Notes under the pieces: generated by a model
The model's database searches: none
The model's input: only the letters and a program-made list of their open reading frames with translations
Told to the model about the DNA's origin: nothing
Shown here: positions 1-37,709 of the stretch, in pieces
How positions within the stretch are numbered: position 1 is the stretch's first letter
Layout of the letters: the number at the start of each line of letters is the position of its first letter
Assembly: GCA_025452005.1 (NCBI GenBank)
Contig: JANWJK010000081.1
Span: 1 to 37,709 of the forward strand
Direction: 5' to 3'
Origin: Acetobacteraceae bacterium
Lineage (GTDB): Bacteria > Pseudomonadota > Alphaproteobacteria > Acetobacterales > Acetobacteraceae
DNA length: 37,709 nucleotides
Made by a program: the position numbers and the translations under genes

Positions 1-224
1 TCCACCGTGACGGCGCGCGCATCGGGCCAGCGCTCCACTGGGCGCCAGTGCTCCAGCGGCACGCAAACCGCGTAGGTGATCGCCACCTGGCAGGCGCCGT
101 ACACCGCGAACAGCGCCCACCCGTACGACACGTCCTCCCACTGCATCAGGTCCAGCGCATAGAGCAGCGGGATCAGCAGGTGCTCCTGCAGCCACCCGGC
201 GGCGAGGTCAAACGGGTCAGGCAT
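1..224 (-). CDS. Sterol desaturase family protein, N-terminal part (cut by window edge)
   Basis: Not in the ORF track; read by translating the reverse strand. The ATG at 224 opens a frame beginning MPDPFDLAAGWLQEH that runs without a stop to base 1, so about 74 residues are visible. It contains a hydrophobic segment (around residues 38-55, WALFAVYGACQVAITYAVCV) followed by a PLEHWRPVERWPD stretch. This N-terminal layout resembles bacterial sterol desaturase/fatty acid hydroxylase family membrane proteins, but the diagnostic histidine clusters lie beyond the window, so the call is by resemblance only. It is downstream of the beta-propeller gene on the same strand, separated by an inverted repeat. 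No good Shine-Dalgarno sequence is visible. Confidence 0.5.
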   Translation of the reverse strand, partial: MPDPFDLAAGWLQEHLLIPLLYALDLMQWEDVSYGWALFAVYGACQVAITYAVCVPLEHWRPVERWPDARAVTV

Positions 225-228
225 GAAA

Positions 229-335
229 GGAACCACGGATGCACACGGATGCACACGGATGCTGGCCGAATGGTGGCCGCCGCTGTGCCTCGCAGTGGAC
301 CTTATCCGTGTTCATCCGTGTTCATCTGTGGTTCC
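229..335. repeat. Inverted repeat built of tandem 10-nt units (CACGGATGCA type)
   Basis: The left arm (229-260) has three tandem 10-nt units of the form cacggatgca. The right arm (304-335) is its reverse complement, with 29 of 32 positions matching; the differences are g/a and c/a. A 43-nt spacer separates the arms. The element fills the gap between the beta-propeller stop (338) and the desaturase start (224), so it would form a long hairpin in the shared mRNA. Similar accacggatgaacacggat repeats are scattered between genes in several bacterial phyla; origin unknown to me. Confidence 0.75.
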
Positions 336-337
336 AA

Positions 338-1306
338 TCATCGCGCGGCAACGCTCGGTGCCGCGCTGCCCTTCGGGCTGAGGAAGAGGCCGTGCGGCGA
401 ACGGCCGACGTCGATCGTCTGGTAATCGCCGCTCGCTGGATCGAGCACCGCCACCTTTTCGGCCCAGCGCCGCGTGATCCATAGCCGGCCATCGGGCGCG
501 AAGGCGATATCGTCCGGGCCGCCGGGGATCGCATAGCTGCGGATCGGCGCAAGTGTCGCCGCGTCGAGCGACGTGGTGGTGCCGCCGACGCGGTTGTTCA
601 CCCAGATGATCTTGCGATCGGGCGAGATGAACAGGTTGTGCGCACCCTTGCCGGTGTGGATGCGCCCGGTCACGCGGCCGTCCGCTGGATCGACCACGGC
701 GACGTAATCGGTGCCCATGTCGGCGACCAGCACGCGGCCGTCGTGCCACAGCACCCCGGCCGGCGTCTTGCCGACCTTCGCCGTCCACAGCACCGCCAGG
801 CGGTTCAGGTCGATCGCCACCAGGCTGTCGGTGCCTTGCAGGCTGACGAACACCCGCGAGGAGTCTGGCGCGTAGTCCAGGTGGCTCGGCATCGTCGCCG
901 TCGGGAAGCGCTTCAGCAACTGCATGGAGCCGGCGTCGTAGACGTCGACCTGGTTGCGCGCGAGGCCGTTCACCACCAGGAAATGGCCGTTCGGGCTGAA
1001 TCCCAACTGATAGGGATCGGCGACCGGCAGGCGCCGCTGTAGCGCCGCGGTGGCCGGATCGAGGAACAGCATCTCGTTGCCCACGGTATCGCCGACCAGC
1101 AGGCTCCTGCCGTCCGGGCTCAGCGCCAGGTGGTGCGGCTCGCGCAGTACGGGGATGCGGCGGAGTTCCTTCTGGGAGGACATGTCCACCAGGCTGATCG
1201 AGGCGCCGCCCGAGTTGATGATAAAGGCGAGGCCGGAGGCGGCAGCGGGCGAGGCTGCCAGCAGCAGGGCCAGAAGCAGCAGGGCGGCAGCGCGGGCGAG
1301 GCGCAT
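338..1306 (-). CDS. Secreted YVTN-type beta-propeller protein (YncE-like)
   Basis: 322 residues. A signal peptide is evident (about residues 1-23, Leu/Ala-rich, ending AAASG). The rest is a series of about 40-residue blades with typical phrases such as LALSPDGRSLLV, LGFSPNGHFLVV and IAFAPDGRLWIT, the signature of YVTN/lactonase-like seven-bladed propellers. It should be periplasmic or secreted and act as a binding scaffold; no catalytic residues can be assigned. The gene precedes the desaturase-like gene on the same strand and may be co-transcribed through the inverted repeat. The start at 1306 is chosen because it directly precedes the signal peptide; the overlapping 333-aa frame ending at 312 is a shadow. 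Confidence 0.85.
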   Translation of the reverse strand: MRLARAAALLLLALLLAASPAAASGLAFIINSGGASISLVDMSSQKELRRIPVLREPHHLALSPDGRSLLVGDTVGNEMLFLDPATAALQRRLPVADPYQLGFSPNGHFLVVNGLARNQVDVYDAGSMQLLKRFPTATMPSHLDYAPDSSRVFVSLQGTDSLVAIDLNRLAVLWTAKVGKTPAGVLWHDGRVLVADMGTDYVAVVDPADGRVTGRIHTGKGAHNLFISPDRKIIWVNNRVGGTTTSLDAATLAPIRSYAIPGGPDDIAFAPDGRLWITRRWAEKVAVLDPASGDYQTIDVGRSPHGLFLSPKGSAAPSVAAR

Positions 1307-1483
1307 GAGGCACGGCTCCCGTGAGAGAAGGGTGGCCTACGCCACCTGTCCCGCGTGCCGCAAGACAGAGCTTGGCTAGGGGTGGCGACCGCGCACCGCC
1401 TCCCCGTGGGCAGACGCCATGCGCTGTACACGAGAATGAGGAGTCGGAAGTTTTTACACTTTGGTTGTGCTCGCCCTTTGGTG

Positions 1484-1520
1484 GTCGACTAAGTGCCTGA
1501 TTTCCCTAGTGTTAGGCGAC
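1484..1520. promoter_or_regulatory. Imperfect inverted repeat upstream of the sigma-54 promoter
   Basis: gtcgactaa (1484-1492) and ttaggcgac (1512-1520) are inverted copies matching at 8 of 9 positions. They abut the -24 element. Sigma-54 promoters need an enhancer-bound activator, and PEP-CTERM genes are known to be controlled by the PrsK/PrsR two-component system, so an activator site is plausible. However, sites are usually further upstream and no sequence logo was checked. Confidence 0.35.
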
Positions 1521-1536
1521 TGGCACGCAACGTGCT
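1521..1536 (+). promoter_or_regulatory. Sigma-54 (-24/-12) promoter of the PEP-CTERM gene
   Basis: TGGCACGCAACGTGCT matches the RpoN consensus TGGCACG-N4-TTGCW at all core positions except the first T of the -12 box. The GG and GC dinucleotides have the required spacing. Transcription would start near 1546, about 48 nt before the ATG. PEP-CTERM genes are commonly sigma-54 dependent, which fits. Confidence 0.8.
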
Positions 1537-1594
1537 TCTGGTGGTTGCAGCCTCGCCTGAGGGTTGAGGGAAACGAGTCCGAAAGGAGAGATCC

Positions 1595-2317
1595 ATGCCG
1601 AAGCTCTTGTCGATACCGAGCATCTTGGCCGGAGTGGCGGCGAGTGCCCTCCTGCTGGTTGGTTCGCCCGCCGCTTATGCGGCCCCTGGGACCTGCACGA
1701 ATACGTTCGTGATCGGGGGGCCCACGTTCAGTCAGAACTTCACGATCGACGCCGGGGGCGCGACGGTAACCCCAGTCGGTGGCTCTGGGGTGTTCGACTG
1801 CATCCGGCAGCAGGATAAGCTGTTCAGTGCCTTCAGCTTCGGCGCCTTGCCGGGTAGCGGCGCGGCCGATCTGTCGTTCGGCACCGTTGGCGGCCAGGAC
1901 ACCCACAGCATCTCGCTAACTGGTTCGGGCTTGACCAATGGCAGCACGTACACGGTCGGCTACAACATCGAGGTGGTCGGGAGCCTGGCGCACCTGCTCT
2001 CCTCAAACTCGGCCATCCTGCAGTCGTCGGGTGTGGCGTCGTTGATTGAGACGTTGACAGACAATGACGGTGACACGTTCAACATCGCCTTCACGCAGGT
2101 CAATGCGACTCCCGTCAGCGGCAACACTTCAACCGCCCTCGACCCTACGGTTGTTTGGGTGGATGTGTCCGACTCACTGACGCTGTCTTCAACCCCTGGG
2201 TCGAACGCCGACGGCATCCAGAACTCCTTTGTTGAAGGTGTTCCCGAGCCAGCCTCACTGTTCGTTCTCGGGGCGGGCATCGTTGGGCTCGGCTTGGTGA
2301 TCCGCCGCCGGCACTAG
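1595..2317 (+). CDS. PEP-CTERM sorting domain protein
   Basis: 240 residues. It has an N-terminal signal peptide (about residues 1-29, ending AAYA-AP). The middle is rich in Gly, Ser, Thr and Asn (about 30-214) and low in Lys. The C-terminal sorting signal starts VPEPASL, continues with a hydrophobic helix and ends in RRRH. Proteins of this class are exported, cleaved by an exosortase (EpsH/XrtA type) and sent to the surface, often in exopolysaccharide-producing bacteria. No exosortase is in the window, so the sorter must be elsewhere. A strong Shine-Dalgarno (aaaggagag) precedes the ATG, and a sigma-54 promoter lies upstream. The central domain itself is not recognised; two cysteines (around residues 34 and 69) could form a disulfide. 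Confidence 0.9.
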   Translation: MPKLLSIPSILAGVAASALLLVGSPAAYAAPGTCTNTFVIGGPTFSQNFTIDAGGATVTPVGGSGVFDCIRQQDKLFSAFSFGALPGSGAADLSFGTVGGQDTHSISLTGSGLTNGSTYTVGYNIEVVGSLAHLLSSNSAILQSSGVASLIETLTDNDGDTFNIAFTQVNATPVSGNTSTALDPTVVWVDVSDSLTLSSTPGSNADGIQNSFVEGVPEPASLFVLGAGIVGLGLVIRRRH

Positions 2318-2334
2318 AGTCTCCTGATCCGAAC

Positions 2335-2366
2335 GACCCAGTCGCCAGGCTCCTGGTGGCTGGGTC
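2335..2366 (+). terminator. Stem-loop after the PEP-CTERM gene
   Basis: gacccagtcgccagg pairs with cctggtggctgggtc with wobbles and a very small loop, 18 nt after the stop codon. There is no strong T-run, so it is a hairpin that may act with the next one. Confidence 0.6.
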
Positions 2367-2391
2367 CGCCTTTCCGAAGTCTTCTGCTTCG

Positions 2392-2418
2392 CGCCCCGGC
2401 CTGCTGGGGCGAATTTTT
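2392..2418 (+). terminator. Rho-independent terminator
   Basis: cgcccc and ggggcg form a GC stem with an 8-nt loop, followed directly by aattttt. This is the clearest terminator in the window and closes the PEP-CTERM transcription unit. Confidence 0.7.
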
Positions 2419-2498
2419 CGCCGGCTGGCGAGAGCGCTGTCACACCAGACCGAACGCCGCTATGCTCGGGGATGATCGACCCGGAAAAGTGAGCCGAT

Positions 2499-3110
2499 AT
2501 GGTTTGGTGCAGCCGTCGCCCCGTCGCGGGCCTGGCAATCGCCGTGTGCATCTGTTCGGCCGCGGTCGCGTGGGCTCAGCAGCCCGATCATCCCTTACTG
2601 CTGCCCAAGAATGACGTCACGGTCGTCTATCGCTTCGATCGCATCGGCCTGCATGATTACCACAAGTGGCAGGTGATCTACTCCGACGTAGGGCAGCGGG
2701 TTCGTCACGATTATTTCCGCTGGTTCGAGGCGACACGGCCTTTCGTCACAGTGATCTATGACGGTCCGGCGAACCGCTTCATCACCATACACTACGAGAG
2801 CAGAAGCTACAGCGAGCGGCCGATTGGTAACACCGACAACCCCGCTGCACTGCTCAAGCCCGACATGCACTTCACCCGCCTCGGGACGTCGATCGTCGCA
2901 TTCGCTCCGTGCACCGATTGGCAGGTGCAATTTCCGGACACAAGCGAGGAGCAGGACACCGCCTGCGTGACCGACGATGGCATCGTGCTCCGCATCGTGC
3001 CGTCGAAACCGAATGTCGCGTCGATGACCGCGACCGAAATTCATTTCGGTGCACCGCCGGACGGGGCGTTCGACCCACCCGCACGCTTCAAGCGCGAGCC
3101 CGGACGTTGA
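2499..3110 (+). CDS. Secreted protein of unknown function
   Basis: 203 residues. A signal peptide covers about residues 1-26 and ends AVAWAQ. The mature part has alternating beta-strand-like patterns (VTVVYRFDRIG, VRHDYFRWFE, ITIHYESRSY). A cysteine pair appears in APCTDWQV and DTACVTDDG, likely a disulfide. The plan (two-sided beta sheet, C-DW ... ACVTDDGIVLR) resembles short LolA/DUF4412-like periplasmic proteins of acetic acid bacteria, but I cannot name the family. It stands alone downstream of the PEP-CTERM terminator and ends just before the duplicated ligase fragment. The Shine-Dalgarno is weak (ggaaaag). Confidence 0.75.
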   Translation: MVWCSRRPVAGLAIAVCICSAAVAWAQQPDHPLLLPKNDVTVVYRFDRIGLHDYHKWQVIYSDVGQRVRHDYFRWFEATRPFVTVIYDGPANRFITIHYESRSYSERPIGNTDNPAALLKPDMHFTRLGTSIVAFAPCTDWQVQFPDTSEEQDTACVTDDGIVLRIVPSKPNVASMTATEIHFGAPPDGAFDPPARFKREPGR

Positions 3111-3128
3111 TCTAGCCGGGCGAACACA

Positions 3129-3319
3129 CGGTCGCTCAGGTTGCCGACCTCGCCGCTCAGTATATTGAACAGCCGCACCATCGGCAGTTGCTGGGCCAGC
3201 AGCGGCAGCAGGCAGGCGGCCAGAAACAACGGCAGGATGCGGCATCGATGGGGGAATGCGCCGGAGCGGTCGAAGCCCAGCGTCAGCCCCGTTACCGCGA
3301 TCGCGCAGGTGAGCGGCGC
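3129..3319 (-). pseudogene. Duplicated internal fragment of the O-antigen ligase-like gene
   Basis: 191 nt that align to 4401-4600 inside the neighbouring ligase-like gene, in the same orientation, with about 10 mismatches and one 9-nt deletion. The reverse-strand translation gives LLAQQLPMVRLFNILSGEVGNLS against LAQQLPMVRLFNVLSGEAGNLS in the full gene. It has no start or other ligase domains, so it is a non-functional remnant. Its edge (3319) lies 4 nt from the stop codon of the antitoxin gene, so the toxin-antitoxin pair sits exactly between the remnant and the intact gene. Confidence 0.85.
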
Positions 3320-3322
3320 CCT

Positions 3323-3934
3323 TCAAACCAGCTCAAGCCGCAGCTCGCGGCCAACCAAGGCGGCCGCACGCTGCAGGCTTTCGACGGTCACGTTGCCTTT
3401 CGCCTTCAGAATGCGGTCGACCTGTGCACGGCTAGTGTGCATGCGCTGGGCGAGCTCCGCCTTGGTGATGCCCTGGCGTTCCATCTCCCTGACAAGCTGC
3501 CAGGCGACGACGCGGGTCACCGCTTCGGCATTTGCCGCTTCACGGATGCCTTCCTCCGCCAGGAAGGCATCGAGAGTAGTGCCCCAATGGGGATTCTTCG
3601 CGCTCACGCCTGCATATCCTTCATCCGCCGCCGCGCCAGGTCCAAATCCCCCGCCGGCGTTCTCTGAGTTCTTCTTGATGAAGCCATGCACCACACCGAT
3701 CCGCCTCCTATGGACAAAGAACAGCAGCCGCGCGATGCGGCTGCTCGGCAGTGGACTGCGAACCTCCCACAGGCCGTCGCCGAGGGGCCGGCACAGCGGC
3801 ATCCCGATCGGCCAGCCAAACTGGACCGTGGCGAGATCGGTGCCGATTGCCCGCCGATCTTCCGCCGGCAATCTCCGCAGCCACGCGAGCACCGGTTCCG
3901 CGCCACCAGACGTGCGATAGAAGACAACCGGCAT
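3323..3934 (-). CDS. HigB/RelE-type toxin fused in frame to XRE antitoxin by an apparent 1-nt insertion
   Basis: 203 residues. Residues 1 to about 88 match Gp49-like/HigB toxins (MPVVFYR start, EVRSPLPSSRIARLLFFV, HGFIKK). The C-terminal 94 residues match the paired XRE antitoxin (SAKNPHWG, then helix-turn-helix ITKAELAQRMHTSRAQVDRIL, ending ELRLELV). Between them, NSENAGGGFGPGAAADEGYAG is nonsense for the family. In the -1 frame the same DNA reads TQRTPAGDLDLARRRMKDMQA and a stop, the expected toxin tail. Removing one T at 3669-3670 restores toxin 3604-3934 and antitoxin 3323-3607 (GTG start) with a GTGA overlap. The toxin has lost its native C-terminus and is tethered to its antitoxin; alternatively this is a sequencing error. 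Confidence 0.85.
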   Translation of the reverse strand: MPVVFYRTSGGAEPVLAWLRRLPAEDRRAIGTDLATVQFGWPIGMPLCRPLGDGLWEVRSPLPSSRIARLLFFVHRRRIGVVHGFIKKNSENAGGGFGPGAAADEGYAGVSAKNPHWGTTLDAFLAEEGIREAANAEAVTRVVAWQLVREMERQGITKAELAQRMHTSRAQVDRILKAKGNVTVESLQRAAALVGRELRLELV

Positions 3935-3984
3935 CTCGGTCAGGCGCGCCGGGCCTATCCGCGTCTTTCCGACCTTGATTGTGT

Positions 3985-3990
3985 ATTATA
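3985..3990 (-). promoter_or_regulatory. Candidate -10 box of the toxin-antitoxin unit
   Basis: A perfect TATAAT on the minus strand lies 50 nt before the toxin ATG, inside an AT-rich patch unusual for this GC-rich region, overlapping the ligase stop codon. No good -35 at 17 nt was found. The antitoxin could autoregulate here. Confidence 0.45.
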
Positions 3991-5374
3991 AAAAGTACTG
4001 CTGCTCAAGGTCTGGAGCCTGGGCGCGCCCAACGCGATCACGGGCGAACACCGCCGCCGCGAACGTGAAGAACACGCAGGCGGTGGTCGCGATCAGCACG
4101 TTGTCGGTGTAGGCGTGCACCGCGAAGGCCAGGAACACCAGCCGCATGATCGCCTTGTCGGTCCGGCACAGCCGACGCGTGCGCCGCCACACCCATAACA
4201 CGAACAGCACGATCAGCAGTCCCCGCCCGAGCTGGCCGCCCTCTACCTCCGTGCGCAGATACTCGTTGTGCGCCGCCCAGCTCTGGATCATCCGCGCCAG
4301 CTCGCTGTCCGGCGGGATCACCGCGTTGCCAGCCCCAACCCCCCAGCCGAACCAGGGCGACGCCGCGGCCGCCTGCTCGAACAGCGGCCAGAGCAGCTCG
4401 CGGCCGCTCAGGTTGCCGGCCTCGCCGCTCAGTACATTGAACAGCCGCACCATCGGCAGTTGCTGGGCCAGCACGGCCAGCAGCGGCAGCAGGCAGGCGG
4501 CGAGCAACAGCGGCAGGATGCGGCACCGCTGGGGGAATGCGCCGGAGCGGACGAAGCCCAGCGTCAGCCCCGTTACCGCGATCGCGCAGGCGAGCGGCGC
4601 GCGGGCACCGGTCAGCACCAGGACTGCGAAGTTAGCCGCCAGGAGCAGCAGCCAGCGCGACCGGCCGTCGCGGTAAAGCTCGATCAGACAGGCGTAGATC
4701 GCGGCCAGGCAGAAGCCAGCGAGAAATGCCGGGTGGCCGAGGCCGGCCAGGCGCGCGCCGCCGCTGTCGACGAATACCGCGCGCAAACCCGCAAGGTCGA
4801 GCGCCGCTCCGCCGGCCACGGACAGCAGCGGGATCCAGGCGGTGGCGCGCACTATCGCACTGCCCCACTCAGGCGACAGTCGGCTGAATGCGAAGGCGAA
4901 GGGTGCCACCGAGCCCAGCAGCGAGCGCACACTGTCTGCCGGCGTCAGGTCGGGATGCAGCCCGTGCGCCAGTCCCGCGACGAACATCGCGACGAACGCC
5001 AGGGCAGGATTGAACACGTCGGGGTAGGGTCCGTAACGGAGAATGCACAGCAACGCGAGGCCGAGTTCGGCCGCCTTCACCGCGGCGATCGTGGGCTGAT
5101 AAGCGGCGAGACCGACTATGTCGCCGAGCGTCATCTCCAGCGTGGCGCCCGCGATCAGCAGCCAGACGACACAGACGGCGACGAGATGGCGGAATGCCAG
5201 GATGCCGACGGTCGCGACGGCGACGATCGCCAGCGGCGCCCAGAACCAGCGAGGCGCGAGCACCGCGCCGGTGGTGGCAAAGGCGAACGCTCCGCAGATC
5301 GCCAGCAGCACCGGACGGTTCCAATCGGCCTGTGCGGACCGAGGTGTCGGCAGTGGGTTCGCCATGGTCCACAT
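3986..5374 (-). CDS. O-antigen ligase/polymerase family membrane protein (Wzy_C)
   Basis: 462 residues with about 10-12 hydrophobic segments (from about residue 22 to 450). A large periplasmic loop carries the Wzy_C-type landmarks: LTGARAPL (the conserved Arg region), NLSGRELLWPLFEQ, FGWGVGAGN and AHNEYLRTEVEGG. These match the O-antigen ligase WaaL/polymerase Wzy family (PF04932), inner-membrane enzymes that join polyprenyl-linked glycans. Which glycan is used cannot be told. It stands alone upstream of the toxin-antitoxin unit. An internal piece (4401-4600) is copied at 3129-3319. The ATG at 5374 or the one at 5365 could start it. Confidence 0.85.
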   Translation of the reverse strand: MWTMANPLPTPRSAQADWNRPVLLAICGAFAFATTGAVLAPRWFWAPLAIVAVATVGILAFRHLVAVCVVWLLIAGATLEMTLGDIVGLAAYQPTIAAVKAAELGLALLCILRYGPYPDVFNPALAFVAMFVAGLAHGLHPDLTPADSVRSLLGSVAPFAFAFSRLSPEWGSAIVRATAWIPLLSVAGGAALDLAGLRAVFVDSGGARLAGLGHPAFLAGFCLAAIYACLIELYRDGRSRWLLLLAANFAVLVLTGARAPLACAIAVTGLTLGFVRSGAFPQRCRILPLLLAACLLPLLAVLAQQLPMVRLFNVLSGEAGNLSGRELLWPLFEQAAAASPWFGWGVGAGNAVIPPDSELARMIQSWAAHNEYLRTEVEGGQLGRGLLIVLFVLWVWRRTRRLCRTDKAIMRLVFLAFAVHAYTDNVLIATTACVFFTFAAAVFARDRVGRAQAPDLEQQYFL

Positions 5375-5915
5375 CGCAGCACCAAATCCTTACCGAACGG
5401 CTTTTTCCCGCCCAAGGATCGGCTGATCTCGCCATAACAGCGGGGAAACGAACGATAAGCTCACTGCTGGTGGTCGCGACGGGGCTGTGCATCGGTCTGT
5501 CACCGAACGGTCCGGTGGTCTAAGTGGCCGAGAGAGCCGGCACGCTCGAGGATTGACTTCGGGATTGTCTCTGCCAAACATGGCGACCGCTGAATTCAGG
5601 GAAACAGCTAGGAATCCATGGCCCGGCGATCGTGCAGCGTCTCGCCGAACTGGGTGGCCTTGCGTCGCCAATCCCCGCGAGTTCGAGACAACCGAACAAG
5701 CTCGCCAATATGCTATGAGTTGCTCGGCCGGATAACGGCTGCGACGACCCGGCGTTTTCTCACCCTGACGATGCTCTTCGACGCACGCGCACCCCGCTGG
5801 AGAGTGACGGGTTCACGTCGGCATGGAAGAAGACGGTCGATGAGGCGATGAAGCAGGCTCCGGACGCGACTTCGGTCAACACTGCAAGCCCACCATCATA
5901 AAAGGGGAAACCAAC
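5375..5915. other. Gene-poor region; possible remnant of a 3' coding end
   Basis: 541 nt. No frame here has convincing composition or family likeness. One open frame with no start (5719-5865) ends in GFTSAWKKTVDEAMKQAPD, which reads like a genuine protein C-terminus, followed by a stop 50 nt before the lipoprotein gene. It may be the tail of a decayed gene. No tRNA or other RNA was recognised, and promoters for the two flanking genes are not obvious. Confidence 0.4.
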
Positions 5916-6359
5916 ATGAAACAGATGATGCTGATAGCCGCAGCCACCTTGACGGCCACAGCAGCGGGCTGCACCCCGCCGCCAACGCAGCCCGCACAGC
6001 AACAGGCGATGCAGGCGCAGTTGGACCTCCCGCCGGGCAGGGTCTACTCCTGGCATTCCTCAGCGCAGGCCGGATGTCCAGCGTTGGACTGGCACATCGT
6101 GTTGCAGGCAGGGGGTGTCCTGGACGGCATGATCTCTTGGAACGATATGCAATCGTTCGCTCATGCCTCGGGCAGTGTGAACGTGCAGACCGGAGCATTC
6201 CAGATGAACGCGACGGAGGTCGGGGGTCAGGGCCGAACTGCCACCATCGACGGAATGGTCAATCCGCGAAGCGGCTGGCTTACCGCCAACATCCACGGCC
6301 AGAATGTGAGCTGTCAGGGCGTCCAGGTGCCCTGGTGGACTCCGCCCCCCACGAAATGA
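5916..6359 (+). CDS. Small lipoprotein of unknown function
   Basis: 147 residues. The N-terminus is a lipoprotein signal: MKQMMLIAAATLTATAAGC, with a lipobox TAAGC placing the lipidated Cys at residue 19. A Pro/Gln-rich linker follows (about 20-40). The domain after it has hydrophobic/polar alternation and two further cysteines (AGCPALDW, VSCQGVQVPW) that could pair. Repeated phrases such as LDGMISWNDM and IDGMVNPRSGWL suggest a beta-rich fold. A good Shine-Dalgarno (aaaagggg) precedes the ATG. No family recognised. Confidence 0.8.
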   Translation: MKQMMLIAAATLTATAAGCTPPPTQPAQQQAMQAQLDLPPGRVYSWHSSAQAGCPALDWHIVLQAGGVLDGMISWNDMQSFAHASGSVNVQTGAFQMNATEVGGQGRTATIDGMVNPRSGWLTANIHGQNVSCQGVQVPWWTPPPTK

Positions 6360-6397
6360 TCACTGGCCACTTCGGGCAAACCCCAGGCTGACCGGTC

Positions 6398-6718
6398 TCA
6401 GTCGGCCCGCGTCACCAGGGCGGCATCGGCGATCCGCTCGAGCCGCAGGGCTTGCGTGTGCAGCCCTGCGACGCGGGTGCCCAGCGTGTCCAGGCTACTA
6501 CGATAGCGGTGCAGGCTGTCGCCGAGGCCGGAGACCACCGTACTCAGGTTGGCTAGTGCGCCGCGCCACGCGGCGATGGCAGCACGCTGCCCGGCCACAG
6601 CCTCGTCCAGCGCAGCCAGCGCGCGTTGCAGCCGCTCTTGCCCGGCGTCTCTGGCGGGCCCTGACCGACGCGGCGGGAAGGCAATGATCTCAGCGGTAAC
6701 CGGTGGCGGCTCGGACAT
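6398..6718 (-). CDS. Small coiled-coil protein of unknown function
   Basis: 106 residues from the chosen start (MSEPPPVTAEIIAFPPRR). The ORF track begins 12 codons earlier, but GGAG lies 8 nt before this inner ATG. After a Pro-rich head, residues from about 30 to 100 form a long Ala/Leu heptad pattern (LQRALAALDEAVAGQ, LANLSTVVSGLGDSL), predicted to be a helical hairpin or coiled coil. It is soluble, without signal peptide. It is convergent with the lipoprotein gene and downstream of the DUF3429 gene on the same strand. Confidence 0.65.
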   Translation of the reverse strand: MSEPPPVTAEIIAFPPRRSGPARDAGQERLQRALAALDEAVAGQRAAIAAWRGALANLSTVVSGLGDSLHRYRSSLDTLGTRVAGLHTQALRLERIADAALVTRAD

Positions 6719-6781
6719 GGACGGCACTCCGTCAGGTGACAGAGAGCAAATCATGGTGGTGACGCAAAATCCAGATGAATC

Positions 6782-7264
6782 TTAAAATGTGATGGCCTGA
6801 TCCAGCAATCGAAGGGTCAGCACGGTTACCATCATCGCGACGGCCACCACGGTGAACCCCCAGCGCAGCCAGAGGTAGCGCGGCGGCAGCAGACTGCGTT
6901 TGCCGGCCTCCTGCTCCAGCAGCACGGCGCCGATGTAGGCGGCGATCAGCAGGATGAGAGAGACCCAGGGTGCCGCCACCAGCGGCAGCAGCAGCGCGAT
7001 CCAGCCGGCGAGCGGCGGGAGGATGCCGAGCCCGAGCCGCGCCCGTTGGACGAAGGCTTCCTGGTGGCCCGACTGCAATTCGAACCCCCAGTGGACGCCG
7101 CCGGCGAACGCCAGTGTGACCGCGGCGTAGGCGATCAGCGCGCTCAGCATACGTGCCGATGTGGCGGGATCGGGGCCGAGTGCCGCCAGTCCGCAGACGA
7201 TGAACGGCACCAGGCCCAGGACGCTCAGCAGGATCGCCAACAGGGGCATGCGGCCATCTGCCAT
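6782..7264 (-). CDS. DUF3429 family membrane protein
   Basis: 160 residues with five hydrophobic segments (about 7-28, 38-55, 75-95, 98-115 and 130-152). The first helices carry the family's hallmark GLVPFIVCGLAA and the AYAAVTLAFAGGVHWGFEL signature. The function of DUF3429 proteins is unknown; they are inner-membrane proteins. The gene is divergent from the CorC-like gene with only 52 nt between the starts, so their promoters overlap. Confidence 0.8.
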   Translation of the reverse strand: MADGRMPLLAILLSVLGLVPFIVCGLAALGPDPATSARMLSALIAYAAVTLAFAGGVHWGFELQSGHQEAFVQRARLGLGILPPLAGWIALLLPLVAAPWVSLILLIAAYIGAVLLEQEAGKRSLLPPRYLWLRWGFTVVAVAMMVTVLTLRLLDQAITF

Positions 7265-7316
7265 ACGACGCGCCGCCTGGCTATGGGAAGATCGTCTCCC
7301 CCCGTTATGCTACGCC

Positions 7317-8615
7317 ATGAGCATCGGTCTCGAGATCATCATCGTTCTGCTGCTGATCGTGGTGAACGGCGTCTTCGCGATGAGCGAGCTGGCCCTGGCG
7401 TCGGTGCGGCGTGCCCGGCTTGCCGTTCTGGAGCGCAAAGGAACGCCGGGCGCCACCACGGCCAGGGAACTCGCGGGCGATCCGCAGCGGTTCCTGCCCA
7501 CCGCCCAGATCGGCATTACTCTGGTCAGCATGCTGACCGGCGTGTTTGGCGGCGCGCGGATCGCGGGCGATCTGACGGCGTGGTTCGCCACCATCCCTAT
7601 GCTGGCCTCGGCGGCCGAGACCCTGTCGCTGGCGCTCGTGGTCGTGGTGACGACCTATCTTACCCTGGTGCTGGGCGAGTTGGTGCCCAAGCACCTCGCC
7701 TTGCGCCGCCCGGAGCAGACAGCGGCCCGCGTGGCGCCGGCGATCGCCTGGATGGCGCGCGCCAGCAGCCCAGTCGTCTGGCTGCTCGACAGGTCCTCGG
7801 GCGCTGTCCTGCGCCTGTTCGGCCTGCACCGCGCGGCGCGGCAGACGGTGACCGAGGAGGAGCTCAAGGCGCTGCTGGCCGAGGGCGCGCAAGCCGGAGT
7901 GCTCGAGACCGAGGAGCGCGACATGATCGAGCGCCTGCTCCGGCTGGCCGACAAGCCGGTGCGCGCGATCATGACGCCGCGCACCGAGATCGCCTGGATC
8001 GACCGCACCGACCCGCCAAAGGAGATCGCGGTGGCGCTGAAATCGGCGCCGCATTCGCGCTTCGTGGTATGCGATGGCTCGGTGGACAACGTGGTCGGCG
8101 TGGTGCGGGCGAAGGACATCCTGGACCGCATCCTCGACGGCGGCGAGGTCTCGCTCGCCGCTGCACTGCGCCAGCCGATGGTGGTGCCCGATACGGTGAC
8201 GGCGCTGGATGCGCTGGAACGGCTGAAACTGGATCCGCTGGGGATTGCCCTGGTGATGGACGAGTATGGCAGCTTCGAGGGCGTGGTGACGGCGGCTGAC
8301 GTGCTGGAGGCGATCGTCGGCGATCCGACCGATGCCGAAACCCAGTCCGGCGGCGCGGAGGGCGAGGCCGGGCGCGCACTGGTGATGGACGGCCTGATGC
8401 CGGTCGATGAACTGAAATCACGCCTGTCGCTGCCCGACCTTCCCGCTGAGGGCAGCTATCACACGCTCGCTGGACTGGTGCTGGCATTGCTGCGGCGGGT
8501 GCCCCGCGTGGGAGATCGCATCGTGTTCTCGGGCTGGCGGTTCGAGGTGCTGGAAATGGACGGAAGGCGGGTGGACAAGGTGCGCGCCAGCCGCGAGCCG
8601 GCGGCGGAAGCGTGA
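7317..8615 (+). CDS. Hemolysin-family/CorC-type membrane protein with CNNM and CBS domains
   Basis: 432 residues from the ATG at 7317 (MSIGLEIIIVLLLIVVNGVF), chosen over the track start at 7161 because the extension overlaps the divergent gene and is not membrane-like. A CNNM (DUF21) transmembrane domain covers about residues 1-190, with FAMSELALASVRR and the QIGITLVSMLTG motif. A CBS pair follows (about 205-335; MTPRTEIAWID and VVGVVRAKDILDR, then VMDEYGSFEGVVTAADVLEAIVGD). A CorC_HlyC domain lies at about 350-430 (GLMPVDELKSRLSL, RVGDRIVFSGWRFEVLEMDGRRVDKV). Members export Mg2+ or Co2+ and were historically called hemolysins; the CBS part senses ATP/Mg. Complete and unremarkable. Confidence 0.9.
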   Translation: MSIGLEIIIVLLLIVVNGVFAMSELALASVRRARLAVLERKGTPGATTARELAGDPQRFLPTAQIGITLVSMLTGVFGGARIAGDLTAWFATIPMLASAAETLSLALVVVVTTYLTLVLGELVPKHLALRRPEQTAARVAPAIAWMARASSPVVWLLDRSSGAVLRLFGLHRAARQTVTEEELKALLAEGAQAGVLETEERDMIERLLRLADKPVRAIMTPRTEIAWIDRTDPPKEIAVALKSAPHSRFVVCDGSVDNVVGVVRAKDILDRILDGGEVSLAAALRQPMVVPDTVTALDALERLKLDPLGIALVMDEYGSFEGVVTAADVLEAIVGDPTDAETQSGGAEGEAGRALVMDGLMPVDELKSRLSLPDLPAEGSYHTLAGLVLALLRRVPRVGDRIVFSGWRFEVLEMDGRRVDKVRASREPAAEA

Positions 8616-8643
8616 GACCGCATCCAATGCTTGCCCTGGCAAG

Positions 8644-8686
8644 CCGGAACCCGGCATAGGGTTCGGCCTGAACCACCCTAGAGGGT
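8644..8686 (+). other. Two small hairpins before the HAD-UbiA gene
   Basis: ccggaaccc/gggttcgg (8644-8666) and the palindrome accctagagggt (8675-8686) follow the CorC-like gene. Neither has a T-run. The second contains the GAGGG that would serve as Shine-Dalgarno for the upstream TTG start at 8691, so it could modulate initiation there. Confidence 0.35.
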
Positions 8687-8822
8687 CGTCTTGTCCCGGT
8701 TGTTGCACCGGTTCTGGTCGCGCCTACAGGCGCATTTCGTCGCGATGCCGGCACCCGGTGGCGCAGCGGGTGTGGCCTGTACTAAGGATGATCCTGCCAA
8801 GGCACTTCGCTACGACGACGCG

Positions 8823-10244
8823 ATGGACGCCCTGCCGCTGTGCATCGACCTCGACGGCACGTTGCTGAGGATCAATTCCTTGCACGAGGCAGCCTTCATG
8901 GCCGTTCTGGCGGATTGGCGCGTGCTTGCCCGGCTGCCGGTGTGGCTCGCCGGCGGTCGCGCCCGGCTGAAGCAGGAACTGGCGGCGCGCTGGCGTTTCG
9001 CCGCGGCACAACTGCCCTACAGCGACACGCTGTTGCGACTGGTGAAACGGGAACGTGCCCACGGGCGCCGGATCGTGCTGTGCACCGCCGCGGATCGCCA
9101 GGTGGCCGAGGCGGTTGCGGAGCATCTCGGTGTATTCGACGAGGTGATCGCGTCCGAAGGCACAAACAATCTGCGCGGGTCGCGCAAGGCGGAGGAGCTG
9201 TGCCAGCGGTTCGGTGAGCGCGGATTTGTCTATGCCGGCAATGACGCCACCGACCATGCCGTCTGGGAACACGCGGCCGCCGCGGTGGTGGTCAATGCGC
9301 CCACCTCGGTGTCGCGCTCCGCGGCGCAGCGCCACCGCGTGGTTGCCGTGATCGATGACAGGGCGTCGCGCGCACGTGCCGCGTTGCGCGCGTTGCGGCC
9401 CTATCAGTGGGTGAAGAACCTGGTCACGCTGGTGCCGCTGTTGGCCTCGGGCGACGTCGGCAACGGCGCGGCCTGGCGCAACTCGCTGGCGATCATGGCG
9501 GCGTTCTGCGCCACCGCATCGGCGATTTACGTGATCAATGACCTCTCGGACCTCGCTGCCGATCGGGCGCACCCGCGCAAGCGCCTGCGCCCGTTTGCCA
9601 GCGGCGCGCTGCCGCTGGCAACGGGTCTCTTCATGGCCCCGGTGCTGTTCCTGATCGGCGGTGTGCTGGGCGTGGCGAGTGGCGCCTGGGCCGCACTGGC
9701 CTTGTACGCCGTGCTTTCGCTGTCCTATACGGTGCGGCTGAAAGAGATGCCCCTAATCGACGTGTTCATTCTGGCGGCGCTCTATACGATCCGTCTGTTC
9801 GGTGGCGGCGAGGCAAGCGGGCACAGCGTGTCGATGTGGCTGCTGGGATTTTCCTCGTTCCTGTTCCTGAGTCTTGCGCTGGTGAAGCGCGTCTCCGAGC
9901 TTTACCGGCTGCAATCGGCGGCGCAGCGGCGAACGGAGCGCCGCGGCTACACCATCGAAGACCTCGCGATGCTGCAGATGTTCGGCACCGCGGCGAGCTT
10001 CGCGTCGGTCGTCGTGCTGTCGCTGTATGTGCAGAGCGACACCGCGCTGCATGCCTATGCACGGCCGTCGATGCTGTGGGGTGTGATCCCGCTGCTGCTG
10101 TTCTGGCAGTGCCGGCTGTGGCTCTCGACCAGCCGCGGCTATATGAACGACGACCCGATCGTGTATGCCGCCGGCGACTGGGTCTCATGGCTGGTGTTCG
10201 CCGGCGTGGCCGTGGTCGCCGCTGCGGCGTGGCTGCCGGCGTGA
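8823..10244 (+). CDS. HAD-UbiA fusion, polyprenyl-phosphate phosphoribosyltransferase-like
   Basis: 473 residues from the ATG at 8823 (MDALPLCIDLDGTLL). A TTG at 8691 with GAGGG 5 nt before it would add 44 residues that look non-homologous. The N-terminal HAD phosphatase domain (about 1-180) has DLDGTLL, LCTAADRQ and AGNDATD. The UbiA membrane domain (about 185-473) has NDLSDLAADRAHPRKRLRP and YTVRLKEMPLIDVF, both typical of decaprenyl-phosphate phosphoribosyltransferase (mycobacterial Rv3806c) rather than quinone prenyltransferases. In mycobacteria a separate phosphatase acts after the transferase; here a phosphatase is fused, so the product is inferred to be a polyprenyl-phosphate sugar. 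It overlaps the next gene by GTGA, indicating translational coupling. Confidence 0.85.
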   Translation: MDALPLCIDLDGTLLRINSLHEAAFMAVLADWRVLARLPVWLAGGRARLKQELAARWRFAAAQLPYSDTLLRLVKRERAHGRRIVLCTAADRQVAEAVAEHLGVFDEVIASEGTNNLRGSRKAEELCQRFGERGFVYAGNDATDHAVWEHAAAAVVVNAPTSVSRSAAQRHRVVAVIDDRASRARAALRALRPYQWVKNLVTLVPLLASGDVGNGAAWRNSLAIMAAFCATASAIYVINDLSDLAADRAHPRKRLRPFASGALPLATGLFMAPVLFLIGGVLGVASGAWAALALYAVLSLSYTVRLKEMPLIDVFILAALYTIRLFGGGEASGHSVSMWLLGFSSFLFLSLALVKRVSELYRLQSAAQRRTERRGYTIEDLAMLQMFGTAASFASVVVLSLYVQSDTALHAYARPSMLWGVIPLLLFWQCRLWLSTSRGYMNDDPIVYAAGDWVSWLVFAGVAVVAAAAWLPA

Positions 10245-11830
10245 CCAACGCTGTCGCTGCCGCGGTATTCCTGCTGGGCGCGGTGCTGCTGTTTGTCACG
10301 GCGCCGCATCATGGCGAGTTCTGGTGGAGTGACGCGCCCCGCCACGCGCTCAACGGGGTCTTCGTCAAGGACCTGATCGCCGCCATGCCGGCGCATCCCG
10401 GTGCATGGGCGATGCAGTACTATGTGCAATATCCGGCGCTGACGATACTGTTCTATCCTCCGCTGTTCTACGCCATATCGGCACCGTTCTATGCGTTGTT
10501 CGGGGTGTCTCACGCGACCGCGATCGCGGTGCTGCTGCTGCATTACTTCGCACTGGCATTCGGGCTCTATCTGCTCGCCCGATGCTGGATCGGCCCGTTC
10601 GCCGCCATTGCGGTCGGCCTCGCTGTCATGGCGGCGCCAGGCATTGCGCTCTGGGGGCGGCAGGTCATGCTGGAGGTGCCCTCAGTCGCCTTTGCGGTCT
10701 GGGCCGCGCTGCTGCTTCGACGCCACATCACTCATGAGCGGTCGGGGGCATTGTATCTCTCAGCATTCCTGTTGCTGTGCGCGAGCTACACCAAGATCAC
10801 CACGATCTTCCTGTTCCCGGTCTTCGCCGTGGTCCTGTTCGCGGCGCGCGGACTGGCCGTGTTGCGTGAGCGTCGCGTCTGGATCGTCGTGGGACTGACC
10901 ATCGTGGGGTTGATCCCAGTGATCTATCTGACCGTCACGTTCGGTAGCGCCAACGTGCAGTCGGTAACTGGCATCCCTGACGCCAGCGTCTCTCGCGCCA
11001 GCGTCGCCGGCTGGGTCTGGTATGCGCGCGAGATGCCGTCGCAACTCGGCTGGCCACTGCTGATACTTGCCATCCTTGGCGTGCCGCTGGCCTCCGCCCA
11101 CCGCATGGTACGCAGCGACCTGGTGCTGCTGGGCGGCTGGTTCCTGCTTGGCTACCTGTTCCTCTCGTCGATCGATCTTAAAGAGGCGCGCCACGCACTG
11201 GTCATCTTGCCGGTGGCGCTGCTGGCGGCCGGCATCGCCGTGGAAGCGCTGCTGCCACAGCGTGCCGCAGGTCCGGCGTTGCTCGCCCTGGTACTCGGCA
11301 CCGGCATCTATACCTGGCGCGAGGCGCCTACCCCGTATGTCGAAGGCTATCGCGAGGCAGCGGAGTGGATCGCGCGCGAGGCTCCCAAGGATGCGGTCGT
11401 GGTGTTCTCGGGCAAGCGCGATGGCTCGTTCATCTTCAACATGCGCGCCATCGAGTCCCGCCGCGACATTGCAGTGCTGCGCGCCGACAAGCTGCTGCTG
11501 GAGATTGCGGTGCGGCGCGAGCTGGGGGTGCGTGAGAGGCCGTTGTCCGAACAGGAGTTGGGCGATCTGCTGGATCGTGACGGGGTGAGCTACGTTGTCG
11601 CCCAGGACGGCTTCTGGACCGATCTGCCCGTCATGGCGCGGTTGCAGTCGGTGCTGCGATCCGCGCACTTCCAGGAGGTCGCACGGATCCCCGTGGTCGC
11701 GAACCTGCCGACGGAGGATCACACGCTGCTGATCTACCGCAATATGGGCCACGTCGCTCAAGGCCCGCACATCGTCGATCTGCAATTGCCGATCATAGGC
11801 AAGCAGGTCGAAGGCGCGGTGGGACGCTGA
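10241..11830 (+). CDS. ArnT/PMT-like membrane glycosyltransferase (GT39/GT83 type)
   Basis: 529 residues from a GTG that overlaps the HAD-UbiA stop (GTGA); the track's 9836 start is a shadow inside UbiA. The N-terminus is hydrophobic (about 2-20), then the first periplasmic loop has WWSDAPRHAL, with the Asp expected to be the catalytic base. About 10-11 further helices follow to residue 360. A soluble C-terminal domain (about 365-529) includes WIAREAPKDAVVVFSGKRDGSF. Such enzymes move a sugar from a polyprenyl-phosphate donor to lipid A, protein or glycan on the periplasmic side. The upstream UbiA protein is a natural donor maker. Acceptor unknown. Confidence 0.8.
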   Translation: MTNAVAAAVFLLGAVLLFVTAPHHGEFWWSDAPRHALNGVFVKDLIAAMPAHPGAWAMQYYVQYPALTILFYPPLFYAISAPFYALFGVSHATAIAVLLLHYFALAFGLYLLARCWIGPFAAIAVGLAVMAAPGIALWGRQVMLEVPSVAFAVWAALLLRRHITHERSGALYLSAFLLLCASYTKITTIFLFPVFAVVLFAARGLAVLRERRVWIVVGLTIVGLIPVIYLTVTFGSANVQSVTGIPDASVSRASVAGWVWYAREMPSQLGWPLLILAILGVPLASAHRMVRSDLVLLGGWFLLGYLFLSSIDLKEARHALVILPVALLAAGIAVEALLPQRAAGPALLALVLGTGIYTWREAPTPYVEGYREAAEWIAREAPKDAVVVFSGKRDGSFIFNMRAIESRRDIAVLRADKLLLEIAVRRELGVRERPLSEQELGDLLDRDGVSYVVAQDGFWTDLPVMARLQSVLRSAHFQEVARIPVVANLPTEDHTLLIYRNMGHVAQGPHIVDLQLPIIGKQVEGAVGR

Positions 11831-11831
11831 A

Positions 11832-13043
11832 TTGCGGCCGACGAACATCCGCCAATGTGCCGTGCTCGTCGGCGGCCTGGGCACCCGCCTCGGCGCGCTG
11901 ACGGCAGGCACGCCGAAACCGCTGCTGCCCTGCGGCGATCGGCCATTCCTCGGCTGGCTCCTGCGCGAATTCGTCCGCTTCGGCGTCGAGGAATTCGTGG
12001 TGCTGACCGGCTATCTCTCCGAGCAGGTGGAAGCCCGCGTGCAGGAATTGGCGGCACTGCTGCCGCGCCAGGCGCGTCTCGTCATTTCCAGGGAACCGAC
12101 GCGCGCCGGCACGGGCGGCGCAGTGTTTCACGCAAGGGAATACCTGGATGAACGATTCCTGCTGTGCAACGGCGACTCGCTGTACGACTGCAACCTCGCC
12201 AGGCTGCTGTCGATCAACGATGCCGACGCAGCCGGGCTGATGCTGCTGCGCCGGCTGGACGACGCATCGCGCTATGGCGTCGTCGAACTGGATGGCGATC
12301 GGGTGAACTCGTTCGCCGCTCGGCCAGCGACCGGGCAGTCCGGGCTAATCAACGCCGGCATCTACCTGTTCAACCGCCGGCTGCTCGACGATCTGTCGCC
12401 GGCCTGTTCGCTGGAAACCGACATCCTCCCAGGGCTGGCGGCGCGAGGGAAGCTACGCGGCATAGTTGGCGACGGCTACTTCCGCGACATCGGGATTCCC
12501 GAGGACTACGCCAAGGCGCAGCAGGAAATCCCGCGCCTGCTGCACCGGCCGGCGCTGTTCCTCGACCGCGATGGGGTCATCAACATCGACCATGGCTATG
12601 TCGGCAGCCGCGAGCGCTTCGAGTGGATGCCCGGTGCGCGCGAGGCGATCCGCGCCGCGACCGATGCGGGCTGGCACGTGTTCGTCGTGACCAATCAGGC
12701 GGGCGTGGCGCGCGGTCACTATGACGAAGCTGCCGTAACCAGGCTGCACGCCTGGATGACCGACGAGGTCCGGCGCGCCGGTGGCACGATCGACGATATC
12801 CGCTACTGCCCGTTTCATCCGGATGCCGACGTGCCGGCCTATCGCCGCGTCAGCGATTGGCGCAAACCCGCGCCCGGCATGCTGCTGGATCTGATGCACG
12901 CCTGGGAACTCGATCCGGCGCGCTGCGTGCTGGTCGGCGATCAGCCCACCGATATGACGGCAGCGGAAGCTGCCGGCATCCGTGGAATTCGCTTTCCGGG
13001 AGGAAATCTGGCTGATTTCGTCGGCCCAATCCTGAATGAGTGA
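11832..13043 (+). CDS. Fused heptose-1-phosphate nucleotidyltransferase / heptose-bisphosphate phosphatase (HddC-GmhB-like)
   Basis: 403 residues from a TTG one base after the previous stop. The N-terminal nucleotidyltransferase domain (about 1-232) has VLVGGLGTRLGALTAGTPKPLL, GTGGAVFHA and CNGDSLYD. The C-terminal HAD-III phosphatase (about 238-403) has LFLDRDGVINID, FVVTNQAGVARG and DWRKPAPGML. In the GDP-heptose route, GmhB removes the 7-phosphate of D-glycero-D-manno-heptose 1,7-bisphosphate and HddC activates the product; here both are one chain. The canonical GmhB zinc ligands (second pair CxC before RKP) are replaced by SDW, leaving only YCPFH. The nucleotide and the sugar are inferred from family only; no GmhA/HddA kinase or isomerase gene is in the window. 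Confidence 0.85.
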   Translation: MRPTNIRQCAVLVGGLGTRLGALTAGTPKPLLPCGDRPFLGWLLREFVRFGVEEFVVLTGYLSEQVEARVQELAALLPRQARLVISREPTRAGTGGAVFHAREYLDERFLLCNGDSLYDCNLARLLSINDADAAGLMLLRRLDDASRYGVVELDGDRVNSFAARPATGQSGLINAGIYLFNRRLLDDLSPACSLETDILPGLAARGKLRGIVGDGYFRDIGIPEDYAKAQQEIPRLLHRPALFLDRDGVINIDHGYVGSRERFEWMPGAREAIRAATDAGWHVFVVTNQAGVARGHYDEAAVTRLHAWMTDEVRRAGGTIDDIRYCPFHPDADVPAYRRVSDWRKPAPGMLLDLMHAWELDPARCVLVGDQPTDMTAAEAAGIRGIRFPGGNLADFVGPILNE

Positions 13044-13048
13044 AAACA

Positions 13049-15136
13049 ATGTCGTTGCTGACAGGCTTCCGTGTCGTCCAGGTCGGCCAGGGCCTGGCTG
13101 CCGCCGTTTGCGGGCGATTGCTGGCCGATGTCGGCGCCGACGTCATGTGTATTGACCCGGACGCCTCGACGCTTCTCACGACCTACCTCAATCACGGCAA
13201 GCCGGGCGTGACCGGTGACGCATTGGCCACGGCAGACGTGATCGTGTGCGAGGGACGCCCCGCCACGCTTCGCTCGCATCAACGAGATGCCGATGCACTG
13301 CGCCGCGTGAATGCGGCGGCTGCGCTGGTGTTCATCTCGCCGTTCGGTCAGACCGGGCCGAGGGCGAACGACCCGGCGAGCGATCTCACCCTGATGTATT
13401 CGAGCGGCATCGCCCGGCTGCTGACCGGGCAGGTGGACGATCTGGCGGAAGCCCCCATCCGCCCGGTGGGAGAGCAGTCCGCCTTCATCGGCGGGCTTGC
13501 CGCCGCATGCGCGGCCATGCATGCGGCACAGCCGCATATGTCGGGCGCGGTCGTCGATGTCTCGATCGAGGAGGCGCTGGCGACCATGGCGATGGGCGAG
13601 CTGACCAGCGCGGGTCTGCACGGCAGAAGCCGCTCGCGCAAGCGCGTGACCGACGGCAACGGCGCCACCGTGTGCATCCTGCCGGCGCGCGACGGCTACA
13701 CGGCGATCTCGCCGCGCGAGGATCGGCAATGGGCGTCGTGGCTCGTTGCGATGGGTTCGCCGGACTGGGGCAGCGATCCGCGTTTCGCCACCAAGGCGGA
13801 TCGCGTTGCCAACTGGGATGCGCTGCATGCGCTGATGTCGGCGTGGAGCCGCGGGCATGACAAGCAGTGGATCGCCGATACCGCACAGGCCGCGCGCGTG
13901 CCGAGTTTTCCGCTACGCGAACTGGCGGAACAGCTCGAATCGCCACAGCTTGCGCATCGCGGATTCTGGCGTGCGGTGGCGCTGGATGGCCACACCGTGA
14001 AGGCGCCGGGTCCGCCATTCGGGTTGTCGATAACCGAGACCCAGCGGGCGGCGGTGCTGTCGCGCGGACCTCTGCCACTGTCGGGCGTGCGAGTGCTGGA
14101 CTTCAGTTGGGTGATCGCGGGACCGACAACCACGCGTTACCTGGCGGCGATGGGCGCCGATGTGATCAAGGTCGAGGCGCCCGGTCGCGGCGATCCCGGT
14201 CGCGCATCGGAACTGCACACGGTTCTCGGCCAGGCGAAGCGCGGTATCGTGCTCGATCTGAAGCTGCCGGAGGCCGTGGATGTCGCGCGATCGCTGGCGG
14301 AACGGTGCGACGTGCTGGTAGAGAATTTCGCGACCGGCGTCATGGATCGGCTGGGGCTCGGCGCGGCCGCACTGCGACAGCGCAATGCCGGCCTGATCTA
14401 TGTATCGGCTTCGGGTCTCGGGCGCACCGGGCCGGAGTCGCACGCCGTCGCCTATGGCACGCTGCTGCAATGCTACGCCGGGTTTGCCGGACTGAACCGG
14501 CACCCCGATGTGCCGCCGCGCGTCGGGTTCGCTTGGCTCGATCCGATGTGCGGGTTGATGCTCGCCTTCATTGTCGCCGCCGCATTGTGGCAGCGGCACA
14601 GACATGGCGGCGTGGCGCGGATCGATTTTTCGATGATCGAGGCCATGCTGTGGACCATGGCGGAACCGCTGCTCGCGGCGCAATGCGGTGCGCCGCCGAG
14701 GCCGCAAGGGAACCGGTCCGATCGCCACGCACTGCATGGCACATATCGGTGCGCAGGCGATGACGAATGGATTGCCATCGCTGCTGACGGCGAGGCGGAA
14801 TGGCAAGCCTTGCGCGGCGTCGCGCCGGACCCGCCTGACTGGCTGCGCACACAGGCTGCCGTGGCCGCTGCGGACTGCCTGCGGCGTGACGGCGTCCCGG
14901 CCGCAGCACTTGCCAGTTCGCTCGACCTCCTCGGCGACGACCATCTCCGGGCGCGCGGGTTCTGGGACGCGTATGCTGACCGCGCCCTGCCAGGCCTGCC
15001 GTGGCGTACGAGCTTCGGCAGAAGGTTTGGCGAGGCGCCGGATCTTGGTGCCGACACCGATACAGTACTGGCCTCGGTGCTTGGCCTGTCCGGTAGCAAG
15101 ATCGCGACGTTACGCGAACGCGGGGCGTTCGGCTGA
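13049..15136 (+). CDS. Double-domain family III (CaiB/BaiF) CoA transferase
   Basis: 695 residues from the ATG at 13049; a GTG at 13040 overlapping the previous stop is the alternative. There are two CaiB-like repeats. The first (about 1-330) begins LLTGFRVVQVGQGLAAAVCG and is degenerate: after LLADVGADVMCIDPD it lacks the usual substrate-Asp region. The second (about 345-695) begins PLSGVRVLDFSWVIAGPTTTRYLAAMGADVIKVE and has the complete pattern, including RGIVLDLKLPE and DVLVENFATGVMDRLGLG. Family III enzymes move CoA between organic acids via an Asp-linked anhydride. Similar fused proteins exist in proteobacteria; substrate unknown. It convergently meets the MFS gene with 13 nt between the stops. 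Confidence 0.85.
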   Translation: MSLLTGFRVVQVGQGLAAAVCGRLLADVGADVMCIDPDASTLLTTYLNHGKPGVTGDALATADVIVCEGRPATLRSHQRDADALRRVNAAAALVFISPFGQTGPRANDPASDLTLMYSSGIARLLTGQVDDLAEAPIRPVGEQSAFIGGLAAACAAMHAAQPHMSGAVVDVSIEEALATMAMGELTSAGLHGRSRSRKRVTDGNGATVCILPARDGYTAISPREDRQWASWLVAMGSPDWGSDPRFATKADRVANWDALHALMSAWSRGHDKQWIADTAQAARVPSFPLRELAEQLESPQLAHRGFWRAVALDGHTVKAPGPPFGLSITETQRAAVLSRGPLPLSGVRVLDFSWVIAGPTTTRYLAAMGADVIKVEAPGRGDPGRASELHTVLGQAKRGIVLDLKLPEAVDVARSLAERCDVLVENFATGVMDRLGLGAAALRQRNAGLIYVSASGLGRTGPESHAVAYGTLLQCYAGFAGLNRHPDVPPRVGFAWLDPMCGLMLAFIVAAALWQRHRHGGVARIDFSMIEAMLWTMAEPLLAAQCGAPPRPQGNRSDRHALHGTYRCAGDDEWIAIAADGEAEWQALRGVAPDPPDWLRTQAAVAAADCLRRDGVPAAALASSLDLLGDDHLRARGFWDAYADRALPGLPWRTSFGRRFGEAPDLGADTDTVLASVLGLSGSKIATLRERGAFG

Positions 15137-15149
15137 CGTCGTTATCTCG

Positions 15150-16370
15150 TCACGCCGCTCCTGCGACGGCAAGCGTGACCGGTTGGCGTTCAGGCGGCCG
15201 GAAGCTGAAGGCGATCGCCACGGCGCCGATCCCGATGCCGAACGAACCGACATACAGCCAGAAATAGCTGCCGAACGTATCGAACAGCCAGCCGCCGGCC
15301 CATGGTCCGATCGCCATGCCGAGTGTCGACACCATCGCCACGGCACCGAATGCGGTGCCCATGACGCGCGCGCCGAAATACTCGCGCACCAGGATCGCGT
15401 AGAGCGGCATTACGCCGCCATAGGACAGTCCGAACAGCGCTGCCAGTGCGTAGAAACCTGTGGTGCCCTGCGTCACAAGATACAGGCTCACGGCAAGTGC
15501 CTGTACCGCAAGACCGGTGACCAGTGTGCGCTTGGCGCCAACGCGGTCGGCGATCAGACCGCACGCGATGCGGCCGCTCAATGACGCAAGGCCGGCGACG
15601 CCGAACATGGTCGCGGCGGCCATCGACGCCACGCCGCAGTCCATCGCGTAGCTCACCATATGGAAGATCGGCCCGGAATGTGCCGCGCAGCACGCGAAGT
15701 GCGTCAGCGCGATAGCGGCGAACTGCGGCGTGCGGATCACCTGTGCCATGGTGAAGTCATGGCCGGCAGACGCGACGCTCGCCGACGAGCCCGCCGCATG
15801 CGGCGAGGCAGGCGGCCGACGCACCAGCAGGGAAGTGGGGATGATCACGATCCAGGCGAGACCGCCGATCACCAGCATGGCAACGCGCCAGTCGTAGCCA
15901 CTGATGATCCAGCGTGACAGTGGTGCGATCAGCACCGAGCCGAGTCCCATGCCAGCCGAGACGAGTGCCACAGCAAGGCTGCGGTTGGCGGTGAACCAGC
16001 GGGTGACCGTCGCCGTCATCGGCGCATAGAAGCTGCCCGCCGCCAACCCGACCAGGATGCCGAACAGGAGTTGGAACTGCCAGAGCGTTGTCGCCTGGCT
16101 TCCCGCGATCAGCCCGATACCGAGCAGGATGCCGCCGGCCAGCACGACCGCGCGCGTGCCAAACCGATCCGACAGCGATCCCCAGAAGAATGACCCGAAC
16201 CCCATGGCCAGGAAGTTGAGCACCGCGGCGAACGAGATGCCGGCGCGCGACCAGCCCATGCTCTGCGACATCGGCTGCAGGAACACGCCGAGCGACATCA
16301 TCGTGCCCATGCTGATGCAGCCGATCACCATGCCGGCGCCGACGATGACCCAGCCGTAGAAGAGTTTCAT
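15150..16370 (-). CDS. MFS transporter, oxalate/formate antiporter or monocarboxylate type
   Basis: 406 residues with 12 transmembrane helices. It starts MKLFYGWVIVGAGMVI, a common opening of the OFA/monocarboxylate-porter branch. The MFS motif A is visible between helices 2 and 3 (GSLSDRFGTRAVVLAGG), with its second copy GLIADRVGAKRTLVTG after helix 8. This branch carries small organic acids, which would suit the CoA transferase that ends next to it, although the two are on opposite strands. The gene lies 15 nt after the DUF899 stop and may belong to the ArsR-led operon. Confidence 0.85.
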   Translation of the reverse strand: MKLFYGWVIVGAGMVIGCISMGTMMSLGVFLQPMSQSMGWSRAGISFAAVLNFLAMGFGSFFWGSLSDRFGTRAVVLAGGILLGIGLIAGSQATTLWQFQLLFGILVGLAAGSFYAPMTATVTRWFTANRSLAVALVSAGMGLGSVLIAPLSRWIISGYDWRVAMLVIGGLAWIVIIPTSLLVRRPPASPHAAGSSASVASAGHDFTMAQVIRTPQFAAIALTHFACCAAHSGPIFHMVSYAMDCGVASMAAATMFGVAGLASLSGRIACGLIADRVGAKRTLVTGLAVQALAVSLYLVTQGTTGFYALAALFGLSYGGVMPLYAILVREYFGARVMGTAFGAVAMVSTLGMAIGPWAGGWLFDTFGSYFWLYVGSFGIGIGAVAIAFSFRPPERQPVTLAVAGAA

Positions 16371-16385
16371 GGTCGCCCCCTTGGG

Positions 16386-17108
16386 CTAATGACAGGACGA
16401 CCCCGTATCGTCGTACCGGTCGTGATGGCGGACCCAGTCAGTCAGGTTGCCGTTGATGGTTTCGTCGCGTCCTTTCGGCGTTATGTCAAGGAAGGCGTAG
16501 CTGCCCAGGAACATCTCGCCGCCGCGCGCGAACGACGAATAGGTGTGGAAGACCTGGCCGCTCGCGTCCTTGTAGAACACGCTTCGACCTGACATCTCGT
16601 CGATCACCTGGGCGCCTTCGCGGTAGTTGTAGGTGGCCTTGCCGGCGGCGATCTCCTCGGGCGTGAACGAGACGTGGAAATCGAAGTTGAAGTCGTTGCC
16701 GTACGACGACACCCACCGAACCCGCCAGCCCATACGCCGCCTGAACGGCTCGGTCTTCGCCAGGGGCGCGCGAGAAACAACGACGTAGGACACGTCGTGG
16801 TGTTCGAGATGCTGGAGCGCGCCCTCGGTGTGGTCCAGCTCGAACGAGCAGCCGACGCAGCCTTCGGACCAATCGGGGCCGAACATGAAGTGCTTGACCA
16901 CGAGCTGGCTGCGTCCGTCGAACAGATCGGCCAGAGTGACCTTGCCGTCCGCTCCGTCGAACACGTAGGTCTTCTCCACCTTCACCCAGGGGAGCGCGCG
17001 GCGCTCGGCGCTCAACTGATCGCGCAGTCGGGTGAACTCCTTTTCCTTGCGCAGAAGCTCCTTGCGCGCGGCCAGCCATTCGTCGCGTGAGACGACTTGA
17101 TTTTGCAT
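16386..17108 (-). CDS. DUF899 thioredoxin-like protein
   Basis: 240 residues, soluble. The N-terminal helix carries SRDEWLAARKELLRKEKEFTRLRD, then LPWVKVEKTYVFDG, FMFGPDWSEGCVGCSFELDH with two cysteines CVGC, and WVSSYGNDFNFDFHVSFTPEE. This pattern is that of DUF899 (AhpC/Tsa-like thioredoxin fold) proteins. Function is not established; the CxxC suggests redox activity. Such genes often follow ArsR-SRPBCC pairs, as here, with a 4-nt gap after the SRPBCC stop. Confidence 0.9.
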   Translation of the reverse strand: MQNQVVSRDEWLAARKELLRKEKEFTRLRDQLSAERRALPWVKVEKTYVFDGADGKVTLADLFDGRSQLVVKHFMFGPDWSEGCVGCSFELDHTEGALQHLEHHDVSYVVVSRAPLAKTEPFRRRMGWRVRWVSSYGNDFNFDFHVSFTPEEIAAGKATYNYREGAQVIDEMSGRSVFYKDASGQVFHTYSSFARGGEMFLGSYAFLDITPKGRDETINGNLTDWVRHHDRYDDTGSSCH

Positions 17109-17112
17109 GGTG

Positions 17113-17577
17113 TCATCCTCCTTGTGTGGTCACGTATTCGGCGAAACGTTCCATGGTGCTCGTCCAACCCTGCCCATGGTCATCGCGGCGCTCTGTCGTC
17201 TCGAATGGCGCCTGGCGCAGGGTGAGCCTGGTCCTCGCGCCCTGCTCGTCGAATGTCACCGTTGTCAGCAGCTCGTGGCCGAGTGTGCCGTCGGCGTTTT
17301 CCCACGCGAAGGTGAAGACGACCCGATCGGGCTCGACGATCTCGCGATAGACGCCGCGCTTCCAATGCTCGGTGCCCTGCGGCGAGCGCATGCCGAAGCG
17401 GTAAGCGCCGCCGACGCGGACGTCCATCTCGCAGTGGATCGTGGTGAATCCCCGCGGTCCCCACCAGCGCGCGATATGTTCCGGCTGCGTCCACGTCTTG
17501 AATACCAGGCCGCGCGGCGCATCGATGACGCGCGTGATGACGAGTTCGCGCTCTTGCGTGCTAATGTCTGCGGCCAC
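17113..17577 (-). CDS. SRPBCC (AHSA1/START-like) domain protein
   Basis: 154 residues. Typical AHSA1-type opening: ELVITRVIDAPRGLVFKTWTQPEHIARWWGPRGF, followed by GGAYRFGMRSPQG and a C-terminal helix GWTSTMERFAEYVTTQ. The fold forms a hydrophobic pocket for ligands; the actual ligand is unknown. The start overlaps the ArsR gene by 17 nt, so translation is probably coupled. Part of the ArsR-SRPBCC-DUF899 set common in proteobacteria and actinobacteria. Confidence 0.9.
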   Translation of the reverse strand: MAADISTQERELVITRVIDAPRGLVFKTWTQPEHIARWWGPRGFTTIHCEMDVRVGGAYRFGMRSPQGTEHWKRGVYREIVEPDRVVFTFAWENADGTLGHELLTTVTFDEQGARTRLTLRQAPFETTERRDDHGQGWTSTMERFAEYVTTQGG

Positions 17578-17917
17578 GTCGCTTCTCCTTGCCTTGCAGT
17601 TCCTTCAGGTAGCCTTCGAGACGATCCAGGCTCTGCTCCCAGAAGATGCGGTAGTGCTCGAGCCAGTCGGCGGCGCCCTTCAGCGGACGAGCGTGCAGGC
17701 GACACGGCCGCCATTGCGCGTCCCGCCCGCGAGTGATCAGCCCGGCGCGCTCCAAAACCTTCAGGTGCTTGGAGATCGCGGGAAGGCTCATATCGAACGG
17801 CGCGGCCAGTTCGGTAACCGAGGATTCGCCCGAGGCTAGTTGTGCCAGGATCGCCCGGCGAGTCGGATCGGCCAGGGCCGAGAAGGTGCGGCTGAGCTGA
17901 TCCGGTGGCATGGTCAT
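17561..17917 (-). CDS. ArsR-family HTH transcriptional regulator
   Basis: 118 residues from the inner ATG at 17917 (MTMPPDQLSRTFSALADPTRRAIL); the track start at 17941 falls inside a tandem repeat that looks like an operator. The winged helix covers about residues 12-88: LADPTRRAILAQLASGESSVTELA, then recognition helix MSLPAISKHLKVLERAGLI. The metal-binding ELCVCDL motif of true ArsR is absent, so it belongs to the non-metal branch paired with SRPBCC proteins. The C-terminus (about 92-118) is a charged helix, WEQSLDRLEGYLKELQGKEK. It probably represses its own operon. Confidence 0.9.
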   Translation of the reverse strand: MTMPPDQLSRTFSALADPTRRAILAQLASGESSVTELAAPFDMSLPAISKHLKVLERAGLITRGRDAQWRPCRLHARPLKGAADWLEHYRIFWEQSLDRLEGYLKELQGKEKRRGRRH

Positions 17918-17920
17918 GAA

Positions 17921-17952
17921 CTCGTTGGTTAAGTAACTCATCGGTTAAGTAG
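17921..17952. promoter_or_regulatory. Tandem 16-bp repeat at the start of the ArsR operon, likely operator
   Basis: On the minus strand, ctacttaaccgatgag (17952-17937) is followed directly by ttacttaaccaacgag (17936-17921), with 13 of 16 identical. It covers the upstream ATG at 17941 and ends 3 nt before the ATG at 17917. Position and repetition fit autorepression by the ArsR protein; AT content is high for the region. Confidence 0.55.
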
Positions 17953-18054
17953 TTGGCCTGGCCCGACCTGTCAAGAAGGTCGGGCGGTGCCCCTTGTGGG
18001 CCGGGGCGATTTGCCGCCATGTGCTCTTCGTGGCTGCCAAAGGGTCGCCGTGCC

Positions 18055-18610
18055 ATGACGGGTCAACTGCATACCGCCGGGCTGATCCTGCGATCCTGGA
18101 AGGACGAGGATCGCCGGCCATAGGCGGAACTCGCGGCGGATCCGGTCGTCATGGCAGTACCTGATGCCGCTTGCGACGCGCGAGACCTCGGATGCCTGGA
18201 TCGACCGGCAATGCGCGCGGTTCGCCGAGCACGGAGTTGGCTACTGGGCGGTCGAATTGCGCGAGACGGGACAGTTGGTCGGAGCTGTCGGTTTGTCGCG
18301 TGTCACGTACGAAGCTCACTTCACGCCGGCGGTCGGCGCGGGGTGGCGCCTCGCCCGGCGCTACTGGGGATACGGCTACGCCAGCGAGGCGGCCGAAGCG
18401 GCCATGACGTTCGGCTTCGCGGATCTGCGGCTCGATGAGATCGTGGCGGTCACTGTTCCCGCGAACATCAGATCGCAGCAGGTCATGCGTCGGCTCGGGA
18501 TGACGTATTCGTCAGCCGACGATTTCGACCACCCGCGCCTGCCGCATGCCGATCCTTTGCGGCGACATGTGCTGTTTCGGATGACCCGGTCGGTCTGGCA
18601 GCAAAGGTAG
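18055..18610 (+). pseudogene. GNAT-family acetyltransferase, broken by stop and frameshift
   Basis: Reading from ATG 18055 gives MTGQLHTAGLILRSWKDEDRRP, then a TAG stop at 18121 where the family has an aromatic residue. It continues AELAADPVVM and loses frame at about 18154 (an extra base in atggcag). From there the +1 frame (ORF 18164-18610) carries the rest: YLMPLATRETSDAWIDRQ, GYWAVELRETGQLVGAVGLS, then the acetyl-CoA loop RRYWGYGYASEAAEAAM and IRSQQVMRRLGM. All parts of a RimJ/RimL-type acetyltransferase are present, but two lesions separate them, so no full protein can be made. The 148-aa downstream ORF might still be translated, lacking the first strand and helix. Confidence 0.85.
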
Positions 18611-18637
18611 CTCAGCGCCCGGCGTGGGCCGGCATGT

Positions 18638-18940
18638 TCACAGCGGCTCGAGACCCAGGGTTCCGGTTCCGATCCAGTCCTGGAAGTCCGCCGCGTCGGC
18701 CGGGAATGGCGGGTCTGATGTGGCGGTCGCATCGGGCTCTGCCCACGAAAGATCGCCTGCATCAAGCTCGACACGCGGCTGTACATTGTACGCTACCGTA
18801 TACGAACCTGTGGAATGGCTGGACCAGACCTTCGCCATGACCAGCATTTTCCCATCGGCTTTCTCCACGCCGAAGGGCAACGGTGCGGCTGCTGCCGGCG
18901 CTCCCGCAATGCACAGGACCACCAACGCTGCCAAAGCCAT
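18638..18940 (-). CDS. Small secreted protein of unknown function
   Basis: 100 residues from the inner ATG at 18940, which opens a signal peptide (MALAALVVLCIAGAPAAAAP, about 1-19). The track's earlier start at 19018 overlaps the receiver gene and does not look coding. The mature part is acidic (LDAGDLSWAEPDATATSDPPF) and ends FQDWIGTGTLGLEPL; no cysteines or known motif seen. The gene starts 15 nt after the receiver gene on the same strand. Function unknown; it could also be a decaying gene. Confidence 0.5.
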   Translation of the reverse strand: MALAALVVLCIAGAPAAAAPLPFGVEKADGKMLVMAKVWSSHSTGSYTVAYNVQPRVELDAGDLSWAEPDATATSDPPFPADAADFQDWIGTGTLGLEPL

Positions 18941-18954
18941 AGCCTTGGTGCAGC

Positions 18955-19446
18955 TTAATTCAGACTGCACGACTGTTCGGCAAGCAGGCGACGTATGTGA
19001 CGAAGGAGGTTTTCGCAATTGTACGGCTCATCCGGCTGCGACGCATCGGCGGACGCGTCAATCTGGTTCGCTACGTCTCCGGCATAGCCGGACGTCAGGA
19101 GCGTGCGGATATTCGGCTTGTTCACTCGAACCCAGCGAGCGAGCGCGAAGCCATCGAGATCGCCTGCCATCTGCACGTGCGAGCAGACGACATCGACCGC
19201 CGTGTCGGCCGAAAGTATATTGACGGCTTCAACCCCGTTCGCGGCTTCCAGTACTTGGAAGTCGCGATCTCGCAAGTATTCTACAACCGCAAGCCGTACA
19301 GGCGCCTCATCCTCCACAACCAAGACTGTGTATTGCGGGTTCGGCTCAAGCTCAGGTGGTTCGGTTCCGTGCAGCTCATCGTCATTACCCGGCAAGGTTG
19401 TGCCCCGTGCTGACCTTGTAAAAATCGCTTTTCTCGTATGACTCAC
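18955..19446 (-). CDS. Degenerate response-regulator receiver protein lacking the phospho-Asp
   Basis: 163 residues. A single receiver domain spans about residues 38-155: YTVLVVEDEAPVRLAVVEYL, GVEAVNIL, VDVVCSHVQMAGDLDGFALA, LLTSGYAG and a final helix. The acidic pair (E45, D46) and the Thr118 switch position are kept, but the phospho-accepting Asp is His90 (codon cac), and the conserved Lys of the KPY motif is Glu140 (DEPYN). It therefore cannot be phosphorylated in the normal way. There is no output domain. The first 37 residues are not conserved-looking, so the true start may be internal. Candidates: a pseudo-receiver working by binding, or a gene in decay (the adjacent GNAT gene is a pseudogene). 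Confidence 0.75.
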   Translation of the reverse strand: MSHTRKAIFTRSARGTTLPGNDDELHGTEPPELEPNPQYTVLVVEDEAPVRLAVVEYLRDRDFQVLEAANGVEAVNILSADTAVDVVCSHVQMAGDLDGFALARWVRVNKPNIRTLLTSGYAGDVANQIDASADASQPDEPYNCENLLRHIRRLLAEQSCSLN

Positions 19447-19619
19447 ATAGTATACGACAATGCACGGCAGGTGATACCGGCTTCTCTTACAAAGCTACCT
19501 GACAACTCCGTGATACGGCCAGCCGCATGTTCGCACCCGCCGGATGCGTCGCAAGCCGATGAATTATTTACGATGGAATCGCGGTCGCCTCCGTGATGCC
19601 GCCGTCCTGGCGAAAAGGG

Positions 19620-20537
19620 CTAGAACTCTCCGCTGCGGTATGCCTCGTCGAGCCGCTGCCGATCGTCCTCCGACAACTCTTCCCACGCCTCGCCGCGCCG
19701 CCGTAGCGCTCCGGTGAAGTCCGGCGGCCGCTTGGCGTTGAACGCCTGTCGTCCTTCCTCGCCGTCGGTCGTCACCTGGATCAATAGATTGTTCATCAGG
19801 TTCTGCACGTGCCATGCCTGGTCCGTCGGCAGATCGCCGAACCGCACCACGAACTCCTTCATCATCCGCACGGCGACCGGCGGCAATGTGACAATATGGC
19901 GCGCGTATTTCTCGGCGCGTTCCAGAAGCTGTGCATGCGGTACTACTTCATTGACCAGACCGATGCGCAATGCCTCCTGCGCGTCGAACGGTTCGTCGGT
20001 CAGCAGGATCTTCATCGCGTCAGCATAGCGAAGCTGCCTGATCAGCAGGCTGGCCCCGGGTCCATGACCGATCCACCCCTGCGACAGCAGCGAGAACCTG
20101 AACCGCGCATGCTCGGCGCTGGCGATGCGGATGTCCGTCGAGGACAGCAGCACATAAAGCCCCGCACCCGCCGCCCAGCCGTTCACCGCGGCAATCACCG
20201 GCTTCCACACGCGAGGATAGTGATCGCCGAACCGTCCATCCGCGCCGGTCTTTTGGCCATGCACCGTCCCGGCGAGCGGCCAGAAGATCCGTTGGGTGCG
20301 CAGGTATTCGCGCTCCTCCTCGGTGATGTTCTTGCGCGGCGCCAGGTTATGACCGCCGCAGAAATGCCGGTCACCGGCGCCGGTGAGGATGGCGCAACGA
20401 ATGTCGCGATCCTCCCACAGATCGATCCACGCCGCGGAAATCTCGTCCGACGTCTCCTTGTCGAAGATATTCGCCTTGGCGGGATTGTTCAGCGTGATAT
20501 AGGCGACGCCATCGCGCTTTTCATACTTGATGGCCAT
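19620..20537 (-). CDS. Enoyl-CoA hydratase/isomerase family protein
   Basis: 305 residues, a crotonase-fold enzyme of the cytosol. It opens YEKRDGVAYITLNNPAKANIFD; the CoA-binding and oxyanion regions are LTGAGDRHFCGGHNLA and VNGWAAGAGLYVLLSSTDIRIAS. Catalytic glutamates of classical hydratases are not clear at the second site (LLSQGWIGHGPGAS), so it may be an isomerase, dehalogenase or other crotonase activity. It has an insertion at about residues 75-105 (LRTQRIFWPLAGTVHGQKTG) and a long charged C-terminal tail. Its ATG overlaps the stop of the preceding crotonase gene (TGATG), so the two are translated together. Confidence 0.85.
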   Translation of the reverse strand: MAIKYEKRDGVAYITLNNPAKANIFDKETSDEISAAWIDLWEDRDIRCAILTGAGDRHFCGGHNLAPRKNITEEEREYLRTQRIFWPLAGTVHGQKTGADGRFGDHYPRVWKPVIAAVNGWAAGAGLYVLLSSTDIRIASAEHARFRFSLLSQGWIGHGPGASLLIRQLRYADAMKILLTDEPFDAQEALRIGLVNEVVPHAQLLERAEKYARHIVTLPPVAVRMMKEFVVRFGDLPTDQAWHVQNLMNNLLIQVTTDGEEGRQAFNAKRPPDFTGALRRRGEAWEELSEDDRQRLDEAYRSGEF

Positions 20538-21310
20538 CAGGTCAGCGCCCTTCCCTTGCGCGCAATGAACTCGGGGAATGCCTGCTCGGCCTTGGCGCCG
20601 CGCATCACATGCGTGGTGTAGTGGTGCTCCATCTCGTACTGCTGCTCCTGGCTCTCGCCCTTCTGCTTGAGCAACAGCGCCTTCACGCCCATTACCGCGC
20701 CACGATGGTTGCCGGCGATCATCCGTGCGATCTCCATGGTCTTGTCGCGCAACCGGCTCCGCGGCACGAGGTGGTTCAGCAGGCCGATGCGATACGCCTC
20801 CTCGGCTTCGACGACGCGCGCGGTGAACAGCAGTTCCTTGGCGATCGGCCAGCCGATCTGCGCTCCCAGCGACCAGGTGCTGTTGATGCGGCCATACGCC
20901 GCGGCGAGGAAGCGGAATTTGGTGTCCTCACAGCCGATGCGCATATCGAGCGATGAAGACAGCACAGCCGCCCCGCCGAATGCCAGTCCGTTCATCATGC
21001 CGATCGTCGGTTTGGCGGAAGCCGCGATGTCATAGGCTCTGCGGCCGCCACGCATCTCCTCGAGCTGCTCGAAAGTGTAGCGGCGGTCGTCCTCGCGCTG
21101 TTCATGAATGTCCCCACCGGCGGAGAACGCCTTGGTGCCGGCGCCGGTGATCACGATGCAGCCCACCGCATCGTCCGCGTCCATCGCCTTCACCGCGTCG
21201 TGCAGCTCGGCGGACAGCCTGCGGTTCATCGCGTTCAGCTTGTCGGGGCGGTTGAGCGTCAGGATGCCGACGCCGTCTTCGACATCGACCAGGATGTGTT
21301 CGTAGTTCAT
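20537..21310 (-). CDS. Enoyl-CoA hydratase/isomerase family protein
   Basis: 257 residues from the ATG at 21310 (MNYEHILVDVEDGVGILTLNRP); the track's 29 extra residues read into an intergenic palindromic repeat and are rejected. Crotonase hallmarks: LNRPDKLNAMN, ITGAGTKAFSAGGDI, and MNGLAFGGAAVLSSSLDMRIG with a second-site segment FLAAAYGRINSTWSLGAQIG. GGAGxP-like catalytic Glu is not evident, so substrate and exact reaction are open. A Shine-Dalgarno (ggagg) lies just before the start. It pairs with the following crotonase by 1-nt overlap; both probably act on CoA esters in acid degradation. Confidence 0.85.
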   Translation of the reverse strand: MNYEHILVDVEDGVGILTLNRPDKLNAMNRRLSAELHDAVKAMDADDAVGCIVITGAGTKAFSAGGDIHEQREDDRRYTFEQLEEMRGGRRAYDIAASAKPTIGMMNGLAFGGAAVLSSSLDMRIGCEDTKFRFLAAAYGRINSTWSLGAQIGWPIAKELLFTARVVEAEEAYRIGLLNHLVPRSRLRDKTMEIARMIAGNHRGAVMGVKALLLKQKGESQEQQYEMEHHYTTHVMRGAKAEQAFPEFIARKGRALT

Positions 21311-21329
21311 GGTTTCCTCCAGCGGTCCT

Positions 21330-21394
21330 GTCATTGCGTGGAGCGCAGCGACGAAGCTATCTCGGCCGAGATTGCTTCGCTTCGCTCGCAATGA
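21330..21394. repeat. REP-like palindromic repeat
   Basis: gtcattgcgtggagcgcagc opens a left arm whose reverse complement appears as the right arm ending gctcgcaatgac; the centre is ctcggccgag. It fills the gap between the isoaspartyl methyltransferase stop (21410) and the crotonase start (21310). This family of gtcattgcgag palindromes is scattered in many proteobacterial genomes. Confidence 0.75.
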
Positions 21395-21409
21395 CAATGG
21401 AGGCGGGCG

Positions 21410-22321
21410 TCAGTCGCTGGTTGGCTTTTCCGATGCTGTCGGCGTTGCCGGCGCCGACGCCACGTGTGGCGCAGGGTTCTTGGAAATTGCGCCGGTCATG
21501 GGAATGAAGAACACACCCATGTCGCGCTTCGAATGGATCTTCCCTTCGTCGTCCTTGGTATAGATGTACAGCACCTGGCCGCGCTTGAACGGCTGGCCGA
21601 TCGGAATGACCAGCCGCCCGCCGGGCTTGATCTGCTTGAACAGGTCGGGTGGCGCGTACTGCGCGGCGCAGGTCACGATGATGATGTCGAACCCGCCCGG
21701 CACTTCGGGCCAGCCGTAATAGCCGTCGCCCACACGGGTATGGACATTCTCATAGCCCAGCGGGGCGAAGATCCGGCTGACCGCCTTGCCCAGCGGTTCG
21801 ATGATCTCGATCGAATAGGCCTGCTTCACGATGCGCGACAGCAGTGCGCTCTGGAAGCCGCTGCCGGTGCCGATCTCGAGTGTCACGTCCTGCGGCTTCG
21901 GCTTGCAGATCTGCGTCATGTAGGCCTGACCGAGATAGTCCGAGAGCGCTGAGCCGTAACCCAGACCCCAGGGCTTCGGGTCGGATTCATAGGCATCGCC
22001 GGGCGTCGCGCGGTGCTCCGAATAGATGTAGTGGAAATACTCGCGCGGCACCGCCTCGAAGGCTGCCACCACGGCGGGATCAGCGGCGCCGAGGCGTTCC
22101 TTCAGGTAGGCCTCGATGTGCTTCAGCACCGCGGGCTTGCGCTTCTGGATGGCGTCGAACTGCGCATCCGTCAGGCTGACCGGACGGCCAGAGGCGTTCA
22201 TCGCCGTCTCATAGGCGGAACGCGTCCAGGCGGACGCCGCGTGCGTCGGACGGACGAGGCATAGCGCGCCGGCGGCGGAGATCACTCCGCGGCGCGTGAT
22301 CGTGCTGAAAGATGTTGCCAC
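21410..22321 (-). CDS. Exported protein-L-isoaspartate O-methyltransferase-like protein
   Basis: 303 residues from the GTG at 22321 (AAGGA lies 10 nt upstream). The N-terminus is a Tat-like export signal: ITRRGVISAAGALCLVRPTHAAS (about 8-30). The catalytic part (about 80-270) shows VPREYFHYIYSEHRA, LGYGSALSDYLGQAYM, the AdoMet motif TLEIGTGSGFQSALL, and FDIIIVTCAAQYAPPDL followed by LVIPIGQP. This matches the PCMT family that repairs isoaspartyl residues. Export is unusual, since AdoMet is cytosolic. A Pro/Ala tail ends the protein. It overlaps the preceding membrane spermidine-synthase-like gene by 40 nt. The track's larger frame beginning at 22789 is a shadow. Confidence 0.85.
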   Translation of the reverse strand: MATSFSTITRRGVISAAGALCLVRPTHAASAWTRSAYETAMNASGRPVSLTDAQFDAIQKRKPAVLKHIEAYLKERLGAADPAVVAAFEAVPREYFHYIYSEHRATPGDAYESDPKPWGLGYGSALSDYLGQAYMTQICKPKPQDVTLEIGTGSGFQSALLSRIVKQAYSIEIIEPLGKAVSRIFAPLGYENVHTRVGDGYYGWPEVPGGFDIIIVTCAAQYAPPDLFKQIKPGGRLVIPIGQPFKRGQVLYIYTKDDEGKIHSKRDMGVFFIPMTGAISKNPAPHVASAPATPTASEKPTSD

Positions 22322-24744
22322 GCGCGGCTCTTCCTTGCTGCCGGATACGTCACCAGCGCAACCACATACAGCACTGCGGCGGAGAGCAGAACCCGGCTGA
22401 ACCCGGCCTCGCGCGCAATCAGGTTGGCGAGTGGCGTCGCGACCACGGAAAAGGCACCGTTCAGCGCCCAGGCCCAGGGCAGCATTCCCCCCGACCCGGT
22501 ATTGGTGAGGCCGAGTGGGAAGGGCAGGCCGAGGGCCAGGGATACCGGCGCCACCACGGCCAGTACCAGCCCGGCTCGCACGAGCCAGGGAAGGCCGAGG
22601 GTCGCGAGTATGGCAGGTTGCAGCCCTGCCAGCACCGCGCCGCACCAAGCGACGGCGACAAAGCAGGCCAACGCCATCGCGCGACGCGGCGCCTGGGTCA
22701 GCCGATCCGCCAACATACTTCCCAGGCCGGAGAACACCAGCATTCCGGTCAGCACCAGCGCGAAGCCGGAAGTACGATCGTTCAGCCACAGGCTCGCCTT
22801 CTCGATCACGAAGATCTCGATGAACAGAAAGCCCAGGCCCAATGCCGGGAAATACACGATCGGCCGCAGCAGCCCGCCCTCCGGCAGGCGAAGCCGCCGC
22901 GGTGCGATCAGCGGGACCAGCAGCACGAGGATCGCGATCACCACCGCCTGCGCCAGCACGGCGAGGTTGATCAGCGCACCGATCTCCGCCTGCGGCAGGA
23001 TTTCCAGCCGCTTGAGGATCGTATCGAGCTGATCCAGTCGCAGCACGGCATAGAAGAATGGCCGGTCGAGCGTGATCGGCGCCAGATTGAAGGCCGACCG
23101 CGACGGTGTCGCGGCATCCGCGAGCACCGCGCGCGCCTCATCGGCGATCGCATCGTCGGGTCCATCCGAGGTGACCTCGCCGCTGGCGAACGACACCGCC
23201 GGCAGGTCGTTGTAGATGGCGGCGCCTGCGGCGGCCGGGTCCATGCCCGGATACCACGAGACGTCGAACGAACGCTCGTCGCTGAACCGGCGCAGCGCAG
23301 CGATTCGCTCGGCGTCCCAGACGTGGTTCGACGGCAGAACGCGGGCGCCCCAGGCGGAGCGATAGACGACGGTGTGAGAAGCGGGGTCGGCGATCCCGGC
23401 GGCCCGCAAAGCCGCTTGCGCCGTCCCCAGTATGCGCAGCGCATAGACTGGAAAGTCGCGGATCGACACGGGAATGGACACGATCCCGCCCGGCGTCAGC
23501 GCATGCAGATAGTCGGCCAGGGCGTGCACCGTGAACGCGGTCGCATTGGCATCGGCGGCATCGAGGAAATCCGCCGAAAGGTCGATGATGTCGTAGCTGC
23601 CGCTGTCGCGGACAGCCGCCACCGGCCCCTCGCCCGAGAGAGTGACCCGGCTGTCCGCGCGCCACGCAGGCGATGGGCCCAGGCCATCCTCCAGCGAGCG
23701 CAGCAGCACCGGTTCCGGCTCCAGCACGCGGACATGCGCCGCACCGAGCGCCAGGACCTCGGCAATGCGAAAGCCGCCCGAGGCCCCGGCCAGCAAAACA
23801 TTCGCGTGGGGGATCAGCCGATATGGCAAGGCGTCGAGCGATGCGGCGGCATAATCGACATCGAGCGCACCGGTCCTGGGCAGGGCGGCAATGCGGTTGC
23901 CGTCGCGGTACAGCCCGAAGGTCTGCGGCGGACCGGGTACGCCGAGCATGCCGGCATTGTTCGAGATGTCGGTATCGACGCGCTCGGTGAAATCGTCCAG
24001 CAGCGCGTAATCGCCGCGTGGCGACAGCACGGTCGCGACCACCCGTGCGTCCGGCGTGTGCAGCGGCGCGTAGATCGCCTTGAAGTCGTTGAACTCCGCC
24101 TGGTTGTCGAGCAGCAGCAGGGCCTCGGCGCCGAGCAGCGCGGCACCAGCTGCCGCGGCGGCCACCCAGCGCCAGCGTCCGGCGACGAAGCAGGCACTGG
24201 CCGCCAAAGGCACGAGCAGCAGAGGCACCAGGAAGAACGCGTGCACCACGAACATCGCAGCCAGCACCAGCGCCGCCCCGGCGCCCGCGCCGGTCAGGTC
24301 ATAGCCGTAGACCAGGCCGATACGGTCCGCGTTCAGCACGAAGCTCAGACTGACGAATACGCCGGTGAGAAAGAAGAATGGCAGCAGGCACGCGTAATAT
24401 CCGGCGATGTTCCAGATCTGCGGCTCCCAGGTCGCCGGATTCTGCAACTGGAGCGGATTGAACGGGTTCGTCGTCGTGAAGTGGAAGCCGATTGCCGCGG
24501 TGGCGACCAGCAGCGCCGGCAGCCCCGCCAGCAGCGGTTCGCCATGGCGCGCAAAGGCGTCACGGAACAGCGCAAGGACCACGCCGCTGAACGCGAAGCC
24601 CACCATCACGATGGAGATCACCCAGTAGCCGTATTCCGACCACTTTGCGACGGCGAAGTAGCGGGTTAGCGCGGTCTCGTATCCCACCGCGGCCATCGAC
24701 ACGAGGAATAGCGGCACCAGAGCGGTGCGCGCCGTCACGGCCAC
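22282..24744 (-). CDS. Membrane-embedded spermidine synthase-like protein
   Basis: 820 residues. About six helices form the N-terminal part (residues 8-215; YETALTRYFAVAKWSEYGYW, ALFRDAF). A soluble Rossmann-like domain follows (about 220-590) with VLLAGASGGFRIAEVLALGA and VRVLEPEPVLL, positions of the AdoMet-binding loops in spermidine synthases, then YDIIDLSADFLDAADANATAFTVHALADYL. A second block of about seven helices covers residues 600-810 (PALGLGFLFIEIFVIEKASLWL, ALGLPFPLGL). This architecture is known for membrane-bound spermidine-synthase-like proteins. The classic GGGDGG loop is changed to AGASGG, and the catalytic D-x-x-D is uncertain, so polyamine synthesis is not assured. Overlaps neighbours on both sides. 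Confidence 0.8.
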   Translation of the reverse strand: MAVTARTALVPLFLVSMAAVGYETALTRYFAVAKWSEYGYWVISIVMVGFAFSGVVLALFRDAFARHGEPLLAGLPALLVATAAIGFHFTTTNPFNPLQLQNPATWEPQIWNIAGYYACLLPFFFLTGVFVSLSFVLNADRIGLVYGYDLTGAGAGAALVLAAMFVVHAFFLVPLLLVPLAASACFVAGRWRWVAAAAAGAALLGAEALLLLDNQAEFNDFKAIYAPLHTPDARVVATVLSPRGDYALLDDFTERVDTDISNNAGMLGVPGPPQTFGLYRDGNRIAALPRTGALDVDYAAASLDALPYRLIPHANVLLAGASGGFRIAEVLALGAAHVRVLEPEPVLLRSLEDGLGPSPAWRADSRVTLSGEGPVAAVRDSGSYDIIDLSADFLDAADANATAFTVHALADYLHALTPGGIVSIPVSIRDFPVYALRILGTAQAALRAAGIADPASHTVVYRSAWGARVLPSNHVWDAERIAALRRFSDERSFDVSWYPGMDPAAAGAAIYNDLPAVSFASGEVTSDGPDDAIADEARAVLADAATPSRSAFNLAPITLDRPFFYAVLRLDQLDTILKRLEILPQAEIGALINLAVLAQAVVIAILVLLVPLIAPRRLRLPEGGLLRPIVYFPALGLGFLFIEIFVIEKASLWLNDRTSGFALVLTGMLVFSGLGSMLADRLTQAPRRAMALACFVAVAWCGAVLAGLQPAILATLGLPWLVRAGLVLAVVAPVSLALGLPFPLGLTNTGSGGMLPWAWALNGAFSVVATPLANLIAREAGFSRVLLSAAVLYVVALVTYPAARKSRAWQHLSARSRAAE

Positions 24745-25598
24745 ACGTTCCGCGCGATGAAGCCCGCCAGCAACCCATTGAACCGTGCTGCGTCATCGAC
24801 GAACAGCGCGTGGCCGGCGTCACCGAACACCGCGATCTGCGTGCCGGGCCGGTTGCGGGCGAGGTTCGCCGCCTGCTCGGACAACCAGCCGGGCCGCACC
24901 ACGTAGAGCACGGGCCTGCGGGTGGAATACACCGCCTCGCGCCAGTAGGTCCGCGGCAGCGGGTAGGCGAGCAAAGCGCGGCTCGCCGACTCGGGTGTGT
25001 GCAGCGTCGCCTCGGTGAGCCGGTCCAGATAGCTGTCGCTTGGCCGGTGATGGAACATGCCGAGGACGAAACGGTGCATGACGATGGCGTGCGGCAGCAC
25101 CGGCCCTGGGCGGCGCGGCGCGCGCGGAGGGGGTGGCGGTTCCTCACCGACCGAGTTGTCCACCAATACCAGCCCGGCGACCATCTCGTCGCCGTGGGCG
25201 CGCACATAGGCCAGCGTGTCGAGCACCCCCAGCGACCAGCCCACCAGCAGCACAGGCGCCGGTGTCAGGTTGCCGATAAGCTCGGCGATGTCCTGGCTGC
25301 GCCGCCCTGGTTCATAGCCCGACGCGGGCGCGTCCGATTCGCCCTGGCCGCGCGGGTCGAATGCGATGACATGATAGCGCTGTGCGAAGGCGCGTATCTG
25401 GGGCTCCCAGATCCAGGCCGGCATGGTCCAGCCTGGCACAAAGACGATGGTATGGCCGACGCGCGGCCCAGCCTCCAGGTAGTGCAGCCGTATTCCGTCG
25501 CTGGTCAGGAAGTACCGGCTTTGCGCAGGACCCTGGGCCGCTGCCGGCCGTGCCAGCAGCAAGACCAGCGCCGCGACGATACAGGCTGCCGTCCGCAT
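24735..25598 (-). CDS. Exported alpha/beta hydrolase
   Basis: 287 residues from the inner ATG at 25598 (MRTAACIVAALVLLL), which opens a signal peptide of about 22 residues ending PAAAQG. The alpha/beta hydrolase core shows the oxyanion segment FVPGWTMPAWIW, the DPRGQGESDAP loop, the nucleophile elbow LLVGWSLGVLD (Ser in GWSLG) and the catalytic His in FGDAGHALFVDD. It should be periplasmic; substrate unknown. Its last 10 nt overlap the start of the spermidine synthase-like gene, so these form one operon with the PCMT. A Pro run (EEPPPPPRAP) is an unusual cap-region feature. Confidence 0.85.
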   Translation of the reverse strand: MRTAACIVAALVLLLARPAAAQGPAQSRYFLTSDGIRLHYLEAGPRVGHTIVFVPGWTMPAWIWEPQIRAFAQRYHVIAFDPRGQGESDAPASGYEPGRRSQDIAELIGNLTPAPVLLVGWSLGVLDTLAYVRAHGDEMVAGLVLVDNSVGEEPPPPPRAPRRPGPVLPHAIVMHRFVLGMFHHRPSDSYLDRLTEATLHTPESASRALLAYPLPRTYWREAVYSTRRPVLYVVRPGWLSEQAANLARNRPGTQIAVFGDAGHALFVDDAARFNGLLAGFIARNVWP

Positions 25599-25676
25599 GG
25601 TCAGCAGAACACCGGTTTGCACCGCGCCGTGTCAACGCCCGCGGCTTCAATTCGCGCGGCTCCGGCGGCGCCGGAT

Positions 25677-26381
25677 TTACTTGACGATGGTGAGCGCCTG
25701 CAACCCGGCCGGTCGGCGCAGCACGATGAAGCCGCCGTCCAGTTCGACGATCCCGTCCTCGCGCCAGGCGCGCAACTGCTTGTTGACGCTCTCACGCGAC
25801 GCAGCGACGAGATTGCTGAGGTCGCGCTGCGACAGCTTCAGGTCGATGCGCGTACCGGCGGGGCCGGGCCGACCGTAGTCCTCCGCGAGCTTCAGGAGTA
25901 CGCGGGCGAGGCGCTCCGGCAGATCGAACAGAGCGATCTCCTCCAGCGCCATGCTGGTGCGGCGCACCTTTTCGCACAGCACCGTCAGCAGCCGCAGGGT
26001 CAGATCCTGGTTATGCATCAGGAACGGCACGAAGTGACGCCGCTCCACGACCAGCAGCAGCGAATCCTCGATCGCGGCGCCATCGGCGCTACGCGGTTTG
26101 CCGTCGAGCAGGGCGAGCTCGCCGGTGACGTCGCCAGGGTTGATGACGTTCAGCGTCACCTCCTTGCCGTCGCCGGAAATGGAACTGATACGGATTCGCC
26201 CGCGTAGAACGACCATCATCGACGAGCCGCTGTCGCCGCGCTGGAAAATGGTCTGGCCGCGGCGGACGCGGCGCTCCGAGGCGAATTTCAGGATCTCGTC
26301 GAGCTCCTCGGGTCGCATGGCGGCGAACAGCGGGCTGCCCAAGAGGGCCGTACGTTTGACGTTGCGCTCAAGCCTGGCCAC
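25677..26381 (-). CDS. Crp/Fnr-family transcriptional regulator
   Basis: 234 residues. A cyclic-nucleotide-binding domain covers about residues 15-135 (RRGQTIFQRGDSGSSMMVVLRGRIRIS; NVINPGDVTGELALLDGKPRSADGAAIE). A long helix (about 136-160) and a winged helix (about 175-225) with recognition helix LSQRDLSNLVAASRESVNKQLRAW follow. The phosphate-binding cassette (GELALLDGKPRSADG) resembles true cNMP binders, and no iron-sulfur cysteines are present, so it is not an oxygen-sensing Fnr. It is divergent from the beta-lactamase-like gene and 78 nt ahead of the hydrolase operon; it could regulate either. Confidence 0.9.
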   Translation of the reverse strand: MARLERNVKRTALLGSPLFAAMRPEELDEILKFASERRVRRGQTIFQRGDSGSSMMVVLRGRIRISSISGDGKEVTLNVINPGDVTGELALLDGKPRSADGAAIEDSLLLVVERRHFVPFLMHNQDLTLRLLTVLCEKVRRTSMALEEIALFDLPERLARVLLKLAEDYGRPGPAGTRIDLKLSQRDLSNLVAASRESVNKQLRAWREDGIVELDGGFIVLRRPAGLQALTIVK

Positions 26382-26503
26382 GAGCGTCTCCCGGTCCCGA
26401 TGCCCCGCCCGACGGTTGACCCCGTGCTGGGCGATTCCCGCGGGCAGTATGCGCGTCCTGGTGCCAATGTGGTATCCCGCATGGTCCTGCCGAAGGAGAC
26501 GCC

Positions 26504-27529
26504 ATGCCGGTGCCGGATGAAGCGGTGCGTTACGCCCTGTCGCATGAGACGCCGTGGCCGCGCGATCTGCGGGCGCATCTCGAGGCCGGCTTCTTCGAGC
26601 CGCCGCCGCACAACGAAGTCCTCGGGCCTATCCGGCCTCGCGGCGCTCCCAACGGGCTGATCCTGCGTGGCGGATCAGTGGTCGCGCGGTGGGGCGACAC
26701 GCGGCAGGTCGATTTCACCTTCTCGGCGGCCAAGAGCTATCTCAGCCTGCTGGCGGGTATTGCCGTGGCCGACGGACTGATCGCGGACCTCGACGAACCG
26801 GTCGCGCGCACGGTGGACGACGGCGGGTTCGAAGGCCCGCACAACGGCGCCATCACCTGGCGACATCTGCTGCAACAGACCTCCGAGTGGGAAGGCGCGT
26901 TGTTCGGCAAGTCCGACATCGTCGATCGCAATCGCAACCTTGCGGTGGAGGGGAAGGGCCGCAAGGGCGACGCGCGGCCGCTGCTCGCGCCCGGGACCTT
27001 CTGGGAATACAACGACGTGCGGGTGAACCGGCTGGCGCTGGCACTGCTGCGCCGCTTCCGCCAGCCGCTGCCCGATGTGTTCGCCGAACGCATCATGCGT
27101 CCGATCGGGGCGTCGGACGACTGGAGCTGGCACGGCTACCGCACGTCGATGGTGGAGATCGACGGACGGATGATCGAGTCGGTATCCGGCGGCAGTCATT
27201 GGGGCGGCGGCGTTGCGATCCATGCCGAGGACCAGGCGCGCATCGGTCTGCAGATGCTGCACCGGGGCGTGTGGAACGGTCGACGGCTGCTGCCTGAAGA
27301 CTGGATCGACGAGTCGCTGAAACCGTGTGCGCTGCATGCGAACTACGGGCTGCTGTGGTGGCTGAACACGGGGCGGACACGCTATCCAAGCGCCACCGAG
27401 AGAAGCTTCTTCGCGTCAGGAGCGGGCGGTAACATCACCTGGATCGATCCGTCGAACGACCAAGTGGCAGTGATGCGATGGATGGACCCGGCCTCGGTCG
27501 ACGGATTTATCCGGTTGGCGCAGCCATAG
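26504..27529 (+). CDS. Class C beta-lactamase-like serine hydrolase
   Basis: 341 residues, no signal peptide. The SxxK nucleophile motif is FSAAKSYLSLLAGIA and the second motif YxN is WEYNDVRVN; a third triad-like stretch is ASGAGGNITW near the C-terminus. This combination defines the beta-lactamase/penicillin-binding-like (PF00144) family, which includes esterases and peptidases. Absence of a signal peptide suggests a cytoplasmic esterase, amidase or peptidase rather than a resistance enzyme. Start supported by aaggaga 6 nt before the ATG. Confidence 0.85.
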   Translation: MPVPDEAVRYALSHETPWPRDLRAHLEAGFFEPPPHNEVLGPIRPRGAPNGLILRGGSVVARWGDTRQVDFTFSAAKSYLSLLAGIAVADGLIADLDEPVARTVDDGGFEGPHNGAITWRHLLQQTSEWEGALFGKSDIVDRNRNLAVEGKGRKGDARPLLAPGTFWEYNDVRVNRLALALLRRFRQPLPDVFAERIMRPIGASDDWSWHGYRTSMVEIDGRMIESVSGGSHWGGGVAIHAEDQARIGLQMLHRGVWNGRRLLPEDWIDESLKPCALHANYGLLWWLNTGRTRYPSATERSFFASGAGGNITWIDPSNDQVAVMRWMDPASVDGFIRLAQP

Positions 27530-27531
27530 CG

Positions 27532-29025
27532 TCAGTCGAAGCCCAGGAACCCGGGCATTTCGCTGATTGGCGACGCTGCCTTGAGCCGCGCCAGGTCCGG
27601 TGCCGGGCGCGCAGTGCGCTGATCGCCGGCCAGCAGCGCCTCCAGTTCGGCTGCGACCGATAATACCAACGCATCTCCCCCGCGTGGGCCAACAATCTGC
27701 AAGCCGAACGGCATGCCGTGGCGGTCGAGGCCGACCGGCAGCGATACCGCGGGATGACCCGGCAAGGTCACGGCATAGGCAAGCGCCAGCCAGTGGAAAT
27801 ACGTGCGCGTCGGTTTCCCGTCGATCTCCGCGGGATACAGTTCGCGCCATGGCCGTGGGCTGATGGTGATCGACGGGGTCAGGATGACGTCCCAATTCTG
27901 GAAGAACGCCTGCCAGCGTCGGTACATCGCGGTCTGCAGCGAATGTGCCCGTGCGACATCTGTTGCCGAATAGCGCAGGCCTTCCTCGACATTGGCATGC
28001 ACGTTCGGCCCGACGTCCTGCGGCCGGGAGCGCACCCTCTCCAGATGGCTCGCCAGGACCCCGACGGCACGCAGTACCTCGAACGCCTCGTCGGCGCCGG
28101 CGCAGTCGGGCGTCGCATCCCCGGTGCGCGCGAAGACGTGGCGGAACAGGCCGGTCTTCTCCGCGAACACCTCGGCGATGTGCCGCTCGGTCGGTGCGAA
28201 GCCGAAATCCGGCGTGATGGCCACGCGCAGGCTTGACAGATCGACGCGCGCCGGAACCGCGTAGTCCGAAGGGCGACGGATCGTGCGGCCATGCACCGTG
28301 GTCGCCAGCGGATCGCGCGCATCGTCGCTCACCATGGCCGAGAGCAGCAGGCAGAGGTCCGGCACGGTGCGCGCCATGGGCCCCGCCACCGACAGGTTGT
28401 TCCAGCCGAGACCGCGCCGCTCGTTGGCGACCAGGCCCGGCGTCGGGCGGAAGCCGACGATGCCGGAGAACGCGGCGGGATTGCGCAACGAGCCACCAGT
28501 GTCGGAGCCTGAACAGATCGGCACCATTCCGGTGGCAAGCGCCACTGCGGACCCGCCCGAGGAACCCGCGGCCGAGCGGGTCGGATCGAATGGATTGCCG
28601 GTCGCGCCGTATACCGCATTGCGCGTGTTCGCCCCGGCGCCGAACTCCGGCGTGTTCGTCTTGCCGACGACGATCGCGCCGGCCTCGCGTACCGCTGCCA
28701 CAAGGCGTTCGTCGGCGGCAGGAATGTGGTCACGGTAGATCGCGCTGCCGAACGTCGTGCGCAGGCCCTCGGTCTCCTGAAGGTCCTTGATGCCGATCGG
28801 CAAGCCGTGCAGCGGCGGCAGCTCATCGCCGCGCGCCACCGCCGCATCGGCGGCCTTCGCAGCCACGCCAGCCCGGTCGAAGTCGCGCGCGACCATGGCG
28901 TTGACCGCGTGGTCCACCGTCTCGATGCGGGCGATGCAGCTCGCCAGGAGTTCGCTCGGCGCCAGCCTCTTGTGCCCGATCAGGCGGCGCGCTTCGACGG
29001 CCGTAAGGTCGCAGGGTTCGGCCAT
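27532..29025 (-). CDS. Amidase signature family enzyme
   Basis: 497 residues from the ATG at 29025 (MAEPCDLTAVEARRLIG). The track start at 29121 would run into the neighbouring gene. The Ser-cisSer-Lys triad is visible: Lys in LPIGIKDLQE, the glycine/serine loop RSAAGSSGGSAVALATG and the nucleophile region CSGSDTGGSLRNPAAFSGIVGFRP. It hydrolyses an amide in the cytoplasm; substrate unknown. A GatA subunit is unlikely because no gatB/gatC is nearby. It follows the gamma-glutamyltransferase gene by one base and so forms an operon with it, pointing to use of amides or peptides. It ends 2 nt from the convergent serine hydrolase stop. Confidence 0.9.
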   Translation of the reverse strand: MAEPCDLTAVEARRLIGHKRLAPSELLASCIARIETVDHAVNAMVARDFDRAGVAAKAADAAVARGDELPPLHGLPIGIKDLQETEGLRTTFGSAIYRDHIPAADERLVAAVREAGAIVVGKTNTPEFGAGANTRNAVYGATGNPFDPTRSAAGSSGGSAVALATGMVPICSGSDTGGSLRNPAAFSGIVGFRPTPGLVANERRGLGWNNLSVAGPMARTVPDLCLLLSAMVSDDARDPLATTVHGRTIRRPSDYAVPARVDLSSLRVAITPDFGFAPTERHIAEVFAEKTGLFRHVFARTGDATPDCAGADEAFEVLRAVGVLASHLERVRSRPQDVGPNVHANVEEGLRYSATDVARAHSLQTAMYRRWQAFFQNWDVILTPSITISPRPWRELYPAEIDGKPTRTYFHWLALAYAVTLPGHPAVSLPVGLDRHGMPFGLQIVGPRGGDALVLSVAAELEALLAGDQRTARPAPDLARLKAASPISEMPGFLGFD

Positions 29026-29026
29026 C

Positions 29027-30625
29027 CTAGTAGCCAAGCGCCAGCCCGTCCTTGCGCGGTTCCGATCCGCCGACCAGGCAGCCGCGGGCACGGTCGATCC
29101 AGATCGCCTGACCCCCGCCATGCGGCCGATCCACCGTCTCCAGCGTGTGACCCAATCGCGTCAGCGCCTCGCCGACGTGGTGCGGAATGCCGTGCTCGAT
29201 CTGCACCTTGTCGCGCAGCGGGAACAGCCGCGGCAGGTCGATCGCCTCCTGGATGTCGAGCCCGTATTCCAGCATGTTGGTGAGGAACAGCGAGTGGCCC
29301 ATCGGCTGGAAATGCCCGCCCATCACGCCGTACGGCATCACCGCTTGACCGTCCTGCATCACCATGCCCGGGATGATCGTATGCATCGGCCGCTTGCGCG
29401 GGGCGATGCAGTTGGGATGGCCACGCTCCACGCGGAAGCCGAAGCCGCGGTTCTGCAACATCACGCCCGATCGCTCGGCAAGGATCGCCGAACCGAACCC
29501 CTCAAACAGCGAGTTGATGAAGCTGCATGCGTTGCCGTCCTGATCGACCACGCAGAGATAGATCGTGTCGCGGTGCCGTGGCAGCAGCGTCTCGCCAGCC
29601 GAGGGCAGCGCCCCGAGTGCCTTGCTATCGTCGATCAGTGCGCGCAGGCCTGACAGGTAATCGCTGCTGAGCAGTTTCTTCGCCGGCACATCGACGTGCG
29701 ACGGATCGGCGAGGAAGGCGTCGCGATCGCGATAGGCAAGCCGCGCCGCCTCGATGTGCCGATGATAGCGCTGCGCCCCCAACGGGCCATCGGGTGCGGA
29801 CTGCAATCCGCCCAGCATGCCCAGGATCATCAGCGCAATCATACCCTGCCCGTTAGGCGGGCATTGGTACACGTCGTAGCCACGCCAGTTCAGCGAGAGC
29901 GGCTCGACGAACTCCGCGTTGGCGAGGCCGGCAGCGAAATCCTCTTCGGTGTGCAGGCCGCCGCGCGCGCGCAGGGTTGCGACGATGTCGGCGGCAACCG
30001 CACCCTCATAGAATGCCTTGGCGCCGTGACGGGCGACGCTGCGCAACGTCTCGGCCAGCGCCGGATTGCGGAAGATGTCGCCGGCATTCGGCGCAACGCC
30101 GTTCGGCAGGAACGCGTGCGTGCCGTTCTTGCGCAGCTTCGCCTCGAGCCGCTTCCAGGACCACGCCACGACGGGATGCACCGGCCAGCCATCGGCGGCA
30201 AAACGGATCGCAGGCTGCAACAGCTCATCCAGTCCCTTGCGGCCGTGCGCCTTCAGCAGCGTCTCCCATGCGTTGATCGCCCCCGGCACGGTGACGGCGT
30301 GCGCCGATGTGTTCTCCAGTGCGGCGATGCCGTGCTGCTCGTACCAGTCGATCGTGGCGGCTGCGGGTGCGCGGCCGGAACCGTTCAGTGCGAACACCTT
30401 GCCGGCCCCGGCGGGCGCATAAAGGCAGAAGCAGTCGCCACCGATGCCGGTGGACTGCGGCTCGATCACGCACAGCACGGCGGTGGCCGCCACGGCGGCG
30501 TCCAGCGCGTTGCCGCCGGCGCGCAGTACATCGAGGGCGGTCAGCGTGGCAGCCGGCATGGAGGTCGCGGCCATGCCGTGCGTCGCATAGACCGGGCTGC
30601 GGCCGGGCAGTTGGTGATCGCGCAT
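29027..30625 (-). CDS. Gamma-glutamyltransferase-family enzyme
   Basis: 532 residues from the ATG at 30625 (MRDHQLPGRSPVYATHGMAA); the track's upstream part lies across the csaA gene and is rejected. Ntn-hydrolase features: the large-subunit opening SMPAATLTALDVLRAGGNALDAAVA, GIGGDCFCLY, and PPNGQGMIALMILGML; the autocleavage Thr is in RHRDTIYLCVVDQDGN, followed by FINSLFEGFGSAILAERSGVMLQNRG. No signal peptide, unlike classical periplasmic GGT, so it resembles the cytoplasmic YwrD-type branch. It would be made as a proenzyme and split before the Thr. It is first gene of an operon with the amidase. Confidence 0.9.
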   Translation of the reverse strand: MRDHQLPGRSPVYATHGMAATSMPAATLTALDVLRAGGNALDAAVAATAVLCVIEPQSTGIGGDCFCLYAPAGAGKVFALNGSGRAPAAATIDWYEQHGIAALENTSAHAVTVPGAINAWETLLKAHGRKGLDELLQPAIRFAADGWPVHPVVAWSWKRLEAKLRKNGTHAFLPNGVAPNAGDIFRNPALAETLRSVARHGAKAFYEGAVAADIVATLRARGGLHTEEDFAAGLANAEFVEPLSLNWRGYDVYQCPPNGQGMIALMILGMLGGLQSAPDGPLGAQRYHRHIEAARLAYRDRDAFLADPSHVDVPAKKLLSSDYLSGLRALIDDSKALGALPSAGETLLPRHRDTIYLCVVDQDGNACSFINSLFEGFGSAILAERSGVMLQNRGFGFRVERGHPNCIAPRKRPMHTIIPGMVMQDGQAVMPYGVMGGHFQPMGHSLFLTNMLEYGLDIQEAIDLPRLFPLRDKVQIEHGIPHHVGEALTRLGHTLETVDRPHGGGQAIWIDRARGCLVGGSEPRKDGLALGY

Positions 30626-30634
30626 TCTTCGGGT

Positions 30635-30703
30635 CGCTCCAGTGGTCAGAAATGGGCAAGTCCGCCAGTATGGCGCAGCGACCGACCACTGACCACTGGA
30701 GCG
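30635..30703. promoter_or_regulatory. Perfect 15-bp inverted repeat between divergent genes
   Basis: cgctccagtggtcag (30635-30649) and ctgaccactggagcg (30689-30703) are exact inverted copies, 39 nt apart, centred in the 84-nt gap between the gamma-glutamyltransferase and csaA starts. gaccact occurs twice in tandem at the right end. Could be an operator pair or a repetitive-element palindrome. Confidence 0.6.
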
Positions 30704-30709
30704 CGGCCG

Positions 30710-31051
30710 ATGGCCGAAACGATCGCCTACAGCGACTTTGAGCGGCTCGATGTCCGCGTCGGCACGATCACCGATGCACAGCCGTTCCCCCAGGCGCGCA
30801 AGCCTGCCTACCGGCTGGTCATCGACTTCGGAGCGGAGATCGGCGAGAAGCGCTCCTCCGCGCAGCTCACCGTGCACTACCGGCCCGATCAGCTCATCGG
30901 CCGGCAGGTCTGCGCCGTGGTGAATTTTCCCCCGCGCCAGATCGGCCCGTTCATCAGCGAGGTGCTCACACTCGGCATGCCGGACGAGGAGGGGGCGGTC
31001 GTGCTGGTCAAGCCGGACTTCAAGGTGCCGAACGGCGGCAAACTGTTCTGA
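30710..31051 (+). CDS. csaA: CsaA-like tRNA-binding/secretion chaperone
   Basis: 113 residues; the track's longer frame is a shadow of the opposite strand. The protein is one OB-fold domain, with [35 protein letters not shown], then [31 protein letters not shown] and a C-terminal KVPNGGKLF. These match CsaA, a dimeric export-related chaperone and tRNA-binding relative of the methionyl-tRNA synthetase C-domain. Size is normal for the family. It overlaps the next gene by one base (TGATG). Confidence 0.9.
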
Positions 31052-31551
31052 TGGCGACGCACTACTATGCGGTGTCGTGGGACCAGTTGCATCGCGACGC
31101 CCGCGCGCTGGCCTGGCGGTTGATGGACAAGCGACCCCTCGCGGGCATCGTCGCGATCACGCGTGGCGGGCTGATCCCGGCGGCGATCATCGCGCGTGAA
31201 CTGGACGTGCGCCTGGTGGAGAGCGTGTCGATCGTGTCGTATGCCGCCGGAGGCGGCGGCTCGCTGATCGAGGAATCGAGGGGAGGCGAGCCGGTCGTGA
31301 TCAAACCCCCGGCTGCGGCGGGCGACGGCACCGACTTTCTGATCGTCGATGACCTGGTGGATACCGGCGCGACCGCACGCGCAGTCCGAGCGCTGCTGCC
31401 CCGCGCCCACTTCGCCACGGTCTATGCCAAGCCGGCGGGGCGCGAGGCGGTGGACACGTTCATCACGGAGGTCTCGCAGGACACCTGGATCCTGTTCCCG
31501 TGGGACACCGAGCCGCAGTTCGTCGCCCCACTCGTCAAGCGCGAAGCCTGA
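31051..31551 (+). CDS. gpt: Xanthine phosphoribosyltransferase (Gpt-like)
   Basis: 166 residues. The type I phosphoribosyltransferase signature [18 protein letters not shown] is clear, preceded by [20 protein letters not shown] and VSIVSYA. The C-terminal [19 protein letters not shown] matches xanthine-guanine phosphoribosyltransferase of alphaproteobacteria. It would salvage xanthine or guanine with PRPP in the cytoplasm. Translation is likely coupled to csaA through the TGATG overlap. Gene name given on family resemblance; xanthine preference not tested. Confidence 0.85.
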
Positions 31552-31652
31552 TCGTCCGAATTTTGTCCGCCAAAGATCCCGGCTGCGATGGCTCGCGGCT
31601 TTCGCTATAGCTCGGATGGCAATCTGACCACGGGCAGAGCCCAGAGGATGAG

Positions 31653-32360
31653 ATGTCCGATGCTCCGACGCAGTCTGCCGCGCCTGACAGCAGCACACAG
31701 GCAGGCTATCTGACGCTTTCCCCGTTCGTCCAGAGCCGTCTTGGCTGGTGCCTGATGGGCTGGGACTGCCAGGTGCGTAGCATGCAACTACTCCAGGACG
31801 GTGACGATGATGCGTTCAGAACGGCCTGTGGAGCGCTGAGTCAGCAGTTCCGCTTGAATTCGCGGCTCGACCCACAGGCGGCGGCGCCAAGCTTCCTGAA
31901 CGCGTTGCAGCCCGATGACTGGGACACGCTGTATGGGTTGTTGCGCCTGGCGGGCCCAACTCTTGCATGGTCCGACGTGCCCGGTGCGCAGCGGAACGTC
32001 GTAACCGGTGGTCCGGTGTCCCGAGGCAAGATCGATTCATCGGGAACATTCGTGCCATCCGCGCCCGACGACCTGATAGCGGGGTTTGGCCTGCCTTCGC
32101 CCGCGATCAAGCTTGGCAAGCGTTTCCCGTTTGCCTCCGATCTGGACGTGCACCTCTATCTCTACCTCGACAAGGATGCCTACGCGAATGAGATGAAGTA
32201 TTTCGCCTCGGGCGGCGGGATCCAGTTCGAAGGCAAGACAAGCGGGGGAACACCGCTTAAGCTGCGCCTTGGCGTGGGGCGGGATACCGCCGGCGGTGGG
32301 GCGGGATTCATCAAGCTGCAGATCGGGCCCGACACCGCGCCGATGGCGCCGCCCCGATAA
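31653..32360 (+). CDS. Conserved-looking protein of unknown function
   Basis: 235 residues, no signal peptide or membrane helix. The N-terminal half is helical (FVQSRLGWCLMGWDCQVRSM, FRTACGALSQQF, DDWDTLYGLLRLAGPTLAW). The C-terminal half is strand-rich and Gly-rich (KLGKRFPFASDLDVHLYLYLDKDAY, GGGIQFEGKTSGGTPLKLRLGVG) and ends in APMAPPR. It reads as a two-part protein; I recognise no family. A Shine-Dalgarno (gagga) precedes the ATG. It lies 101 nt after gpt, same strand, convergent with the nitronate monooxygenase. Third-position GC is ordinary, though slightly lower than its neighbours. Confidence 0.75.
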   Translation: MSDAPTQSAAPDSSTQAGYLTLSPFVQSRLGWCLMGWDCQVRSMQLLQDGDDDAFRTACGALSQQFRLNSRLDPQAAAPSFLNALQPDDWDTLYGLLRLAGPTLAWSDVPGAQRNVVTGGPVSRGKIDSSGTFVPSAPDDLIAGFGLPSPAIKLGKRFPFASDLDVHLYLYLDKDAYANEMKYFASGGGIQFEGKTSGGTPLKLRLGVGRDTAGGGAGFIKLQIGPDTAPMAPPR

Positions 32361-32372
32361 CCGACGCTCGCG

Positions 32373-33350
32373 CTATCCGGTCATGACTGCGGCGCGGCTC
32401 CTGAGCAACGTCTCGGCTTGCGCCGCCATGGCGCGCACGCTGTCGGCCGCCGGCACCAGCGTGTCCATCATGCCGATGGCCTCGCCGACATAAACGGCAA
32501 TCTTGTCGGCATCGGCATTGGCGATCGCCTGCACGTAGGCCGGCCGCAGTTGCTCGGCCACCGGGCGCAGTTCCTCCTCCTTGCCGGCCCAGCGGTCGGT
32601 GAAGCTGTTGCGCAGCACGCGACCGGTGAATTCGGCGGGCCAGGCAGCGCCGCGCGCGACGTCGCCGGCATACTGACGCAGCGTGTCGTCGCCATTGCCG
32701 GCCAGGGCAGCACTTTGCAGGTTGGCGTGGACCAGCGCCTCGGGGCTGGCCCACAGACGCGAACCGACCAGCACGCCGTCGGCGCCCAGCATCAGCGCTG
32801 CGGCCAGGCCGCGGCCGTCGGCGATGCCGCCGGCGGCGACCAGCAGCGTATCGGGGCTGCGCCGTGCCAGCAGGTCGGCGACCTCGGGCACCAGCGTCAT
32901 CGTCGCGCGCCTGGCGCCGTGACCGCCCGCCTCGGTGCCCTGCGCGACGATGATGTCGGCACCGACGTCGAGCGCCGCCTCGGCGTGCCGCATGTCCTGC
33001 ACCTGGCAGATCAGCAGCCGTCCCGCCGCCTTGATGGCCGGAGCGAATGGGCGCGGATCGCCGAACGACAGCATCACCGCGGCAGGTGCGTGCGCCAGCG
33101 CCGCATCCAGCACGGCGGGCTGGGTCGCCAGCGCCCAGGTGATGAAGCCGCAGCCGACGCGGGTGTTGCCGGCCTCGGCGAATTCGTGCGCGAGCCATTG
33201 CGCATCGGAGGAGCCCCCGCCGATCAGGCCGAGCCCGCCGGCGGCGGTGACAGCCGCGGCAAGTCTGCCGCCGGCCGCGCCACCCATCGGTGCGTTCAGG
33301 ATTGGATGTTCGATGTTCAGTCGCTCGGTCAGCCGGGTGCGGATTGCCAT
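32373..33350 (-). CDS. Nitronate monooxygenase family protein
   Basis: 325 residues from the ATG at 33350 (MAIRTRLTERLNIEHPILNAPM); the track start at 33503 lies in the cyclase gene. FMN-dependent TIM-barrel protein of the 2-nitropropane dioxygenase/NMO type: NAPMGGAAGGRLAAAVTAAGGLGLIGGG at the N-terminus, the signature AQGTEAGGHGARR with the catalytic His, and VAAGGIADGRGLAAALMLGADGVLVGSRL, the phosphate site. Oxidises alkyl nitronates or a related toxic metabolite such as propionate-3-nitronate. It follows the cyclase gene by 5 nt and should be co-transcribed. Confidence 0.9.
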   Translation of the reverse strand: MAIRTRLTERLNIEHPILNAPMGGAAGGRLAAAVTAAGGLGLIGGGSSDAQWLAHEFAEAGNTRVGCGFITWALATQPAVLDAALAHAPAAVMLSFGDPRPFAPAIKAAGRLLICQVQDMRHAEAALDVGADIIVAQGTEAGGHGARRATMTLVPEVADLLARRSPDTLLVAAGGIADGRGLAAALMLGADGVLVGSRLWASPEALVHANLQSAALAGNGDDTLRQYAGDVARGAAWPAEFTGRVLRNSFTDRWAGKEEELRPVAEQLRPAYVQAIANADADKIAVYVGEAIGMMDTLVPAADSVRAMAAQAETLLRSRAAVMTG

Positions 33351-33355
33351 GGCGT

Positions 33356-34045
33356 TTACTCGAACAGGGCGACGGCGCGGATCGGGCTTGCCGTACCGCC
33401 GCGGATCTTCAGCGGGAAGCCGATGAAACGGAACCGCCCGCGACCGATCAGCCTGTCGAGATTGGCGAGGCATTCCATGTGCGTGATGCCCCTCTCGGCG
33501 CATGCCATGTGGGCGAGGTAGTTCGGTTCGCCTTCCGGCGCCGGACTGATCGCCTCGACGCCGAACATCAGGATGCCGCGATCGGCGAGCCAGTGCACCG
33601 ATTCCAACGCGAGGCCAGGGAAGTCGTGCAGATAGCCGGGTTTGCCGAGCAGCCGGTCGTTGGTCGCCATGTAGAGCAGCACGGTGTCGCGCGGACGGAT
33701 CTCCTGGCCCGATTGGTCCAGCGCTGCCTGCATCTCCGGCACCGTGATCGCGTGCTTCAGCGGCACGTGCGACAGGTCGAGGCAGATCGCCGAGGTATAA
33801 AAATTCTCCAGCGGCACTTCATCGATAGACAGCGCGCCGGGCCGCGGATCGAAATGCACCGGCGCGTCGACATGCGTGCCGGCGTGGTCCGACAACGCGA
33901 TGGACAGCGCCTTCGAGGTGAACACGGTGTTGCCCGCGTATTTCTTCTCCGAGTGGTCGCCCCACACCGAGACGATGACGGGCGGGTGCGACGGATGGGT
34001 CTGCGTGCGATGGAACAGTTCGCGGCTGAGGTCGATGAGTTCCAT
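33356..34045 (-). CDS. Cyclase family protein (kynurenine formamidase-like)
   Basis: 229 residues from the ATG at 34045 (MELIDLSRELFHRTQTHP); the 21 upstream track residues cover the intergenic region. The metal-binding motif of the cyclase/KynB family is present: DHAGTHVDAPVHFDPR, with YAGNTVF and FYTSAICLDLSHV before and after. These enzymes hydrolyse formamides, imides or isatin-like rings with a zinc or manganese ion in the cytoplasm. Neighbours give no tryptophan pathway, so N-formylkynurenine is not assured. It forms an operon with nitronate monooxygenase and is divergent from the SMP-30 lactonase gene (65 nt between starts). Confidence 0.85.
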   Translation of the reverse strand: MELIDLSRELFHRTQTHPSHPPVIVSVWGDHSEKKYAGNTVFTSKALSIALSDHAGTHVDAPVHFDPRPGALSIDEVPLENFYTSAICLDLSHVPLKHAITVPEMQAALDQSGQEIRPRDTVLLYMATNDRLLGKPGYLHDFPGLALESVHWLADRGILMFGVEAISPAPEGEPNYLAHMACAERGITHMECLANLDRLIGRGRFRFIGFPLKIRGGTASPIRAVALFE

Positions 34046-34110
34046 TGGCGGCGCCTTCGCGACTGTGGATGGCGGTGCTACGGTCGGACATCGCGCGGGA
34101 GGAAGCAAAC

Positions 34111-34968
34111 ATGGCCGGATTGTCCGATATCCTCGAGACCACGCAGCTTGAGAAGGTGGCGGAAGGGTTCGTGTTCACCGAAGGGCCGCTGTGGCATCCG
34201 GATGGTTTCTGGTACTTCGTCGATATCCGCCAGAACCTGCTGTATCGCATGACGATCGGCCAGAAGCCCGAAGTGGTGCGCAAGACCATCGGCGGCAACG
34301 GCACGACGTTCGATCTGCAAGGGCGCCTGATCCAGTGCGAGGGCGACGGCCGCATGGTGACGCGGCTGGCCGCCGATGGGTCGGTGACGACGCTGGCGGA
34401 TCGCTTCGAGGGCAAGAAGCTGAACCGGCCGAACGACGTGATCTGCCGTTCCGACGGCTCGCTGTTTTTCACCGACCCAGGTTATCGCGTGCCGTTGGCC
34501 GAGCGCGAGCTCGATGCCGCAGTGTATCGCATCGCGCCGGACGGAGCGGTGAGCCTGGCGGTTCCCGTGGAGTATCCCAACGGGCTGGCGCTGTCGCCCG
34601 ACGAGCGCACGCTCTACATCGCCAATACGCGCTGGTGCCAGTACGTCCACGCGGTGGAACTGGACTCGGCCGGCAACATGGTGCGCCGGCGCGTGTTCGC
34701 GGACATGTCGGCGGACGGCACCAACGGCGTGCCGGACGGCATGAAGGTGGACCAGGCAGGGCGTGTCTTCTGCACCGGCACCGGCGGGGTCTGGGTGTTC
34801 GCACCCGACGGTTCGAAGATCGGCATCATTGAGATGCCTGAGGTGTGCGCCAACTGCGCGTTCGGCGGCCCGGACCTGCGCACCCTGTTCCTGACCGCCA
34901 GCACGTCCGTCTATACGCTGCGGGTGAAGACGCCCGGAATGCCGCATCCCTATTACAAGCGCGCCTGA
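34111..34968 (+). CDS. SMP-30/gluconolactonase family protein
   Basis: 285 residues from the ATG at 34111, with an excellent Shine-Dalgarno (gggaggaa) 7 nt before; the track's earlier start is rejected. A six-bladed propeller with all metal and catalytic landmarks: FVFTEGPLWHP (Glu), KKLNRPNDVICRSDGSLFFTDP (Asn), VPVEYPNGLALSPDERTLYIANT (Asn) and VPDGMKVDQAGRVFCTG (Asp). It hydrolyses sugar or other lactones with a divalent cation. No signal peptide, so cytoplasmic. Its divergent partner operon (cyclase, nitronate monooxygenase) suggests one catabolic locus for a ring-containing or nitro compound, which is inference. Confidence 0.9.
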   Translation: MAGLSDILETTQLEKVAEGFVFTEGPLWHPDGFWYFVDIRQNLLYRMTIGQKPEVVRKTIGGNGTTFDLQGRLIQCEGDGRMVTRLAADGSVTTLADRFEGKKLNRPNDVICRSDGSLFFTDPGYRVPLAERELDAAVYRIAPDGAVSLAVPVEYPNGLALSPDERTLYIANTRWCQYVHAVELDSAGNMVRRRVFADMSADGTNGVPDGMKVDQAGRVFCTGTGGVWVFAPDGSKIGIIEMPEVCANCAFGGPDLRTLFLTASTSVYTLRVKTPGMPHPYYKRA

Positions 34969-34985
34969 TATACCCCCCAACGGAA

Positions 34986-35026
34986 CTCCCTCTCCCGCAT
35001 GCGCGGGGAGGGTTGGGGAGGGGGGG
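34986..35026. repeat. Intergenic palindromic repeat between convergent genes
   Basis: ctccctctcccgcatgcgcg and the following ggggagggttggggaggg form an imperfect hairpin of the widespread ccctctcccgc/gcgggggaggg intergenic type. On the minus strand its translation gives the tell-tale PPLPNPPRACGRG. It lies between the SMP-30 stop and the binding-protein stop and may act as a two-way terminator. Confidence 0.65.
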
Positions 35027-35031
35027 CCGGA

Positions 35032-36606
35032 CTATGCCTTGCTCACGTTCCAGAACACCGGCGCCGGTCCCTTCAACGGATCGCTTACGGCCTTCCCCCA
35101 CGCTGCGCGCGGCATGTAGCGCCCGAGCGGGATGAATGGCACCGATTCGAACGCCGCCAACTGGATCTCGCGCTCCAGCCGCGTCTGCTCCGCGGCATCG
35201 TCGCTGTCGAGCCACGCATTGTAGGCCGTCTCGATGCGCGGAATGTCCGGCCAGCCGATCCAAGCGTCCTTGCCATTGCCGCGCAGCAGAGAGCCAAGCA
35301 GCGGATCGCGGTACTCCGGCACCGGTGTCACGCTGACGAACAGCGACCAGCCGCCCTTGTCCAACGGCTGCCTGCTGGCACGGCGCTGCAGCACTGTTCC
35401 CCAGTCCATCGCCTGGTCGTCGATCGTCATGCCGACCCGCGACAGCGCATCCGCAACCACTAGCGACGCCGAGTTGTAGAATGGCTGGTCGGTGGTGTGC
35501 AGCATCACCAGCCTTTCGCCGGAATAACCCGCCTCCGCCAGCATCGCCTTTACCTCGGCGGCACTGCGACGTGTCGTCAAAGCCTCGATCCCCGCCATGT
35601 CCACGTCGGGCTTGCCGGTGGCGAGATAACCCATCGGCACCGTCACACCCTCCGGATCGCCGCCCATGATCGCTTCCATCACCGCGTGCTGATCGATCGC
35701 CGCCATGATCGCGCGACGCAGTTTCACATTGTTGGTGGGCGCCGCGACGTGGTTGGGCCGCAACTGGCTGATGAAGCCCCATTGATCCAGCCGCCCTGTC
35801 ACCACGTTCGATGCCCGTCGCAGCATCGGCAGCAGATCCGGCATCGGCATTTCCAGCCAGTCCACCTCGCCGGTGACCAAGGCATTCGCGGCGGTGGCTG
35901 GATCGGGGATCATCTTCCATTCCACGCGATCCACCAGCACGCGATGACCGCCCGAGGTGAAGCTCGCCGGTTCGTCGCGCGGCGAGTAGCGCTCGAACGG
36001 CACCAGCGCGGCGTGGCTGCCGATCACGTACTCGTCCTTGAGGAAGCGGAACGGGCCGGAGCCGACGATCTCGGTCATCTGCTTGAACGGATCCGTGCCG
36101 GTGGCGATGCGTTCCGGCACCATGACCGCCGCGGTCTGGAATTTCGACAGCAGCTTCGGCAGCGCCGGGAACCGCTTGTTCAGGCGCACCACGATGGTGC
36201 GGTCGTCCGGTGCCTCCAGCGCATCGAGCCGCGCCTCCAGCGTGGCACCTCCCGGATCGCGCTTCATCCAGCGCCGCAGCGAAGCGGTGCAGTCGCGCGC
36301 CAGCACCTTGGTGCCATCGTGGAACCACAGGTTCTCGCGCAGCGTCATCACCCAGCGGCGGCCGTCGTCCTCGACCACGTAGCCCGCGAGCATCTGCGGC
36401 TTCGGGTTCATCGCGGCGTCGCGGCCGAACAACACGTCGTAGATCATGAAGCCGACGTTCCGGGTGGTCATCGCGCTGGTCCACACCGGATCGAGGCTCG
36501 CCAGCGGCGACTGCGGCACGAAGATCAGCGTCTTCGCCGCCCCGCCTATCGCGGGACGCGCCAGCATTGCCATCGCGGCGCCCGACAGGAAATCGCGTCG
36601 TTGCAT
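35032..36606 (-). CDS. ABC transporter periplasmic substrate-binding protein (SBP_bac_5, DppA/OppA type)
   Basis: 524 residues. The N-terminus MQRRDFLSGAAMAMLARPA has the twin-Arg and hydrophobic run of a Tat signal (about 1-23). The family 5 binding-protein plan follows: SPLASLDPVWTSAMTTRNVG, MLAGYVVEDDGRRWVMTLRENLWFHDGT, VGSGPFRFLKDEYVIGSHAAL and a C-terminal FWNVSKA. It would capture peptides, opines or similar molecules for an ABC importer; no permease or ATPase gene is in the window. The gene is 3 nt after the stop of a very similar paralogue upstream, so tandem duplication is clear. A leading Asp/Glu signature of dipeptide specificity could not be assigned. Confidence 0.9.
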   Translation of the reverse strand: MQRRDFLSGAAMAMLARPAIGGAAKTLIFVPQSPLASLDPVWTSAMTTRNVGFMIYDVLFGRDAAMNPKPQMLAGYVVEDDGRRWVMTLRENLWFHDGTKVLARDCTASLRRWMKRDPGGATLEARLDALEAPDDRTIVVRLNKRFPALPKLLSKFQTAAVMVPERIATGTDPFKQMTEIVGSGPFRFLKDEYVIGSHAALVPFERYSPRDEPASFTSGGHRVLVDRVEWKMIPDPATAANALVTGEVDWLEMPMPDLLPMLRRASNVVTGRLDQWGFISQLRPNHVAAPTNNVKLRRAIMAAIDQHAVMEAIMGGDPEGVTVPMGYLATGKPDVDMAGIEALTTRRSAAEVKAMLAEAGYSGERLVMLHTTDQPFYNSASLVVADALSRVGMTIDDQAMDWGTVLQRRASRQPLDKGGWSLFVSVTPVPEYRDPLLGSLLRGNGKDAWIGWPDIPRIETAYNAWLDSDDAAEQTRLEREIQLAAFESVPFIPLGRYMPRAAWGKAVSDPLKGPAPVFWNVSKA

Positions 36607-36609
36607 GGT

Positions 36610-37709
36610 TCAGCCCTTGCTCACGTTCCAGAACACCACGGACGGCCCTTTCGGGATGCCGACGACATTGGTCCGCCAGGCGGCGCTCTGCCGATAGCCG
36701 CCGAGTGGAATGAACGGCAGGGTCTCGAACGATCGCAACTGGTACTCGCGTTCCAGTCGCGTCTGCTCCGCCGGATCGGTGGCGCCGAGCCAGTCGGTGT
36801 AGAGCCGCTCTATGGTCGGATCGGTGGGCCAGCCGAACCACCCCTCCTTGCCGTTGCCACGGATGAAGTTGGCGAGCAGCGGATCGCGATGATCGGGTGC
36901 CGCAACGACGGAAGGGAACATCGACCAGCCGCCCTTGTCGAGCTGCTCGCGGTTGGTGCGGCGGGACTGCACCGTGGCCCAGTCCATCGCCTGGTCGTCG
37001 ATATTCATGCCGGCGGCGGACAAGGTATGAGCGATCACCGAGGCGGTCGGATTGAAGAACCAGTGATCGGTCGCGTGCAGCAGCACGATGCGCTCGCCGC
37101 CGTAGCCGGCGCGATCGAGCATCGCCTTCACCTGGTCCGGCGTATGCTTCGTGCGCACCAGCTCCATTCCGGCCTCGTCCACCTCCTTCTTGCCGGTGCG
37201 GAGAAAACCGACGCCAGTGAACATGTTCTCCGGATCGCCGCCCATCGAGGCGGCCATCACCTCCTCCTGATCGAGTGCCGCCAGCATGGCGCGGCGAACG
37301 CCCGGATTGCTGGTGGGTGTGGCAACCTGATTGGGCCGCAGGAAGCAGATCTGGCCGTAGGTATCCAGCACGCCGGTCTTGACGCCCGGCGTCTTCCGCA
37401 ACTTCGGCAGCAGGTCGGGCAGCGGTATCTCTATCCAGTCCACCTCGCCGGTCATCAGAGCGTTCGCGGCGGTGGCGCCGTCGGGGATCATCTTCCACTC
37501 GACCCGATCGACCAGCACGCGATGGCCGCCCGCGGTGTAGCTCGCCGGCTCAACGCGTGGCACATAGCGATCGAAATTTGCAAATGCGGCGTGGCTGCCC
37601 AGCACGTGCTCGTCTGCGAGCCAGCGGAACGGGCCGCTGCCGATCGCCTCGGGGATCTGCTTGAACGGATCGGTCTGCGCGAGGCGCTCCGGCATCATCA
37701 CCGCCGGGA
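36610..37709 (-). CDS. ABC transporter substrate-binding protein, C-terminal part (cut by window edge)
   Basis: About 366 residues visible; the N-terminus with the signal peptide lies beyond base 37709. It shares long stretches with the downstream neighbour: GGHRVLVDRVEWKMIPD, TAANALMTGEVDWIEIPLPD, GMNIDDQAMDWATVQSRR and the identical FWNVSK end. It belongs to family 5 (peptide/opine-type) binding proteins. The pair probably arose by tandem duplication and then diverged, perhaps binding related ligands for one importer encoded upstream outside this window. Confidence 0.9.
   Translation of the reverse strand, partial: PAVMMPERLAQTDPFKQIPEAIGSGPFRWLADEHVLGSHAAFANFDRYVPRVEPASYTAGGHRVLVDRVEWKMIPDGATAANALMTGEVDWIEIPLPDLLPKLRKTPGVKTGVLDTYGQICFLRPNQVATPTSNPGVRRAMLAALDQEEVMAASMGGDPENMFTGVGFLRTGKKEVDEAGMELVRTKHTPDQVKAMLDRAGYGGERIVLLHATDHWFFNPTASVIAHTLSAAGMNIDDQAMDWATVQSRRTNREQLDKGGWSMFPSVVAAPDHRDPLLANFIRGNGKEGWFGWPTDPTIERLYTDWLGATDPAEQTRLEREYQLRSFETLPFIPLGGYRQSAAWRTNVVGIPKGPSVVFWNVSKG

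Follow-up and report, generated by a model that had tools for sequence, protein, structure and literature searches.

A probable decaying HigB-type toxin gene, fused by a one-base shift to a retained XRE antitoxin, in a member of the Acetobacteraceae

The window, i.e., the whole 37,709-nt stretch of Acetobacteraceae DNA analysed here, carries on its minus strand an ORF that runs uninterrupted across the domains of a toxin and its antitoxin (ORF translation; Table 1). The gene order, a PF05973 toxin followed by an HTH_3 antitoxin in one operon, is that of the intact relatives (Pfam, alignment). The preliminary description of this DNA had spoken of a HigB-like toxin without its C-terminus joined to a complete XRE antitoxin, and both statements are borne out: the Gp49 (PF05973) match (E 7e-12) covers only profile positions 1-75 of 90, compared to 1-90 of 90 in an intact relative, and an HTH_3 match lies in the 94 aa read from the GTG at 3607. 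The would-be overlap of the two genes is GTGA; intact two-gene relatives, e.g., that of the Acidiphilium multivorum plasmid pACMV1, have an ordinary ATGA/GTGA overlap.

Table 1. Features of the fused toxin–antitoxin locus and its surroundings (window coordinates)
Feature	Position	Strand	Basis or remark
Fused ORF, 203 aa; stop codon 3323-3325	3323..3934	−	ORF translation and Pfam
Toxin half, 88 codons, Gp49/DUF891 (PF05973), HigB-type	3671..3934	−	Pfam
21 out-of-frame codons NSENAGGGFGPGAAADEGYAG in place of the toxin C-terminal helix; presumed accidental linker	3608..3670	−	
Abandoned toxin tail TQRTPAGDLDLARRRMKDMQA, then TGA	3604..3669	−	+1 frame; no stops, no obvious decay
Where one base is inserted compared with homologues; which base it is, is ambiguous	3669..3671	−	DNA alignment
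XRE/HTH_3 antitoxin, complete, GTG start, 94 aa	3326..3607	−	
Shine-Dalgarno-like AAGGA, 9 nt 5′ of the antitoxin GTG	3617..3621	−	
ATA where the toxin start codon is expected (ATG in most homologues)	3956..3958	−	
Operator-like palindrome GTATTATAAAAAGTAC, minus-strand form GTACTTTTTATAATAC	3983..3998		
Partial O-antigen-ligase-like gene copy, 93-94% identical to 4401-4600, adjoining the antitoxin stop	3129..3319	−	
About 2.7 kb including the TA locus, missing between the same neighbours in G001	1354..4042		

The two halves are joined by one extra base, which in a 13-row DNA alignment (one row, G021, being without a toxin) was found at this site in the window alone and was absent from the 11 aligned homologues. 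The earlier proposal that a single additional T at 3669-3670 had fused two genes overlapping by GTGA is upheld as to the one-base cause and the overlap, the base itself being ambiguous: within AAGAAGAAC it may belong to the TT at 3669-3670 (plus strand) or be the adjacent C at 3671, and the encoded protein is identical. The abandoned tail had been assigned to the −1 frame, which was wrong: TQRTPAGDLDLARRRMKDMQA with its TGA sits one base on, in the +1 frame.

The complete toxin domain with its C-terminal helix is therefore absent from the window, its tail being out of frame; the missing piece comprises this helix and part of the preceding loop. Mapped by eye, the lost tail corresponds to the loop residue K99 and the helix residues K113 and R117 of HigB-TAC, a Gp49-like toxin of M. 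tuberculosis, where substitution of K99 abolishes toxicity and substitutions of helix residues contacting the P-site tRNA abolish activity (PMC9098466). In the HigB of S. pneumoniae, R68, R73 and F90 are the most important residues (PMC7984235), and the counterparts of R68, R73, F90 and K92 are kept in the window (by eye, from the HMMER alignment). The AlphaFold model of the fusion has a mean pLDDT of 57, with very low confidence for residues 90-126 and no secondary structure from residue 90 up to 120, and the alignment behind it was shallower than that of the control model. Given these losses, the toxin half most probably has no activity.

The toxin start is altered as well. The ATA found at the toxin-start position lies eight codons 5′ of the first ATG of the ORF, and the one other genome of the genus available for comparison (G001) has ATC there. 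In seven of the eight unfused homologues outside the genus, an ATG stands at this position (five) or within four codons of it (two), and both natural fusions discussed below (G204, G247) also have an ATG at or near it. The ATG at 3934 occupies the position of an isoleucine or leucine codon in relatives, and no Shine-Dalgarno-like sequence was seen by eye directly before it. Being in frame, it may nevertheless serve as a toxin start, which counts against decay of the toxin gene. The preliminary description had suggested a self-neutralising fusion; with both the tRNA-contacting helix, essential in HigB-TAC, and the usual start codon lost, this part of it is less well supported, as there is probably little left to neutralise.

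The preliminary description had named two origins for the extra base, a real mutation and a base-call error, and they are still the main ones to be weighed. If the base were an assembly or base-calling error, the organism would have two separate overlapping genes and a toxin with its complete tail. The tail in the other frame is indeed complete and conserved, the source assembly is a draft (74% complete, 368 contigs) in which the fused sequence is present once, and toxin codons 1-88 break only one family-conserved position; with the tail unspoilt and these codons nearly so, the insertion is either very recent or not real. However, the insertion site is not a long homopolymer, and gene/ORF tiling of the 37.7-kb window, coarse as it is, revealed no other evidently split gene, so that the indel error rate looks low. 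Moreover, a sequencing error could explain the insertion but would not by itself explain the locus, since the usual toxin start is also ATA; the same-genus copy in G001 is broken independently, and with the start codon lost, decay is credible in its own right. Real decay is thus favoured by the loss of the start codon, by the break in the G001 copy and by a window in which no further gene is evidently split, and we consider an error possible, though on the whole doubtful.

The relatives lend further weight to decay of the toxin gene. Antitoxin and toxin were each used to search 398 genomes of the family, and intact toxin–antitoxin pairs proved to be the commonest state. Beside them are loci in which the toxin is broken and the antitoxin is open: by a 13-nt deletion at codon 37 in G001, a frameshift at codon 36 in G015:C239, a stop near codon 89 in G218 and a break near codon 70 in G435; another break, at about toxin codon 48, is found in a Xanthobacteraceae record (L080). 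The toxin has gone from the loci of G005 and G021, which keep the antitoxin and the palindrome, the G021 antitoxin lacking its final residues. At some loci of the family both genes are damaged, and an intact toxin of this subfamily beside a broken antitoxin was seen in none of the 398 genomes. A toxin without its antitoxin is lethal. Such asymmetry is therefore expected anyway, all the more so as the loci share ancestry; given this non-independence and the expected direction of decay, we attach no probability to it.

The antitoxin has fared differently from the toxin. Pairwise omega, about 0.05-0.12 where it could be measured, points to long-term constraint on it, and an AAGGA-like motif recurs at the same place before the antitoxin start in two-gene relatives. 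The toxin lesions beside an open, constrained antitoxin are what a degraded TA locus with a retained antitoxin would look like. The palindrome belongs to a family of the form GTAYN8RTAC, located 5′ of the toxin or of a solitary antitoxin; its distance 5′ of the first conserved toxin codon is 53-64 nt in 10 of the 13 loci examined, the window included. It also precedes the solitary antitoxins of G005 (L050) and G021 (L058), as GTATC-N6-GATAC, which is consistent with retained autoregulation. Since both its own AAGGA/GTG start and the palindrome are kept, the antitoxin of the window is likely to be produced independently and to serve as a repressor. The suggestion that the fusion had been kept for its repressor half is thus borne out in part: conservation of the antitoxin, a ribosome-binding site and a start of its own and a candidate palindrome upstream all speak for it, as does the loss of the toxin but not of the antitoxin in relatives. 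Being translatable from its own start, free antitoxin may be supplied without the fusion, which need not be the active product. As to structures, PDB sequence matches to the antitoxin were designed repeat proteins only and were discarded.

An open fused frame is in itself no sign of selection. Among 28 distinct intact two-gene relatives whose frames are related in the same way, 15 have an antitoxin frame that is already open ahead of toxin codon 88, so a +1 insertion there would give a fusion about half the time. The alignment showed this fusion in no other genome, and a second accidental one was found in another class (G862:C24:20268-20882, L147), with a +1 shift near toxin codon 72. We regard the fusion in the window as a by-product of this frame relation. 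Two other candidates were rejected: G665 has a TGA between the halves, and a single-piece match on a Roseomonas plasmid turned out to be two annotated genes. No relatives were found in viral contigs; phage matches were distant and in two pieces, with at most 79% query cover.

An A-rich stretch at the site and the openness of both frames might suggest that programmed frameshifting or polymerase slippage at AAGAAGAAC lets a single gene yield the full toxin as well as the fusion. The required shift is +1, however, and the site lacks a run of identical bases such as slippage uses. Furthermore, no homologue shifts here, which leaves no conserved slippery site, and the toxin genes of relatives are broken at other places (codons about 36-37, 48, 70-72 and 89). 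The shift being unique to the window and a slippage run being absent, we reject this explanation as hardly credible.

Another possibility is that the fusion is a working single-chain TA protein, the antitoxin domain of which restrains the toxin domain until triggered. For fused HicAB, restraint of this kind within one chain has reportedly been proposed; for EzeT and CapRel it has reportedly been demonstrated. A precedent in the family comes from another genus, of which five genomes were available: two of these, G204 and G247, from two species, encode natural HigB-HigA single chains (L053 = G204:C110; L055 = G247:C358). A 19-nt insertion near the toxin stop, common to both, places a complete toxin in frame with the antitoxin; by eye, the insertion region in G204 can be folded into a GCGCGTC-N3-GACGCGC hairpin. 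Toxin codons 1-88 differ between G204 and G247 by 10 synonymous and no replacement changes, and so few replacements arose in 0 of 20,000 neutral simulations; the 12 differences in the antitoxin part include 5 replacement codons (P ~0.03). G247 is without an internal antitoxin ATG and hence a separate antitoxin start, and its chain is modelled confidently as one unit (pLDDT 90, pTM 0.87), the toxin part matching the structures of S. pneumoniae HigB and M. tuberculosis HigB1. The G204 and G247 loci have a 1.36-kb block in common, and G021 has the same neighbouring block with the antitoxin only. This gene looks like a maintained single-chain module, its complete toxin under strong purifying selection; sampled class- and phylum-wide searches gave no further complete-toxin fusions of this subfamily. 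Fusions of the gp49-HTH type in the RelE/ParE superfamily are already catalogued and common (69 prokaryotic; Gerdes 2025, Table 2, PMC11980606), so that the G204/G247 module is of an already known kind.

These precedents, together with the preserved counterparts of the core catalytic residues, speak for a single-chain function of the window fusion as well. Against it, the window, unlike G204/G247, has neither the C-terminal helix nor the counterpart of K99, its model is too poor to support a fold search, the usual start codon is lost, and according to the alignment its lesion is independent of the G204/G247 insertion. We therefore hold a working single-chain protein in the window to be very improbable.

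The surroundings of the locus differ between the two genomes of the genus. In G001, the beta-propeller-like and O-antigen-ligase-like genes (named from their translations) are about 22 bp apart, whereas in the window about 2.7 kb lies between them. The partial ligase copy at 3129-3319 is a direct repeat of 4401-4600 with a 9-nt deletion, which suggests duplication or recombination at insertion; since it adjoins the antitoxin stop, the module may have arrived with a rearrangement of the ligase end. The same stretch, absent from G001, also contains an ORF at 1595-2317 with a C-terminus, VPEPASLFVLGAGIVGLGLVIRRRH, that appears PEP-CTERM-like by eye, and another 203-aa ORF at 2499-3110.

Taken together, the data are best explained by a decaying toxin gene in a type II TA pair whose antitoxin is kept, the fusion being a by-product; we consider this probable. 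The ancestral locus would have been an operon in which a Gp49/HigB-type ribosome-dependent mRNase overlapped an XRE antitoxin by ATGA/GTGA. The toxin start codon would have changed to ATA, and a one-base insertion at codon 88, which we infer to be real, would have put an out-of-frame linker in place of the C-terminal helix. Over the toxin 3′ end, the antitoxin frame is by chance free of stops, so that translation of the shifted toxin would continue directly into the antitoxin, with the 203-aa fusion as a by-product. Most probably, the antitoxin is still made, mainly from its own AAGGA/GTG start; it may still bind the upstream palindrome as an autorepressor and could neutralise related plasmid-borne toxins.

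For annotation, this calls for caution: catalogued TA fusions can be plain frameshifts from decay, and the overlap of TA genes makes accidental fusions likely. A better object within the same family is the G204/G247 single-chain gene, where the shared 19-nt insertion shows how the fusion was formed. A broader but unlikely idea is that gp49-HTH operons with overlapping genes are predisposed to turn into single-chain modules, as the two proteins often become fused when the toxin 3′ end acquires a net +1 indel. The window would then hold the raw, mostly non-functional product and G204/G247 the one that selection keeps; likewise unlikely, the fusion in the window might work as a repressor with a dead toxin tethered to it.

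Among known systems, S. pneumoniae HigBA (6AF3/6AF4), M. tuberculosis HigB-TAC and the pACMV1 pair ACMV_RS18050-18045 share with the window the order of a PF05973 toxin first and an XRE protein second, and the close bicistronic relatives share the ATGA/GTGA overlap and the upstream palindrome. Unlike these bicistronic gp49/HigB modules, the window encodes no separate complete toxin. EzeT and Synechocystis Slr1999 (HicA-HicB) likewise hold toxin and antitoxin in one polypeptide, and the EzeT toxin domain was tested and found active (PMC4803016, PMC4963859); their toxin folds are different, and the toxin half in the window is incomplete. The gp49-HTH fusions, like the window, have an N-terminal PF05973 toxin and a C-terminal HTH antitoxin in one ORF; in the window, however, the toxin is cut by a frameshift, its usual start is lost, and a separate antitoxin start is kept. 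The G005 and G021 loci, with their solitary antitoxins, resemble the window in having an open antitoxin with an operator-like palindrome upstream and a toxin function that is gone or, in the window, apparently going; the difference is that in the window the greater part of the toxin gene persists and is read in the antitoxin frame.
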